Origin: Aphelenchoides besseyi | Taxonomy: Eukaryota; Nematoda; Chromadorea; Rhabditida; Aphelenchoididae | Reading direction: 5' to 3' | Assembly (NCBI GenBank): GCA_024699855.1 | Contig: JAMPIQ010000002.1 | Span: 3,410,001 to 3,474,000, forward strand | Length of the DNA: 64,000 nucleotides | Shown: positions 1-64,000 of the stretch, one piece after another | Position numbering within the stretch: the stretch's first letter is position 1 | Layout of the letters: each line of letters begins with the position of its first letter | Made by a program: the position numbers and the translations under genes | Notes under the pieces: model-generated | The model's database searches: none | The model's input: only the letters and a program-made list of their open reading frames with translations | Told to the model about the DNA's origin: nothing

Positions 1-826
1 GTGGGAATTTCACGACCACTTCAAAATAGATTCGTCTATAATGGGCTGGGAATTAGAAAGTTTGTAGAAGTGGAATGTGTTTTAATGCTGAAATCTAACC
101 GATAATGTGCAAAACAAAATAACCGCAATTATTTAGATCAACTGCTACGACTGGTGGATTGCTTCGCGATCTGTTCATTGTACTCGTCGCATCGTTGATC
201 ATCTCGGTGCCCGCTGGTTATGGGATTGTTCAAACATCAACTCGTAATTTGGCAACCGAATACCTGAGCATGATAGATGATGGCAACGATGCAAAACAAT
301 TGATTATGTACACCGCTGATGTGCGTCGTGATTGGGGAACGATGGTTTTCGTTTACGGTGGAATGATTTTCGGCACAGCAACTGTTTGGCTGTTCGCCTA
401 TTACATGTACAAGAGTTTCAGCGCTGTCCAAGGAAGTCGTGATGCGACCGTTAGTAACCGTACAATCGCAATGCAACGAGAGTTTGCCAAATCGCTTGTC
501 GTTCAAACGATCAACACTGCGATCTTTGTTATGACGCCTCTATTTCTCATTTGTGTTGCTTTGGCTCTTCGTTGGGACTACCCGCTGGTTGGTGCCGGAA
601 TTATGTAAGTTGCAATGGAAGTACAAATATACAAAGCTTTTTAAGGTCTCCGCTCAACTGGCTTCCCGCTGTCAACGCGATCATTATTATCTCCATGATT
701 AAGACCTACAGAAACTATATCATTAAACTGTTTGGAAAGAAACAGATCTTAGACGCGAGCAGCACACCTATCAAAACTCTCAGTACTTTCACAACGATTC
801 CGAGTGCTTCTAAATGTCCCGCCTAA
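1..826 (+). CDS. Nematode chemoreceptor GPCR, Str superfamily (5' end outside window)
   Basis: Three exons fit: 1-59 (open from the edge), 137-604 and 646-826, with consensus gt/ag introns and continuous frame. The protein is a 7TM serpentine receptor of the Str/Srd/Srh/Sri superfamily, expected in chemosensory cilia. What shows this: hydrophobic segments (DLFIVLVASLIISV, GGMIFGTATVWLFAYY, VQTINTAIFVMTPLFLICV), the stretch AMQREFAKSLVVQT before TM6, which resembles the Str-family KxLQxxLxxxLxxQT motif, and a last exon with LNWLPAVNAIIIIS followed by a short basic tail, like the PxxNPxxxI end of TM7. The N-terminal TMs are lost to the window edge. The family assignment is firm; the subfamily (Str versus Srd or Srh) is inference. 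Confidence 0.8.
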
Positions 827-1243
827 CACTCTTATCTTTTAACCGAATATTGTCTATGAACTATAAAATTGTATTTTGAGATATGAACTCGGATCCTAAT
901 TTCCACAGACTATTCGAAAACGTAAACACGCACTTTCATTAATAGAATTAACGATTGTAACAAGAGCGAATACAATGTTGAGTCAGAGTAATGTTCGAAT
1001 CCAAAAACCCGATTATTCCTCTAATAATTTAATATCAGGCTCTATTGAGATCACCCGTCGAACATTAGCCCACAGGTTTGTGTGCTTTCTGAGTCCGGAA
1101 TTTTAAATTTTTATCAAAAAGACTTCCAAATCTCTGAATGAAACTCGACGCTTTACAGGTGACATTTAAAGCAGTATAGAGCATGAAAGACCACAGTCAT
1201 AGTTCCTGATCTTCATTTGTCGTGTGTAAATTTCAACAATCCA
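827..1243. other. Intergenic spacer between two chemoreceptor genes
   Basis: About 0.4 kb of AT-rich sequence between the stop of the first receptor and the start of the next, both on the plus strand. I see no coding frame with splice support, no RNA gene and no clear AATAAA for the upstream gene. It should hold the 3' UTR of the first gene and the promoter of the second. Confidence 0.6.
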
Positions 1244-2615
1244 ATGGAGCGTTTTATTTTCAAGCACGAAGAATGGGAACGAATGTACAACTGCGATCTG
1301 ATCGACGTCAATTCGATTCCGATAGCCGAACGAAGACACATCGTTGCTGGGATCACTCTTGTTCTTATGACTATTGTCCTTGAGCTCCTTTATCTTCCTT
1401 GTTTGATCGTCATATCGAGACACACTCAACATCCATGCTATCGTATTATGTTGTTCATTGGTAAGAAACAGATTTGCCGAGAATAGTCGCTTGTTTTTGA
1501 AGGCATCTTCGATTGCTGTTCTATGCTTTTTACGGGAATCTACACGGGCTTAGGTTTATCGTCCGGATTCGTTTTTTGCTCAAATCCAACCCTCATTTAC
1601 CTTGCAGGGGTTGCAGGCACAAGTACCGTTAATTGACAATACGAAATTAGTATTCGATAATATTTAGGTTTGTGGGCGGTGGTTTCACTTAGTTCGCTAA
1701 TTTTGGCGGCGAATCGTTGTGTCGAAGTTATTTCGAGCTACTGGGGTCGCAAGTTGTTTGAAGGTCAGAAAGTTAAACTCTGGCTAGTTGCTCCCTGTTT
1801 GTACGGTTAGTGGCACACAAAAGAACCGATAATTTAATTGAACAAAAAACAACTTGAGAACAAACTTTCAGGTCTTTTTGTCGTCTGGACAGCGAATCCG
1901 GGACTTTTGAATTCCATTTACACAGCCTGGATGTTTCATCCACATGTTGGATATTTGCGCAATGTTACAACAGTTAGTGTTCGGCTTCTTGAACTACAGT
2001 ACATGCTTTTAGTCAAACAACGAATTCGTTCAACCAGTTCATTATCTAAACAATGCATTCGTTACAATTTGTCTTCCATTATTGTATCTTATGTTCGGTA
2101 TCTCACTGTCGATCCAACGTTCATTTCTTAAGCGTTTGAATTCGACAGATGAACGTAACAGTCTAATCGACAAGTACAGCACGTTTGTTCAAGTGCTGCT
2201 CATTTCACTCCTCAACGTTGTTGTTTCGATTGTTAGTTGAAAAAAAGAATCCAAGAATATCAAAGAGTTTTAGCTTTACATTTACATTCAATACGCCAAC
2301 TCTCCAGTTTTATTTCTGCTAGCTACGTTCTCATGGCTCGGAGTTCATGGATTTCCTGCGATCATCTACTTGAGTCTGAACCGAGTCATCAGAAGCGGTG
2401 CGTGGAAGCTCATTAAAAGCTCGTTCTTCATCTCACACACGTCGATGACCGTCTCAATGGCAACGACGTCTTCGCAACCGCAAAGTACGAAACAAATTGA
2501 ATATTCAATGAATCCAGTTGTTTTTTCAGTGAGCCTTGTAGTTGCTGGACAGCCATCGACGATCGCCGTTCCACCGCTTTTACATCCCAACCGACTTCCT
2601 GCCCTAGAACGATGA
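1244..2615 (+). CDS. Serpentine chemoreceptor, Srt family (378 aa)
   Basis: Exons 1244-1460, 1503-1622, 1668-1805, 1872-1972, 2013-2231 and 2274-2615 join in frame to 378 aa. It is a G-protein-coupled chemoreceptor of the Srt (Srt/Srx) type. Srt hallmarks seen: an N-terminal MYNCDL Cys region, GITLVLMTIVLELLYLPCL as TM1, HPCYRIMLFIG leading to IFDCC, the TM3 exit LAANRCVEV, the loop WMFHPHVGYLRN, NNEFVQPVHYLNN, and the C-terminal GVHGFPAIIYLSLNRVIR. The ATG at 1244 is chosen because it precedes the acidic extracellular head. The last exon could carry one more in-frame intron (about 2487-2529); both readings stay open. A poly(A) signal lies 25 bp after the stop. It is tandem with the Str-type gene upstream. 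Confidence 0.8.
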
Positions 2616-2639
2616 TTCTAAGAAATGTAACATTGCCGA

Positions 2640-2645
2640 AATAAA
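2640..2645 (+). terminator. Poly(A) signal AATAAA of the Srt receptor
   Basis: Canonical AATAAA 25 bp after the stop codon at 2615, on the same strand. Confidence 0.6.
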
Positions 2646-2923
2646 TTGAATTTGTCAGCGTCTGATGACGAACTCAAAAGATTAAAATTTAACGTAAAAA
2701 CCGTCTATGACCGATAGGTAACCAAAAGAGAGAGTGGATAGTTGCCTCTTGAACATCTGTTCAAACATCCATCGAAAATCAGTCCACAAATCCCAAGTGA
2801 TATTCCCGATTTTCAGATAAACCGATTGAATTCGCATACTATTAAAACAATTTACAAAAAACGTTAACTAAACAACTCAATCCACACCTTTTTTTCATCG
2901 TAACTGCACCTTTCAAGTTCTTA

Positions 2924-3171
2924 TCAAAATGCTTCAGGGGTCTTCTCGTATGTCGCGGTTTCGATTGCTTCCTTCGATGTGTTTTCCTTCTCTTCGACTT
3001 TCTTTTCCTCCTCTTTAACCGGATGTTTAATTGGAATTCGGTGCTTTTCGTTCTATTGAAACTGTTTGACAAGTCGAATTCGTTTGCAGCTCAGAAAAAG
3101 TTTTTGCGTCATCAAACTTGTTTTCTCTTGTCTATGAGTAATGTCGTAACCGGGACTACAGGCAGACGCAT
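2924..3171 (-). CDS. Small acidic/lysine-rich protein of unknown function (about 60 aa)
   Basis: Not recognised. On the minus strand an exon 3118-3171 (starting MRLPVVPVTTLL, ending DKRKQ) joins in frame across a 65-bp intron with acceptor tttcaatag to exon 2924-3052, which reads NEKHRIPIKHP, then a Lys/Glu-rich run (KEEEKKVEEKEN), and ends TPEAF before TGA. The intron phases match and codon choice resembles neighbouring genes. The reading frame stays open upstream of the ATG (up to about 3220), so the true start may be further 5' in another exon. It lies head to head with the GT14 gene at 3371, so the two may share a promoter. The charged tail suggests a disordered region. A longer non-coding shadow frame overlaps it. 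Confidence 0.4.
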
Positions 3172-3370
3172 CTGGATTTTAAAGACATTCAATTTTGCAG
3201 CCTTTTGTTCGTATACTACACGAGACTATTAAGAATTCGTTTTAGTTAATCAACTTGGCCAATCGAATAAACATGACGAGGTTTTGAGGTCGTTCGAAAG
3301 AAGGTTTGTTTATATTTCGAGTTTGAAAGGAGTGTTTAGATTCTGCAAACTTTCGTCATAAACAGTCGAG

Positions 3371-5179
3371 ATGCAAAGCAGAATTGTTGGTTTGATCTTC
3401 GGGTTTCTACTTCTGATAATTGTGCTGTGGACGTTCATCGAAGACGAACAACCGGTGCATATCGCTTATAGATCAAGTATGTCGGCAAGTAGGTACCGAG
3501 CTTATTTACACTTAAGTAAATGCTTTCAGATACGTGGCTTAAACGGGATTTGTTGAGGTTTCAATCAAAACAAAACGATGAGTTCAAAGACCGTCGATTC
3601 GTTCGACCCGCTGAGACCGAACACGTTCCCTGTGATAAAGTCTTTAATCCGAACGTCGATCGTTTCTCTCTAGCGCGTAAGTATCGAGTTAAATACGACG
3701 ATCCAAGAGAGGAAGCTCATCTGCCGATGGATTGTAAATCGATTAAGAAGCGAAACAATTTCTACGAACAGCCACTTTCTGAAGCGGAACGAGACTTTCC
3801 ATTAGCTTATGCTCGTAACATCTTTTCCGATTATCGCTTCATTGAAATGGAGTTGTCAACGACCTACGCGCCTCAAAATCACTATTGTTTCTCGATTGAT
3901 GGAAACAGTTCGCCAATCTTCAGAAAACGCATGATGAATCTAAGTCGTTGTTTTCCGAATATCTACATCACGAATCTTACGCTACGAATGGACAGCGCCG
4001 GTCACAACACCAACGCACATCATCAGGAATGTTTGAAGATTTTGGGTGTTCCGTCAAAAGAATGGCGCTACGTGATGCTTTTGCAGGTAAACCAACCCAC
4101 GACTTTAACTTTAAAGCTGCTTTAGAATTATGACGTCATGTTGAAGACAAATCAAGAGCTAGTACAGATTCTGACTTGGTGTGTTACGATCCTTTTGTGA
4201 AATTGGACTTCTTGTAAAAAGGTCGGACTTTTTACAAGAAGTCCAATTTCACAAAAAGGCCCTAACATGTTATATAGGTACAACGGAACGAATGATGTGA
4301 CCACAGAAGTGCGCACAGAAGTCAGTCGCTTTAAACGAACGTTTAATTCCCTTAAATTGTTCAAAGATCGTACGTTCGGGTTCCAATGTTAACATTATTG
4401 AAGATGTTTTAGCCAAAAGAAATTTTCTTACAGTCAACGGGATACCACCAACTTTGGGCGTGACGAGGAGTTTCGTGCAAAACACCATGTCTCGTGAAGC
4501 AATCGATTTCATCCTGGAAAAATTGAATCTGAACCTCTTGATTGAGTTGTTCAATGCGGAGGATTGGACCGGAGATGAGTACTTGACTTCGACCTTGAAC
4601 AGCGACGATAACATCCAGCTACCCGGCGGCTTCACCAGAAGATGCAAACAGTCTGGAATTATCATCGGAAAAACAAGGTAACAATTCAGAATTTCGGAAA
4701 CAATTATATTGCAGATACAATGTTTGGATACGCAACAAAACGATATGCGATTCACAACTGTGGCGACATAACGCGTGTATTTTTGGGTTGGAAGATTTGC
4801 GGCCAAAATTTGTGGACAATCCGTTTTTCATTGCAAACAAACTTATGCCCAGTTACGACTTTGCGGCGATAACTTGTCTGCATGAAGTAGTGTTCAACCG
4901 AACTTATCACGACCGAGGGTTTTATCGACTGAACAAAGACGAATACGTCAAACTACCTCAAGTGAGTAGTCGATTGATAATGTGAATGAACTGAAGAGTT
5001 TTAGGTTCGTTTTAACAAACAACGAAACCGTTTGGGTGCAAGTTTTGATCCGGGAAAGTTTGATTGCACTAAACATCAAAACGAGTACATCGGAACGAAT
5101 ATTCTTAGATCCGGGTTGCGTGTAAGTATCTTGTTATGTGTAAACAATCGACTTGAGATTTCAGATTATCGAAACTTAA
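3371..5179 (+). CDS. GT14 core-2/I-branching beta-1,6-N-acetylglucosaminyltransferase-like (483 aa)
   Basis: Eight exons (3371-3476, 3530-4086, 4126-4178, 4278-4369, 4413-4677, 4715-4961, 5005-5121, 5165-5179) sum to 483 aa plus stop. It is a type II Golgi enzyme: a short N-terminus, a signal anchor (LIFGFLLLIIVLWTF), then a stem and catalytic domain. Family hallmarks seen: SEAERDFPLAYARNI, YAPQNHYCFSIDG, CFPNIYI, DSAGHNTNAHHQECLK, WRYVMLLQNYDVMLKTNQELV, NDVTTEV, MSREAIDFI, DEYLTSTL, HNACIFGLEDL and FFIANKLMPSYDF. GT14 enzymes transfer GlcNAc (or xylose) to glycans; worms have many copies whose substrates are mostly unknown. The fourth exon is preceded by a hairpin-containing intron, listed separately. 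The last exon is only 15 nt (IIET plus stop). Confidence 0.85.
4193..4256. repeat. Perfect 29-bp inverted repeat filling an intron of the GT14 gene
   Basis: Bases 4193-4221 and 4228-4256 are exact reverse complements (left arm begins ttttgtgaaattgg, right arm ends ccaatttcacaaaa), separated by a 6-base loop gtcgga. The hairpin lies wholly inside intron 3 (4179-4277) and makes up about two thirds of it. In the pre-mRNA it would fold into a long stem and bring the two splice sites together. It looks like a foldback/MITE insertion. Confidence 0.9.
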
Positions 5180-5310
5180 GGGTACAAATCAGTGACTGCG
5201 TTTTCTATCATTATGCTTCTTACGGGTTTCCAAAATTCATATCCTATTTGCTTCATAGCTGAGATTCTATATATGATTTACCAGAAAAACAATGAAAATC
5301 CTGAAAAATG

Positions 5311-6842
5311 TTATTTTAACGAGCAATGAGAACGACGGGGTGGATATGAACTGTGAATCAGTCGTCGATCAACCAATGATCCACTTGTTACGGTAACTGC
5401 ACGATAACGACGTTGTTTCTGTCGTTTATAGCGGGCAACTCGTTCGAAAACCTCGTCATCTTCCTCTTCGGTTTGTGGAATCTCTGTCAATCCAAAACCC
5501 ATTCGAATCAAACGACGAATGTGATGGCGCTGAGGTCGAGCACAAATACCACATGGGCAGAGCAAAGAACGAATGGTATCTTGGTACATTGCGCGAATAT
5601 CTTTGTTCGTTAAACCGTAGATAATCGGTTTGATTATGCTCGTCGACACACCAATCGTCTGACATATCAAGTATCTACGGTTCACAGTCAAAAGCCAAAT
5701 GATGCAAACCTACCGATTGTAAGAGAATTCAACGATTTCAAAAAGATGCAAGAACGTGAACAAGGTCATTGGTAACCAATGTAACAGAAACACGAATACA
5801 AGAAAAGCCAACATCATGAAGTTCTCTCTAAAATGACAATAAAAATCGATTTCCGAATCGGATACCTGTTTTTTATTGGGGTTCCACAATAAGCAGGTAA
5901 AAGTGCGGGATCTTTTTTCATTTGTCTGCAAGCGTAATACGAAAGTAAGAGCCCAAAGAGCGGTAGTACGTAGAGTAGAACAAGTGTTACAATCAAGTAC
6001 GCTTCCTGACTAATTAACGGCACTCGATCCCAACCGCTTTCCGTGCAGATGGTTGGTCTTGTCATATTGCATTCTACGAGAGCTTTGTTCAAATGTTCCA
6101 CATCGTCCCAAGGCTCAAAGTAGTTGACGACTTCAACCGATATCGACAAAACGTATGGAGCTGCCAGAAACGACGAAATCAAAAAGATAAGTGTAAACCA
6201 ATGAGAATTGAATTTGAAACGATAAGAACTAAAAGCTCTGTTGTTAGTATTAATTGGCGCTTGCTTACATGTATTGATGAGCAGCCAATACACTTAACGT
6301 CAGGTAGGAAGCGTAGAAGGTTGATGCTTTGAAGAAACTTGCCTGAATTTCTAGAAGGTTAAAACACTTTTGATAACAACGATACCATTTTACAAGCGAA
6401 ATCGTCAAAACCCCAAAACAAATGGAAAATCATTAGCAAATTGACAGGTGCATTTGCACATTGAAGACAATCGGTTAGAATGTGCGAACCAATCAGATAG
6501 TTACGAGGACGTCTTAGATTGGTTGCATGATATAAAATAACTAACGTGAACAAGTTGCTAAACAATCCGAAAGCTGAGGTTCCCAAATAAGCGGCCATCG
6601 TTGCTCCGATTCCATCTTCCTGATAATTAAATCCGTCCTTAACGTTCGATTTGGAAACCAAAGACATGTTCGAATCTACCTGGATGTCTCGTATCTTGTT
6701 CAGGTACTGACAAACGGACAACCCAATTTGTTGAAAGGCCGGACGATTTTCCTTCAATCACGAGATTTAACTGGAAACTGATGAGCCCTACTAACCAGGA
6801 CCTGATGCAAATTGAAGTAGTTGATCTCCAAGTTTGATTCAT
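5311..6842 (-). CDS. Rhodopsin-like neuropeptide receptor (FMRFamide/NPY-receptor type, about 443 aa)
   Basis: Six minus-strand exons (6792-6842, 6386-6751, 6269-6342, 5866-6228, 5714-5827, 5311-5674) join in frame. Seven TMs are visible: SAFGLFSNLFTLVIL, the TM3 Cys in FACKM, LTLSVLAAHQY in place of DRY, WFTLIFLISSFLAAPYVL, AYLIVTLVLLYVLPL, FMMLAFLVFVFLLHWLP, and STSIIKPIIYG in place of NPxxY, followed by a long basic tail with CPCG, a possible palmitoylation site. These features fit FMRFamide/neuropeptide-Y-like class A receptors. The start at 6842 (MNQT, a potential N-glycosylation site) is chosen because a perfect acceptor tttttcag sits 2 bp upstream, as for a spliced leader. An internal Met at 6667 is the conservative alternative. 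The ligand cannot be told from sequence. Confidence 0.75.
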
Positions 6843-7123
6843 TCCTGAAAAACGACCAAAAAGACGATGTGCTCGACTGTTCGGTCATTACTCTCAAAAA
6901 CCGACTGCCGCCAACTATCGATCGATCGAACAAATCGACAAAACTCGTGCTCTTCACTTCATTCGTCAAGTCGGATTTGCATAATCAGCACTTGCACTCG
7001 AACAGAAATCTAACTCGTGACAACGAGCAGACGTTGATGAACGTTGGACAATTTCCGGTTCAGAAACCTAGAACGTCGATCGAACTTTCCGATTTGCAAT
7101 GCTTATTGATGACAATCGTTTAA
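6821..7123 (+). other. Plus-strand open frame of doubtful coding status, antisense to the receptor 5' end
   Basis: A 100-codon plus-strand frame without family resemblance (contains SVITLKNRLPP and NQHLHSNRNLTRDN) ends at 7123, and AATAAA follows at 7219-7224. It overlaps the first exon of the minus-strand receptor. It has no good splice acceptor or convincing ATG. Codon composition is compatible with coding, so it could be the last exon of a small gene, or chance. I give it low weight. Confidence 0.2.
6843..6848 (-). promoter_or_regulatory. Probable spliced-leader acceptor upstream of the neuropeptide receptor
   Basis: On the minus strand the run cgtttttcag ends 2 bp before the ATG at 6842. 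In nematodes an acceptor with no matching donor just 5' of a start codon marks a trans-splice site. This supports the longer N-terminus. Confidence 0.45.
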
Positions 7124-7754
7124 TAGTTCAATTCTAAAGTTACGTGCTTATACAAGAGTTGATGTTTTAGTTCTGAGCGATGTGTTTCTTTTTTCAACGT
7201 ATATAGGGATGATTAAAGAATAAATGCATTCAGCATTGGCATTCTTTAAATAGCCGTTGCAAGTACCAAATGTGCAGATTTTGATCGAACACAACGAATT
7301 CAAACTGTGGTTTAGAAAAGTTGTGAAGATTTTTGGTTTTGAGTTTGTTGTGGTTCGGAGATGATCGCTTGAGTAAATGGGCGGGTGGATCGATTATGAA
7401 TGATGATGGTGCATCTTCTCGACGGTTGTCGTTCTTTCCCGCCTCCGGTTGAAAGTTATTTCTTTAACTTTCTTTTTGATTGTTGCAAACGTTTCACGGT
7501 TATCCTTAACTCATCACATTTGGGTCAACTGAAGTGTTTCTTCTATTGTTGTTCTCTTCGACTCAATCGCTCATCTCGCGGTTTGATGAACTCACGATTT
7601 GACGTCCGGTAAAAAGCACATCCTCCCGAAACATTTCGATTGCTGGGATGCCTGTGGCGATTAGAAGTCTCGAGTTCTGAACGATCTAGACAGAAAACGC
7701 AAGTGTTCGGCATTTCAACGTTTTACCTTTCATGCGCATATCATTCGATAGATT
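7124..7754. other. Gene-free stretch upstream of the MLT-10-like gene
   Basis: About 0.6 kb. It holds AATAAA at 7219-7224 (plus strand) and probably the promoter and 5' UTR of the moulting gene that starts at 7755. No spliced coding frame or RNA gene seen. Confidence 0.5.
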
Positions 7755-10700
7755 ATGCTAATTTGGATCGTTAATTGTTTTCTTGCGTTTGTTTTCGTGG
7801 ATTCAGGTTCGTTTTCAAGTAGCTAGTTGATTTGATTCGTGAGCTTAGTTATCTCGATGTTACATGGAACAGATAAGATTCAAACTCATTACGATGAACA
7901 CGGCGCATTTGTGATTCCGATGGCCGACCACCACTATCTCGATCTCTACAAACACTGGACGGCTCAAAGCATCTCTTCGGTTATGTCTGTTATTGCTCAT
8001 CAAGAGTAAGGAACAAGACTTCATTGTTGTCATTCATTTGTGTATTTTAGTTTGGAGAATCAACCGGATGACGTCAAGAATGAATTCTATTCGTGTACCA
8101 AACGCGCTAAAGACGTTCATCTTCACGCTCGTTGTCTCTCGAAGTTGTGGGATGGCAAATTCGATGCCGTGAAACAAAACGGACGACAAGTCAGTAATAT
8201 CTTTTTTAATGGTTTCTTATGTCCGCTAACTAGTCTGTTTGATCTTTTGATCTCTGATCTGTAGTTATTTACGACGATCGTCAACCTTCTAAAAGTGAAG
8301 GTTTGGCATTGACGGGATTGATGTCTGCTCGTTCGTCTACAGTCCACACATTTCTTGATTAATCGTTCCGGTCATAATCGAGAAAGAAGAGCGATCGTAA
8401 ATTCAAGTTTCACGGATGGACGGGAGGTGCGAAGCCAAAACCGGACGGGCGTCCATCTTATCATCCGTCGCGCCTCTCGACACATTCCCTTATAAAAACA
8501 ATTATGATGTTACGAAAACTTTCTCAGATTAATTCGATTTGACGTGAAAATTTGCGACATTTCCACTCGAAATCTCAACTGATTGATACGCAGCCAAATA
8601 GCACAAACGTTTCAGACGAAATCGCAGCGATTGGAACAACTTCGCTATCGAAAACCGACCGAATGGATTGGCGGTTTTCGAACTCGTCAACGTCGAAGCA
8701 TTCGAGTTCAACATCGAAATGGTTACCAATTGAGGAGCACTCGACACGAGAGCATTTCGCCGTTGGGATTTGTGGCCAGGAGTATACTGAAAGGTGTTTT
8801 GGCTTCAAAAAACCGAACTCAACAGACGAGTTGGCAGGAAGTCGTCGAAAGAGCCAAAGTTATTCACACCAAAACTGAGAATGAACGAAAACAAATGCTC
8901 AATTCCGAAGAAGAAGACGAGAATGATGGCGAGGAAACGAAAATGTTCCGTGGAATCTCCGATCAATTGGAATCCGAGATACACAAAGTGGTCAGTTAAT
9001 CGGACAACTAGTTTGAACAACCTCAATAGTTTAGGCCAATCCTTATAAACATCGTTGGTCGCAAACACGAAAAGTTTCGAATTCCGGAAGTTCACAAAAT
9101 CAACAAAGAGATCAACAACGAACCGATCCGAAAGAACGTTTCAGTCAACTTCTTCGTGATGGCATTCGACTCGGCTACTCGTTAACGGGCGGCAATCTCA
9201 CGGGTTTTAACGACAAACCTTTGCGCGTAATGTCACCGCGATTCCTTAGTGTTATGCCCGAGATTGAATCACAAAATGAAACGGTAAGTTCTAACCTATA
9301 ACATTGTCTACTTTAACTTAAGATTAACCTGGTGTCTCCATCGCTGCTAAGTTTACATAACGAAGGTCGTGGATTGGAACAACTGACGAGTCTACCGAAC
9401 TTACTACATGGTTTTGGTGACGAAGATCAACAGGCATGGTTGAATTTGATTGTCGAGAGTGCGGGTGTTCGCGAGGAGTTGGATAAATTGGAAGAAGTTA
9501 GTTTAAAGATTTGAATAAATTCAAACAAGTTGACTTCAGATGCCAAAACCTGAAGCATCTACAGCCTCTGTAGTTCCTGATCTGCTCTCCGATTTACCTT
9601 CCAAATCTTATCCACCTACAGATTCTCCGTTTCACAGGTTTCATGATGCCATTGCCCAGTACAAACGAGAGGCCTTCAAACCAAACGGTCAACCGTTGTA
9701 TTTTACGAAGAAAAACGCAACTCGAATCTACGGTTCAGTTGGAGCCCGACGAATTGAAACGTGGCTTGCTCTGCAATCAGCTCTTAGTGAACAGCAGGTT
9801 AGTTGTTGTGAAGGTTATTGATCTTAGTTTTGATTCAGTTAAAAGAATTGAATAGAACGGGAATGGCAACCATGACCGGCGCTCAACTGCATATGCTCTA
9901 CGGTCCGCAATCGCCGTACAATAATTCTGAAGCCTTGAATCGACTGCACGACGTTGTTGTTGGAAAATCTCAACATGAACATCGTCGCAATATGCAACAT
10001 ACCGTTCGACAGTTTGCAGCGGCCGAATCTTTCAAATTGAAACGACAAAAAGATGTTGTTGCCAATCCGGTTAGTTTACATTATCAGGATACTAATTAAT
10101 TTGAACATTCTAGATCGTTTTCTCTCCCATTCTTCCTGGTATTACCGTCAACAGTTTCGTCTATTTCTCTCCACTAGTTAGTTTTATTGCATCGTTACAA
10201 GCAAACATGATTGCAGGTATTCTCACCACTGATTGGTGTTTTCACAATTCTTGGACCGTTGATTCTGAGTCCGTGGGTAAGTAGTCTTTGTGTTCCTGTA
10301 GCTATAAACAAATGTAGATCTTCACACCGTTGATTCTGTCGCCAAAATTGATGAGTCCAATTATAATTTCACCATTTATGTTCTCTCCGACCATTCTAAG
10401 TCCCTACGCACTCCATCCAGTGATCTTAAGGTTCGTTGATATGCTAGATTCATTAATGGCCATTCAGTCCCGGAGTATTTAATCCGCTGATCTTGTCTCC
10501 TCTGCTTTTAGGACCCTCGATTCTTTCTCCACAAGTGAGTTTTCATTTCGAACACAATTCATTGATTGTTTAGGCTTTCACACCTTTCATTTTAAGTCCC
10601 TACGTGTTGAGTCCGGTAACTGAAAACTCGTCTACGGTTAATCGTGCAATTGTCTTTAGGTTATTTTGTCGCCTAGTGTTGCTAGTCGTAAGTTATACAT

Positions 10701-10927
10701 TTCTCGTGTTTTACATGACTATCGTTTAGCTCTCGTGCTCAGTCCTTTCGTTCTTTCACCGTAGGTTAATCCAAAAAACTTTGAATATTGATGATCTCAA
10801 TTGCAGAACTATCTTTTCGCCTCAAGCGTTTTCTGGTTTGTTATTATCACCCTATGCATTTTCGCCAGTCGTATTCTCGAAACTCTACTTCTTCCGACTT
10901 ATTTTGTCACCAAGTATTTTTTCTTAG
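7755..10927 (+). CDS. MLT-10-like moulting-cycle protein (DUF644 family)
   Basis: Secreted protein of the nematode MLT-10 family, expressed with the moulting cycle and thought to act in the new cuticle. Exon 1 (7755-7806) encodes a signal peptide (MLIWIVNCFLAFVFV). Further exons: 7873-8005, 8051-8193, 8265 to about 8340, a stretch of uncertain splicing (8341-8614), about 8615-8990, 9035-9283, 9323-9496, 9540-9797, 9839-10069, then many short exons 10114-10176, 10217-10276, 10318-10430, 10468-10534, 10574-10615, 10660-10687, 10730-10760 and 10807-10927. The middle holds the globular family domain. The C-terminal 270 codons are an array of short hydrophobic Ser-Pro units (LILSP, FILSPYVLSP, FVLSP), which is the family signature. 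Intron phases agree throughout from 8991 on. The family call is strong; the exon structure near 8.3-8.6 kb is not resolved. Confidence 0.8.
10114..10927 (+). repeat. Ser-Pro hydrophobic tandem repeat array at the C-terminus of the MLT-10-like protein
   Basis: Eight short exons encode a chain of degenerate 5-8 residue units with consensus hydrophobic-hydrophobic-(L/F)-S-P, for example IFSPQAF, LLLSPYAFSP, LILSPSIFS. The unit recurs more than 20 times. This tail is typical of MLT-10 relatives. Confidence 0.8.
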
Positions 10928-10957
10928 AGATTGTGTAATCAATTTAATAGCTAATCA

Positions 10958-10963
10958 AATAAA
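10958..10963 (+). terminator. Poly(A) signal AATAAA of the MLT-10-like gene
   Basis: AATAAA 31 bp after the stop at 10927. It lies 6 bp from the stop codon (10969-10971) of the convergent DUF229 gene, so the two transcripts overlap tail to tail. Confidence 0.6.
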
Positions 10964-10968
10964 CTTAA

Positions 10969-13376
10969 TTAATAGTCGGAGAAACATGTGCACAGGTCGT
11001 CCAATACTATCTGATCACAATTACTGTTCATACTCTCGATATAGGGTTTTGTTGTGAATCTGAGATATCCGTCGGTTGAAGAATAAGTAGCTCGTGCCTT
11101 CAGTACCAACTCGTCTTTTTCACTAGTTGGTTCACCGTCATGATGCCGCAGAAATTCGACTTGTGCTCGAGCCTTCAACTCAATATCCATGAATTTTGTG
11201 ATGTCGTCTCGAATCTGCGATGAAATGTGATTGTCATTTAGACGATACGCCGCAAAATAAGTTGCCGGATGAACTTCAACTTTCGATATACAACCTAACT
11301 GTCGTAACACTTCGACGACGTCAGAATTAAGTTGACTATTCAGTTTGCTCTACAGAAAAGTGAATTCGTTTCAATTAAAAACTCACTTTTACATCCGATG
11401 GAATCACATCGTCTTCGACGGGTTCTTGACAAATACAATCGACTGATGGAATTTGAGCGTCTGAACAAGTTCGATCTTTGGAGATCGTATTGAATAGTGA
11501 AATCCCTTGAGTTCCATCAATGTCCTTCAAACCGATTAGTTCGAAGAGCGTCTTCTGTATGTCAGCACCAGTGACTAGTCGATTCTAAAGAAAACTAGAT
11601 ACTCAATCGATCATTGTTAGATACCTTGTTTTCTACGAAGTTCCGCAAACTGCTGGGGTAAAGGTGGGCAAATTTGGGTGGAAAGTAAATGGCAAACAGA
11701 GGCATCAGTCTCTCCACTTGTTGCAAGAAACTTTCCGAAGTGTCGAACTGCAGACTCAGAAATTAGCAGAAACAATTGGACTTTTTGTCTACCGTTTGCC
11801 CTCCAATAACAATCGTTATTGTGTTTTCCAGTGCTTCGTGATAATCCATTCGCATCAGTGCAGTGAAAAGCGACTGGTCGATAACCTCCAAATTGCTCTC
11901 TTTCTCTTCGGTTAGTTCCGATAGAAAATTGAACGAAAAGTGACAGCGTTTTGAGTATCGCAATGAAAAACGCTCCCACATGTCCACGAATCTTTGGATC
12001 AACAGATGACCGTAGTGGCAATGCTGAGTTGTGTTCATGTCTTCGTGGACTCGTTGATAGTAGTTCCTGTAAAAGGTTGTTCACAACTTTGTTCTTTCCA
12101 ACTCACTGGTAAAAATAATCAGCGATTTTCAGTTTCTCTTTTTTGTCATAACTCTCTATGCGATCGTCGTTCCACATTGTTGCACAATTACGATCTGAAT
12201 ACCTTTGACGGCTATTCTTAATTCAATTTCCCAACCTTTCATTATGGTCATCAGTCGTCGAATAGTGATGTCGAAGTCGTCTGCGTTGTTCGTTGTTCTT
12301 TCGTTATAGCCATGTAAAATCTGGAAGCCCTTTTCGCGCATAAACTTCAACGTTTCCGGAGCGTATCGAAAGAATCCGTTGCGAGAGACGTTGTCCAAAA
12401 CCAGGACGTTGATCGAAAACTGTTTGGTTTCTTCGATTCGCTCCGGCTTCAACCATCGTTTATACGGAACGTTCGTGAAAACATCACGAAAAACTGAATT
12501 GAAGATGTCATATCGCTTCTCTACGGCAATCTTCACGCACCCACTCGTTGTTTGTTATTCCGACATTCGACTACAAACTCGTCCATTTCGACAAAAACTC
12601 TCTCATTATGCGGAAGCTAAAATGATAATCAAATCTAAGATTTTGGATCGCGATTTACCTCAAATTGTTTGTTCTCATTTGCATCTTCAATGTCGCGCGC
12701 ATAACAAGTGAATTCGGCCTTTCGATTGTCTTTGAACAAACGTCCAACGAGTATCTCGCCCGTGTGAACTTGTTCTACCAACGTTCTCTCGTCAGTCATC
12801 AAACAATACGCTCCGACTTTGTGATCAAAGCTACGCACGGAGTCCGATTGATCTGAAGTATGAAATGTAACTCGCAAAAGCATCTACAAGCACCTGATTG
12901 CAATATCGGAAAACGACATTTGTTTTGCAACGGATGACTAAACGAGTAATCCAAATCGTAGATGTCACGTTGTTTCTCGTCCACAAAAGTGATCAGCTCG
13001 TTCGGATATTCGATTTTTGCGATCGATGACCGTCGACTGATCAGTGAATGAAACGCCGTTTTCTCCAACTTCTCTTCCGATGTTTCAACAACTAAACAAT
13101 CAGTTGTATTGGCGATGTATAAGCAAACAAACGTTTGTTCTCTTTTTCGCTACTCGGCGGTCTGTCCATTGGATACGTGGTATCGTATTCACGGTTCTCG
13201 TTGATGTGTGTTAGACTTCGAAAGATGAAGAAGACGATCAGCAATGCGGCTGCCATTGCTGTGACCAAAATGAACAACGTTATGAATCGAAACAAAAATA
13301 CCGATGAACGCAGACGTTTACTGATCATTCGTTCTTCCGAACCGAACGATTGAAGTCGAGCGATCGATCGTTTCAT
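10969..13376 (-). CDS. DUF229 family protein (sulfatase-superfamily fold), with a one-base frame break
   Basis: Nine minus-strand exons: 13133-13376, 12894-13091, 12659-12852, 12236-12616, 12107-12194, 11793-12066, 11625-11747, 11387-11584, 10969-11349. Exon 1 gives a type II membrane anchor (FLFRFITLFILVTAMAAALLIV). DUF229 marks: the Cys-containing FVVECRN strand, FSINVLVLDNVSRNGFFRYAPETLKF, GFQILHGYN, YYQRVHEDM, HFSFNFLSELTEE, DQSLFTALMRMDY, LENTITIVIGG, PLFAIYFPPKFAH and NRLVTGADIQKTLFELIG. Family proteins resemble sulfatases and phosphodiesterases; their substrate is unknown. Odd: the expected DHG metal-binding motif after the ITIVIGG strand is absent. Within 12236-12616 the frame shifts near 12538: total length is 2081 nt, one base short of a whole number of codons. 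That is a sequencing error or a real disabling deletion. Confidence 0.75.
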
Positions 13377-13598
13377 TCTTAAACCGGAGACCAATTGGAT
13401 GTCGACAAAGTCCGAAAATAGGAAAACAACTGCAATACCTCAAAAGCTTTCAATTCCTTTGCTTGCGGGTCATATCTCTGGCTATCAACACGGGAAATTT
13501 CGCGAGAGCTCGCTATCGTTCGTCGACATCTTTGCTCTCAACTTCATAGCGCCGATTTGAGTTGAATTCATACGACAAGAATATAAGTATTCGAATTG

Positions 13599-13604
13599 TT
13601 TATT
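13599..13604 (-). terminator. Poly(A) signal of the Na/Ca exchanger
   Basis: tttatt on the plus strand, read as AATAAA on the minus strand, about 65 bp downstream of the exchanger stop codon. Confidence 0.55.
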
Positions 13605-13668
13605 ACAAATTCACTGATTGAATTCAATTAGGAAATTTACCAGAATGTTGTGAACGGAGCAAAAGATT

Positions 13669-16600
13669 TCAAAAACCGGGTAGTAAACAATATGCAACCA
13701 AAGTGGAATAGAAAACATAAATCAACCAAAGGCCAATGAATATACAAAATGCGTACGTTTTGTACTTCGTCGGACCTCCCAATTCGCCTCGGACAAGCGG
13801 ATGATAACGTCGCCATTGCATCACGGCAAATGCTATACACGAACCAATTAAAAAGATCGTGACACTTGATGCCAATGCTCCAGCATCAACACGAAACACC
13901 GATCCGTTATACGAATGATATATCGCCGCTACCAACCATGCGATGCCGATACCCAAGAAGACGTTGACGGCGTTAGAACCGGTAACATTGCCAATTGATG
14001 AGTCGGCCGTTTTGTCTTGTCGTGCTGCCGATACACTTGCAAAAGTATCTGAAACGATACAAAACAATAAAAATAGAGGAATTAAAGTTTACCTGGAAGG
14101 CTTGTGCCTAATGCAACAAAAGTGATTGCCGTTACGGAATCTTTCATTCCGATTGTGCAGCCGAACATCGCAGCTACATCGCCAATTACCGCCGTTATGA
14201 TTCCTATGGCGATTATTGAAACGCAAAAACATATCCAACCTAAACAGCCAAGGAAATGCATTGCAAATTGAACGATGCAAACCATTTAAGTAATCAGTTG
14301 GAGGAATTAGTGCGAATGTCAACTTCCATGGCAAAGAGATGTAATGCAAAACCTTTTCTTTTACGCTCAACGATCCATCGCCATTGATGTCTTCAACGGT
14401 CAGTGCATCAACGAATTGCTGTTTCCACGACGATGTTCCAACCATAATCGAAGTATTCGCATTGACGAGCATGCGGTCAACAAAGTTTTTGAACTCGTGA
14501 TCTTCCGTGATTTGAACTTTGCAACGAGTATGTTCGCCAAGAATCGGACGACCCTAAATTGCGGTTAGATGTAATTTCTCGTTCAATCTTACATCGGCAC
14601 CGTCTTGTCCTTGTTGATCTGGAAAAAGGCTTGTAATCGTCAAATCGAAAACTACTTACTTCGAACATGCCAAACCGGTGGCAACAACTCAACGAAGAAG
14701 TCTTCGACCTGAACATTTGAATTTTCAATTTCATTAGACCGCTGTTTACCTTCTCGTATTCGTCGTCATTGATGATCTCAATTTCGATTTCCGCCCTATA
14801 ATTCACAATCATTTTGGTTCGCTTACGTAAGTTCTTACTTCGTTTGTCCGTCTTGAAAACGAAGTTCTCCATCATGATGAGCAATGTAGTCTTCGCCTTG
14901 TTTGGCAGTTCCATCAATTGTTCTATATGGCACAGTCACTAATCCACGTGCTAAATTTCCACAGAATTACTTTAAATTTCATGTACGAGTTTAACCTCCT
15001 CGATGTCGTTTAACCTAAAAACTCTCTTAGCTTCAGAATAAACGGAAATCAAACCTCCAAAATCAAGACTCCAGCATTCTCAGCGACTTTAAACAACTCC
15101 GAGTCGAAGCTGAACGCACCTCCCATGTCGTCGTCAATTACAAGAATCGTGGCCGTTGAGTCGACTCCAAGTTTGGCGGGAATCTTCTGACCTTCGTTGT
15201 TTTGGTAGTGAGCACGTACATTGGAGAGTTTAACTGAAAACTGCTCGTCCTCCTCGTAAACTTCGTTGTCAACAATCGTAATCGGAATCGTTTTCGTTGT
15301 TTCGTTGGCTTCAAAACGCAGAGTTCCACTGGTCGGAATGAAATCTTCGTTTTCTTGCGCTGTGTCGGGCACCGTCTCGTAGTCAACGGTTACAACTGTT
15401 GGAATCTGCAAGGAACCTCGATCGACTTTGACGGTCACGTGAATGTCTCCAATGTTCTCCAGACACATGTAATTTGCAGGGTCGAATTGCACAACCACCT
15501 GCTTCGGCTTGTCGGGCATAAACGCTGCAACGCCGTTGACCACCGACGTTTTCTTTCCAATTTTCTTTGCAACCAAATCACCAGCGCCCATCATTTTGTG
15601 TGTGGCTTGAATTCTATAGAAGGCTCTCGACTTTGGTGTATTCGAAACGATTGCAGCAGTTGCCAGACGTTCGAGATCGCTGATCGGAAGGTCAGGATTC
15701 TCGTTGCGTAGCTTTCGAAAGACTTCAAGATAACGTTTACGATGATCTTCAAAGGCCGCATCGTCAGCATCGCTTTTGGTTTTCTTTTTCAACAATGCTT
15801 TTCTAAAACCAAGATTATTTTCCATTCTATTTTGATCTTCTTGAATTGAGAAACATCTCAAAAACTTACTCAACATCATTATTGCCATTCAGTCGAACGG
15901 CATCTGTCTTTCTTGGTGCTCCCATTCTCGGCGGACCGCTTCGACTTCTCAGAAACGATGTAATGTTGGAGGACAACAGTCGTTGACCCATGGCCGGTGC
16001 GTGTTTATTGCAAATGAAAGCGGTGAGAACAGTTAGAGGAAAGCATAGAAACGTGACGATACCTTCCCAAATCTTAAATCAAAAGAATTCAATGACCATC
16101 AACAGTTCTTTACCTCAACAACACCGGGTGAGAAGAAGGATAGAATCAGGAAGAGCCAAATATATGCGAATGTACTCCAAGCAACCTGGAAATCAAGAAG
16201 ATATGATTGCCAATGAAAGAAAAGTTTACGGTGATCCAAAAAACGTCGATTCGATGAACACGACGAATTTCATCACTTGGCACCGCCAAAATACAAACAG
16301 CTATGATGACGAAAAGATTGAAGGCTGCCGATCCAACAATCGTTGAAGGGCCCAAATCACCGGCTTCAAAATTGTTTCCAAAGATTTCAATGACCGAAAG
16401 TAAGATTTCGGGCGCTGAAGATCCTAATGCCATCTGAGAACCACAGTATTAAGAGTGATTACAAAGAACTTGCCAGGGTCAAATTCGCGATCGTCTCGTT
16501 CCACACTCGCACTAAAACGGTCGTTTTCTGTCCATTTACTTTCGTTATCTCCACCGCTTTCTCCTGCGAAGTAATCACCTCAATTGCCGCCATAAACCTA

Positions 16601-16941
16601 GGAAACCGTATAGCAATCTTTTTGTCATCGAACTACCTGTCAGAAACAATGGAAACTCCGAAGAAGAGATAACACATCGCGATCATGTAAACGGCAGCTC
16701 GAACCAAACGAGTCGAAAGCGGAACATTCAACGGTTTCCAAGTCGAAAGCAGAAGCCCATCGACACACTGTTTCGTGCCCGGACAGAAGTTCGGACCATG
16801 AGGAATGGGAGTTGTCGTGAAGATTTGAGTGCTGTGATTTTGTCCAACATTGAAAACAGCACGAATCGTCGTGATCTGTTGGGCGGAGATCAAGTGCAGA
16901 ACACAAAGGCAGATGAGTGGCACACAAACTCGTGGTTGCAT
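13669..16941 (-). CDS. ncx: Na+/Ca2+ exchanger, SLC8/NCX type (901 aa)
   Basis: Fourteen minus-strand exons: 16637-16941, 16474-16597, 16230-16433, 16114-16185, 15870-16072, 15055-15802, 14996-15014, 14839-14950, 14750-14795, 14660-14708, 14593-14618, 14283-14553, 14093-14239, 13669-14048. They sum to exactly 902 codons. It exchanges three Na+ for one Ca2+ at the plasma membrane. Order: signal peptide (MQPRVCVPLICLCVL), TM1, alpha-1 repeat (LMALGSSAPEILLSVIEIFG, GPSTIVGSAAFNLF), long cytosolic loop with two Calx-beta Ca2+-binding domains (NEVYEEDEQFSVKLSN, ILVIDDDMGGAF; VTVPYRTIDGTA, IINDDEYEK), then alpha-2 (DSVTAITFVALGTSLPDTFAS, SIGNVTGSNAVNVFLGIG) and last TMs. The ATG at 16941 is chosen for the signal peptide; an upstream in-frame ATG lies at 16968. 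Intron 2 uses a GC donor. Tiny exons in the second Calx-beta domain suggest alternative splicing, as in other NCX genes. Confidence 0.95.
16434..16473 (-). other. GC-AG intron in the exchanger gene
   Basis: Minus-strand donor ACCCTG|gcaagt and acceptor ttctcag, 40 bp, between NETIANLTL and MALGSSAPE. The surrounding protein is among the most conserved in NCX, so the junction is certain. Confidence 0.85.
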
Positions 16942-19900
16942 TATGGAAGTTGAATCAAATCTTCGCATTGATAGACGAAAGAACCATGGTCACAATTTTT
17001 CTGTTGATTTTATCGAACCCAATGAGTTTAGTTGCAAAATCTGCAAATCGAATCTAATTGCACCAATCACTCGAGACGGGCTTTCGAACCGTTTGATCGA
17101 ATTTGCAACACGAAAACTCAAAATGAGTGCAAATTAAGAGCCAATAAAATGACCTCGTGGAATCTTTGATTGAGCCTTTGAAGCACACAAGATGACAACG
17201 ACGAAAATCGTCTTCTGTTTGAGCGGGAAACCGAAAGTGAGTTGTTTTTACAGCCGCAGTTTACACTCCGAAGTAACAATAAAGAACACAGTTAACCACA
17301 AGACGACAATCACGTCCGACTGATTTACGTCGGTCGACTGTTTTGACGTTTACCATCGTTAATTTGGGGTTCTAATTGCTAAACGGGCGTGAAAATGGGG
17401 AATTAGCATCATTCGTTGATGCAGAACGAATTTCGGTTTGTGCGCGAGAAACGAACGAGAAAACTGAAAGGAACTTGACGGCAAATTTTCAGGTGAATAA
17501 TCGCCACAAACTTCGTAGAAGCCGTTTTGAATGTCAGAAATTTACTGTCGCGTGTAAAAACGGTTGGAACGGCGCGTTGAGGCGAAAATATGAATCGACC
17601 TCAACATATTCGCCAACACTCCGGGGAATCGGATGGAAATTGGCAGCACTTCCGGTCTGAAACATTCAATAAACTCAGTGGTCTCATTCACGTGGCCCGA
17701 AGCGATTAGCTATGATGAGATTTTAGGAAGTTGTGGACTTCCAAAAACAGTCGATGATTGACGAGAGTCTTTTGGTTTCTGCGTAACGATGATAAATCCG
17801 TTCATTTTTGGCAGCGGAAACGAAAATTCAAAAGTTGGGAGACAGAATCCCAAGAGTGCAATTCGTTTTCGAGAACAATTCGAAGTACACTCTTGCAACC
17901 CAATGGTTCGAATTGCAATGAGAGAGCGCGTGAAAACTCAAGTGTTAATGGCCATTGGACTGAGTTCAAGTTTAAAGACCAACGTCCTTTGTGGCTATCG
18001 AATGTCAGAGGCCGGTGGACAACACGGTAACTTTGTTGTGGGTTTTGACTGACGACCAAGTGGTTTGCGTGGGGTGTTCGCGAGAAACAGTTGTGTTTTC
18101 CGGACGGATTTGTCGGTTCTTTTTGAGGAAAACCCGAAAACCTTTGTCGTTCATTTCAAGTCGAAAAACTCGAAAATCATTTTCCAGTGTCATTCATCTC
18201 TGTCCCAGGCAATAACCTCTTTACAAACTACAAGTCCGCATTTTGGCCACTCTGCGCGTTCTTCTCGTTCATTAGTACGCGTTTCGTCCAATTCTCCAGA
18301 ATGCAGACGTTTTCTGCAGAACCACGAAGTCGAAAGTACGAACGTTTTTCTGTCAAAAACACGTAAGAAATCGAATTGCAAGGTTTTTGTTGGTAATAAC
18401 CGGCACAAAGAATATTCAGAAACAGTTGCTAAGACATCTTTGTGTTATTGAAGTAACAAAAAAAGTGACTTGAACGTGTTCGTTTGTTTTTCTGGACCTC
18501 AAGATTCCATGGTATTTGGAATAAAGCTTCCTGAGCTTGTTGATACATTTGAAGAGATTAGACAATTGAGCTGATAGAAATAGGAAGTGAGAAGAGAGGG
18601 ATTACATTTAACTTCTTCAAATCGATCGTAGGGTTTCTGTTGACTAATATTCACGCGAAACAGTTGCTAAGTCGTCAAATTGGTTGAAAAGAAAAAGACT
18701 AACGAGTTGGTGGCAAACAAAGAAAGAGGATTATTGACGTAACGAACAAAACGAATGGCATACGATCAATAAGGAGCGGAGATTTTAAAGACATGAAAGG
18801 CACTTTCGGTTAAGAACTCAAGTCATGTATCGAATTCGAAGTTAAGATGGATTGTTTGATGAAATCTGAGAGTTCGAATCCACAGAAATTTGCCGAAAGA
18901 CACGCGCAGATGTTTAAATTTGGGATTCTACGGGATCGTTGAGCTCAACTCATGTGACAACCGAAAATATCAAACTCACGTTCAAATGCCAAATGTAAAC
19001 ATCGAAACTACAAAGTTTGAATGTCATGACATTTACTCCCTAATAGACATCATAACAGTTTCAAAATACAATCAACGATCGATTCTATTCACACAGGTGT
19101 TTTTTCTGGTCGACGAGTTCGAGAGCAGGCAGTGAAGAGGAAGTGACAAATTCAATTTACATCGTTAAGGCTTCTTGGAACACAGGTGCAACTCATTCGC
19201 TGCGTCGTTTTTGAGTTCGAACGACGAAAACCAAATCAACGAACGTGAATTCCAGTTGCCTTTAGAAGCTGTGACGCCCCAAATGAATATGATGATTTCG
19301 ATTAAGAACAAATAAAATTCTGCGCACGTTTTGATTCGAAAACATTACACCATTTTCCCCACCAAATAACATCATCTGTTTAGTATTATATCTGAACAAT
19401 TGTGAGCAAATTGACTTAGTTGTCATCTCGAAGCCTCGTTTGGTATGTCCGTTGGCACAAAAGAAACGACCACTAAAGCTTTTTCGGTTCAACACTGTCC
19501 TTCGAAGAGAACAATGTGAAAGTCTTCTCGAACCAGTTCGCCAACGAAAGTATCATTTCGAACGAGCAGAATAATTGAAATAACAAAAACTGTCGGAAAG
19601 CACAGCGTCTCTGGTCATCCGGGATGTCAAACTGAAAAATCTCTGCTATGCATGACTGCAGCCGAACAAAAAGGTCGTGGGCTGGAGATGTCGACAGTTT
19701 CGGTTTGAACTCAATGACCACAAACAATTGGCTTGTAGCCAAACTGGTTACGTCAAACAACCGGAGAGGTCAACGTTCGTGAGTTTGAACGTTCACCTCT
19801 CTGGAGATTCAATGCTCAAGTCCAACGGTTGCAATTGTTACAAAGCCACAGAATGGCAACAAAAATATCGTTTGAAATTGGAAGCGAAATTTGAAATTAA

Positions 19901-22900
19901 TTGCCGACAAGTATTCTTACGGTTGCCGTTTGCGCCTCCGTGATTTCAGAAGCGGTTTAATGGAAAGCTCGAATGTCCTCATTTCGCTTTCACCACAAAA
20001 CGCCGACGATTAGGCAAACATTTCCAACAAAAAATTACAATCTAATAACCACATTTACGATTCGAAAGCACACGGAAAAAGGCGTTCAGCTCGTAATATC
20101 AAGAGAATAATTGAAAAATAAGCCAACCGGAAAATTCTACATTCTCTCCTATGACTAATCCATAAGCTCGAGCTACATGTTGAACCTTTTACTAACAAAC
20201 GTTTTTTGAACCCATTCCATTACTGGCTCTTGAACTTTGCTGAAAATAGCCAATCAATGAAGCAAACGTAGTGAACATTAGTACCTACTAAATACATGAC
20301 AACATCCGACTACCTCCTTGACGTTGGAAATTAATTCCTTGTTCAAGCTCAACAGTCGTTTCAAGCGACAGGCCGATTAAAAGCTCTTGGTTGACGTGAT
20401 GTTCAGTCAACAGTCGTCTTCGTGTACTTGCTTTTAGATTAGCCACGTGTTTGTGTAATTAAGCAAAGATTTAGTTCTGAGGACGTAAGTTTAGCGTCCC
20501 ATTCGGGAATTGAACTCTAATGCTTCAGAGTTCGTTCAAAAGTATTCTACGTGTAAAGTCGATTGTTTTATTAACGATCTCACAAGAATGAGAAAGAGGT
20601 TATAATTGATGAAGACAATCGGGTTTTTGTGACATTGAGTACACACGTAAGAACTACGATTGAAACAACATTTGCATTTGACTTAATGATTTTAAACATC
20701 AGCATGAAGACTTCGGAGCTCATTCGAACAATTAGAGTGCCCACAGTAAAACCCCACCGGGCATAACCGCATCGTCAATGAGAAAACCCGAAATTCGTTA
20801 TCATCCAATGGCTCTTAATACAGTTGGTGTAATGCATTGAAACATCGCAATGCTTAAATGAAAAGAAATAAACAACCAGTTGCAGGATTTTATGTTCTAG
20901 ACGATAGCTTCCAATCGTAATCTCAATCAAGAACTTCATGAGCATTTTGACGGGTTTATTTGTCCACCATCATCAACGATCCATATTGCTGTTTTGATAG
21001 CCTGGAAGCAAAAGCAGAAAACAAAAAACTGACAGTCGATCATTTCAAACGCAAATTGTTTGTTTTCCTGTCGACTACATAGCCTTTTATCTACTGATCT
21101 GATGTACTTGAAGAAGGTCATAACCGTCCAGCATCCGCTTTCAGAGTTAAGTTGCATTCAGAAGTTTGCAAACTTCCATTCTTGTTACAATTCGATCAGT
21201 TTAGTGGTTTGACTGTTAAAAACCATTTGACTTAACGTCCATTAAAAGAAGTGAGTCACGAGCGAGAGTTGAAATCCAAGTAATCGAATTGGTTTGTTTG
21301 TTCGAAAACGAGTCAAAGGTGATAATCGAAAGAGAGGCACTGAGATGACTCACTACTCCAGTGCTCGTGAATCCGGTTTTCGGAGGTCTATTTGAACTAA
21401 TTTTTATCATCAATTTCACTCGTTTGTATCCGCTTTCCGAGCGAACATTCCGAACGTTCCCAACCGATTTGCTTATCACAAGAATGTTTTTTTGTCGTAT
21501 TTCCCTCAACAACTCGAGAGCATAATCGTTGCAGTTCAAAGTGCAGGTCGCCGCAGAAAGAAGAATTCGAAGTATTCGGAAGCGAAAGTCAAATCAACGG
21601 AGCAATGAAATGTACGCAGACTAGTGATTAGAATTTCGCTTATTTTACGACCGTTCGATGTTCTTTCTTGGTGTTATCATTCACTTGCGAACGGGAGGAA
21701 ATCGATTTCCATTTTCGTCCAGAAGCGTGCAAAGATTCTTTTTGCGTGATGCCCTTGAGCGCGAAAGGTATGCGAACGTGATCTGCCGATATGATTAAAG
21801 GAATGGATGGACGTTTTGGAAAATTCTAATTAGAAACCACGTAATTTCACGTTTTTGGGTTTTTTCGTGTCTACGCGATTCTCGACCTTTTTTGACCCTG
21901 ACCGCTGCGTGCATTTCCGGCTCCACTTCTCATTCCGCGTCTCTTTGATCCGAAAAAGCGTTCGCGGTCGTTCATCCGAAAATGCGACGCAATTTGATGG
22001 CAACAAATTTTGTACGTTTAACGTCGTTTTGCCGTTTTGTGTTCGCGCCTTCGTCTGCGTCGTAAAAACATGTTGATCGAAAAACAACTGTTCAGTAAAC
22101 ACAAGCCTTTTGGTCAATAAGATTGTTAGCAAGAAAGAAAAGAGTCGATTGCACTTGCGCGTACGTTCGGAGTTCGTTTTTTGCAGTCGTGCGTTGAGTT
22201 AGACGACGTTCGTGGGCCGAAAGCGCGACCTTCGATGCGTCGTCTCTTAACGTTTTTTTTGCATTTGAATCGCGGGGTTTTGGATCGACGCCGTTTGCGA
22301 ATTCGCGCTCATTTTTTTTGGTTAGAATCGGTGGTGTGAAGTTGCTCTGGAGTGTTTACACTGTTTTTCGGCACACCTACAACAATCACAAGACTCCAAG
22401 AAAAAAGCAGCTTTTGATCGGTCTGCTTCCCGTGTTTTCAACTCGATTTGGAACGCGGCTTACAAACCGAAAGATTTGTGGTGATTAGAATGAACGCGAA
22501 GGTCACACAGTCGGCTCTCTTGCCATCAATCGCCCGTCCACATTGGCGATAAGAATCGCGACATTCCGTTGGATTTGTCGGCACTGTTCGCTACTTTTTC
22601 ATTCGCCAACAGTCGCTGTACAAATTTGTGGGTTGTTGACTCGGTGGTAATGCGTTTTATTGTTAGCGATCGCACATTCCCACGTTTTGCATTTCCGCTT
22701 TGCGGTAATTCCGTTGACTTCAACGGTCGAGCGCAGCGTTTAGGCCGCCGATCTCGGACCATTGAACGCTCGTCGCGAAAGGCGAACGTTCGTTCCGTTG
22801 CGCTCGGCTGTTCCCCTTCTGACGGCCAGATGGTCACTGACCACTTTGTTTACGGACAAAAACCACAGGAGATTTTCGCTGCGCATTCACGCTGTCCGAT

Positions 22901-23257
22901 CGCGGGGTTTTGCCAAAATCAGAAATTGACCATCGATCGACAACGTCGCTCAATTAAAAATTCCGCGTGTAATCGTGATGGCCGGTCCATCGCGTTTGTT
23001 TGTAGCTTCGTACTGCGCGCTAATCTCCCCACTTGAAAAGCGCGCACTCGGACGCCCCAAAAGCGAAATGTTTTTTGGCCTCAAAACTTCGAATTCAGAG
23101 GACAAATCGAAGATCGTTCGCGCGGTTTTGACGCGAAACGAATTGGCGCTCGAAAACAACTCGAATTCTGTTGGCGTTTTTTCTCGTCGCGCGACGATCA
23201 AAAAATTCTCGAAATTCGCTTTCAGGGTTCAACGAAATATCGCGAGATCTCACGAAG
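16942..23257. other. Long gene-free region between the exchanger and beta-heavy spectrin promoters
   Basis: About 6.3 kb between two divergently transcribed genes. Open frames occur on both strands (notably about 17.4-18.5 kb and 22.5-23.4 kb), but none shows splice-supported continuity or a known motif. The last 1.2 kb before 23258 is richer in CpG and lacks long AT runs, fitting promoter and 5' UTR of the spectrin gene; an acceptor tttcag at 23220-23225 lies 32 bp before its ATG. No tRNA-like fold was found by eye. Expect enhancers, untranslated exons or ncRNAs that cannot be called from sequence alone. Confidence 0.5.
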
Positions 23258-26200
23258 ATGTCGCATCACTACGGTGCGAATCCCTCATCTCCACACACGA
23301 CCAACTATCGTTCCTACAGCGGCAAACCGGCTTCCGGACCGCCAACTGCTCCACGACCCAATCCACCGCCTCAAAACGGATACTATCAAGTGAGTGAATG
23401 GAATCTTTTCATTGTTTTCGTCTCTTCAGGCAGTTCGATCACCGGCACATCCGCACACTTCACCGCCGCGACACTCTCCGTCGCATCATGCGGTCCCGGC
23501 GCGTGTGGTCGAAGACGATTACCTTCAGGACGAAACCGCTTTCTTCGAACAAAATCGAATTAAACAACTGAAAAACGAACGAATCAACATCCAAAAGAAG
23601 ACATTCACCAAATGGGTCAATTCATATCTGAATCGAGTGGGTTCTTTCTGTGGCTTTCCAATCACCTGAGGGTTTTTAGGCGCGTTTGGAAATCCGCGAT
23701 CTCTTCACGGACTTCGGCGACGGCAAACTTCTGATGAAGTTCCTCGAGATCATCAGTGGCGAGAAGTTGGGACGTCCGAATTTGGGACAAATGCGGGTTC
23801 AGAAGATCGAAAACCTCAACAAATGTCTCGAATTCTTGAAACGAAAGAAAGTTCACGTACGTTTCATTGCCTAGCAATTAAGATCGCAAACAACTTTCAG
23901 TTGGAAAACATCGGTGCCGTTGATATCTTGGACAAGAACGAGGACTTGATTCTCGGTCTCATTTGGACCATCATTTTGCGTTTCACCATCGACAACATCG
24001 AAATTGAAACGAAGGAAAGTGGTGAGAAGAAACACGCCAAAGAAGCACTTCTGCTTTGGGTTCAACGCAAAGTCATGGATTATCCAAATGTTAAAGTCGA
24101 CAACTTCACTTCGAGTTGGCGAAACGGCATGGCATTTAATGCGTTGATTCACGCTCATCGGTTCGTTCACTTCACAAAACAGTCGATGATCTCAATGTTT
24201 TTAGACCCGAACTGGTCAACTTCAATGCTTTGAATCCGCAAGACGGAATTGGCAATTTGAACAACGCGTTCGACATCGCAGAAAAGAAGTTGGAAATTGC
24301 CCGTTTGTTGGACGCTGAAGACGTGAATGTTTCGCATCCCGATGAGAAGTCGATCATCACCTACGTCTCGCTCTACTATCATTACTTCGCCAAACAAAAG
24401 ACCGAGCTGACTGGTGCTCGTCGTGTCGGCAAAGTCGTCGGTGGTTTGATGCAACAAGATCAACTGCAAGATGATTTTGAGGTGATTTCGTCCGATCTTT
24501 TAGTTTGGATTCAACAGACCATCGATTGGCTTACCAATCGAAACTTCCCAAATAGTTTACGTGAAATGCAAACCGAATTGGCGACCTTCAATGACTATCG
24601 AAAGAACGAAAAACCTCCAAAGTACAAGGTAAGTAATCATTGATAAATATGAAGTTGAGTTGGAAATTTCAGGAAAAAGGTGAATTGGAAGCTTTGTTCT
24701 TTGCGATTCAAACCAAACGAAAAGCCATGGGACGTCGAGCCTACGCTCCACCTCAAGGTCTTTACATTCATGATGTCGAAACCGCTTGGTCACGTTTGGA
24801 TCACGCAGAAAATGAACGCCAGCACGCGTTGATTCTTGAACTTCAACGGCAAGAACGATTGGAATTAACGGTAAACAAAAGACAATTGAACAAAAACGAA
24901 CATTTCGATTTCAGGCTCAAACTTTCTATCGCAAAGCTGCAATGCGAGAGCAGTGGCTGACAGACATTGAAATTGTTTTGGCGAATGTTGAGATGTCAGC
25001 GACCGCAACGTCCGTGGAGTCGACAGCTAAAATGATCGAATCGATTAACACCGAAGCCGCACCGAAAGCTGATCGTTTTCGTTTGCTCGTTCAATTGTCC
25101 AACGACTTGCAAAACGCCAACTATCACGGGGCCGATGCTGTTCGACGCAAAGAACGAGAAGTCAACCAGCGTTGGTCTCGATTCCAAGCCATGTTGGCCG
25201 ACAAGAAAGCGCATTTGGATCGTCTCACTCAACTCACGATTTTGATTCGCGACATGGACACTTTGTCCTCCCAACTGAGTCAATTAGAAGTAAACAAAAG
25301 TATTCAGTCATAGTCAATATTTTCGTTTAGCCAGCAGCCAGAAATCGTGATCTCGGAAAACATTCGTTGGCTGTGGATGATTTGCTTCAAAAACACGAAC
25401 TGGTTATCACCGATCTGAGTGCTGCGGGTAAAATCGACCAGAATGAGATTGTCGATAATCGCTCTTTTAGGCAAATGGCTGCAGAAAGTAACGGCTCTAT
25501 CGTTGGAGTATATCAAGAGCAAAGGCGAACAATACGCCCTCGTCGAAGCCAAACTGCAAGCCGTGACTCAACAGCACAACCAACTGGGAGATTTGTGCAG
25601 AGAACGGAGTGCGGCCTTACAACGAGCCAAAGATTATTTCCAATTCATCCAAACGATCGAAGATGAAATCAACTGGGTGAATGAGAAGATTCATTTTTGT
25701 CGTTCAGTTCCACGCAATCTCAACGACATTTCCCAACTGAATCGTCAGTTTAAGACCCTCGAAACGGACATTCAATCGCATTGGCAACGAAACAAAGAAA
25801 TCGCCGATCGTAGTCGTCGAATTCTGAGTGCCGCTCCGTCGACTCGTGATGAAGCGACAAGCAAAATGCAAAATCTGAAAGTCAGTTGGGATCAACTGCG
25901 AGATGAATCCGAAAAGTTGGCTAAATGGTTGGCCGAAGCAGAACAAGCGGCTCAGTACTTCCAAGAAGCTAACGACGCGGAGTCGTGGGTTAGAGAGAAA
26001 ATGCCGTTGGCCAAGTCTTCGGATTATGGTCGAGATCTCGGTGCTGCTCAATCGTTGGCTAAACGTCACGGTTATCTCGAGAACGACATTAACGGCTACC
26101 GAAACGAAATCACTCGACTCGACGAAGCGGCTGCGCGTTTAGCAAAAAGCAAGTTTTTTGCTTCGGATTCTGATGGAACGACGACAACTTTTGATGCCGT

Positions 26201-29200
26201 TGAAGTGGAAGAATCGATGGTTCCGCGGGTTCGGGTTTTGTATGCGTACAAAGGAAACGGCATTTCAATCGAAAAAGGCGAAGTCTTGGCGCTTCTGGAT
26301 GTGAGTAACTTCGATCCTTAACAAGCAACATTTTGTTTTCAGATGTCGAACTCTGATTGGTGGCGTATTCTCAAACAAGATGGTGCAGAAGGTTACGCTC
26401 CGGCCAACTACTGTCACATCATTCCCAACGAAACGGTAAAACTGATCAGGAAACAGTTGTTATCATTGACTTTTAGGTTACGGTCACTCATCATCATTCA
26501 AAAACAAAGACACAAAAAGTGTCAACTGATGGCGCCGATGCATTGCTTCAACGTCAAGAAGCAATCAATCACGAATATCATCGTCTGGTCAACTACGCTC
26601 AAACACGTCGACGACTTTTGGCAGATGCGGTGAAGATGTTCAAGTTCAACAACGAATGTCAAGACTTCGAAAATTGGGCAAAAGAAACTCAAACGTTGAT
26701 CACAGAAAACACTCCGCACGATCACATTGCCGCCTTCAGACGCAAATTCGATGTAACCAACTGATCGAAGTATTCGAGTAATCTGCTTGCTTTAGAAATT
26801 GGAAACCGACGTTGCCAACAACGGCGGCACTCAACTGAAACAAATCAACGACATGGCCGACGAGTTGATTTCCGAAGGACACTCGAAATTGGAGAACATT
26901 CGTGCTCGACAAACTCGTGCGAACCAAATTTGGAACGATCTACAGAAGCTTCTGAAACAAAAGTCTGAAAGCTTAGTACGCTAAAGATCTTCAACCATCG
27001 AGTAATGTGTATGTTTAGACTGCGGCCGAACGTCTGTTCAAATTCAACGAAAACTGCGATGATACTCGATCGTGGATGCGCGAAAAGTTCGATTTATTGA
27101 ATCGACAGCCCGAATCTGGCGACATTCGTGCTCTTCAAGCCCTTCAACGACACTACCAGAATCTGAAACGGGATCTTGTTCCATTAAAAGGTTTTTCCTA
27201 CTCTTTGAATTTTATTAACTCGAGAATTGCAGAGCGTATGAACTACCTTCGCGAGTTGGGTGCTGAGATCAAACGTCAACACCCGGAACACGCCGCTGAA
27301 ACTGATCGTGTTCTTGCCGAACTTGGAGCAATGCACGCAGAGTTGGAACGTGAAGCCAAACTGCGAATCGACGCTGCCGAACAATCACAAGGACGTCAAC
27401 TGTTCGAACGAGCTGCTGATCAACTTCTTACTTGGTGTGCAACTCAAAAACAAACGATGTTGGACGAGCCGGTCGGTGGCGAACCTGCCGAGGACTTGGT
27501 CAAACGACACGCCGATCGTCGTGACAAAATTGCCGCTCATACGTACGAATTCACATACGCCGAAGAGCTCGGAGAGTCGCTTCTGCGCAAAAACCCACGA
27601 CTCACCGACGTCAAAAACAAACTGTCACAACTCGAAGCAGCGCGAGCTGATCTACAGGATGCATGGCAGAAACGAGCAGCCGAATATCGACAGCTTTTGG
27701 AATTGCAAGTTTTCAATCGTGAAGCCGAACGTATCGATGCGTTGACCAAAGGGCAAGAACGGGAATGTGAAATTGGAAACCTTGGAGTATGTTTTGCAGC
27801 CATGATCAACAATCATTTTGTATTTAGGACTCAGTTGAAGGTGTTGAGAATCTGCTTAAACAGCACGCCGATTTCGACCAAAAGCTTCATGCACAAGAAG
27901 AACGAATCAAAGCTTTTTGTGAGTCTGCTGATGCACTTATCAACGCCGGACACGCTCACTCGGGATTCATTGCACGACGTCGAGACGAAGTTTTGGATCG
28001 TCGACGTCGATTGTATGTTGCTACACAACAACGTCGTGCACGTCTTGATGATGCGTTGGTTTTCCAATCGTTGCGTCGTGATGCCTTCGAACTCTCCAAT
28101 TGGATCGCTGAAAAACGTCGAATTGCCACCGATGATTCGTTCAAAAACGACGATGCCGCCGCTCTCGATCGACGACTTTTGAAGCACGAAGCCTTTGTAG
28201 CCGAATTGCGAGCGAATGATGCTCGTTTACGGACCGTTTGTGCTGATGGTCAGACATTGATTGCTCAACAGCATTTTGAAAGTCCGCAGATTGCCGAATT
28301 AGTTCAACAATTGGAAACCGATTGGATTCAGTTGTCTCGTTTGGTCGATCAGAAGTCACACAAATTGGCCGAAGCCGATGAAAAAAAGAACCTCGAACGT
28401 CAACTGCACGATACTCACGCTAAATTGGACGAAATCGAAGCTCAATTGGCCTCAGAAGAACCCGGTGATCTTCGCTCCGTTAAACTTCTTCTTCAACATC
28501 AATCGGCAGTCGATGAGGAGATTCGACAATTGGAACAACGAGTCAAAGATATTGTCGCATTAGCTGAGAAGATGATCGCTTCTGGACACTACGATTCACC
28601 TCAGATTCAACGAGCAGTTGATGCACTGGTCGATCGTTTCAACGGTCTTCGTGATCCACTCGGTCGACGACAAGAACTCTTGAAAGAATCGTTGAAATGG
28701 CATCAATTGGCATTTGATGCTGATGTCGAATTGCAATGGATCGCCGAAAAGCGTCACATTGTTGAAGCTGGAGAATCTGCACGTTCGTTAACCGACGCTA
28801 CAAATGCTCGTAAGAAACACGATCAATTGGAAGCCGAAGTTGCTGCTCATCAACCACGAGTTACGGCCACATTGAAAACCGGAAAAGATCTTGTTGCTGC
28901 GGAGCACATTGCATCAAAAGCGATTAAACAGAAATGCATTGATTTGAATGTCGCGTGGAGTCAACTGAACGATGGAGTCAACAAACGTCGTGGACTCTTG
29001 GATTGGGCTCTTCGACGTGAACGTTTCTACGCCGATGCATCGGAAATTGAGCATTGGATTGCGGAAAAGCAACAACAAGTAAACTAAGAAACGATATGAA
29101 CGACTAAGAGCTTCACTTTTAGATTCATAGCAAAACTCAATCATTCGACCAGTTCAGTGCAGAACGTGTTTTGGGTTGGATTAAATCGTTGAAGAACGAC

Positions 29201-32200
29201 ATGAAAGTCTATCGCGGTAAACTCGATCAGCAGAAAGTGACGGCCCACGATGTTGCTAAGTCGAATCCAAAAGGAGAGACAGAAAACTCGCCGGTTTTGC
29301 AACGCCAAGAGCAAGTTGAAATGACATTTGAAGACCTCAACCAATTGGCCGACGAGAAATACGCCGAGTTGGAGGATTTTATGACATTGGTAAAATACAA
29401 TCAAGAAAGTCAGGAGCTGGAAGAATTCATCAACGAACAACTGCGAGAAGCGATGTCTGAAGAATACGGTCAAGATTTGGAACATTTGGAAGTGAGTTGT
29501 CGATTAGTTTCAATTATCAGCGGAGACTTTAGGACTTAAAATCGAAATTCGAAGAGTTCCGTCAGAACGTTCGCACTGGCTCAGAACGTTCGGTCATGTG
29601 CGAGAAGGTGGCCAACGATCTGTTGCAACGCGGAACTACTTATGCTCGTGATGTTTTGCGTCGCCAAGAAAAACTGAGAACCGCGTGGTCGTTATTGTTG
29701 GAATACATCGACTCACGAGCGCACAAATTGGATGCTGCCGGCGAATTGCATCACTTCAATCAACAGTGCGCAGATTTGCATGAGAAATTGACGGAGAAAC
29801 GAGTCACACTGCCCGTCGATTATGGTCGAGATCCACAGCAGGTCTCGAATTTGATTCTGAAGCATCAAGTCTTTGCGCGCGAACTCGAACAAATGCATCA
29901 CGAGCTTCAGGTTTGTTTAGTTTCGAGTGCTCTCGACGACCGTTTTTCCAGAAACTGTTGGAAGAGGGCGCCAATTTGAAGAACGAATATCCGGGTCCCA
30001 ATGCCGAACACATCGACGTTCAATTGGCCGCTCTCTCTCAATCTTACCATCAACTGAACGATGCCACTTCTCATCGATTCAACAAACTTCAAGCAGCCTA
30101 CGATTTGCAAATTTTCTACGCGATGGCTCGCGACTTTGTTTCGTGGAACGAATTGGCGTTGGCTGAAATGCAGGACGATCGACCGCCGCACGATCTTCAA
30201 ACCGCCGAATGGACGCAGGCTGAGCATCAACGTCTTCAAGCGGAGATTCAAACCCGTGATGTTGAGGCTCGTAAGATTCAACAGGCAGCTCGTGGAATGA
30301 TCGAACAACGTCACTATGCGACAAAAGATATTGAGAAACGAGCCGAAGAAGTGGAGTCCGTTTACGAACGAACAAAACGCGAGTGGAAGCTGCGAAACGT
30401 CTATTTGGCACAAGTGAGTTGATTGCTTGTTTACTCACTTGCAGTCGTTTTCAGGTCGTTCAGTGGCACGGGTTTCAACGTGAAGCTCAACAAATTCTCG
30501 TGGCTATTCGATCCAAAGATGAGACTTTGAAGGTGCGTTGATTTTACACGACATACGTTAAGTTTAAGCGCGTTTAATATCCTGACTTGAAATCTTGATA
30601 ACAACCTCAAGATGCGTAGCTTTTTTGCGGGTGTTTGTGATCGTGAAGTCCGAGCAATTGAAATTGTCTGACTCTAATTGAGGGGTTGAAGTGCGCAAAC
30701 AATCAAATCCTCAATCGAAGTTCTTGTGAACGAGTTTATTTTATTGGTGTGATTAAGAAGTCGGAATATTTACATAAACAAATAAAAATGAGTGCGAAAT
30801 ACAATAATCGTAGACGCTAAGTGATAGTGCGATTCGTGGTTAGCGGGACGCCAATCTAAGCCTTTTCCTTAAGCAACTTTTCGATGTAGGGTTGAACAAC
30901 TTCGCCGTGAGTCCAAGCAGTTGGATGGAAACGGAAACGCGGTCGTCCTTTTCGATCGATGAGGAACTTCTCGAAGTTCCAAGTCACGTCGTTAACACGA
31001 ATCGGATTGTAAATCAACTCGTCGCGTTTCCCGATTTGGGTGACTGTTTGTGGACACGTGTCCTGAAATGGTCGATAGACTTAATCGAATGGGTTGATTG
31101 CTTACCTTCATGAATTCGTAAAGTGGATGGTGGTTAGCGCCGTTGACTTCGACCTTTCCGTAGATGTGCAAATTGCGATGCGGCCGCCAGCCGTTTCCTG
31201 GTCGCACGTGCATGATACCGTTCATGATTTCGTGGTTCTCGGCAGGTTCTTGCAAGTAGAATTGATTGCATGGAAATGCCAAAATCTAAAGACAATGAAA
31301 ATTAATGACCAGAAAGTTGGCACTTACAGTGAAGTCATTTCCATTAGCTCGGTTCTTTTCGATTAACGGATTGAAGTCGGTGTATTGTTGAGTGTACGCG
31401 CAAAATGTGGCGACCTAAACACTTCGAATTGGAACTCGAACTCAATTGGAATATTTACATTGATGACGAGCAACACTTGTCCTTTGTATTGGGACAAGTC
31501 AGTGAATTCGCCTTCCAAAGTCTCAACTTGGAAGTCGTAGATCGATTGATTGGCTTTGTTGCAAGTACTCCACCTTGTTGTTTCGTCAATCAATTTGGGT
31601 CCCGGTTGTTCGGCGAAAGCACAAAGAACGGCACCACAAAGGGCCAACCAAATAGATCGCATGATTGGAAGTAGTGACTAGAATTTGAATGAAACTTCTG
31701 CTGAAAGTTCCACGCGCAACTGACAACCAAAATGCCGAAAACACGCCTTTTATAGAAGATGGCAGTAGGCGTGTACAAAACAATTAGCTCCACCCGATCG
31801 TGAAGAAATTGAGGGAACGAATAGTAAGAGGCAAAATGGAGGCGAATCATCAGAAATGTTTTTTGCTCTTCGCTTTTGTTCCTCCCCGGTGCTGTCCCGC
31901 TGTTCCGCGTAACGACTGAGCTTCGAACAACAAAACAACGACACGGGTACCCCTTCGGGTTGTTCCGTCCGCTTCGAAGACGAACAGGCGCGTGAAAACA
32001 ACAAATCGAATAGAACCATCACTCTTCTTACAACGCAGATGTTTTGTCGGGTTTTGTGATGAAAAAAATCGGCATCAAAGTGGTGGTGTTTGAAGCGGTT
32101 TCAAAACGAGTGGACAAACGTTGCTGACTGATTATGCAACGGAGCTCGAAAGACTGAATAACGAAATCGGAGAGCATTTCATGGCTGCGGAAATTGCATT

Positions 32201-35200
32201 GGAATTCTGAAGATTGAAAGCCATTGATTAAGATCGAACGAGGAACTCGAACAGATGACCCGCAGCGATTCGAAAAGTTTTTTAAGAGCAGCTGCGCAAT
32301 CAAAACAATCGAATGACAGCGTTTTGAAGCGGTTGGGCGGGTGACCAAAGTTTGTTTCGAAAATATTCACAACACAAAGTTGAGATCTTTGTGTGATCGC
32401 TGCGCACTCGGAAACTTCCAGAAGATGCCGTGAAGGAAACCGGTAGAGTCGTTTTGATTCGTCGAAAATGTTTTCGAGTTTGGCGAGTTGCCGTGGAATC
32501 GCTTTGGAAATTCGATGGGAAACGTGCACCTCGAAAGTTGATCTCGAGATCGTAATCTGAATACTGATGTTTGGTGGGTTTGATAAGTGAACTCGAACGG
32601 CTACAAACAACAAGTGAACTTTTGTGCGGATTTCGGCCGTGACCTGCGACGTGTGTGTGGCTGAAGGTCACAAACGTTCGTTGTGAAGACTCCTGATTAA
32701 TTGGTGTGTTTGTAACCAATTATTCCGAAGACTGGCGAGTAATTTCAAGTTACAACTTTGACCACGAAGCGCACAAACGCTCGCCTTTTCGTTGCAACCT
32801 CGAATACGGCAATCGACAAGTAGTTTGTTTGTCGATGGGGGGTTTTCGAAGACTTCAAAGATGAAGATGGACGTGAGTTTTCTGAAACCTTTGGGTGGAA
32901 ATGTTCCGGAACGAGCAATCGACTGTGCAAATGCTTTCCACGGAGTTGGCGAAAATGTGCGCGTGAAGATCAAAAAACATTCGCGCGGCTCTTAAGTTGG
33001 TGGTCGAAGTTTGAGGAAAACAAACTTGTTGCTCCAATTGGTTGTTTTGAATTTTGGAATCAAATCTCTAAAAAGGGACCTAAAATGAGAAATCAAATGC
33101 ACTCAAACATAATTCACAACTAAACACACAAACGAAATGTTTTTAGACACCACGCACAATGTCAAATGTTCAAGAAGTGGAATCACAAATGCGCCAATTC
33201 GACACATTCGGCAAAGCACTCAATCAATTGGACTCTCGAGTTCAGGATCTGGACGACTTAGCGAAACGCTTAGACGACGAAAAACACATGCAAATTGCGG
33301 ACATTAACGAAAGCAACGCACGAGTTCAAGAAGCACAACGACAGCTACACGGCCGAATGGATTTGGTTCGTCGAGAACTGGAAGATGCACTTCGAGTTGC
33401 TCGTTTCGACGACAATATTCAAGAGCTTTCGGTTTGGTTGGACGAACGATTGGCGCTGTTACGAGCACAGTCAACTGAAGAGAAGACACGAGCAATGAGT
33501 GTGGACGAGAAATTGGCACAATTGAAAGGCCGACAAGCTCTCGAGATTCAACTGAGTGCCAATTCTCCGCGTGTCGAAGCAGTTGCCGATCAATTGGCTG
33601 CTTTCCAGAAACAACGAAACCTAACTGTTCCACTACCTGAGACGGTTATTCATCGTGCCAACGGCCTGTTAAAGAAGTGGAAAGAATTGAAAGAACGGGC
33701 TCGATTGTTGGATGCTGAGCTTCAAGAAGCTCGCCAATTCTTTGACTTTGAACAATCTGTGGAACGTGTGTTGGCATGGATTCGCGACAAAGAGCTGATG
33801 CTTCAAGCTCAAGACACCGGAAAAGACTACGAACATTGTCTCGCTCTCTTGGATCGTTTGATTGGAAAACACGCCGATCAGTCAGTGGACGATGAAACGC
33901 TGCAAAACGTGAATCGATTAGGCTCCTCGTTGATTGCTCATGGCGGTGAGAACAAGAAGGAAGTTCAGGAACGATTGCGAGAGATGAACGATGCGTAAGT
34001 TTCGAGTACTGGAAACCACTTTATATGGATGTTTCAGTTGGGCGTTATTACAAGGACGAATCGAGAACTACCATGAGATGTTGAAGGCCGCTTTGGAAGT
34101 CCATCGCTTCAACAGCGATGTTGACGAAACGAATGCGCGTATTCACGAAAAAGCAACTGCTCTTCAGTCCGATGATTTCGGTCGAGAGCTGCGAGAAGTC
34201 GAAGAATTGATTCGAAAACAAGAGAAGATCGAACGTGACATGTCGGCAATTCACACAAAACTCAACGACCACGACGATTCGGCAAAAGTCCTTTTGGCCA
34301 AAGATCCGCCGTTGAGTGAAACGATCATTCACTCGTTGAAGATGTTGGAATCGAGTTGGCAACAACTGGCCGAATTGGCACATACGCGTCGACTTAAACT
34401 GCAACAGTCGTTGAATTTGCATCGGTAGGAGATTATTTGTTTCTTTTCGTTATTCTTGATTTCCAGCTACTTTGATTCTGTTAAGAAAATGGAACAGTGG
34501 GCTCAGCAAATTCGAAACAAGATGGTCACTTATGTTCGTCCACGTTCCGTCGAAGATGCGCGACAGCTTTTATCCGAGCACGCGGAACGACAAGTCGAGA
34601 TCGAAAGTCGACAAGCCGAACTGAGTGCTCTACGCGAGTTCGGTCAACAAGTTACCAACGATCAGCCGGATCATCGCTCTGAAATCCAACGTGCTCATCG
34701 TCGACTTCAGAATATCGAACACCAAATTCGCCAAACTTGGGAACAAGAAAACGCCGCTCTTCAGAAGGCTCTCGAATTGCAAACCCTGTACTCTCAAGTT
34801 CTTCAAACAGAAAGCTGGTTGGCCACGAAAGAAGCGTTTGTGAACGATTACGATTTGGGCGACTCGGTTGACACCGTCGATTTGCTTATTCGAAAACACG
34901 ACAACTTTGAAAAGACTCTACAAGCACAATCCGATAAAATGGATGCACTTCGAGCGGGAGTTCACATCATGGACGAAGCTCAAGAACCGGACGTTGAAAA
35001 GATTCGACAAAAATACGAGAATGTAGTCGAGAGATACGACAACCTGTTGGCGAGTTGTGCAGTCAAACGTCGTCGTCTTCAGGATTCACGTCAATTGCAC
35101 GAGTTCATTCGTTCATGCAGTGAACTGATCACGTGGATGAACGCCAAATTGCAATTGGCCTACGATGATGCGTACATTGATCCAACTAACCTACGATCCA

Positions 35201-38200
35201 AACTGCGAAAACATCTTGCTTTCGACGCCGAGCTTCAACAGAGTGAACATCGAGTTGAGAAAGTGAAGACTGATGGACAACAATTGTTGAGCGAAACTCA
35301 TTACGAAAGTGATCGTGTTCAAGCGCAATTGGACGAAGTGGTCGAAGGATGGAAAGAATTGCGAAGGTTTGTTTAACACTGACATCAACATTATGCTTCA
35401 AACTTTTAGCAAATCCGCAAATAAAACCCGTCTTCTTCAAGAATCCTATGAAGCTCATCAGTTGTCGTCGAAAGTTGCTATACTCGACAATTGGCTGGAT
35501 CGTGTGGAGCAGGATCTTGGAACTGAAGATCACGGTTCGGATATCACTTCCACAGAATCGTTGATTGCTAAACACAAACTTCTACGTACTGAAATCGAAG
35601 CCAAAGCGCCGATCGTTCAAGAAGTCGTGAACAAAGCAAACCATCTTAAGAGCTTGGTGAGTTAGATATTAACAGTCGATTACTCAGAAAATAAATCTTT
35701 TTAGAACTACGAAAATATCGACGATCAATTGAAACTCGTCGAGTCTGTTCGTCAACGATACACATCACTCGAAGATCCATGCAACATTCGTGCCGACAAT
35801 TTGGCCGAATCTTTGCGCTTCTTCGGTTGGACTGCTGATGCTGATGAGCAGTTGGTTTGGTTGGCCGATAAGTTGCCGCAATTACGAGCTCGTGAGTATG
35901 GAAACACTCTTCACGCCGCTCAATCACTTCAACGAAAACACGAGATTCTGCAAAGTGAGATCGAGACTCGTCGAACGGCTGTGACTGAAGTCCGCAAAAG
36001 TGGTGAACAGATGCGTGAAGCCGGTCACTTCAATGCTACTGAGATTGCTTCAAAAATTCGGGATTTGGATGAACAATTCGGATTGTTGGAACAATTGAAC
36101 GTCGAACGAACTCGTCGATTGGCCGAATCGTTGAAATCGCAACAATTTTACACTGAAGTGTCGGAGGTTAGTGATCAGTCATAAACATCGTGTTTATTTG
36201 CATTTCAGGCCGAATTGTGGTGTCGTGAACGATTGCCGTTAGTCGCCAATCAAGACACCGGAAACAACCAATCGGCTGCGGATGCTCACTTACGTCGAGT
36301 TACTGCGCTGGAAGCCGAACTGTACAAATTCGAGAGTGAAGTTCATCGTCTGCACGACATCGCCCATCGAATGATCGAAGACGGTCACTTCGACAAAACT
36401 CAAGTGGGTAGTTAACATCAAGAACATTCAATATTCTATCTTTTAGTTGACTACTCGTCAAGCCAATTTGGAACATTTATTCGAGAATCTTCAATTCGAA
36501 TGGCAACGTCGTCGAGCTCAACTGTTGGATGCGAGTCGTTACTACAATTTCGTTCGTCAAGTCAACGATTTGACTACTTGGTTGAATGAGAAAGAGCGAT
36601 TGGCGTTACGCGATGACTACGGTGTTGATTTGGAAGAATGTCGGGCATTGATTGCTGAGTTTGAATTGGCTATTCGCGAGTTGAGTGCATCTGGAGAACG
36701 TCTTCATGCGGTGATTAATTACGCCAAACAAGAACATTTGCTGCGATCCGGACATCCCTACGAAGCCTCGATTTACAACGCTGTTCGAGAATTGGAAGAT
36801 CAGTGGCGTCGTGTGAACAACACGGCAAATGATCGTCAACAAGCTCTTCACGACGCGCAGAAGATCCACATTTTCGATCAGGAAGCCGACGAGATGCTTA
36901 TTCGATTGGAAGAAAAGGAAGCGCACATTGTGGCCATGGATCAGGAAGATTTGGCGAACGTCGATTTGGCGACAGTCAAGAGTCATTGCCAAAAACACGA
37001 AGAGTTCATGAAATCAGTGTTCGGAGTGGAAAAACAGGTTCAAGAGTTGTGTGCTGAAGCAGACCGCTTGAGTGCTCTGTTCCCGCAAACCCACGAGCAC
37101 TTGGAGATCCGACGTTCGGAGTTGACCGAACAATTGAAAGACATCTTGGAGGCGGCAATCAAATTTGCCGATCGCTTGGAACAAGCCAAAAACAAACAAG
37201 CGTACTTCCAAGTGAGTCAAAGAATCGTGAATTCAGGTTTAAACTTGATTTCAGGAATGGCGGGATCTTGTCACTTGGATTCAACATATGCGCACCACAA
37301 TCACCGGCGAGATTTTGCCTCGTGATTTGGCCAACTGCGAGGCATTGAACGTTCGACATGCCGAATATCACACGGAGATTCGTCAACGTGAACCGCAAAA
37401 GAATGAGTTTGTGGCTGAAGGTCGAAAGATGATTCAGGCGGGAAATGCGCTCAGTCAAGAGATCACTACACGTATTGAGCAGTTGGAAGAAGGCTTCGGA
37501 CAACTTTATGAGATCTGGTTAGATCTACTCTGACGTTCTTTCTCTTATTTAAACTCAACTCTTCAGGCATGCTCGTCAAAATGTCTATGACGAGAACTAT
37601 GATGCTCAGAAGTGGTTGCACAACGCGGCGTTGCTAGAAAAATGGTTGGCCGAACGAGAATCTAATCTCACCGAGGATTGGCGACAGAACGAAACGGTCG
37701 AACAAGTCGAAGATGCAATTCGTCAATACGAAGACTTCTTGGCAACCTTGGATGCTCAAGCTACTCAGTTTGATTCTCTGCGTCGTCTAACCAAAGTCGA
37801 AGAACACTGGTCACAGATTCAAGCACGTGAAGGCTCCCAACTGTATGCCGGACCCTCATCGCAAACTGTTAGCCGTCGAACAAGTTCGATTGGTGGAGAA
37901 AATCGTCGTGACACTCAACAAATCAAGTTGGTCGAGAAGAAGAAGATTCTTCAGGAAAAACGACAAGAACGTGAACGACGTAAAACTCAAGAAATAACTT
38001 TGTTGAAACGCAGTCCATCGCAGGTCAGTGTTCGTTTTAATTTTGTCTTCTTTGCATCCAATTTCTCTAATCTAAAAGCGTGCAAAGTGGTTCCCGACAA
38101 ACACACATTTAATCGCCGGGCAGATGATCTGTTCTTAACATTTCAGTTCGTTTTATTTGACATTAAACGAACCGCTACAACCCGAGTGATAAGAGGCGCT

Positions 38201-40986
38201 GGAAAAAGCTTCAATGTATGATAACCTGAAGTTTGTGTGTTTTGGCGGATTGAAAACGCAAAATTTCGATGCTTTTTGAGGTTGTCACGAAACATCTTTG
38301 ACGCAATTATTTTTGGCATTTAATCGTTTGTTTGCTAAACCTTATACTGAACCTCATCGTCTGTTAGAAATGAATGTAGATGTTATGTCTTTTTGTTTAT
38401 CAAAGAGCTGGGATTCGAGTTACGGAAATGTTCTAGTCCTCCATTAGCATCAAGAGATCTGTTTGTTTGATATCAAATTGGAGACCACGCCTATTGTGTT
38501 GTTAGGTTTTTTCTCGAAAGAGATTAGCAGATCGATTAATTGCGTTCTCAAATTGAAACTGCTATTTTGCTTTCAACGACACTTAAAAGCCTTCGCTTTC
38601 GATCTTCTCAACTTCTTGTCCACTTAATAAGTGAAGGACCACAATTTCCAGTCGATTGAACTTGTGGGTGATCGTATGCCTTCGTAGTCCGATTAGGTAA
38701 ACTAAAAATAAAGTCGACTGGAAGTTCTTATCATAAGGTTGATTACGCGTTGCCGGATTACTCAGTCCGTTTCCGTTTGTTAATAAGAAAACGTTCTGTA
38801 CAGCAAACCCATGATTTTCCTCTTGATTACCGGATTTCCCGGGGATTACACAACTTTTGTCTGGTCAATTTATTACTGCAAATTCGTCGAATTACTCGTC
38901 GCTGGGACTTGAAATTAAATGGGCGCAGCTAAAAACTCATTATACGAAACGCGCAACCGGATTAGCGGTCATTTTGCGATGGTGCCAACTCGAGATGAAA
39001 TTTCGTGTGGCCATTGAGCTCCAGTTTTGATGTTTGCTCTCGGTTATAGAATGACGGCAATCCAGTGGTCATTTCGTGGCTAAACTGTTTGAAGTGTTTT
39101 GAACAATAGAGCTCCTTTTGAACTCTAAATTTGTCGGTTATAATGCGATTTGGGTTTATTTCCGACTGTCCGTAATTCCGCTGATGTTCGAACATGCGCC
39201 AAATTTGGAACCGAAATTGAGTTTGCTCATTGAAGTGTTTTGTTGGCAATCGAATCTGTTTTATTTACCTCAGTGAGTTTTGTAGTTCTTTTGGCATCAA
39301 TAATTCTTCGAGTTTATTTTGGACCCATGCAAATTGAAGTCAGTGATTACGTGGTCAGTCGACTTCTACGTAACAAGTTGAGATTATGACACGCAAATAG
39401 CGACATTCGCAGTGCAATCGACGGCCTTTGGGCTTTCAGTCCAATTAACTCGATTGAGGTCTTCTCGGATTTCATTCATAACTCAATCGGGAATGTAAAC
39501 ATTCCGTGACTCACGAACTGTTTTTGACAATCAAACATAAAAACGCGTCTCATATTCATCGCCTTTTGCTGCGCCCACCGATAGTTGGGTTTCTGAATTC
39601 GAAGCACCAATCGGTGGATTGATGTTTTCGGCTTTCGATCTTAAGTCCAAACGAAGAGCTCAAACTTGTTCTTAACAATCATAGTTGCTGCGCAGTCATC
39701 TGCTCGCTCAATCGATGGTCAACACAAAGCTTATAGTCTCGATCATTAGCTTGTGATTGTTACTCAGAGGACGTTGCGTAAACTGTTGTATTCAACCTGA
39801 TGTTCATCTTATTCGCATGAAAAGAAAGAGCATGACGTAAAGTCAAATTTTCGGAGCAATTGAAAAGAACGGCACAAGTCACGTGGCTTGCAAATTGAGT
39901 TTTTTCCGAAAAGAAGAAGTCGAAATCTTGATAGTCGCTGGAGTGTCTGTTAAAACTGCGTTTTATTTTCGGCATCAATTAGTTCTAATGACGTGGGCCA
40001 ATTAGATTGAGAATTGAAGTTGTGAAACGAATGAACTTCACACTTACACACGATCACTCATCTTTTCTTCGTTAACCGTTTAAAGTCTTTTTTGAACTCG
40101 ATTGATTTGAAAACCTTTACGATTTGTGTTTTCAGGAGAATACCGCGGTTGTTAGCTCTTCGATTACATCGGCAACTCTTCCGCGTACTCGAAATCGCAC
40201 CGAGTCCATCGAACAGCAAGTGCAGGTGGTGGCTGGAACAAGCAGTGAGGTCGAACTTGCCAAGCTCACGATCTCAGCCAACGAATTGGGTCGTACGGTA
40301 CAACAAACGACCGTCGTCTCTGCACAACTTTCGGCCGGTAGTTCAGGAAGTGGCAACGAAACTCAACGACCCTCGAGCATCGTTGGTGGACTTTTCAGTG
40401 GCAAATCGCGCGGTTTCAACACACGACGTACGCAAAGCATCAAAAAGATGAGACAATGGGACGAATTAAAGTCCATTGATATGAATGGGTTAGTTGAAAA
40501 AACACTACGGTTAATCGTAGCTATTCAGATACGTCGATCGGAAACATGAACTCGCCGTTGGTGGACGAAAAGCTACGAATCGATCGTGGCGAAATCACTA
40601 CACGATCCTGTGTGGCCAATTGCTCTGCTTCTTCAAAGACGAAGATGCCTTCTTCGAGAATCAAGCCAATGCACCGCCAGTTTACATTCTACACGCTCGT
40701 TGTGTTGTATATCCGGAATACGCGAAACGAAAACACACGTTCAAGTGAGTCGAAATGACCGGTCAATCATCAATCAATCGCCATTTCAGACTGAACACGG
40801 CCGACGGCTCCGAGTTTCTGTTTTCGTGTGAAAGTTACGCGAAGATGATCGAATGGTGCGAAAAAATCAACTTTCATGCTCGTAAGCAACAAAAACACGT
40901 CAGTTGATCGATCTTCATTTTCAGGTTTGGATCCCAGCCATCAACTAACGAGCTTCAACAACAAATCCAACGGCAACAGCCCTTGA
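23258..40986 (+). CDS. sma-1: Beta-heavy spectrin (SMA-1/Karst type), 3919 aa, complete
   Basis: Giant apical membrane-skeleton protein that pairs with alpha-spectrin and binds actin; in C. elegans it shapes the epidermis and body length. Thirty-two exons (first 23258-23389, last 40925-40986) sum to exactly 3920 codons. Domains: Pro-rich head (residues 1-60), two calponin-homology actin-binding domains (about 100-205, [14 protein letters not shown]; about 218-322, [31 protein letters not shown]), about 30 spectrin repeats, an SH3 domain (about 873-930: [33 protein letters not shown]), and a C-terminal PH domain (about 3795-3905). The SH3 in an early repeat and the near-4000 length distinguish beta-heavy from conventional beta-spectrin. 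The largest exon is 27828-29078. Two long introns (30533-33146, 38024-40135) stand out; the first hosts a glutathione peroxidase gene. AATAAA lies at 41150-41155. Confidence 0.96.
26219..26435 (+). other. SH3 domain of beta-heavy spectrin
   Basis: Encoded by the end of exon 25471-26300 and exon 26343-26435. It has the ALYDY-like start (VLYAYKG), the acidic RT-loop turn, the paired Trp (DWWRI) and the terminal GYAPANYC. This domain is inserted in an early spectrin repeat and is diagnostic for beta-heavy spectrins. Confidence 0.9.
30735..30740 (-). terminator. Poly(A) signal of the nested glutathione peroxidase
   Basis: tttatt on the plus strand (AATAAA on minus), about 115 bp past the peroxidase stop codon and still within the host intron. 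Confidence 0.5.
30856..31662 (-). CDS. gpx: Secreted glutathione peroxidase, cysteine form (225 aa)
   Basis: Four exons (31459-31662, 31328-31414, 31106-31285, 30856-31062) sum to 226 codons. It reduces hydroperoxides with a thiol donor. A signal peptide ([17 protein letters not shown]) sends it to the secretory pathway. GPx marks: [27 protein letters not shown] with a Cys codon (TGC) where mammalian enzymes use selenocysteine, ILAFPCNQF with the catalytic Gln, and [11 protein letters not shown] with the catalytic Trp. The length and the internal insertion PGNGWRPH fit the extracellular GPx3/GPx5-type group. The whole gene, with its own introns, lies antisense in one intron of the spectrin gene, so it must have its own promoter. 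Confidence 0.93.
31746..31754 (-). promoter_or_regulatory. TATA-like box of the glutathione peroxidase gene
   Basis: TATAAAAGG on the minus strand, about 85-90 bp upstream of the ATG at 31662. Position and sequence fit a core promoter; untested. Confidence 0.4.
38024..40135 (+). other. 2.1-kb intron near the 3' end of sma-1
   Basis: Donor gtcagt after LKRSPSQ, acceptor ttttcag before ENTAVV; both frames are phase 0. I see no nested gene: open frames on both strands (for example near 38962-39249 minus) lack splice or motif support. It separates the repeat rod from the Ser/Thr-rich linker and PH domain, so it may allow isoforms with or without the PH end. Confidence 0.6.
40529..40930 (+). other. 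PH domain of beta-heavy spectrin
   Basis: Exons 40529-40744 and 40790-40881 plus the start of the last exon encode [50 protein letters not shown] and [11 protein letters not shown], the strand and helix pattern of the spectrin PH domain that binds phosphoinositides. Confidence 0.9.
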
Positions 40987-41557
40987 AGGACTGTTGGCTA
41001 CAAATCGATTTAACGAGATTTTTATTCGTACGCACATTTTTTGTTGTTTGCTAATTTTTCTAATGTTTGCTTTTAACATGTAATCTGAATGTGCTTCGGC
41101 TAATTTTGTCGTTCAATTCCAATGACTTTGTATTATCTTTAACTCTCCAAATAAATGCATACTTTTAACGTGCAATGATTCTTCTCATAGACGACCTCTG
41201 GTATCAAAAACACAATCGCTGGGGTTGTTTACGAGTGGAAGAGAACGCACTCGGAGATCAGAGATCGAAAGCAGAGACCTTTCGATTGACTCGAAACGTT
41301 TCGAATTCGTGCTTATGAACGTTGATCACGACTGTTGAGTGATTTTGAGAAGTCAAAAACTTTCCAACCATCTGAGATGGGTAAACAAGTAATCGACCAC
41401 ACTCACCATCGAATTAACCTTCGCGTGCGATCAAAACAACGTGTCCGCTTGTTTTCGATTTTGCTTATCGGCGCACGAATACAAATTCCGAGACAACAAC
41501 AAGAACGCGAAGAATTGCTGAGTTGAATTCTACTTTTTGGTCATTCTTCCTATCAGA
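40987..41557. other. Spectrin 3' UTR and spacer to the FAAH gene
   Basis: AATAAA at 41150-41155 ends the spectrin transcript. The next 400 bp hold one 63-codon open frame without support. An acceptor tcttcctatcag ends at 41556, 1 bp before the FAAH start codon, marking the likely spliced-leader site. Confidence 0.5.
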
Positions 41558-43586
41558 ATGTTTTTCGACGAAACTCAAATTGTTGCGATGTTCGTCCGAC
41601 CATTCGCCCCGTTGATTGTTCTGCTTATTCAAATCTACTACCAACTAGTTCATTACGTGTACATCATATTCACGTGGAAGAAGCCGAAACACGTTGTGCC
41701 TCGAATCGGATTGGAAGCGGATGACCAGTTGGTTTTGTACTCGGCAGTTGAACTTGCCGACAAAATTCGCCATCGTGCGGTTTGTGATTGGTTAGCTCAG
41801 ATCTTTACTTAGCTGTTTTTACAGTTTTCTGTTACTCGTGTAGTTGAGGCCTATATCAAACGAATTGAAACTGTTAATCCGATCATCAATGCTGTAGTTC
41901 AGCGCAACTACGATGTAAATCGAAGATTGTACTCAAAAACTGTGAATTGATTTCAGGAAGCTCGACAAGTCGCTCGTGAATACGACGACTACCTTGGTGT
42001 TTTGGAGACGAGTTCGAATGAATACAAAAAAGTATCATAGCACGCTCTTGAAGCTCATTGATTATCTTCATTTAGTTAGGCGAAACAAAGCCCCTGTTAG
42101 GAGTGCCGTTTAGTGTGAAAGATCACTTCGACGTTCAAGGGCTTTTGAACAGCGCTGGTTTGCCGTGTAGAAGAAACGCAAAGCCAGCTGAAAAAGATTC
42201 CGGACTTGTTGAAGCATTGAAAGCGGCTGGAGGTATTCCAATTGCGATGACCAATGTTCCCGAAGGATTGTTGCATATGGAGACGATAAACACAGTTGTA
42301 AGCTCAAGACTATTGTCATCTTGTTCATATCGATTTTAGTTCGGACGTACTTGCAATCCTTACGATGATCGATTGACTTGTGGTGGATCGAGTGGAGGTG
42401 AAGCAGCACTAGTCGCTTCGGCGGGTTCGGTTTTCGGAATCGGTTCGGACATTGGTGAGTTGAAGTAAAGTAACAGAAATGAAATGTGCAATTTTAGGCG
42501 GTTCAATTCGCATTCCCGCATTGTTCTGTGGAGTATTCGGTCTGAAACCAACCCGCGCAATGACACCAATGGACGGAATGATTCCGTCTAAACTGCCCGA
42601 TGCACAGGCCAATATGCTCAGTATTGGACCAATTTGCAGAAGCGCCAGAGATCTCAAACCTCTTCTCAAGGTAAACGCGTTGTTGTACATCGGTGTTATT
42701 GTTGTTTTTAAGGTTTTTATTGGACCGAAAAACTCAACTCGCCTTCGCCTTGACAAACCTGTAAACTTGGAATCAATTCGTATTTTCACTCAAAATGGAC
42801 CTACGGGACGAGTTTCAAGTGCACCATTGGATTGGGACGTTCAAAAAGCTCACTCAAATGTTTGTTCAGTTTTCGAAATTAACAATTGAATAAGGTTTTA
42901 GGCGATTGAAGTTTTGGAACGTTGCATCAACCGACCTTCAATTCAACTGAATTTGGATTTGACAAGATACGCTTCTGACTTTTGGTTCGCGCACTTCTCC
43001 GCTCTTGAAGCAATGCCCGTTGGTCACTTCTTCACCGGCTTTACGGCAAGCAAATTCAGTAGTATTTTGAAGTCTCTGTTTTCAGTGGGACAATCAACTC
43101 GATTTCGTTCGAGAGTTTCGTCTTTGGCTTAGTGGAAAATCGGAGCACACGACCGCTGCCATTGAAGCAACCGCAATGGATTGGTTTTGTCGACGATTTG
43201 TCAATTCGGATATTGATCAGGTTTCCAAATCTTTCGAGTCATTTGCATAACGTTCAATTCAGATTCTTCGTTTGAAGGATCGATTGCACGCTCAGTTAAT
43301 CGAAGTCTTAGGAGATGACGGAATCTTGGTTTGGCCCTCATTTCCACATTCTTCCTATCGACACAACGAACTACTGTGGACTCCGTTGCATACCGAAACT
43401 ACCGCTCTATGGAATGCGCTCTCATTCCCGGTGGTGACGTGTCCAGTTGGTCTGAATTCATCGGGAATTCCAGTTGGAGTTCAAATTGTTGCCGCACCAG
43501 ACAACGAACGTATATTGTGTGCAATCGCCGAGTTGCTCGAAGAAGAATTGTCCGGTTGGCGATGTCCACCCGGTCCAATGCTCTAA
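41558..43586 (+). CDS. faah: Fatty-acid amide hydrolase-like amidase (about 539 aa)
   Basis: Amidase-signature enzyme that hydrolyses fatty-acid amides such as anandamide; it is anchored by an N-terminal TM ([20 protein letters not shown]), as in FAAH-2. Exons: 41558-41779, 41825-41914, 41957-42031, 42076-42297, 42340-42454, 42498-42670, 42713-42859, 42902-43018, 43086-43220, 43263-43586. The catalytic triad is in place: Lys in [14 protein letters not shown], the cis-Ser in [13 protein letters not shown] and the nucleophile Ser in [12 protein letters not shown]. Further marks: [22 protein letters not shown] and [20 protein letters not shown] near the end. The joint 43018/43086 is the weakest: the upstream frame stays open to about 43085, but only this donor gives the right phase. 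A spliced-leader acceptor abuts the ATG. Confidence 0.88.
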
Positions 43587-43629
43587 TTAAAATATCTTGT
43601 ACTACTCCTGTATCTCGCTAACTATTCCA

Positions 43630-43635
43630 AATAAA
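43630..43635 (+). terminator. Poly(A) signal of the FAAH-like gene
   Basis: AATAAA 44 bp after the FAAH stop at 43586. Confidence 0.6.
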
Positions 43636-43659
43636 TTGACTATTGACTTTTCAAACAAT

Positions 43660-44020
43660 TTATTTGGCTGCTGAATAGATATAAAGAAAGTCCTCGTTGT
43701 GATTGTATCCAACGACTGGTGATTGGAGCCGTAGATGAAGATTTGATTTGGTCGAATTTTCGTATTGAGGCGTTGCAAATGTGCAAGATCTAAAAGTTGA
43801 GGTCTATGTAAGTCGCACAAATAATTCACTCTGATTGATTCTTAGATAACAGCCAGCAAGTGCGTTTTTTCACCGACAACACTTTCGTCTTCAACGGTTA
43901 CTACCACTGAAAGCACAATACGCATTCTTAGTGAAGTGACGAGCACTACTCTTGAAAGGACAACTTCTAATGTTGGAAGTACAACCTCAAAAAGTTGGTT
44001 TGAAATCGAGTTTCGGCTCA
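43660..44020 (-). other. Alternative minus-strand two-exon reading over the same bases
   Basis: On the minus strand an exon 43660-43803 (begins TSTFRSCTFATPQYE, ends YIYSAAK, then TAA) joins in phase to a frame ending at 43851 (SVVGEKTHLLA). Its stop overlaps an AATAAA. It is mutually exclusive in most of its length with the plus-strand gene, whose splice sites are better; Val-rich parts look like the antisense of Thr codons. Reported because the terminal exon on its own looks coding. Confidence 0.2.
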
Positions 44021-44201
44021 AAGTTCAATTTTAGTGCTTGAACATCATGCGTTCAATTTGACACTTGCAACGCTTATGCTGCTTCTTATTCTCATATTCA
44101 TTTTGGTGCTAATAGTTCGTGTAGGGCAAAATCAAACGCAAACGATTGTTCGCTACAAGCCAAATCCGGAAGTTGGAAGTGGAATTGCATTTACTCGTTG
44201 A
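43769..44201 (+). CDS. Thr/Ser-rich single-pass membrane protein, 5' end unresolved
   Basis: Not recognised. Exons about 43769-43807, 43846-43993 and 44035-44201 join in frame with excellent splice sites (TAT|gtaagt; gattcttag; aattttag). The frame reads QDLKVEVYITASKCVF, then a stalk rich in Thr and Ser (LSSSTVTTTESTI), a strong TM (LATLMLLLILIFILVLIV) and a short tail ending GIAFTR. AATAAA follows at 44219. This architecture (Cys-containing ectodomain, O-glycosylated-type stalk, one TM) is like the C-terminus of ZP or other type I surface proteins. No in-frame ATG exists upstream of 43807, so a further 5' exon is missing from my model. It begins about 180 bp after FAAH on the same strand, so co-transcription in an operon is possible. 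Confidence 0.5.
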
Positions 44202-44218
44202 TTGAATCTCTTGGAGAA

Positions 44219-44224
44219 AATAAA
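44219..44224 (+). terminator. Poly(A) signal of the Thr-rich membrane protein gene
   Basis: AATAAA 17 bp after the stop at 44201; it supports plus-strand transcription here. Confidence 0.6.
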
Positions 44225-45048
44225 CGATGATTCTGCGTTAGTCAGAAGTACAATTTCGCATATTATTTGAAGGAATGTATTTTTATCCAACTGCACTATT
44301 AGCAACTGTGCTGACGATTAGAGTCATCTGACGTCAAGCAACATCTTAGCAACTAGAGACATTTAACACGCAATTGAGATTCGTCAAAAAGCGTGGCGTG
44401 AGACTTCTGGTTCTAAGACTTGAAACGATCGTTTGTCAAATGTTCCAACAAAACTTCAACCCTGAATCAATGGCTGTTAATTGGAAACGAACAACAAATC
44501 CATTCGGTTTCATAAGCATCTTATGACCGAATGAATGTTGAAAACAAAACATTCTGTTTGTACGGTAACTGCTTTTGCACGCTGCTTGATCAAATTCACA
44601 AAAACGTTCGACTATTCACTTGTTGCGCAACGTGATGTTGACAGATGTCCTTTACATTAAATGAATGTTCAAATTCCGGTGTTCATTTCGCCTCTTATTT
44701 TCTATAGCCCCAATTTCCCCCACTTGATTTCCCGTTCTTAATCAACAGACATTTTCAATAGGCGTGAGAATCGTTTTAATGACTAAAAACGACAAAGTCG
44801 TCTATGACGTTCAAATTGGGGCCTTTGTGTTTATGTCCACACTCAAACGTGTCTTCACTCTCATTTGACCAAAAACGTTAACCGTAAATTACACACCCGT
44901 TTTAGTCTCCGATTAAAATATCAAAGTTCTTAAATCTGCAACCAGATAGTCGTTTTGTCTGTGGTTGGGTCACAAGTTGTTATCGCGAAATCACTAGTCG
45001 TCGTGTAATTGCAGTTATACGATACCAATCCATCTCTTTTTAGTGACA
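44225..45048. other. Intergenic region upstream of two Sre-like receptors
   Basis: About 0.8 kb, AT-rich, no coding frame of note. An acceptor ctctttttag ends at 45043, 5 bp before the next ATG, the likely spliced-leader site. Confidence 0.5.
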
Positions 45049-46192
45049 ATGAATGAAACAATAGCTGAGTTTATTCTCGAAATCGAACCGATTATCGAGC
45101 TCTGCATCTCGTTGCCAACTCTTCTGGTTAATCTCTACTTTGCATTTCGTTTCTCGCAATTAGATTGCTTCTCTCCCAATTTCAGAATCCTGCTGGTATG
45201 TTAGCTGGTACCTTCAAATGCAAAATGCTGTTTAGGTGATGACAAATATCATGACAAGTCTCTGCACGGTTGTTCATCCGCTTCCGCAATTGTTCTCCAA
45301 AGAATTCTATTCGGTTGAGAAGGGAAATTACGGTGGAGCGATCTTGGTTTACGGTCTTCACTTTATTGGCATGATCTTTTTGATGATAATCGACTCCAAG
45401 TATCTTATGATCGCAATGGAAAGACGAATTGCCTTCAAACATCGTGTGAACTACGAGTCTCGAGACGGAAGAGATGCCATTGTCTTTCTGAGTTATTACG
45501 TAAAGACAAGAAACCATGGATGTTAGTTAATGCGATGTATTTAGCTTGGAGCAATGTTCGTTTTGATTTTCATTAAAACAGCGGCCATGTTTTATTTTTC
45601 AACCGAGGATTCGATTGATAAGCGTTTACACGTGGCTTTTGTTCCCGAGTACTGTATCTACATTTTTGCTCCAACAACGGGACTAGCATTCACCACTTGG
45701 ATTCTGGGTTCCTATCAATTCTATAAACTTTCACGATTTGCGGCAAAATATCGTTATCGAGCACAGTCGCTGAGTGAAAGTTTTCTGATCAAACAAATAG
45801 CTCACGTGGTTGACATTATGTTGGCGCTCCTTGTTGCCTATGTTTTTGCTGTTCTGTTCAGCGGAACTTGTATGTTCATCATTCTCTACTTGTACTTCCA
45901 TCGTGGACATTCCACGTCCTCGACTTACTACTTGATATTCGCCAACTTGGCCTACTTCTCGGTTCCGTTCTATACTCTCTTTTCAACAATCTATCAGGTA
46001 ATTTTGAAATCACTTTCTACGACAACTTTCAACTTGCAGATGTACTATTTCCCGGCAATGCGACGTGTGATTATCTTGGATTTGAAACGTGTTTTCGGTA
46101 TCGAATTGGAAATGACCATCCACCCGCAAAGATCAACTCACGAGGAAGAAACGCGAATGTATTTCTCGCAACTAAAACAGCTTTGGAGTTGA
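45049..46192 (+). CDS. Sre-like serpentine chemoreceptor A (338 aa)
   Basis: Exons 45049-45195, 45236-45499, 45545-45997, 46040-46192 sum to 339 codons. A 7TM nematode chemoreceptor. Marks that favour the Sre branch of the Sra superfamily: the TM3 end MIAMERRIAFKHRVNYESR (Sre proteins have ER-x-x-A...YE here), the loop YRAQSLSESFLIKQIAHV (the LSxxFQIxEN position), and the end YYFPAMRRVIILDLKRVFG. The ATG follows a spliced-leader-like acceptor by 5 bp. Its neighbour at 46929 is a clear paralogue (shared PNxRxLL, YSxxKGN, LAFxHRxxYE patterns), so the pair arose by tandem duplication. AATAAA at 46237-46242. Confidence 0.75.
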
Positions 46193-46236
46193 GCTTTCAA
46201 AGTTCAGAAATTATCATGTTCTTTGTTGTAATGTCC

Positions 46237-46242
46237 AATAAA
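46237..46242 (+). terminator. Poly(A) signal of receptor A
   Basis: AATAAA 44 bp after the stop at 46192. Confidence 0.6.
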
Positions 46243-46928
46243 CTTTGATTGTTTTGTATTACAAGCTTTGTCGAAGTTCTTCAAGAGCAATTATCGTCAT
46301 AGTCAATTGGTGAAGATAAAAAGCACTGGTATTTATGTAGAAAGTAATCTTTTATCCATCAAACGTGCTATCGGTCATTAAAATTAGATACTGAGTTTAC
46401 GTCAGTTTAATCGCTCAATTGCCAAGTTAATAAGATGGTTAAGCGCTGAAGCGTCGTATTCGATGCGATGAGGTCAAGGCAAGACGTTGACACACACCAG
46501 AAGGTGAACCGTATATAAGTTCCATTAGTAGCTAATATAAGAGGACAAACAGCGGAGTTGATGTCATTTCTTAACTTGTAGACAATCCTTTTCCTGCTAC
46601 AAGAATCCTTAGTTTCGTTGAAAGCTCGTTCTTTCAGTTAACACTGGAGTTTACGATTGCGTGTACGATCGTAAAGTTCAATTACCTTACAATTTTTTAA
46701 TGGAATACATTTGTGGAAAATGTTCTTTTGAAATTAACCCACCACTTTTTCACCAGTTTTAATCTAATATCCACACGAGATTAACCACCCGCAGCTGTTT
46801 CAAAAATGAATTCGGTTCGCGTTTTGCTTTAATTTCGTTGACATTCAATGGTATCGCTAAAAACATGTTCGATTTCGAGGTCCAATTTGAGATATTGAAT
46901 TTTAATTAAACGATTTTTGTTCCAGATT
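46243..46928. other. Spacer between the two Sre-like receptors
   Basis: About 0.7 kb without coding signal. Ends with acceptor tttttgttccag (to 46925) 3 bp before the next ATG, a probable spliced-leader site. Confidence 0.5.
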
Positions 46929-48105
46929 ATGGCAAAAATGTTCATTGACTACTGTGTGGATTATCTTCCTTATCTCGAGCTGTTCATAGGCATACCGTGC
47001 ATCATAATCAACATCTATTTTGCTCTTCGTTTCTCTCAGCTTTCCATCATTTCACCGAACTTGCGAGTTCTTCTTGTCGCTACCAATCTGCACTCTGCGT
47101 TAGTCGGCATTCTGCATCCGATCACCAAGTTCATTCCTGAGGACAGTTACTCGATAGCAAAAGGGAATGTTGCGGGCGCATTTTTGTTCTATGCTGTGGT
47201 TATTGTCAACTATGTTTCTGTGTTCGTACTCGACTTGAAGTTCATAATGATATTGGCGGAAAGGAGATTAGCCTTCAACCATCGATCTGAATACGAACAT
47301 CGAGGGTCGACTGAAGGGATTCAAATGCTTTTGTTTGGAGTAAGTTGAGCAAACAGCTTTGACTGTGACGTCAAATATTTAGATTTCTTTGGGACTAATC
47401 GCCGTTATGCTACGGATTCTCTGTATTTTGTTCACTTCTGATTCGAATATTCCCGTCGACCAGCTGCTACGAACTATTTTTAAATTTGAACAGTCACTTT
47501 TGTTCTTCATCACAGTTCACATTCCACCACTAGTCAGCTCGGTCGTTGGGATTTATGTGAGTTGTTCGAATCAACTGGATAATTTTGCCTGATTTCAGGA
47601 ACATGTTCGTTTAAAACGCCTAACGAAATTGTGGAAATATAGAGGGCAAACACTAAGTGAATCGTTTCAAATTCGTCAAACGGCCGAAATCGTTCACGTA
47701 TTAGCCCCATTGCTCTACGTTTTTGTCACATTGACATGCTGCTCAATAGTCAGTTATTCGCTGCTCGTATACATCCACTACTTTGCTGGATATGCGGTCG
47801 AGTCTCCACTCTATGTGGCCATTTCAAATGTAAGTTTATTGATTGAACTGAATTAGTTTCTTTGAGTTTAGTTCGACTGGCTCTGTGCTTCTTCCTACAC
47901 ATTTTTCTCGACAGTTCTTATGATGCATCGATTTGAAGCTCTTCGTCGTGTGATTCACCAAGACTTTTGTCGGATCTTTTCTTTTCAATATTCATCCGAA
48001 CGTGTTGGAGTCAATGAAGTCAGCAAGAAACAAGCAACAGATGAGCACTTTGAATATTTGAATTCGATTTGGAAGGTCGAACGACCGTTGACGGCAAGAG
48101 TTTGA
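46929..48105 (+). CDS. Sre-like serpentine chemoreceptor B (349 aa)
   Basis: Exons 46929-47339, 47383-47556, 47599-47829, 47872-48105 sum to 350 codons. Tandem paralogue of the gene at 45049. Seen: TM1 YLELFIGIPCIIINIYFAL, TM3 exit IMILAERRLAFNHRSEYE, loop RGQTLSESFQIRQTAEIVHVL (close to the Sre LSxxFQIxEN block), and the C-terminal FEALRRVIHQDFCRIF. The first exon fuses what are two exons in copy A (no intron after ISPNLRVLL), so one intron was lost or gained after duplication. AATAAA at 48153-48158. Confidence 0.75.
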
Positions 48106-48152
48106 AACCTTTTGTTTAAGTAAAAACGTTTAAAAAACTGTGCTAGCTTGAT

Positions 48153-48158
48153 AATAAA
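48153..48158 (+). terminator. Poly(A) signal of receptor B
   Basis: AATAAA 48 bp after the stop at 48105. Confidence 0.6.
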
Positions 48159-48613
48159 CCGTAAAACTTGAAAACAAACCAAACGAGGTCTTTTGTTTTG
48201 CCTCAAACTGTCGCACCACGTAACAATACGAGATCGTATAGTTGCACTTTGGGTTTTGTGTCGAGTCCATAAATTCGCAAATGAGATTAATCTTTGAGTT
48301 GTCCAAATCACATTAAGTTGTCGCCGTTCAATTATTCCATAGCAACCGTAGACTTCCGACTTTTACATAACAGGTGGCTCTGAAGTTGTTGATTTGTGAG
48401 ATCGTTGATTGAGAGAACGACGACCATAAACGAATTATCAACGTCTTGACAGTCGCGGATTTCTCATGAATCTCAAATCAAAACTGTAAACAACGTACTG
48501 TTTTGAACAACAACTTCATTCGTGTTCTTTGAAACACCATACTTCAAGACCGGTTTTTCGTGGGCCTTATAAACCGGTGGATTCGACTACTGTCTCTTTG
48601 TTTTGCAAAACTA
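48159..48613. other. Spacer and promoter of the cytochrome P450 gene
   Basis: About 0.45 kb. The frame stays open upstream of the P450 ATG to about 48560, but no earlier ATG occurs in that frame. No other feature seen. Confidence 0.5.
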
Positions 48614-50569
48614 ATGGCCATCTTATTGTTTTTGCTCGTTCTCTTCTTCGCTTTCCTGCTACATCAGTGTTGGTATCGTCGTCTGCATTTGCCCAAAGGA
48701 CCATTTCCACTACCGATCATCGGCAACGCTCATTCGTTCGTGCGCAGTGAACGTTGGGAGAACAAGTTTATGGAATGGACTCAAAACTACGGAAAGATCT
48801 ACACCTACTACATGGGTCCACTTCCGATTATTGCAATCAATGACTACGATCTAATGGTTGATATGTTTGTCAAAGATGGTGGCACGTACGAAGATCGTGC
48901 GACTTTTGAGCCATTGGACATTGCCGCTAGAGGTGGACTTTACGGTCTGATTTCGGTGTCTGGAGACTTGTGGAGAGAACAGTGAGTTTTGTGTAGACGG
49001 GAGTTCAACAGATTTGTATTCCCAGACGACGATATTTTCTCCGAGTGATGCGAGAGTTTGGTTTGGGTAAAAATCAGATGCAAGAGAGAGTGCTGGAAGA
49101 AGTTCGAACGATTTGTGAGCGTTTGAATTCGGACATTCAAGAGCGTGGAGAAGATGACGAGCATGATGTTCAAAAGTATACGGACATAGCTACGGGTTTG
49201 AAAACTTCTAAACTTCGATTCAGTTTAATAAGCTTGCAGGCAGTCTAATTAATGCCATAATATGCGGCTATAGATTCACTTCAAATGTAAGATAATCGGT
49301 GTTTGTAGATCGTTTAATCCGATTCATAGGGTCGCGAAGAAGAGTTCTATAAGATGAAACAGATCACGGACGATTTGATGAAAGTTCTTGTTGATCCGCT
49401 GCTTCACATGGGCGTTCATTCTTCGTATTTGACGAAGATCCCTCCGTTTCGTAGTCGTGTTCAAAAAGCTTGTGCACTTTTCGACGAGATATTCAACTTT
49501 TTGGGTTCAGTAATAGACGATCATCTTGCCGACCACGATTACACTCATGGTCCGTTCGAGCCAACCGATTTCATTGATGCCTATTTGATGGAAATGCAGA
49601 AGAACAAAACCGAGGGAAAAGAGAGTTTTTTCGGGTACAAGCACAAAGATTCGATCATTCAAATGTTCATTTTAGTCGTCGTCAACTTCAAAATATCGCC
49701 TTCGATGTTTACGTGGCTGGACAGGTCATTAAACGACTACCACACAACAATTTCGGTGGTTTCAGGAGACAACCGCTGCCACCGTTACGTGGACGATTGC
49801 ATATTTGTTGTGTCATTTGGACGTTCAAGAGAAAATGCAAGAAGAGTTGAGTCGTGAGATTGGAAGCGATCGTTTAGTCAAAATGTCCGATCGCTTGCAA
49901 CTGCCGTACACAAACGCTGTGATTTTTGAAGCCATTCGTTGTTCGAACATCATCGCTCAAAACGTTCCTCGACGAACTACGCGAGACGTTGAAATTGGAG
50001 GGTGTTTAGTGCCAAAAGGAACGGCGATTTTAGCTCAAGTTTCAGTCTTGGCTATTGATCCAAAAGTAGGTTTTCATGTTTACTGCGTCTGAAAATGTTA
50101 ATTTGAGATCTATCCGAATCCGCAAGAGTTCAATCCAGAACGCTTCATTGATGAAAATGGGCAACTAAAACGTACAGATGAGTTGCTTCCGTTCTCACTA
50201 GGTAACAACAATCCATTGACTCTCTTTTAATTCCTACGTATTTTCAGGCAAAAGGTAACTCTTGATTGTAGATCTTAACTTGATTTCACGATTTTAAGAA
50301 GTTGTCCGGGAGAAAGTTTGGGTGAGTATATGAAATCACAAACCCTCGGGTTTCTTATTGCAATCAATACTTTTCAGCAAAAATGGAGATATTTTTGTTT
50401 ATTGCCAATTTGTTCAATCGGTACAAAGTAAGTAGTCGATATCTCACTGGTGTTCCAGTAATCACTTTAGTTCTTTCCGACTTCTGAAAAACCGGCTCTA
50501 CGAAAAGCTGCCGGCGGAGGTTCGATTTCGACTCAACCGTTCAAATGCAAACTTCAACGTCGCTTGTAA
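48614..50569 (+). CDS. Microsomal cytochrome P450, CYP2 clan (503 aa)
   Basis: Eleven exons: 48614-48981, 49026-49195, 49240-49286, 49330-49634, 49676-49724, 49766-50065, 50108-50201, 50248-50254, 50299-50321, 50378-50427, 50471-50569. They sum to exactly 504 codons. A haem monooxygenase of the ER: N-terminal anchor (MAILLFLLVLFFAFLL), Pro-rich hinge (LPKGPFPLPIIGNAH), helix C GDLWREQRRYFLR, helix I AGQETTAATVTW, helix K EAIR, PERF-type block FNPERFIDENG, and haem loop FSLGKRSCPGES with the axial Cys, then ME. It resembles worm CYP2-clan families (CYP33/CYP14-like); the substrate is unknown. Exon 8 is only 7 nt and encodes part of the haem motif. AATAAA at 50622-50627. Confidence 0.93.
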
Positions 50570-50621
50570 TCCTATTGAACATCTCTCTTGTCATACTCGC
50601 ATTCGGCCATAATTTCAATGA

Positions 50622-50627
50622 AATAAA
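50622..50627 (+). terminator. Poly(A) signal of the P450 gene
   Basis: AATAAA 53 bp after the stop at 50569. Confidence 0.6.
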
Positions 50628-50781
50628 CTGTAGATTAGTCAAAAGTCACTTTGTCTTTATGCAAATTACGTGAATCAAAAGCCGCGAATTCGTCTCAGCT
50701 TATTACGACTTCAATCCTCATCGGCAGTTGCAGTCAATTTTGTTTTTTCTTCGAACTTCACATTCAATCAACGCCGAAAAC

Positions 50782-51754
50782 ATGCCCACTTCTCCGTGTC
50801 CAAGTCCGTCAACCATCGACTCAAAAGCTTCAGTTTACGGCGGACCATTTGTGCCAGCAAAGTTCTTCGAAACCGTAGAGGTGGCTTTGAAAGGAGAGAA
50901 AGGATCACCGGTGAGTTTTGTTGGTCATCAATCAACTCTCTGCTGTTTCAGTGCGGATTTCGTGTCAACTCGAATATGGTTGTGGTGCATGTTGAACGCA
51001 ATTCCGTGGCCGATAATCAGCTTCGTTTCGGCGACGTTCTCGTCACTTTCAACGGCGTCAATTTGGAAAACAAACGACAGTTCATTGATCTGTTCAAAAA
51101 AGAAGTGGTCAATGCGACGGCACCCAGATTCAAAGTCGATTTCAAGATCACGCGTCCAATTTGTACACTTCCAATGGATCCGGCACGATTGCCACCTGAG
51201 AATGAGAGAGTTGCCGGTTGCAAATATCGAATTGGAGTTCTGTACAAAATCACCAATTGTTCGCTTGCAATTAACATCAAGTCGATGGACAACAAGGTTT
51301 ACGTTGCAAAAGTCAACGACGACACGTTAGCGTCGATGGCGTTGAAGCCGGGAGACGCGATCATCGATGTGGAAGAGCAACTAGTGAGTTCGGTTTCGGT
51401 AACTGGTGAGTTAATCTTCAAAGGACTCAAGAAGAACGGATACGTGAGTTGAAGCACTTGAGCGTTGTGACCGATCGTTTTAAGGTCACTTTGGCGCTGG
51501 AATATCCGGATGATCCGGCATCGAAAGCAAATGTGCGCAACGTGTTGTTGGCCGTGAATGAAAAAGAAGTCGACTTGCCGTTGGCGCCGGATGTTCTCGA
51601 AGTGTGTCGTCTCGAAGCGGCGCGTTTTCGTGCCAATCCCGATCTCGCCCCAAAACGTCTGATTTTCCGTGAAGACAAGTTGGTTTCGAACAGCGAACTT
51701 AAACTGATTCGAGGGTTTGTAGCAAATCTCATCGCCCGGACAAACATCGATTGA
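50782..51754 (+). CDS. Two-PDZ-domain protein, nematode type (296 aa)
   Basis: Exons 50782-50910, 50952-51443 and 51485-51754 sum to 297 codons. After a Ser/Pro-rich head, a first PDZ-like domain spans about residues 30-105 (GFRVNSNMVVVHVERNSVA, LRFGDVLVTFNGVNLEN) and a second about 130-205 (INIKSMDNKVYVAKVNDDTLA, LKPGDAIIDVEEQ). The order strand-GD-I/V-L/I-x-V/F-N is typical of PDZ folds that bind C-terminal peptides, though the carboxylate-binding GLGF loop is not obvious in either. Small multi-PDZ proteins without other domains are common in nematodes. A basic C-terminal helix follows. Function unknown. AATAAA at 51887-51892. Confidence 0.7.
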
Positions 51755-51886
51755 AAATCAAAGAACAAACCGAAGACATTCCGATCGTTTGCGACACGAA
51801 TATAAATCTCTTAGTTCCTGTGCCGGTCGCCCCGTCCAACAACTATCAATCGTTGAACATGTTTCAGAATTCAAAGGAAGAGAAGA

Positions 51887-51892
51887 AATAAA
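51887..51892 (+). terminator. Poly(A) signal of the PDZ gene
   Basis: AATAAA 133 bp after the stop at 51754. Confidence 0.5.
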
Positions 51893-52744
51893 CATGAAAG
51901 CGTTTTGTTTTTGTTGCTGGAAACCGAACTCACGTTCCAAACTGCGCCCAAAACAACTGCACTCGGTGATTAGTTTGGGTGTCACTCATTAGATGTTTCT
52001 TTGAGTTGGAGAGACGTCAATAAACCCTCCAGTTTTCTTCGTCGGAGGTTGAATGTTCCGAATTCGACTTTTTTGGAAGGCAGTCGGTTCGAAGTCCAAT
52101 TCGAACACTTGATGTCAAAAACATTTGGGTTTGCTGTTGGAAATGAAACCTCCAAGTGGATAGGGATTCCAACGACATTCCAATCCACCTGCTGCTTTAC
52201 GACCTGTGTGGTCGTGGAAGAGCGCCAATTAGAAGCCAAATCATTGTCGAATTCCCGTGTGTCGAAGCTTCGCGTGTAAAAAGAGTTTCGAGCCAAATGC
52301 AATTGTTTACAGCGAACGAAGTCCACACAATTCGAAGACTCTCCGACCGCCGTCTCGTCTTCAGAATTCCGTTTTGCATTGACGTTAGTCTACGGCGGTT
52401 CGCTTTGCGACTTTAAAATTCGCGTGTTCGTCGAAAACACCCCCGAGCAAACAACGGCTATTTCTGCAGAATGTGAATCGATTGAATTTCTCCGTCTCGT
52501 TTCGCGTCGTGGCCGCTGCTTTCCATGTGATTTTATCGCAAAACTCACTTGTTTTCATTTATACGTGGATACGAAAGTTTCTTATTCGAATTCACGAGAA
52601 ACCGTTCAATCACGTTTCTTTTGTTCAAACGAGTTTCTCTGTTCATTTGCTTCAAACGTGATTTTATCTGATTCACAAGCCCACGAACAACAGAGGGGCT
52701 TTTCGTTTACGAGTCGGGATTTAGCTTCGAACGTTTTCAGGCTA
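51893..52744. other. Spacer between the PDZ and BSDC1 genes
   Basis: About 0.85 kb. The frame upstream of the BSDC1 ATG is open for about 360 nt, but an acceptor cgttttcag ending at 52740 sits 4 bp before the ATG, so that stretch is more likely promoter and outron than coding. Nothing else recognised. Confidence 0.5.
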
Positions 52745-54028
52745 ATGGCCGACAAAAGCGAACCAACAATCCCGTCCGAAACGAAGGTGACGGAAAAGGA
52801 AACGAATGAGCCAGTGGAGGATTTGAAAGATGAACCGGAAGATCCACCAACACCGGCAGCCACCTTGCCATCGCCGGGCCAATGGTTCAACTCCTACTTC
52901 GGTGGTGAATGGATGGCAAAAGCCAAAGAACAAGTTGGTAGACTTTCGCTTCTGTATTTTATTGTCTTTAGACTTTGAATACTCTGGAGTCTGTGAAGAA
53001 AGATTTGGACGAGTTCTCGGACACCGTTTCGAAAGAAGCGAGTGCGATTGCAAGCGCAAGTCAGAAGGCTGTGAAGCAACAAGCAGAGATCTTGCAACAG
53101 TTCGTCTCAACACCTACTGGTCCCGAAACCCCGCAAACCGAAAAATCTGCTCAATCAGTGAGTCAACGAGACCTTCGATAAATCTTTCTGTCATTTACAG
53201 AGCGATTTCGGTTTGGGTTGGATGAAATCGGTGGTTGACACCGTGAAATCGTTGACAATTGAAGACACCGCAAAGAACGAGGACAATTTCACTGAGCCAG
53301 TGCGTGTTGGTACTCGAAATTCAACGCTAGAACACGTAAGAACAAAAGTTGATCTCGTTGTCAATCACAATTTCAGTTCCAATTACTCGAATACCAAAAC
53401 AACGAAAACACATTCACACAGCCGCCCACTCAGAATCTGGAAATGTACAAAGATTGGTTGAAGGAATTCAAGGTTTCAGAGTACAATGGCGAAATCAACT
53501 TGCTTCTCAGCAACAATCCGAAGCTTCGAGAAATTTACGCAAAAATCGTAGGTTCTACTGCAAAATACGGAAGATATCAATTGGGTTTTAAGGTGCCATT
53601 AAAAGTTGACAATTACACTTTTTGGAATCGATATTTCTTCAAGATCTTTGTTGCTGAAATGGAACGAGAACTTCGATTGACCAAAGGAAAAGTTTTCGAG
53701 CAATTGAACGTGGAAACGAACGTGAAGTCGAAATCGGACGAAAAGAAAGGAGGTGAGAAGTTGTTCCGGTTTTATTGTTATTCACTTTGTTTCAGAAACG
53801 GCACTCAGTCCGGCCGCAACCGACAACGAATCGTGGAGCATTTGTTCGTCCGGCGGTGATGATCTTCAAGAGTTACCCGACGAAATCGAGAGTCTAGATA
53901 GCCAACAATTAGCTGCTGGTCCATTGACACCAAAAGCTGAGGATTCGCCGACCGAAGAAGATTGGGAAAAATACGAAAAAGAGAAGAAGAGCGAGTCATC
54001 GAAGGGTTCGAGTGCTGATCACCAATAA
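52745..54028 (+). CDS. BSD-domain protein, BSDC1 homologue (357 aa)
   Basis: Exons 52745-52933, 52972-53157, 53201-53335, 53377-53547, 53593-53752, 53796-54028 sum to 358 codons. After an acidic N-terminus come WFNSYFGGEWMAKAKEQ, an alpha-helical region (NTLESVKKDLDEFSDTVSKE) and the BSD domain at about residues 180-250: MYKDWLKEF, INLLLSNNPKLREIYAKIVP and the invariant FWNRYFFK, matching BSD-domain-containing protein 1 in the order of these blocks. The C-terminus is acidic and Ser-rich (EDWEKYEKEKK). Cellular function is poorly known in the family; no membrane segment is seen. The start follows a spliced-leader-type acceptor by 4 bp. Confidence 0.85.
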
Positions 54029-54378
54029 GGTAAATGAACTCAAGTGTTGTCTTCCAATTGACTGTTTTAGTGTCCACGACTTTGAATCCGCGTTCTCGTA
54101 TCAAAATTCTTCGAATTACCGGGTGTCTTCATGTTAACAGAATTGAATAAGAAAAATAATTTCCGTTACGAAAATAACCGTCAATTAAGTTCCTTATTGT
54201 CATTTGAAAACATTTTCACCGGATGCTGAATTGTATTCTCCACCAAATAGCCTTATGGAGTATGTTCCATTCCGTTTCAAGTTTCGCTTTGTACTTAGAT
54301 GCTTTGATTATAAACAACGGTGTTCAACAAACGACAACCTTTCCTTTGGTTAGAAACATGAAATTAACAATCAAACGA

Positions 54379-54981
54379 TCATTTATGTTTCTTCAGTGGA
54401 ATTGGACGTTTCTCTGAGACACTCAGTTCGTTGTCCAGCGATTTGATTCTCTCTAATGTGTCTTCTGATGATTTTTCTGGTGATGCCAATGGGACTTGCG
54501 AACTGAAAACACAGATGAGTATAAAGTGTAAAACAAGCGGTTTCAATGTAAACATCTTTTCGCGTCTCGTCACTGCTGCACCGAATGGCGCAATGGTTTA
54601 GAGACTGGGAAACAGATTGTAGCTGATGATTAAACTACGTTTCCAATAAATAATGAAGACAAATGCAGACGATCGATTCTGAGGCTACGTTTTGTTCCAA
54701 CAAACAGCTGGTGAACTCACTTTTTGATTAGCGGTTGATTTGTTTGTTGATTGGAAGCCGATGGAATCGCCGGAGTCAATTGAGCAGAACTCAAACTGAA
54801 GCTGACACTCGGTTTCTTTACTACTTCACGCATTAGGATGACGTGTTTGCGATGTCTTTTGCACTTGACAGTTTCCATTGCAATGAACTGAAATTTGAAC
54901 TTCTAAACGAATGTTCAATAATCAACTTACAAAAACAATAGAAAGACTAGACCAGAATACATAGTAAAGATAGTTGAACAT
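54379..54981 (-). CDS. Small single-pass membrane protein of unknown function (about 113 aa)
   Basis: Not recognised. Three minus-strand exons (54931-54981, 54721-54887, 54379-54502) join in frame with strong sites (TTT|gtaagt, AAAAA|gtgagt, tgttttcag). The protein has a very short N-terminus, a TM (YLYYVFWSSLSIVFFIA), a basic CKRHRKH stop-transfer, then a polar tail (KKPSVSFSLSSAQLTP; DTLERIKSLDNEL) ending in a basic cluster (PIPLKKHK). If intron 2 is retained, exon 2 reads two more codons to a TGA, giving a 73-aa form. The ORF starting at 54555 instead makes a 58-aa product with a signal-peptide-like head (see findings). It lies convergent to BSDC1. Confidence 0.5.
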
Positions 54982-55457
54982 TCTTTTCGATGTGAAGAAT
55001 TTGACCGACCGGAAGTACTCAGTTCAGAGTATCAAACTGAAATTTGAATGTTCGAAATTTTGAAGTGCATTTGCAAATTTATTTTTTTGACAAGTAGTTG
55101 GTCGGCCCCTACCCTTCGGCGCCTCCTTCTAACTGTTTTACAAACATTGTCAACGTTAATAGAGAACTTGATAAATTCTTTTTATCATATTCTTTTATGT
55201 TTCTTATAACCAACAAATTATTTACTTGATACAAAAAAAAACAATAAATAACCCACATCATCAAATAAACAAATGAGTACAATTGATCGAAGGATATAAA
55301 AAGGTTCCTTAAATTTCTTATGTCATTTGGTCCGTTTTTGAAAACTTGTTATAAAACATCGGTTTATTGATTTATATCACACGAAAACAAATTAATTGAT
55401 CCATAACGGAAAAGAACTAGCCTTAAGGCAACATACGACGACGAGAAGGAGTCGAGG
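54982..55457. other. AT-rich spacer with one GC-rich patch
   Basis: About 0.5 kb without genes. Mostly A/T runs (for example around 55180-55290), interrupted at about 55098-55128 by a C-rich patch (gtcggcccctacccttcggc) unlike its surroundings. It borders the degenerate OB-fold and Helitron region. Confidence 0.5.
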
Positions 55458-56290
55458 TTAAAAATAACAATGGATCTTAGGAGTCAAACGTTCCGGCAAC
55501 GCTTTGACGGACACGGCGATGATCGAAGAAGGCAAGCAGTAATGTCCAATGATCTCCACACATTGACCACGAACCAGATTCAAAGCTTCTCGACGATACT
55601 CGATGATGCATTTTGTCGTACCATGGACGACAGTGCCGATTTGCAATTCATTTTGGGCGGAACTTGGATGTACGGTTGCACCGCTAGAAAATAAGAATAA
55701 ACACATGAAAATAACTTACAAATTCGTTTGCTTACATAATTCGAAATGTTATCCAAGACAATCGAATGAATCTCTTCAAAATCCTCGTTGGTTTGTCCAA
55801 AATCAACAAAATTCGTTCGCGAAGATGCAATCATTTCGAAAAGTCTCCGCCGTTGTAATTTTTGTGGATTGTAGCTGCACGAAGAAAATCTACGGAGAAG
55901 ATGCGATTTATGCGACACGAAGTCACCATCGTCGTAGCCAACCCACGCCATGCTTTGATTTGTATCAAACGACCATCAGCGATCTTGCCCAAAATGGTGG
56001 CCACAGGAACGCCAGTTTTGGAGACTCCAATATCATTGATTGTCGTGACTTTAATAACAACATTCCTAAAATAATCTCTATAATATTAAACATATAACAA
56101 ACTTACAAAGTTTAATCTTCACTCATTAGATCGAAAGAGTCAACGTAATTTCCCGCGGACAATTGAACTTGGTTTTGTTGAACAACTGGAGCAATGGGAT
56201 TTTGTAACGGTTCTTGAAGTACATCATCCGCCAACAGCTTTTCGATATTGGGACCTTCATCATTTCCATCGTCATCTATAACTGAAAACG
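55458..56290 (-). pseudogene. Degenerate OB-fold (RPA1-like) sequence
   Basis: On the minus strand a block after acceptor attattttag (about 56065) reads VVIKVTTINDIGVSKTG, PVATILGKIADGRLIQIKAW and INRIFSVDFLRAATIHKNY, resembling the DNA-binding OB fold of RPA1-like proteins (basic strand, G-hairpin, DGxxIQxxxW strand). It stops at TGA after GGDFSK; the same frame then resumes, and a further exon after a cttattttctag acceptor runs to 55458 (IGATVHPSS, LNLVRGQCVEIIGHY). Another frame carries GYDDGDFVSHKSHLLRRF. Upstream, 56112-56283 encodes an acidic segment (DDDGNDEGPNIEKLLADD) with stops in every frame before the next donor. The picture is a decayed gene. RPA-like OB proteins are known cargo of Helitrons, and Helitron helicase remains lie just upstream. 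OB-fold identity is moderate, not certain. Confidence 0.4.
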
Positions 56291-56784
56291 AAAATAAAAA
56301 ACGAAAAATGAGGAAACCAACCGATTTTTCAACCAAAAGGAATTTCCAAACAACCTCGAAGTGAACCACAAATGAAATGAAATTAAGAATTCCGGTCTAT
56401 TTATACCCTTCGCAGCTCAACAGTTTATGCGTGTCGAATGCTGATTGGATGTCAACAAAAACATCAAAAACATTAACGTCTTGCTTATACACAAAATCAG
56501 ATCAACACTATTTAACAAAGTTTATTCAAGATGAACACAAAAGCGATTGAGGATAAAACGAACGAAAACACACAGATTGGACAGCAGTTGACAACGACCA
56601 AAAACTTTTTCTGCAAAGTAAAATTTAAGTCGCGTTTGTTACTCAAAGAAGTTACCATGAGCCAAAGTAATCGAGCCATAGACAATAAACGATTGAAATG
56701 AAAAATGAAATTGTAATCAAACTCGTTCGTAATCTTGACAGTAATCGATCACCACAATTCGAATGTTGGTGTTTGTTGTCAAGA

Positions 56785-57800
56785 CCGACTATCAAATGCG
56801 TAAGAAGTTCTTTTTGTTTCCGTTGACAAAATGACACAGGGTTTCGTAGATGTAAGTCTTGTCGCTTCCTCCCAATCCATCTACAAAGAAAAATCTCGGC
56901 TCTCCGTCATTCTGGAGGTTGAGAAGAGCGTCCAGGACTTTGTCGACAACTACCTTTTGTTCGGCGTTCAACGTCTCGTACAACTCTTTTGCGGCTTCCA
57001 ATTTTTGGTCCTAATCGATTGTGTCCTCAATCTCTTCGATGTCCTCAACTACGTCCATTGATGGAAAGTCTTTGATTGATTTGTTTTGACGTTGAAGAAG
57101 CGTGCCGATTCGTTTGTAGGCTCGTGCAATCGCTTTGGATTTGTCCTTCAAGTGTCGGTTGAAATCTTCGCTCAAATCGTGCTTGAACCTCTTCTACAAC
57201 GTTTTTGGATCCGCCGGATTTGAGTGGATAAGAATGTTGACGAAAAGCGTTCGCAATTTCTTCGGCATTAACACTTTCACTGCTTCTTTCATACACTTAA
57301 CATATTCCTCATCGTCATCAATCAAACCCAAAACCAAACACGCTTCTCTATTATTCTAACACTTAATTCCGTTGACTGTTGGCAGTTCCTTGAAACTTTG
57401 TGCTCCTCTCACGTGTTGAAGAAGAAGACGCAAATGCCACAAATCTCCTTGACTTGGACTAATCGCGTACATTCGACCAACTGTTTTAATGCTTCGTACT
57501 CGCGGCTTCCATTGTGTCGTCGTTTCAGCAGTTTGATTGACGTTAATCGTAACTGTCTTCCAACTGTAATAAGTGGGGACTTCGGAGTACAACAAAGATC
57601 TGCGTTCGAGTCTCGTTCATTCAATTTGAAGAAGTCCATTAGTTTGGTTCCTTTTTCCATGATCTTTTTTGCTTTCTCCAAATCGCAGTCTTCGTCAGTG
57701 TAAACCGCTTGTTGATTCTCGAGATGAATTGGCAGCCGTTCGACGTCAGAAGAAAAGCAACCCCACGCTATTACGAAATGATCAGGGCTCTGCTCACTGC
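56785..57800 (-). mobile_element. Remnant of a Helitron Rep/Pif1-type helicase (dead)
   Basis: Minus-strand homology in order: VERLPIHLENQQAVYTDEDC (57690s), DLEKAKKIMEKG, FFKLNERDS, then after a +1 shift SEVPTYYSWK, VGRMYAISPSQGDLWHL, RLLLQHVRGAQSFKELPTVNG, ACLVLGLIDDDEEY, LRTLFVNILIHSNPADP, FKHDLSEDFNRHL, LNAEQKVVVDKVLDALL and FFFVDGLGGSDKTYIYETL. This is the conserved linker and Pif1 helicase start of Helitron transposase. It is broken by one frameshift (near 57590) and three in-frame TAG codons (after NGIKC, after DPKTL, after EDTID); the Walker A reads GGSDKT rather than GGTGKT. The Rep nuclease and most of the helicase are missing. No terminal TC or CTRR hairpin could be fixed with confidence. 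Confidence 0.85.
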
Positions 57801-58033
57801 ACAATATTTCGAAATCTTCTGTGTCCCCGCCTTGCGCGTCAACGATGCTCCAACGGCCTGAGGCAATCAATTTGGCACCGTATGCCGCGAGCGAGCCCCG
57901 GTTTTCGTCGCTCGGGCCTCATGCAAATGAGCCGTTCCGATTGTAATCTCCAAACTAAAAAGATATCACAAAGCATTTTCTGCTCCGCTTTAGGCACAAT
58001 CCGATGGCCGCAATTTGGATGTCCAACAATGAT
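57801..58033. other. Unassigned sequence between the Helitron remnant and the orphan membrane ORF
   Basis: On the minus strand the Helitron frame continues open upstream to about 57870 (GRWSIVDAQGG, DFEILCSEQ) without known homology. The rest shows no convincing frame; a plus-strand frame across it appears to be a shadow. Confidence 0.4.
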
Positions 58034-58540
58034 TCAATGCTCCCGGTTTTCAGGTTCGCCTTCGATCACGTGAATTTCGTGCTCCCAACCTGATGGATGA
58101 CCAGTAAACGTTGATTTTGTTTGAGTTTGATATGGTAACCAAAAAACAATCAAATAGAATATGCAACAAAATAGTAAACAAACAAAGATTATAATCCAAG
58201 TCAAAGCAAAAATTAATGAAAAGGTCAATGTTGTGGATGAGTATTGAAAAAAGCCGTAGAAAGGCGTGAGGCTGCAAAGAGAAAAATGACAATGCTTGTA
58301 ACCGTAAACTGCCAATTGTAATGCGTGTTGTTTGGAAGCAAAGACTCGGGTTTCAGGCAAACAGTTAAAGTTGAGGGAATGACCGTTACCGTGAAACGAG
58401 ATTTTGTTGGCTAGCACGTGGATGAATAGCCATTTGTCTTTGTAATCCAACCATTTAGTTTCGTTCGGAGCACCGGAGATTTCCACTCCCAAACGGTAGT
58501 GTTTTCTGTCGGCAAACGGTTTCTTAACAAAAATATGCAT
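58034..58540 (-). CDS. Orphan intronless ORF with one or two transmembrane segments (168 aa)
   Basis: Not recognised. A single minus-strand frame from ATG 58540 to a stop at 58034. The first 95 residues are polar without a signal peptide (begins MHIFVKKPFADRKHYRL, contains KWLDYKDKWLFIHVL). A long hydrophobic stretch follows (TLTFSLIFALTWIIIFVC then LLFCCIFYLIVFWL), then a short hydrophilic tail. No intron is needed, unlike most genes here. Its start lies 55 bp from the divergent TBP-like gene, suggesting a shared bidirectional promoter. It could be a captured, viral-derived or orphan host gene; nothing in the sequence decides. Confidence 0.5.
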   Translation of the reverse strand: MHIFVKKPFADRKHYRLGVEISGAPNETKWLDYKDKWLFIHVLANKISFHGNGHSLNFNCLPETRVFASKQHALQLAVYGYKHCHFSLCSLTPFYGFFQYSSTTLTFSLIFALTWIIIFVCLLFCCIFYLIVFWLPYQTQTKSTFTGHPSGWEHEIHVIEGEPENREH

Positions 58541-58595
58541 TCGCTCAACGCGACTTGATAATCAATCGGATGCCCTGAACAAATGTTCGGGAGAA
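58541..58595. promoter_or_regulatory. 55-bp divergent spacer, candidate bidirectional promoter
   Basis: Separates the start codons of the orphan membrane ORF (minus) and the TBP-like gene (plus). Such tight head-to-head spacing is much closer than elsewhere in the window. No clear TATA box was seen. Confidence 0.35.
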
Positions 58596-59174
58596 ATGGA
58601 AGTTAAATTGGTGAACATTGCATGTGCATTCGATATTGGAGCTTCAGTGGATTTAAAACGAATTTGCAATGCGTTGGGTTGTAAAAACGATGCGAAAAAG
58701 TTTTCGGCATTAATTTATCGTTACAATGGAGCGATTAGGAACGAAAAGATTTTGTTTCTGTTGTTTTCGACCGGTAAGGTTGTGATGACAGGTGGAGTCA
58801 ATGAAGATGGAAATGCGGAGGCTCAACGATTCGTCGATCGTGTGAATAGTGTCACAAAGTTTCAAAGCCGAATCCACGACTATCAAATAATCAATCTCGT
58901 TTATCGAGCGTTGATGCCCATTCCGCCGCCGTTGCGTTTGAATGGTTTGCAAGCGTTGGGAGCGAAACTGTTTCCTAATTATCGATTCCGTTACGATCCC
59001 GAATTGTTTCCGGATATGCACATTTTCGATAAATGCCAAGGAGTGTGTGTAATTATGTTTACAAGCGGTAAAGTGATGATAACCGGAGTCAAAAAGCGTC
59101 GCGCAATTGAAACCTACAAAAAGTTTTTGCGCGAGTTAGCTGCCAAGTATGTGCAAAGTTTGTGTTGTGAATAA
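58596..59174 (+). CDS. Divergent intronless TATA-binding-protein-like protein (192 aa)
   Basis: Two direct TBP repeats fill the ORF. Repeat 1: KLVNIACAFDIGASVDLKRI, KKFSALIYRY, LFLLFSTGKVVMTGGVNE. Repeat 2: YQIINLVYRALMPIPPPLRL, RYDPELFPDMHIF, VCVIMFTSGKVMITGVKKR. The four phenylalanines that kink DNA in TBP have counterparts (KKF, LFSTGK, ELFPD, MFTSGK), so minor-groove binding is plausible. It is far from a canonical TBP: the N-terminal domain is absent, there is an insertion in repeat 1 (NEDGNAEAQRFVDRVNS), and stirrup and basic positions differ. No introns, whereas bona fide genes here average one per 100-250 nt. It may be a retrocopy gone its own way, a TBP-related factor, or a gene brought in by a mobile element or virus. 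The TBP fold is clear; function is inferred. Confidence 0.8.
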   Translation: MEVKLVNIACAFDIGASVDLKRICNALGCKNDAKKFSALIYRYNGAIRNEKILFLLFSTGKVVMTGGVNEDGNAEAQRFVDRVNSVTKFQSRIHDYQIINLVYRALMPIPPPLRLNGLQALGAKLFPNYRFRYDPELFPDMHIFDKCQGVCVIMFTSGKVMITGVKKRRAIETYKKFLRELAAKYVQSLCCE

Positions 59175-59379
59175 AAAAGATTGCACTTTTGATGCGCCGA
59201 TTGAGCGTATTTTAATCGAGCGAGATTGTTTTGAGAAAATTGTCAGCGGTGGGCCAACGATTTCGGATCTGCATTTTTTCATCAAACGGGGGGTTTTTTT
59301 GCAAATAGCGTTCAACTCAACTGAACAGTTAAAAATTTTTTGCCAGTCGAGTCACGTGTACTACGAGACGATATCTTAG
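59149..59379 (+). CDS. Small ORF overlapping the end of the TBP-like gene (76 aa)
   Basis: Not recognised. ATG at 59149 lies inside the last 26 nt of the TBP-like ORF, in another frame; stop at 59379. It contains MCKVCVVNKKDC with three Cys in eight residues, FDAPIERILIERDCFEKIV and ISDLHFFIKRGVFLQI. No splice sites are needed. Overlapping frames are unusual for a nematode and recall compact viral or mobile genomes; alternatively it is read by leaky scanning, or is non-coding. Confidence 0.35.
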   Translation: MCKVCVVNKKDCTFDAPIERILIERDCFEKIVSGGPTISDLHFFIKRGVFLQIAFNSTEQLKIFCQSSHVYYETIS

Positions 59380-59408
59380 TGGAGATTGGGTTTCGTATCT
59401 CAGTCAAG

Positions 59409-59622
59409 ATGGTCGTTCGTCCGGATAAAGTAATGATTTTTGGGGTATGTTCTTGAATTCTCTTTTGAGTACTTTTTTTCTATTCAGCAATTTAATCGAA
59501 TGTTATCAGCGTGCGATCTTTGTTGTGATTGGAAAAGGTTACAATCGGCCAACAAATGGATTTTCGCTGAAGGCGGAGACTTTAATCGATGGAGCTATTT
59601 AATCGAGCCAAATCACGCCTAA
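59409..59622 (+). CDS. Small two-exon ORF (58 aa) of unknown function
   Basis: Not recognised. Exon 59409-59444 (MVVRPDKVMIFG) joins in phase 0 across a 43-bp intron (gtatgt...ctattcag) to 59488-59622 (QFNRMLSACDLCCDWKRL, FAEGGDFNRWSYLIEP). Cys pair CDLCC and several Trp are notable. The intron shows that host-type splicing operates inside this island. Confidence 0.35.
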
Positions 59623-59658
59623 CAGGTTGTGATTGCGCGTTTCGCCGGTTTATATTGA

Positions 59659-60000
59659 AAATTGCAGAGAATGTCCGAACGCCAAGCGCCATCGTTTAGA
59701 CGAATTGGAAGGCTTTCAACGGCAGAGGACCGAGGAAGCGGACGAACGGTGTCGAACGCTCGGCGATGAACATGTACGAAGATTGGCGAGCATTTTGGAA
59801 GACGAACAACACGGTTGGCCCGATGTCTATTGTAACGTCCCGTTATAAATTCCTTCTTAATCAAGTTCAAGAGCGCCGCACCCCTAACCCCGCCTCCAAT
59901 TTATTGTTAACGAATCTTCTCTCCACTCAACTCTTACTTCGACCTTTTTTCTTCATCAAGTGTATTTGTGTACTTTATTTTTGTCCATCACTCAAATAAA
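59659..60000 (+). other. Ambiguous coding stretch ending in a poly(A) signal
   Basis: Follows an acceptor aaaattgcag with an ATG 3 bp later (59670). Three overlapping plus-strand frames are open here: one giving CPNAKRHRLDELEGF and ending NVPL at 59848, one from ATG 59766 (MYEDWRAFWK) to 59999, and a short one from the ATG. AATAAA at 59995-60000 closes the transcript. I cannot choose the frame. A C-rich patch lies at 59876-59902. Confidence 0.25.
59995..60000 (+). terminator. Poly(A) signal after the TBP-like gene cluster
   Basis: AATAAA on the plus strand, the first after 58596. It may serve one polycistronic transcript covering the TBP-like and small downstream ORFs. Confidence 0.45.
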
Positions 60001-60057
60001 CTTCTCTATTACCTAAGTAGATTTATTCGGTTTTATTGTAAGGAGAATACAAAACCT

Positions 60058-60333
60058 TATACTATCAGGCCGTCAACAACGATCGTAAGTTGATTCCGAT
60101 TTAATTATTTTGTGTTTCAGCGTCTTTGGCCATTCAGCCGGTCGATCAGACTCTTGCTCAAATTGCCGAATTTGGTGAGTCGTGTAAACGAATGAAAATA
60201 TAGAGTTTGTGCTTTCACACATAACGAGTAAATTGTTTGTTGTAGTTTCACGGCGAGTAATCACAAAGATTTGTATATTCGATTGTTGTGCGAAGAACGT
60301 ATGCTCGATGATGAGGGACGATTGAGACCCTAG
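60058..60333 (+). CDS. Possible 3' exons of a small Cys-containing gene
   Basis: Exon 60121-60174 (SDSCSNCRIC within it) joins in phase, via TTTG|gtgagt and ttgttgtag, to 60246-60333 (SNHKDLYIRLLCEERMLDDE, stop after GRLRP). A tiny upstream exon may lie at about 60069-60084, with GATC|gtaagt. The CxxCxxC cluster could bind zinc, but no family is recognised and no start codon is placed. A minus-strand frame also crosses here with poorer splice sites. Confidence 0.3.
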
Positions 60334-60915
60334 AAAAATCTAATCTCAAAGTTCGATTCTCAGTCTCGTCCGCAACCACGACTTTGCAACAAGCTCTCGT
60401 ATTGCCTACATTTCGATTTGTTTCGAGCGATTTTGCCAAAGGTTGTCAGTTTCTTATATAAAGCAACTTATCGAATTCATTAAAACTTAATTGCCACGAT
60501 CTTTGCGAGCTAAAGTGCAAACCCATGAAACCTTATTGTTTCTTTTCTCGTAGAGACAACCACTGAGTGCAGGTGTTCTTTCAAGTTCGGGATTCAGAAC
60601 ATAGAATTCTGTACCCGGAAGTAATTTTTCGCCGAACTCTTCTTTTCAACACGTCTACGGAACCCAATTGTCGTGTTTAATTACCGAATCAGCTGTTTTT
60701 TCTGTTCGTTTGTTACACACGATTTACGCATCAATTTTTGCGTTCAAGCAATTAGACGTGAACGAGTGGGCCATGCGTAGAAGGGAAATTGGTTTAAAAG
60801 ATTGCGCACGTTCCCTTTTTCAGTTTAGCTAAACAGTTCGAAGTGAATGAAAAGTTAATTCGCTTTAATAGTTCGAATTTTACCTTCAAACGACTTTCAC
60901 TCGATTCGTTTTCAG
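60334..60915. other. Spacer and promoter of the tyrosinase gene
   Basis: About 0.6 kb. One possible orphan exon-like frame (60363-60438) is seen without context. The region ends with cgttttcag directly abutting the tyrosinase ATG, which fits a spliced-leader acceptor. Confidence 0.45.
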
Positions 60916-63900
60916 ATGGCCGAAAGCTCACAAGCTTCTTGGAAGATAAGATGGATTGTGTTTCTGCTTTATGTTCAATTAGTCAGCGGCCAAATGGACT
61001 GCTCGAAGGCTCCTAGCGAATCTTTAAGAGTAGTCTGTCAGCAAATAAACAATTGGGACAAGAATGCTCGTGCAGCTTCGACACCCGAAAAAGACGGTAT
61101 TGTCCTACCGCCCGGCACCAACGAAACGGAGATGACGTTTTCTGTTATGACGATTCCAGAAGTGGCTGCAACCGCTGAGGAGTGTATGACGTTGGGTATT
61201 TTTTTCAAGCCCAACTACAATAGTCGTCCACTTGTTTAGGTTGTCTATGTCCATATTTGGGAGGTTGAGATCTCGAATCGACTGCTCGAATAAACGATTT
61301 GTGTGTTTAGGACAAGGAAACGATGAGGAGTAACTATACTTTAGCTGCCCCTCGCCAAATGACTCATATTGCATATCAATCGACTTCACTTGTCGAGTAC
61401 ATCAATAATTACTGAACACTATAGTGCGGAAATCACTGTGCATCAAGATACGATACGACAAACTATCAGTCGAACGCGCGTTCTTTTCTGTTCAAAAAAG
61501 CGCGCATTTGTGAGCAGAGGATCAACACCACCAAATTTATCAATGCGTCACCAAATAATCAAAACGCTACTAATGAGCGCGTTGCGACTGATAGTTTGTC
61601 GTATCGTATCTTGATGCACAGTGATTTCCGCACTATAGTGTTCAGTAATTATTGATGTACTCGACAAGTGGAGTCAATTGATATGCAATATGAGTCATTT
61701 GGCGAGGAGCAGCTAAAGTATAGTTCACCCAGCGATGACACAAACCATTGCACGTTGAGCAACGGTCAACCGCTCCAGAAATCGCTTCGTCGTGAATATC
61801 GAACCTTAAGCGATGAGGAACGAAATCGTTTCCACACCGCTTTCTTGGGAATCAAGAAGAACGGAGCTTTCAATGAAATCGCCCGACTTCACGCGCAATT
61901 TGCAGAGAACGGTGCGGCTCATGCGGTTCGTTCAAATCTTACTTTGTTTTGTCTAAAAGGCTTATTTTTTCTAGGGACCAGCTTTTCTTCCATGGCATCG
62001 TGAATTCATTAAACGAATGGAAATCGCGTTACGAAAAGTTGATCCGGGTGTTAGTTTGCCCTACTGGGACTCCGTAATGGACTCCTATTTACCCAAACCG
62101 TCCGATTCCATTATTTGGACTGTAAAATAGTCGAAATGAGAATCTCGAGTAAAATCATGACTTCAGGACGCTTTCATGGGAAACAATCAAGGATCAGTGA
62201 CTTCGGGTCCATTTACCAATTGGCAGACAATTGAACAACACCCGACAATTACACGAAAAGTCGGTGCTGAGGGATCGGTTTTCAACGAAACGAATATCAT
62301 TGATTTCATCAGTTTCACGGACATTAACAAAGTTTTAGCACCAACTGCTCCACAAGCTGTAAGCCCAAAAAGAGTATTTAAGACGAGTTTTCAGGGTTGT
62401 CCATCGATTCCAACTTTTTCTGCTATTGAATACACGCATGGAAACGTTCATTTGTATGTTGGAGGTGATATGCATGGAACCGGTTAGTGTGATCATCTTA
62501 ATTTTCATTTGTTTCTATCAGTTATTACGTCAGTTATTTACAGGAACAAGTGCCAACGATCCAATTTTCTATTTGCATCATTCGTTTGTCGATTTGATCT
62601 GGGAAGCATGGCGTTTGGCTCATCAGGTTCGAATCATCATTGAAAGTCAAATTTTTTGGTTTAGGATCGTGATAATCGTGAACAAGAATATCCGTTGGAT
62701 AACAATCTTTGTAGTTCGAATTTCCATTTCTCGTCCGCTTACATGGAACCATTCAAACCGTGGCGTAATAGCGATGGCTTGAGCAACATGTACACTGATA
62801 ACATGTACGAATTCGCTCCACGACCATCGTGTCCGACTTGTGGTAACTCGAAATATCTGTTTTGTATGCGATCACGGCAAAAATGTGCATCAAAAGTGCG
62901 ACCCGGTGGTGTTTGCCGTGGCTTGGATCCCGGTAACAAAAAGAATCTAATCGATCTAACCAGTTAATTTAGCTGAACAACCATGTTACAATGGTGCTTG
63001 TCAAAATGGTGTTTGTGTTTCGATCGGACCTGTAAGCTTGGAACATGAGTAACAGTTCTATAAGAAAAGTTTAGAACGAACCAACAACTGGAAGACCTCC
63101 GATTCCAACAAAACAGCCGATTGGCCCAAAAGGCCAAGACGAAAACTGTTTTAATTCACATCAATGCTGCTCAGTAACTTTAACTCACAAGAAAAAGTGA
63201 TTAAACAAGAGTTTTAGGTTTGGTCAGCAAGCGGCGAATGTAATCGAAATCCGGATTATATGCGTGGATGGTGCGAAGCCTCGTGTGGCATCTGTAAACC
63301 CAACCATTATCAGCTTTCTGTTGGCAAGTTATTCCGTTTCAAACATTTTATCTTCTTTCTTTAGAATGCAGTGACAGACACGTCAAATGCAGTCAATGGA
63401 GCAAAGCCGGTGAATGCGCCAAGCACTTCCAATGGATGGCTGAAAATTGTCGTAAATCCTGTGGAATGTGCGGCAAAACTCGAGCTCAAAACTGTCCGGG
63501 CGGAAAAGCATCGAATCAACGACCACCGACTCCGATGTTTCCAATAATCAGTCCAGCATGTAAAAGCTTTCAATCGGTTATCTCTAACGAGTTTTCATGC
63601 AGCTGGAGCCACAGCCTCGTGTACATCTCTCGGTTGTTTCAATGAAAACATGTGCTGTCAATACTGGGCCCGAAGAGGTGAATGCAACAGGAATCCGGTT
63701 TGGATGGCATGCAATTGCCGGGTTTCGTGTGGTGGAATGTGTTTTCCAAATTACATCTACGGTTTCGGAGACCATCACGAAAAATGTCCGCAATGGGCCG
63801 CTTCGGGCGAGGTTTGTGTTCTTGATTTGTTTGTGTTTTATAGCGCTTATTTAGTGCGACAAGAATACCTGGATGTTAGGTAATTTGATTGTGAAGGCAT

Positions 63901-64000
63901 TTCAGAAGATTTCTATTCAACTTCACAGTTCAGAAGTCTATTAATTCGATGGATTTCAGAGAACTGCAAGTGGAGTTGCCAATCCTTGTACACAAATAAC
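60916..64000 (+). CDS. Secreted tyrosinase with C-terminal ShK repeats (3' end outside window)
   Basis: Copper oxidase of the tyrosinase/phenoloxidase family, probably for cuticle or eggshell tanning. Exons: 60916-61195, 61240-61263, 61311-61329, 61724-61925, 61975-62121, 62167-62358, 62395-62482, 62544-62626, 62665-62932, 62973-63031, 63075-63173, 63218-63323, 63365-63559, 63603-63811, 63855-63879, 63960-edge; 679 codons in frame. Signal peptide at residues 1-25 ([13 protein letters not shown]). [13 protein letters not shown] precedes the core. Cu[25 protein letters not shown]; Cu[11 protein letters not shown] and [24 protein letters not shown] between. A Cys-rich linker ([14 protein letters not shown]) and at least four ShK domains follow (for example [21 protein letters not shown] cut short at its end). 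Intron 3 is an inverted-repeat element; the intron after 63323 has a GC donor. Confidence 0.93.
61332..61725. mobile_element. 394-bp foldback element (141-bp terminal inverted repeats) coinciding with a tyrosinase intron
   Basis: Bases 61332-61472 and 61585-61725 are inverted repeats of 141 bp differing at 3 sites (arms start aactatactttagctgc). The 112-bp spacer has no coding frame of note. The intron defined by flanking exons runs 61330-61723, so element and intron share borders to within 2 bp: the donor is gt + aactatac, the acceptor is agtatag inside the other terminus. No clear target-site duplication is visible. It fits a MITE/foldback element acting as an introner. Confidence 0.9.
63324..63364 (+). 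other. GC-AG intron in the tyrosinase gene
   Basis: The frame requires GTTG|gcaagt as donor and ttctttag as acceptor (41 bp); no GT donor nearby restores the frame into the next ShK domain. Confidence 0.75.

Follow-up and report, generated by a model that had tools for sequence, protein, structure and literature searches.

The window, a stretch of 64,000 nucleotides of the Aphelenchoides besseyi genome (contig JAMPIQ010000002.1, positions 3,410,001 to 3,474,000 of the forward strand), ends within a tyrosinase gene whose coding sequence is interrupted by a transposon with long inverted repeats. Our gene model, in which most of this element is treated as a 394-nt intron, comprises 14 exons and 711 residues and runs from the ATG at 60916 to a single stop at 64150; Pfam recognised a Tyrosinase domain (6.5e-36) and three ShK stretches in the product. 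All introns of the model have GT-AG borders apart from the one that follows exon 11, where the donor is probably GC (63324); exon 14 is preceded by a doubled AGAG acceptor (63962). The features are listed below in window coordinates, with the basis of each call in brackets.

60319..64000, continuing to window coordinate 64272, + strand: duplicated segment including the whole tyrosinase gene (partner G000:C2:17151285-17154824, without the element)
60916..61195, + strand: tyrosinase exon 1, ATG at 60916 (gene model of this analysis)
61311..61329, + strand: tyrosinase exon 2, 19 nt if spliced, made of 16 nt of the old exon and GGA of the element (gene model)
61319..61326, + strand: left target-site duplication AACGATGA (comparison of copies; empty site of the paralogue, AACGATGG)
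61327..61730, + strand: non-autonomous transposon, 404 bp, with ends GGAGTAACTATAC and GTATAGTTCACCC (comparison of copies)
61330..61723, + strand: proposed new intron, 394 nt, GT-AG (top-scoring of three in-frame GT-AG pairs)
61332..61472, + strand: left arm of the inverted repeat (arm comparison in the window)
61585..61725, + strand: right arm of the inverted repeat (arm comparison in the window)
61724..61925, + strand: tyrosinase exon 3 if spliced, TTCACCC of the element followed by the duplicated 8 bp (gene model)
61731..61738, + strand: right target-site duplication AGCGATGA, 7/8 identical to the left one (comparison of copies)
61975..64000, + strand: tyrosinase exons 4-14, the last ending outside the window at window coordinate 64150 (gene model; Pfam)

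The inverted repeat consists of two 141-nt arms, 98% complementary with 3 mismatches and separated by a 112-nt spacer, at the positions and with the arm length that an earlier note on this DNA had given. Two pairs of arms of at least 40 nt lying within 3 kb of each other were found across the window, of which this was the longer; the other, at 4182-4267, has 40-nt arms, 90% complementary, around a 6-nt loop. When the RNA of 61311-61760 was folded in silico, it reached -290.8 kcal/mol compared to -103.9 ± 5.2 kcal/mol for shuffled sequences, and none of 100 shuffles was equally stable.

The earlier note had suggested searching the genome of the species (47.4 Mb, 31 contigs) with the element, and it proved to be a multi-copy mobile element. 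Two such searches gave 34 and 20 matches, which were merged by place into 11 insertions; this is a lower bound, and the family therefore counts at least 11 copies. The family has the ends GGAGGAACTATACTTTAG and GGGCGAACTATACTTTAG, which vary slightly between copies, and the target duplications lie outside them. Comparison of the copies also modified the claim that the element is the intron: while the ends of the element nearly coincide with an in-frame GT-AG pair, the element (61327-61730) is larger than the intron (61330-61723) and encloses it. Nine copies were tested for target duplications in a fixed 8-bp register (probability for one random pair, 0.0005), and in six of them the flanks matched at 7/8 (the window copy, L011 and L026) or 8/8 (L003, L005 and L029). 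The remaining three scored lower (L014 6/8, L002 3/8, L023 2/8); a freer search found at L002 an exact duplication of 9 bp, with the register unchanged, and, after a shift of one base, a 7/8 duplication at L014. No target duplication was found at L015, L020 and L023, which are cut or rearranged copies. Strict test and freer search taken together, recognisable duplications of 8-9 bp flank 8 of the 11 copies. The copy L029 (G000:C3:9750095-9751297) is 1203 bp long; nested in it, close to the right end, is another inverted-repeat element, with arms of about 202 bp that are 94.6% alike.

We infer that the window element is a Merlin-like non-autonomous element, because its GG ends and the 8-9-bp target duplications fit this superfamily. 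Merlin / IS1016 elements are described as having 5'-GG ends, target duplications of 8 or 9 bp and inverted repeats of 24-462 bp (PMC8101967). The window element likewise has 5'-GG ends (GGAG and GGGT), its family shows duplications of 8 or 9 bp, and its 141-nt inverted repeat falls within the given range; GG stands at both ends in 8 of 9 copies compared, L026 having GA at one end. Unlike Merlin, it lacks a transposase, and beyond GG its repeat differs from those of two Merlin copies examined in the genome. MULE and hAT elements, for which duplications of 8-9 bp also speak, were considered, and the genome contained 3 and 2 matches to their domains, respectively, against 26 Merlin transposase (DDE_Tnp_IS1595) matches, 25 of them over the cut-off; for MULE and hAT this is a comparison of counts. 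Several of the Merlin matches have open frames of at least 200 codons. In the three of these 26 loci that were examined, no ends of the element's type (GGAGGAACTATAC) were present: two (L077 and L078) are 98.8% identical to each other over 1438 bp, with GGG ends, otherwise different repeats and 8-bp duplications judged by eye from the flanks, and the third has no clear ends. Genome searches with a 17-base end and with GGRNGAACTATA found no transposase between matching ends that could represent an autonomous partner. The 17-base search, allowing up to 2 mismatches, gave 26 hits (32 for a reversed-pattern control), and two-mismatch hits without a partner were disregarded; the GGRNGAACTATA search gave 19 hits against 16 for its control.

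A protein search within the same genome identified a close tyrosinase paralogue at C2:17151882-17153725, on the same contig and 13.7 Mb away. The duplicated block of ~3.5 kb aligns in two parts with 91.5% and 95.2% identity, and the alignments break at the element; overall, the duplicates differ by 178 substitutions in 3523 aligned bases and are ~95% identical. In the paralogue the exon is uninterrupted (GGACAAGGAAACGATGGCACAAACC) and contains a single copy of the target and no scar, a true empty site. Since the paralogous exon is uninterrupted, the element would have entered the exon after the duplication. The eighth base of the target points the same way: it is A in both window copies of the target and G in the paralogue, which favours an insertion after both the gene duplication and a G-to-A change in the window copy. 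At the residue concerned, the four that were aligned of five more distant tyrosinases have glycine (two), lysine and alanine. Distant tyrosinases were also used in an attempt to polarise the 35 amino-acid differences between the duplicates, but for most of these differences they proved too diverged. At alignment residue 302 the paralogue (L074) has E and the window copy G; this residue lies near an HH that we take to be part of the second copper-site region of tyrosinase. As far as sequence comparison can tell, it is near certain that the transposon inserted into a coding exon rather than into an old intron, and the origin by insertion proposed in the earlier note was thus upheld. As in introners, the window copy is an exon insertion whose empty site is free of an intron.

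The same note had read the exon flanks as joining in frame, and indeed a GT-AG intron at 61330-61723 unites GAGGA/TTCACC with the frame kept open. Splicing at 61329/61724 would keep 18 nt, namely GGA, TTCACCC and the 8-nt duplication, as six in-frame codons that would precede the tyrosinase domain. If the element were retained, an in-frame TAA would follow directly after its left end. Among GT-AG pairs with donors in 61312-61500 and acceptors in 61500-61800, three leave the frame open, all of them using the donor at 61329; the pairs score 4.1 (with acceptor 61724), 3.5 (61733) and 0.8 (61760). The proposed acceptor GCAGCTAAAGTATAG is weak and has no T tract. It scores 1.7 and the predicted donor 2.4, compared to 7.9-15.2 and 2.9-10.5 in the eight other introns of exons 1-10, on which the splice-site matrix had itself been trained, which flatters them (introns 11-13 were outside this set). 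The proposed intron is also long and GC-rich (394 nt, 41% GC) relative to these eight (36-115 nt, 28-39% GC), and both of its splice sites are located at the base of the hairpin (about -290 kcal/mol).

Donor and acceptor differ in their relation to the family. The acceptor TATAG is part of the family terminal repeat, while the donor GT is confined to the window copy among the 11: its donor region reads GGAGTAAC, all eight other GGAG-type ends read GGAGGAAC (GGAGG), and the ends of L015 (GGAAG) and L020 (GGACG) likewise lack GT. A GT is also present, on the antisense strand, at the opposite end of the window copy, where it was produced by another change (GGGTGAAC); changes of this sort thus occur without being needed, and an in-frame GT-AG pair can arise by chance. 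The idea of an introner with ready-made splice sites is not supported at the family level, as GT near the ends was found in 1 of 11 copies and, of the two sites, the family shares just the acceptor TATAG. In the eight other copies of the fixed-register comparison, the first 12 nt of either end contain no GT, and L015 and L020 have none at their ends either. Where the earlier note had expected many intron copies with the same border offset, 1 of 11 could act in this way by its own ends, and an introner family is not supported by the sequences.

Two copies appear to lie in introns, with the context judged by eye: L003 in an apparently ordinary one of 44 bp in a PIH1-domain gene (2.1e-12), and L011 probably in one of about 43 bp. 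The decayed copy L015 (G000:C1:3835354-3835653) immediately follows a possible 3' splice site of a gene; when it is removed, the open frames on its two sides would be in phase with each other (EKD/VDMSIYV), again judged by eye. Although considered as an intron-border case, it was left uncounted, because no definite reading frame could be assigned to it. Beside the ten other copies there are 347 open frames of at least 45 codons; 20 of these were submitted to Pfam, and within these 20 frames PIH1, Med14, ubiquitin and the related Rad60-SLD exceeded the cut-off.

Each of the first ten exons is as long in one tyrosinase duplicate as in the other, three alignment gaps in exon 1 cancelling out, and a single 3-nt indel separates the duplicates over exons 11-14. 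The 2123 aligned bp that lie outside exons 1-10 contain 15 indels, exons 11-14 and their 3-nt indel included. Over 1419 nt, dN/dS was 0.0379/0.1034 (NG86) and 0.042/0.081 (YN00), and beyond codon 93 it was 0.0205/0.0985 and 0.0233/0.0758, respectively, although a pairwise dN/dS cannot say which of the two copies was constrained. Exon 1, with dN near dS (0.114/0.123, NG86), evolves much faster than the remainder.

These data have to be set against the possibility that the element is a plain exonic insertion, poorly spliced, and that the window gene is a young loss-of-function or low-function tyrosinase allele while the paralogue does the work, which we regard as somewhat unlikely. The weak acceptor, the huge hairpin and the TAA that is read upon retention would all agree with a disrupted gene, the insertion may be young (arms 98% identical), and a paralogue as close as this one, 95% identical, could cover for the lost copy. 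Against disruption, the rest of the 14-exon model is without a disabling change, and a GT that is absent from 8 of 8 comparable ends stands here at the needed place and in the needed phase. For a gene dead since the insertion, the arm clock predicts 3.7 disabling changes, and none was seen (P about 0.025, with an assumed stop share of 0.047 and the age taken from 3 mismatches in 141). The test weakens if the insertion is younger, P rising to 0.16 for half the arm-clock age and to 0.40 for a quarter of it, and the clock itself is uncertain, as one arm may have been corrected from the other, or the two may already have been unequal when the element inserted.

Alternative splicing around the element is an improbable explanation. 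The transcript could use the acceptor at 61733 (CCCAG/C), which adds three codons and forms with 61329 the second-best in-frame pair, or exon 1 could join in frame to an acceptor further on, at 61669 in the right arm, 61867 or 61906. The pair 61329/61733 scores no better than 61329/61724, however, and the acceptor at 61669 would bring repeat-coded residues into the protein, while with 61867 or 61906 a large part of exon 3 would be missing. That an old intron was later hit by the element, or was lost from the paralogue, is hardly credible: L003 does seem to sit in an ordinary intron, and L011 probably does so too, but here the target duplication is outside the intron, in coding sequence, with nothing except the element between the splice sites, and the paralogue has one target copy and no scar.

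A new functional intron at 61329/61724 is the best, if unproven, reading of the sequence, and we hold it with moderate confidence. According to this reading, a Merlin-like hairpin transposon of 404 bp would have entered the exon starting at 61311 in one of two recent tyrosinase duplicates, duplicating an 8-bp target. The terminal repeat of the family would have supplied the acceptor TATAG/, and the donor GGA/GTAACT would have been made by a G-to-T change seen only in the window copy. The element would then most likely be removed from the tyrosinase transcript as a spliceosomal intron, and 3 + 7 nt of the element and 8 nt of target would remain in the mature mRNA as six codons before the tyrosinase domain. 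The order of events, duplication followed by insertion, is well supported; insertion, target duplication, empty site and in-frame pair are features of the DNA, while the occurrence of splicing is inferred from them. The fuller interpretation is more tentative, with the case for and against it close to balanced: the locus may represent a natural intron gain in a nematode with its source caught, in which a Merlin-like hairpin, in two steps, added six codons to a functional enzyme, and the base-paired ends may bring the splice sites together.

This kind of event is already known from other systems. In introners (Gozashti et al. 2022, PMC9860276), splice sites flank a DNA transposon that has inserted into an exon, and in an Aureococcus family shown in Fig. 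2F of that paper, 12 nt are kept, 4 from the element and 8 from the target duplication. The tyrosinase candidate resembles the Aureococcus introner in being an exon insertion framed by splice sites, and it would keep 18 nt (10 + 8). Introner families as described there give rise to many introns, whereas in the window family this would apply to 1 of 11 copies, with a donor private to the window copy. The word stem "nematod" does not occur in the main text of PMC9860276. In C. elegans, an exonic Tc1 in dpy-19 is likely removed from the pre-mRNA at a cryptic splice site (PMC12405876). Both are worm DNA transposons in an exon, the one discussed here being putatively spliced out, but according to that account the dpy-19 Tc1 is a laboratory allele whose splicing shifts the frame, while the tyrosinase case is a natural insertion and in frame. 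Transposon-created introns, as this one may be, are also listed in the "Transposon Insertion" row of a review (PMC3443670), which names Oryza, Drosophila, Oikopleura and Zea and no nematode; maize Ds is among the references of that review. A Caenorhabditis survey reported 168 new introns, with a source sequence for none, a polypyrimidine tract in all 168 and unchanged exon sequence in 166 (PMC9169325). Unlike the introns of that survey, the tyrosinase candidate has no polypyrimidine tract, and unlike 166 of them it would alter the exon sequence. In the open-licence literature searched by titles and abstract openings, we found no nematode intron gain traced to a transposon, nor any nematode intron for which source, empty site and duplication are all visible. 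A traced intron source would be of note in nematodes, with precedents existing elsewhere. The source family, the empty site, the target duplication and the candidate donor-making change are all visible in one genome, so the two-step route of insertion and splice-site mutation is directly testable.
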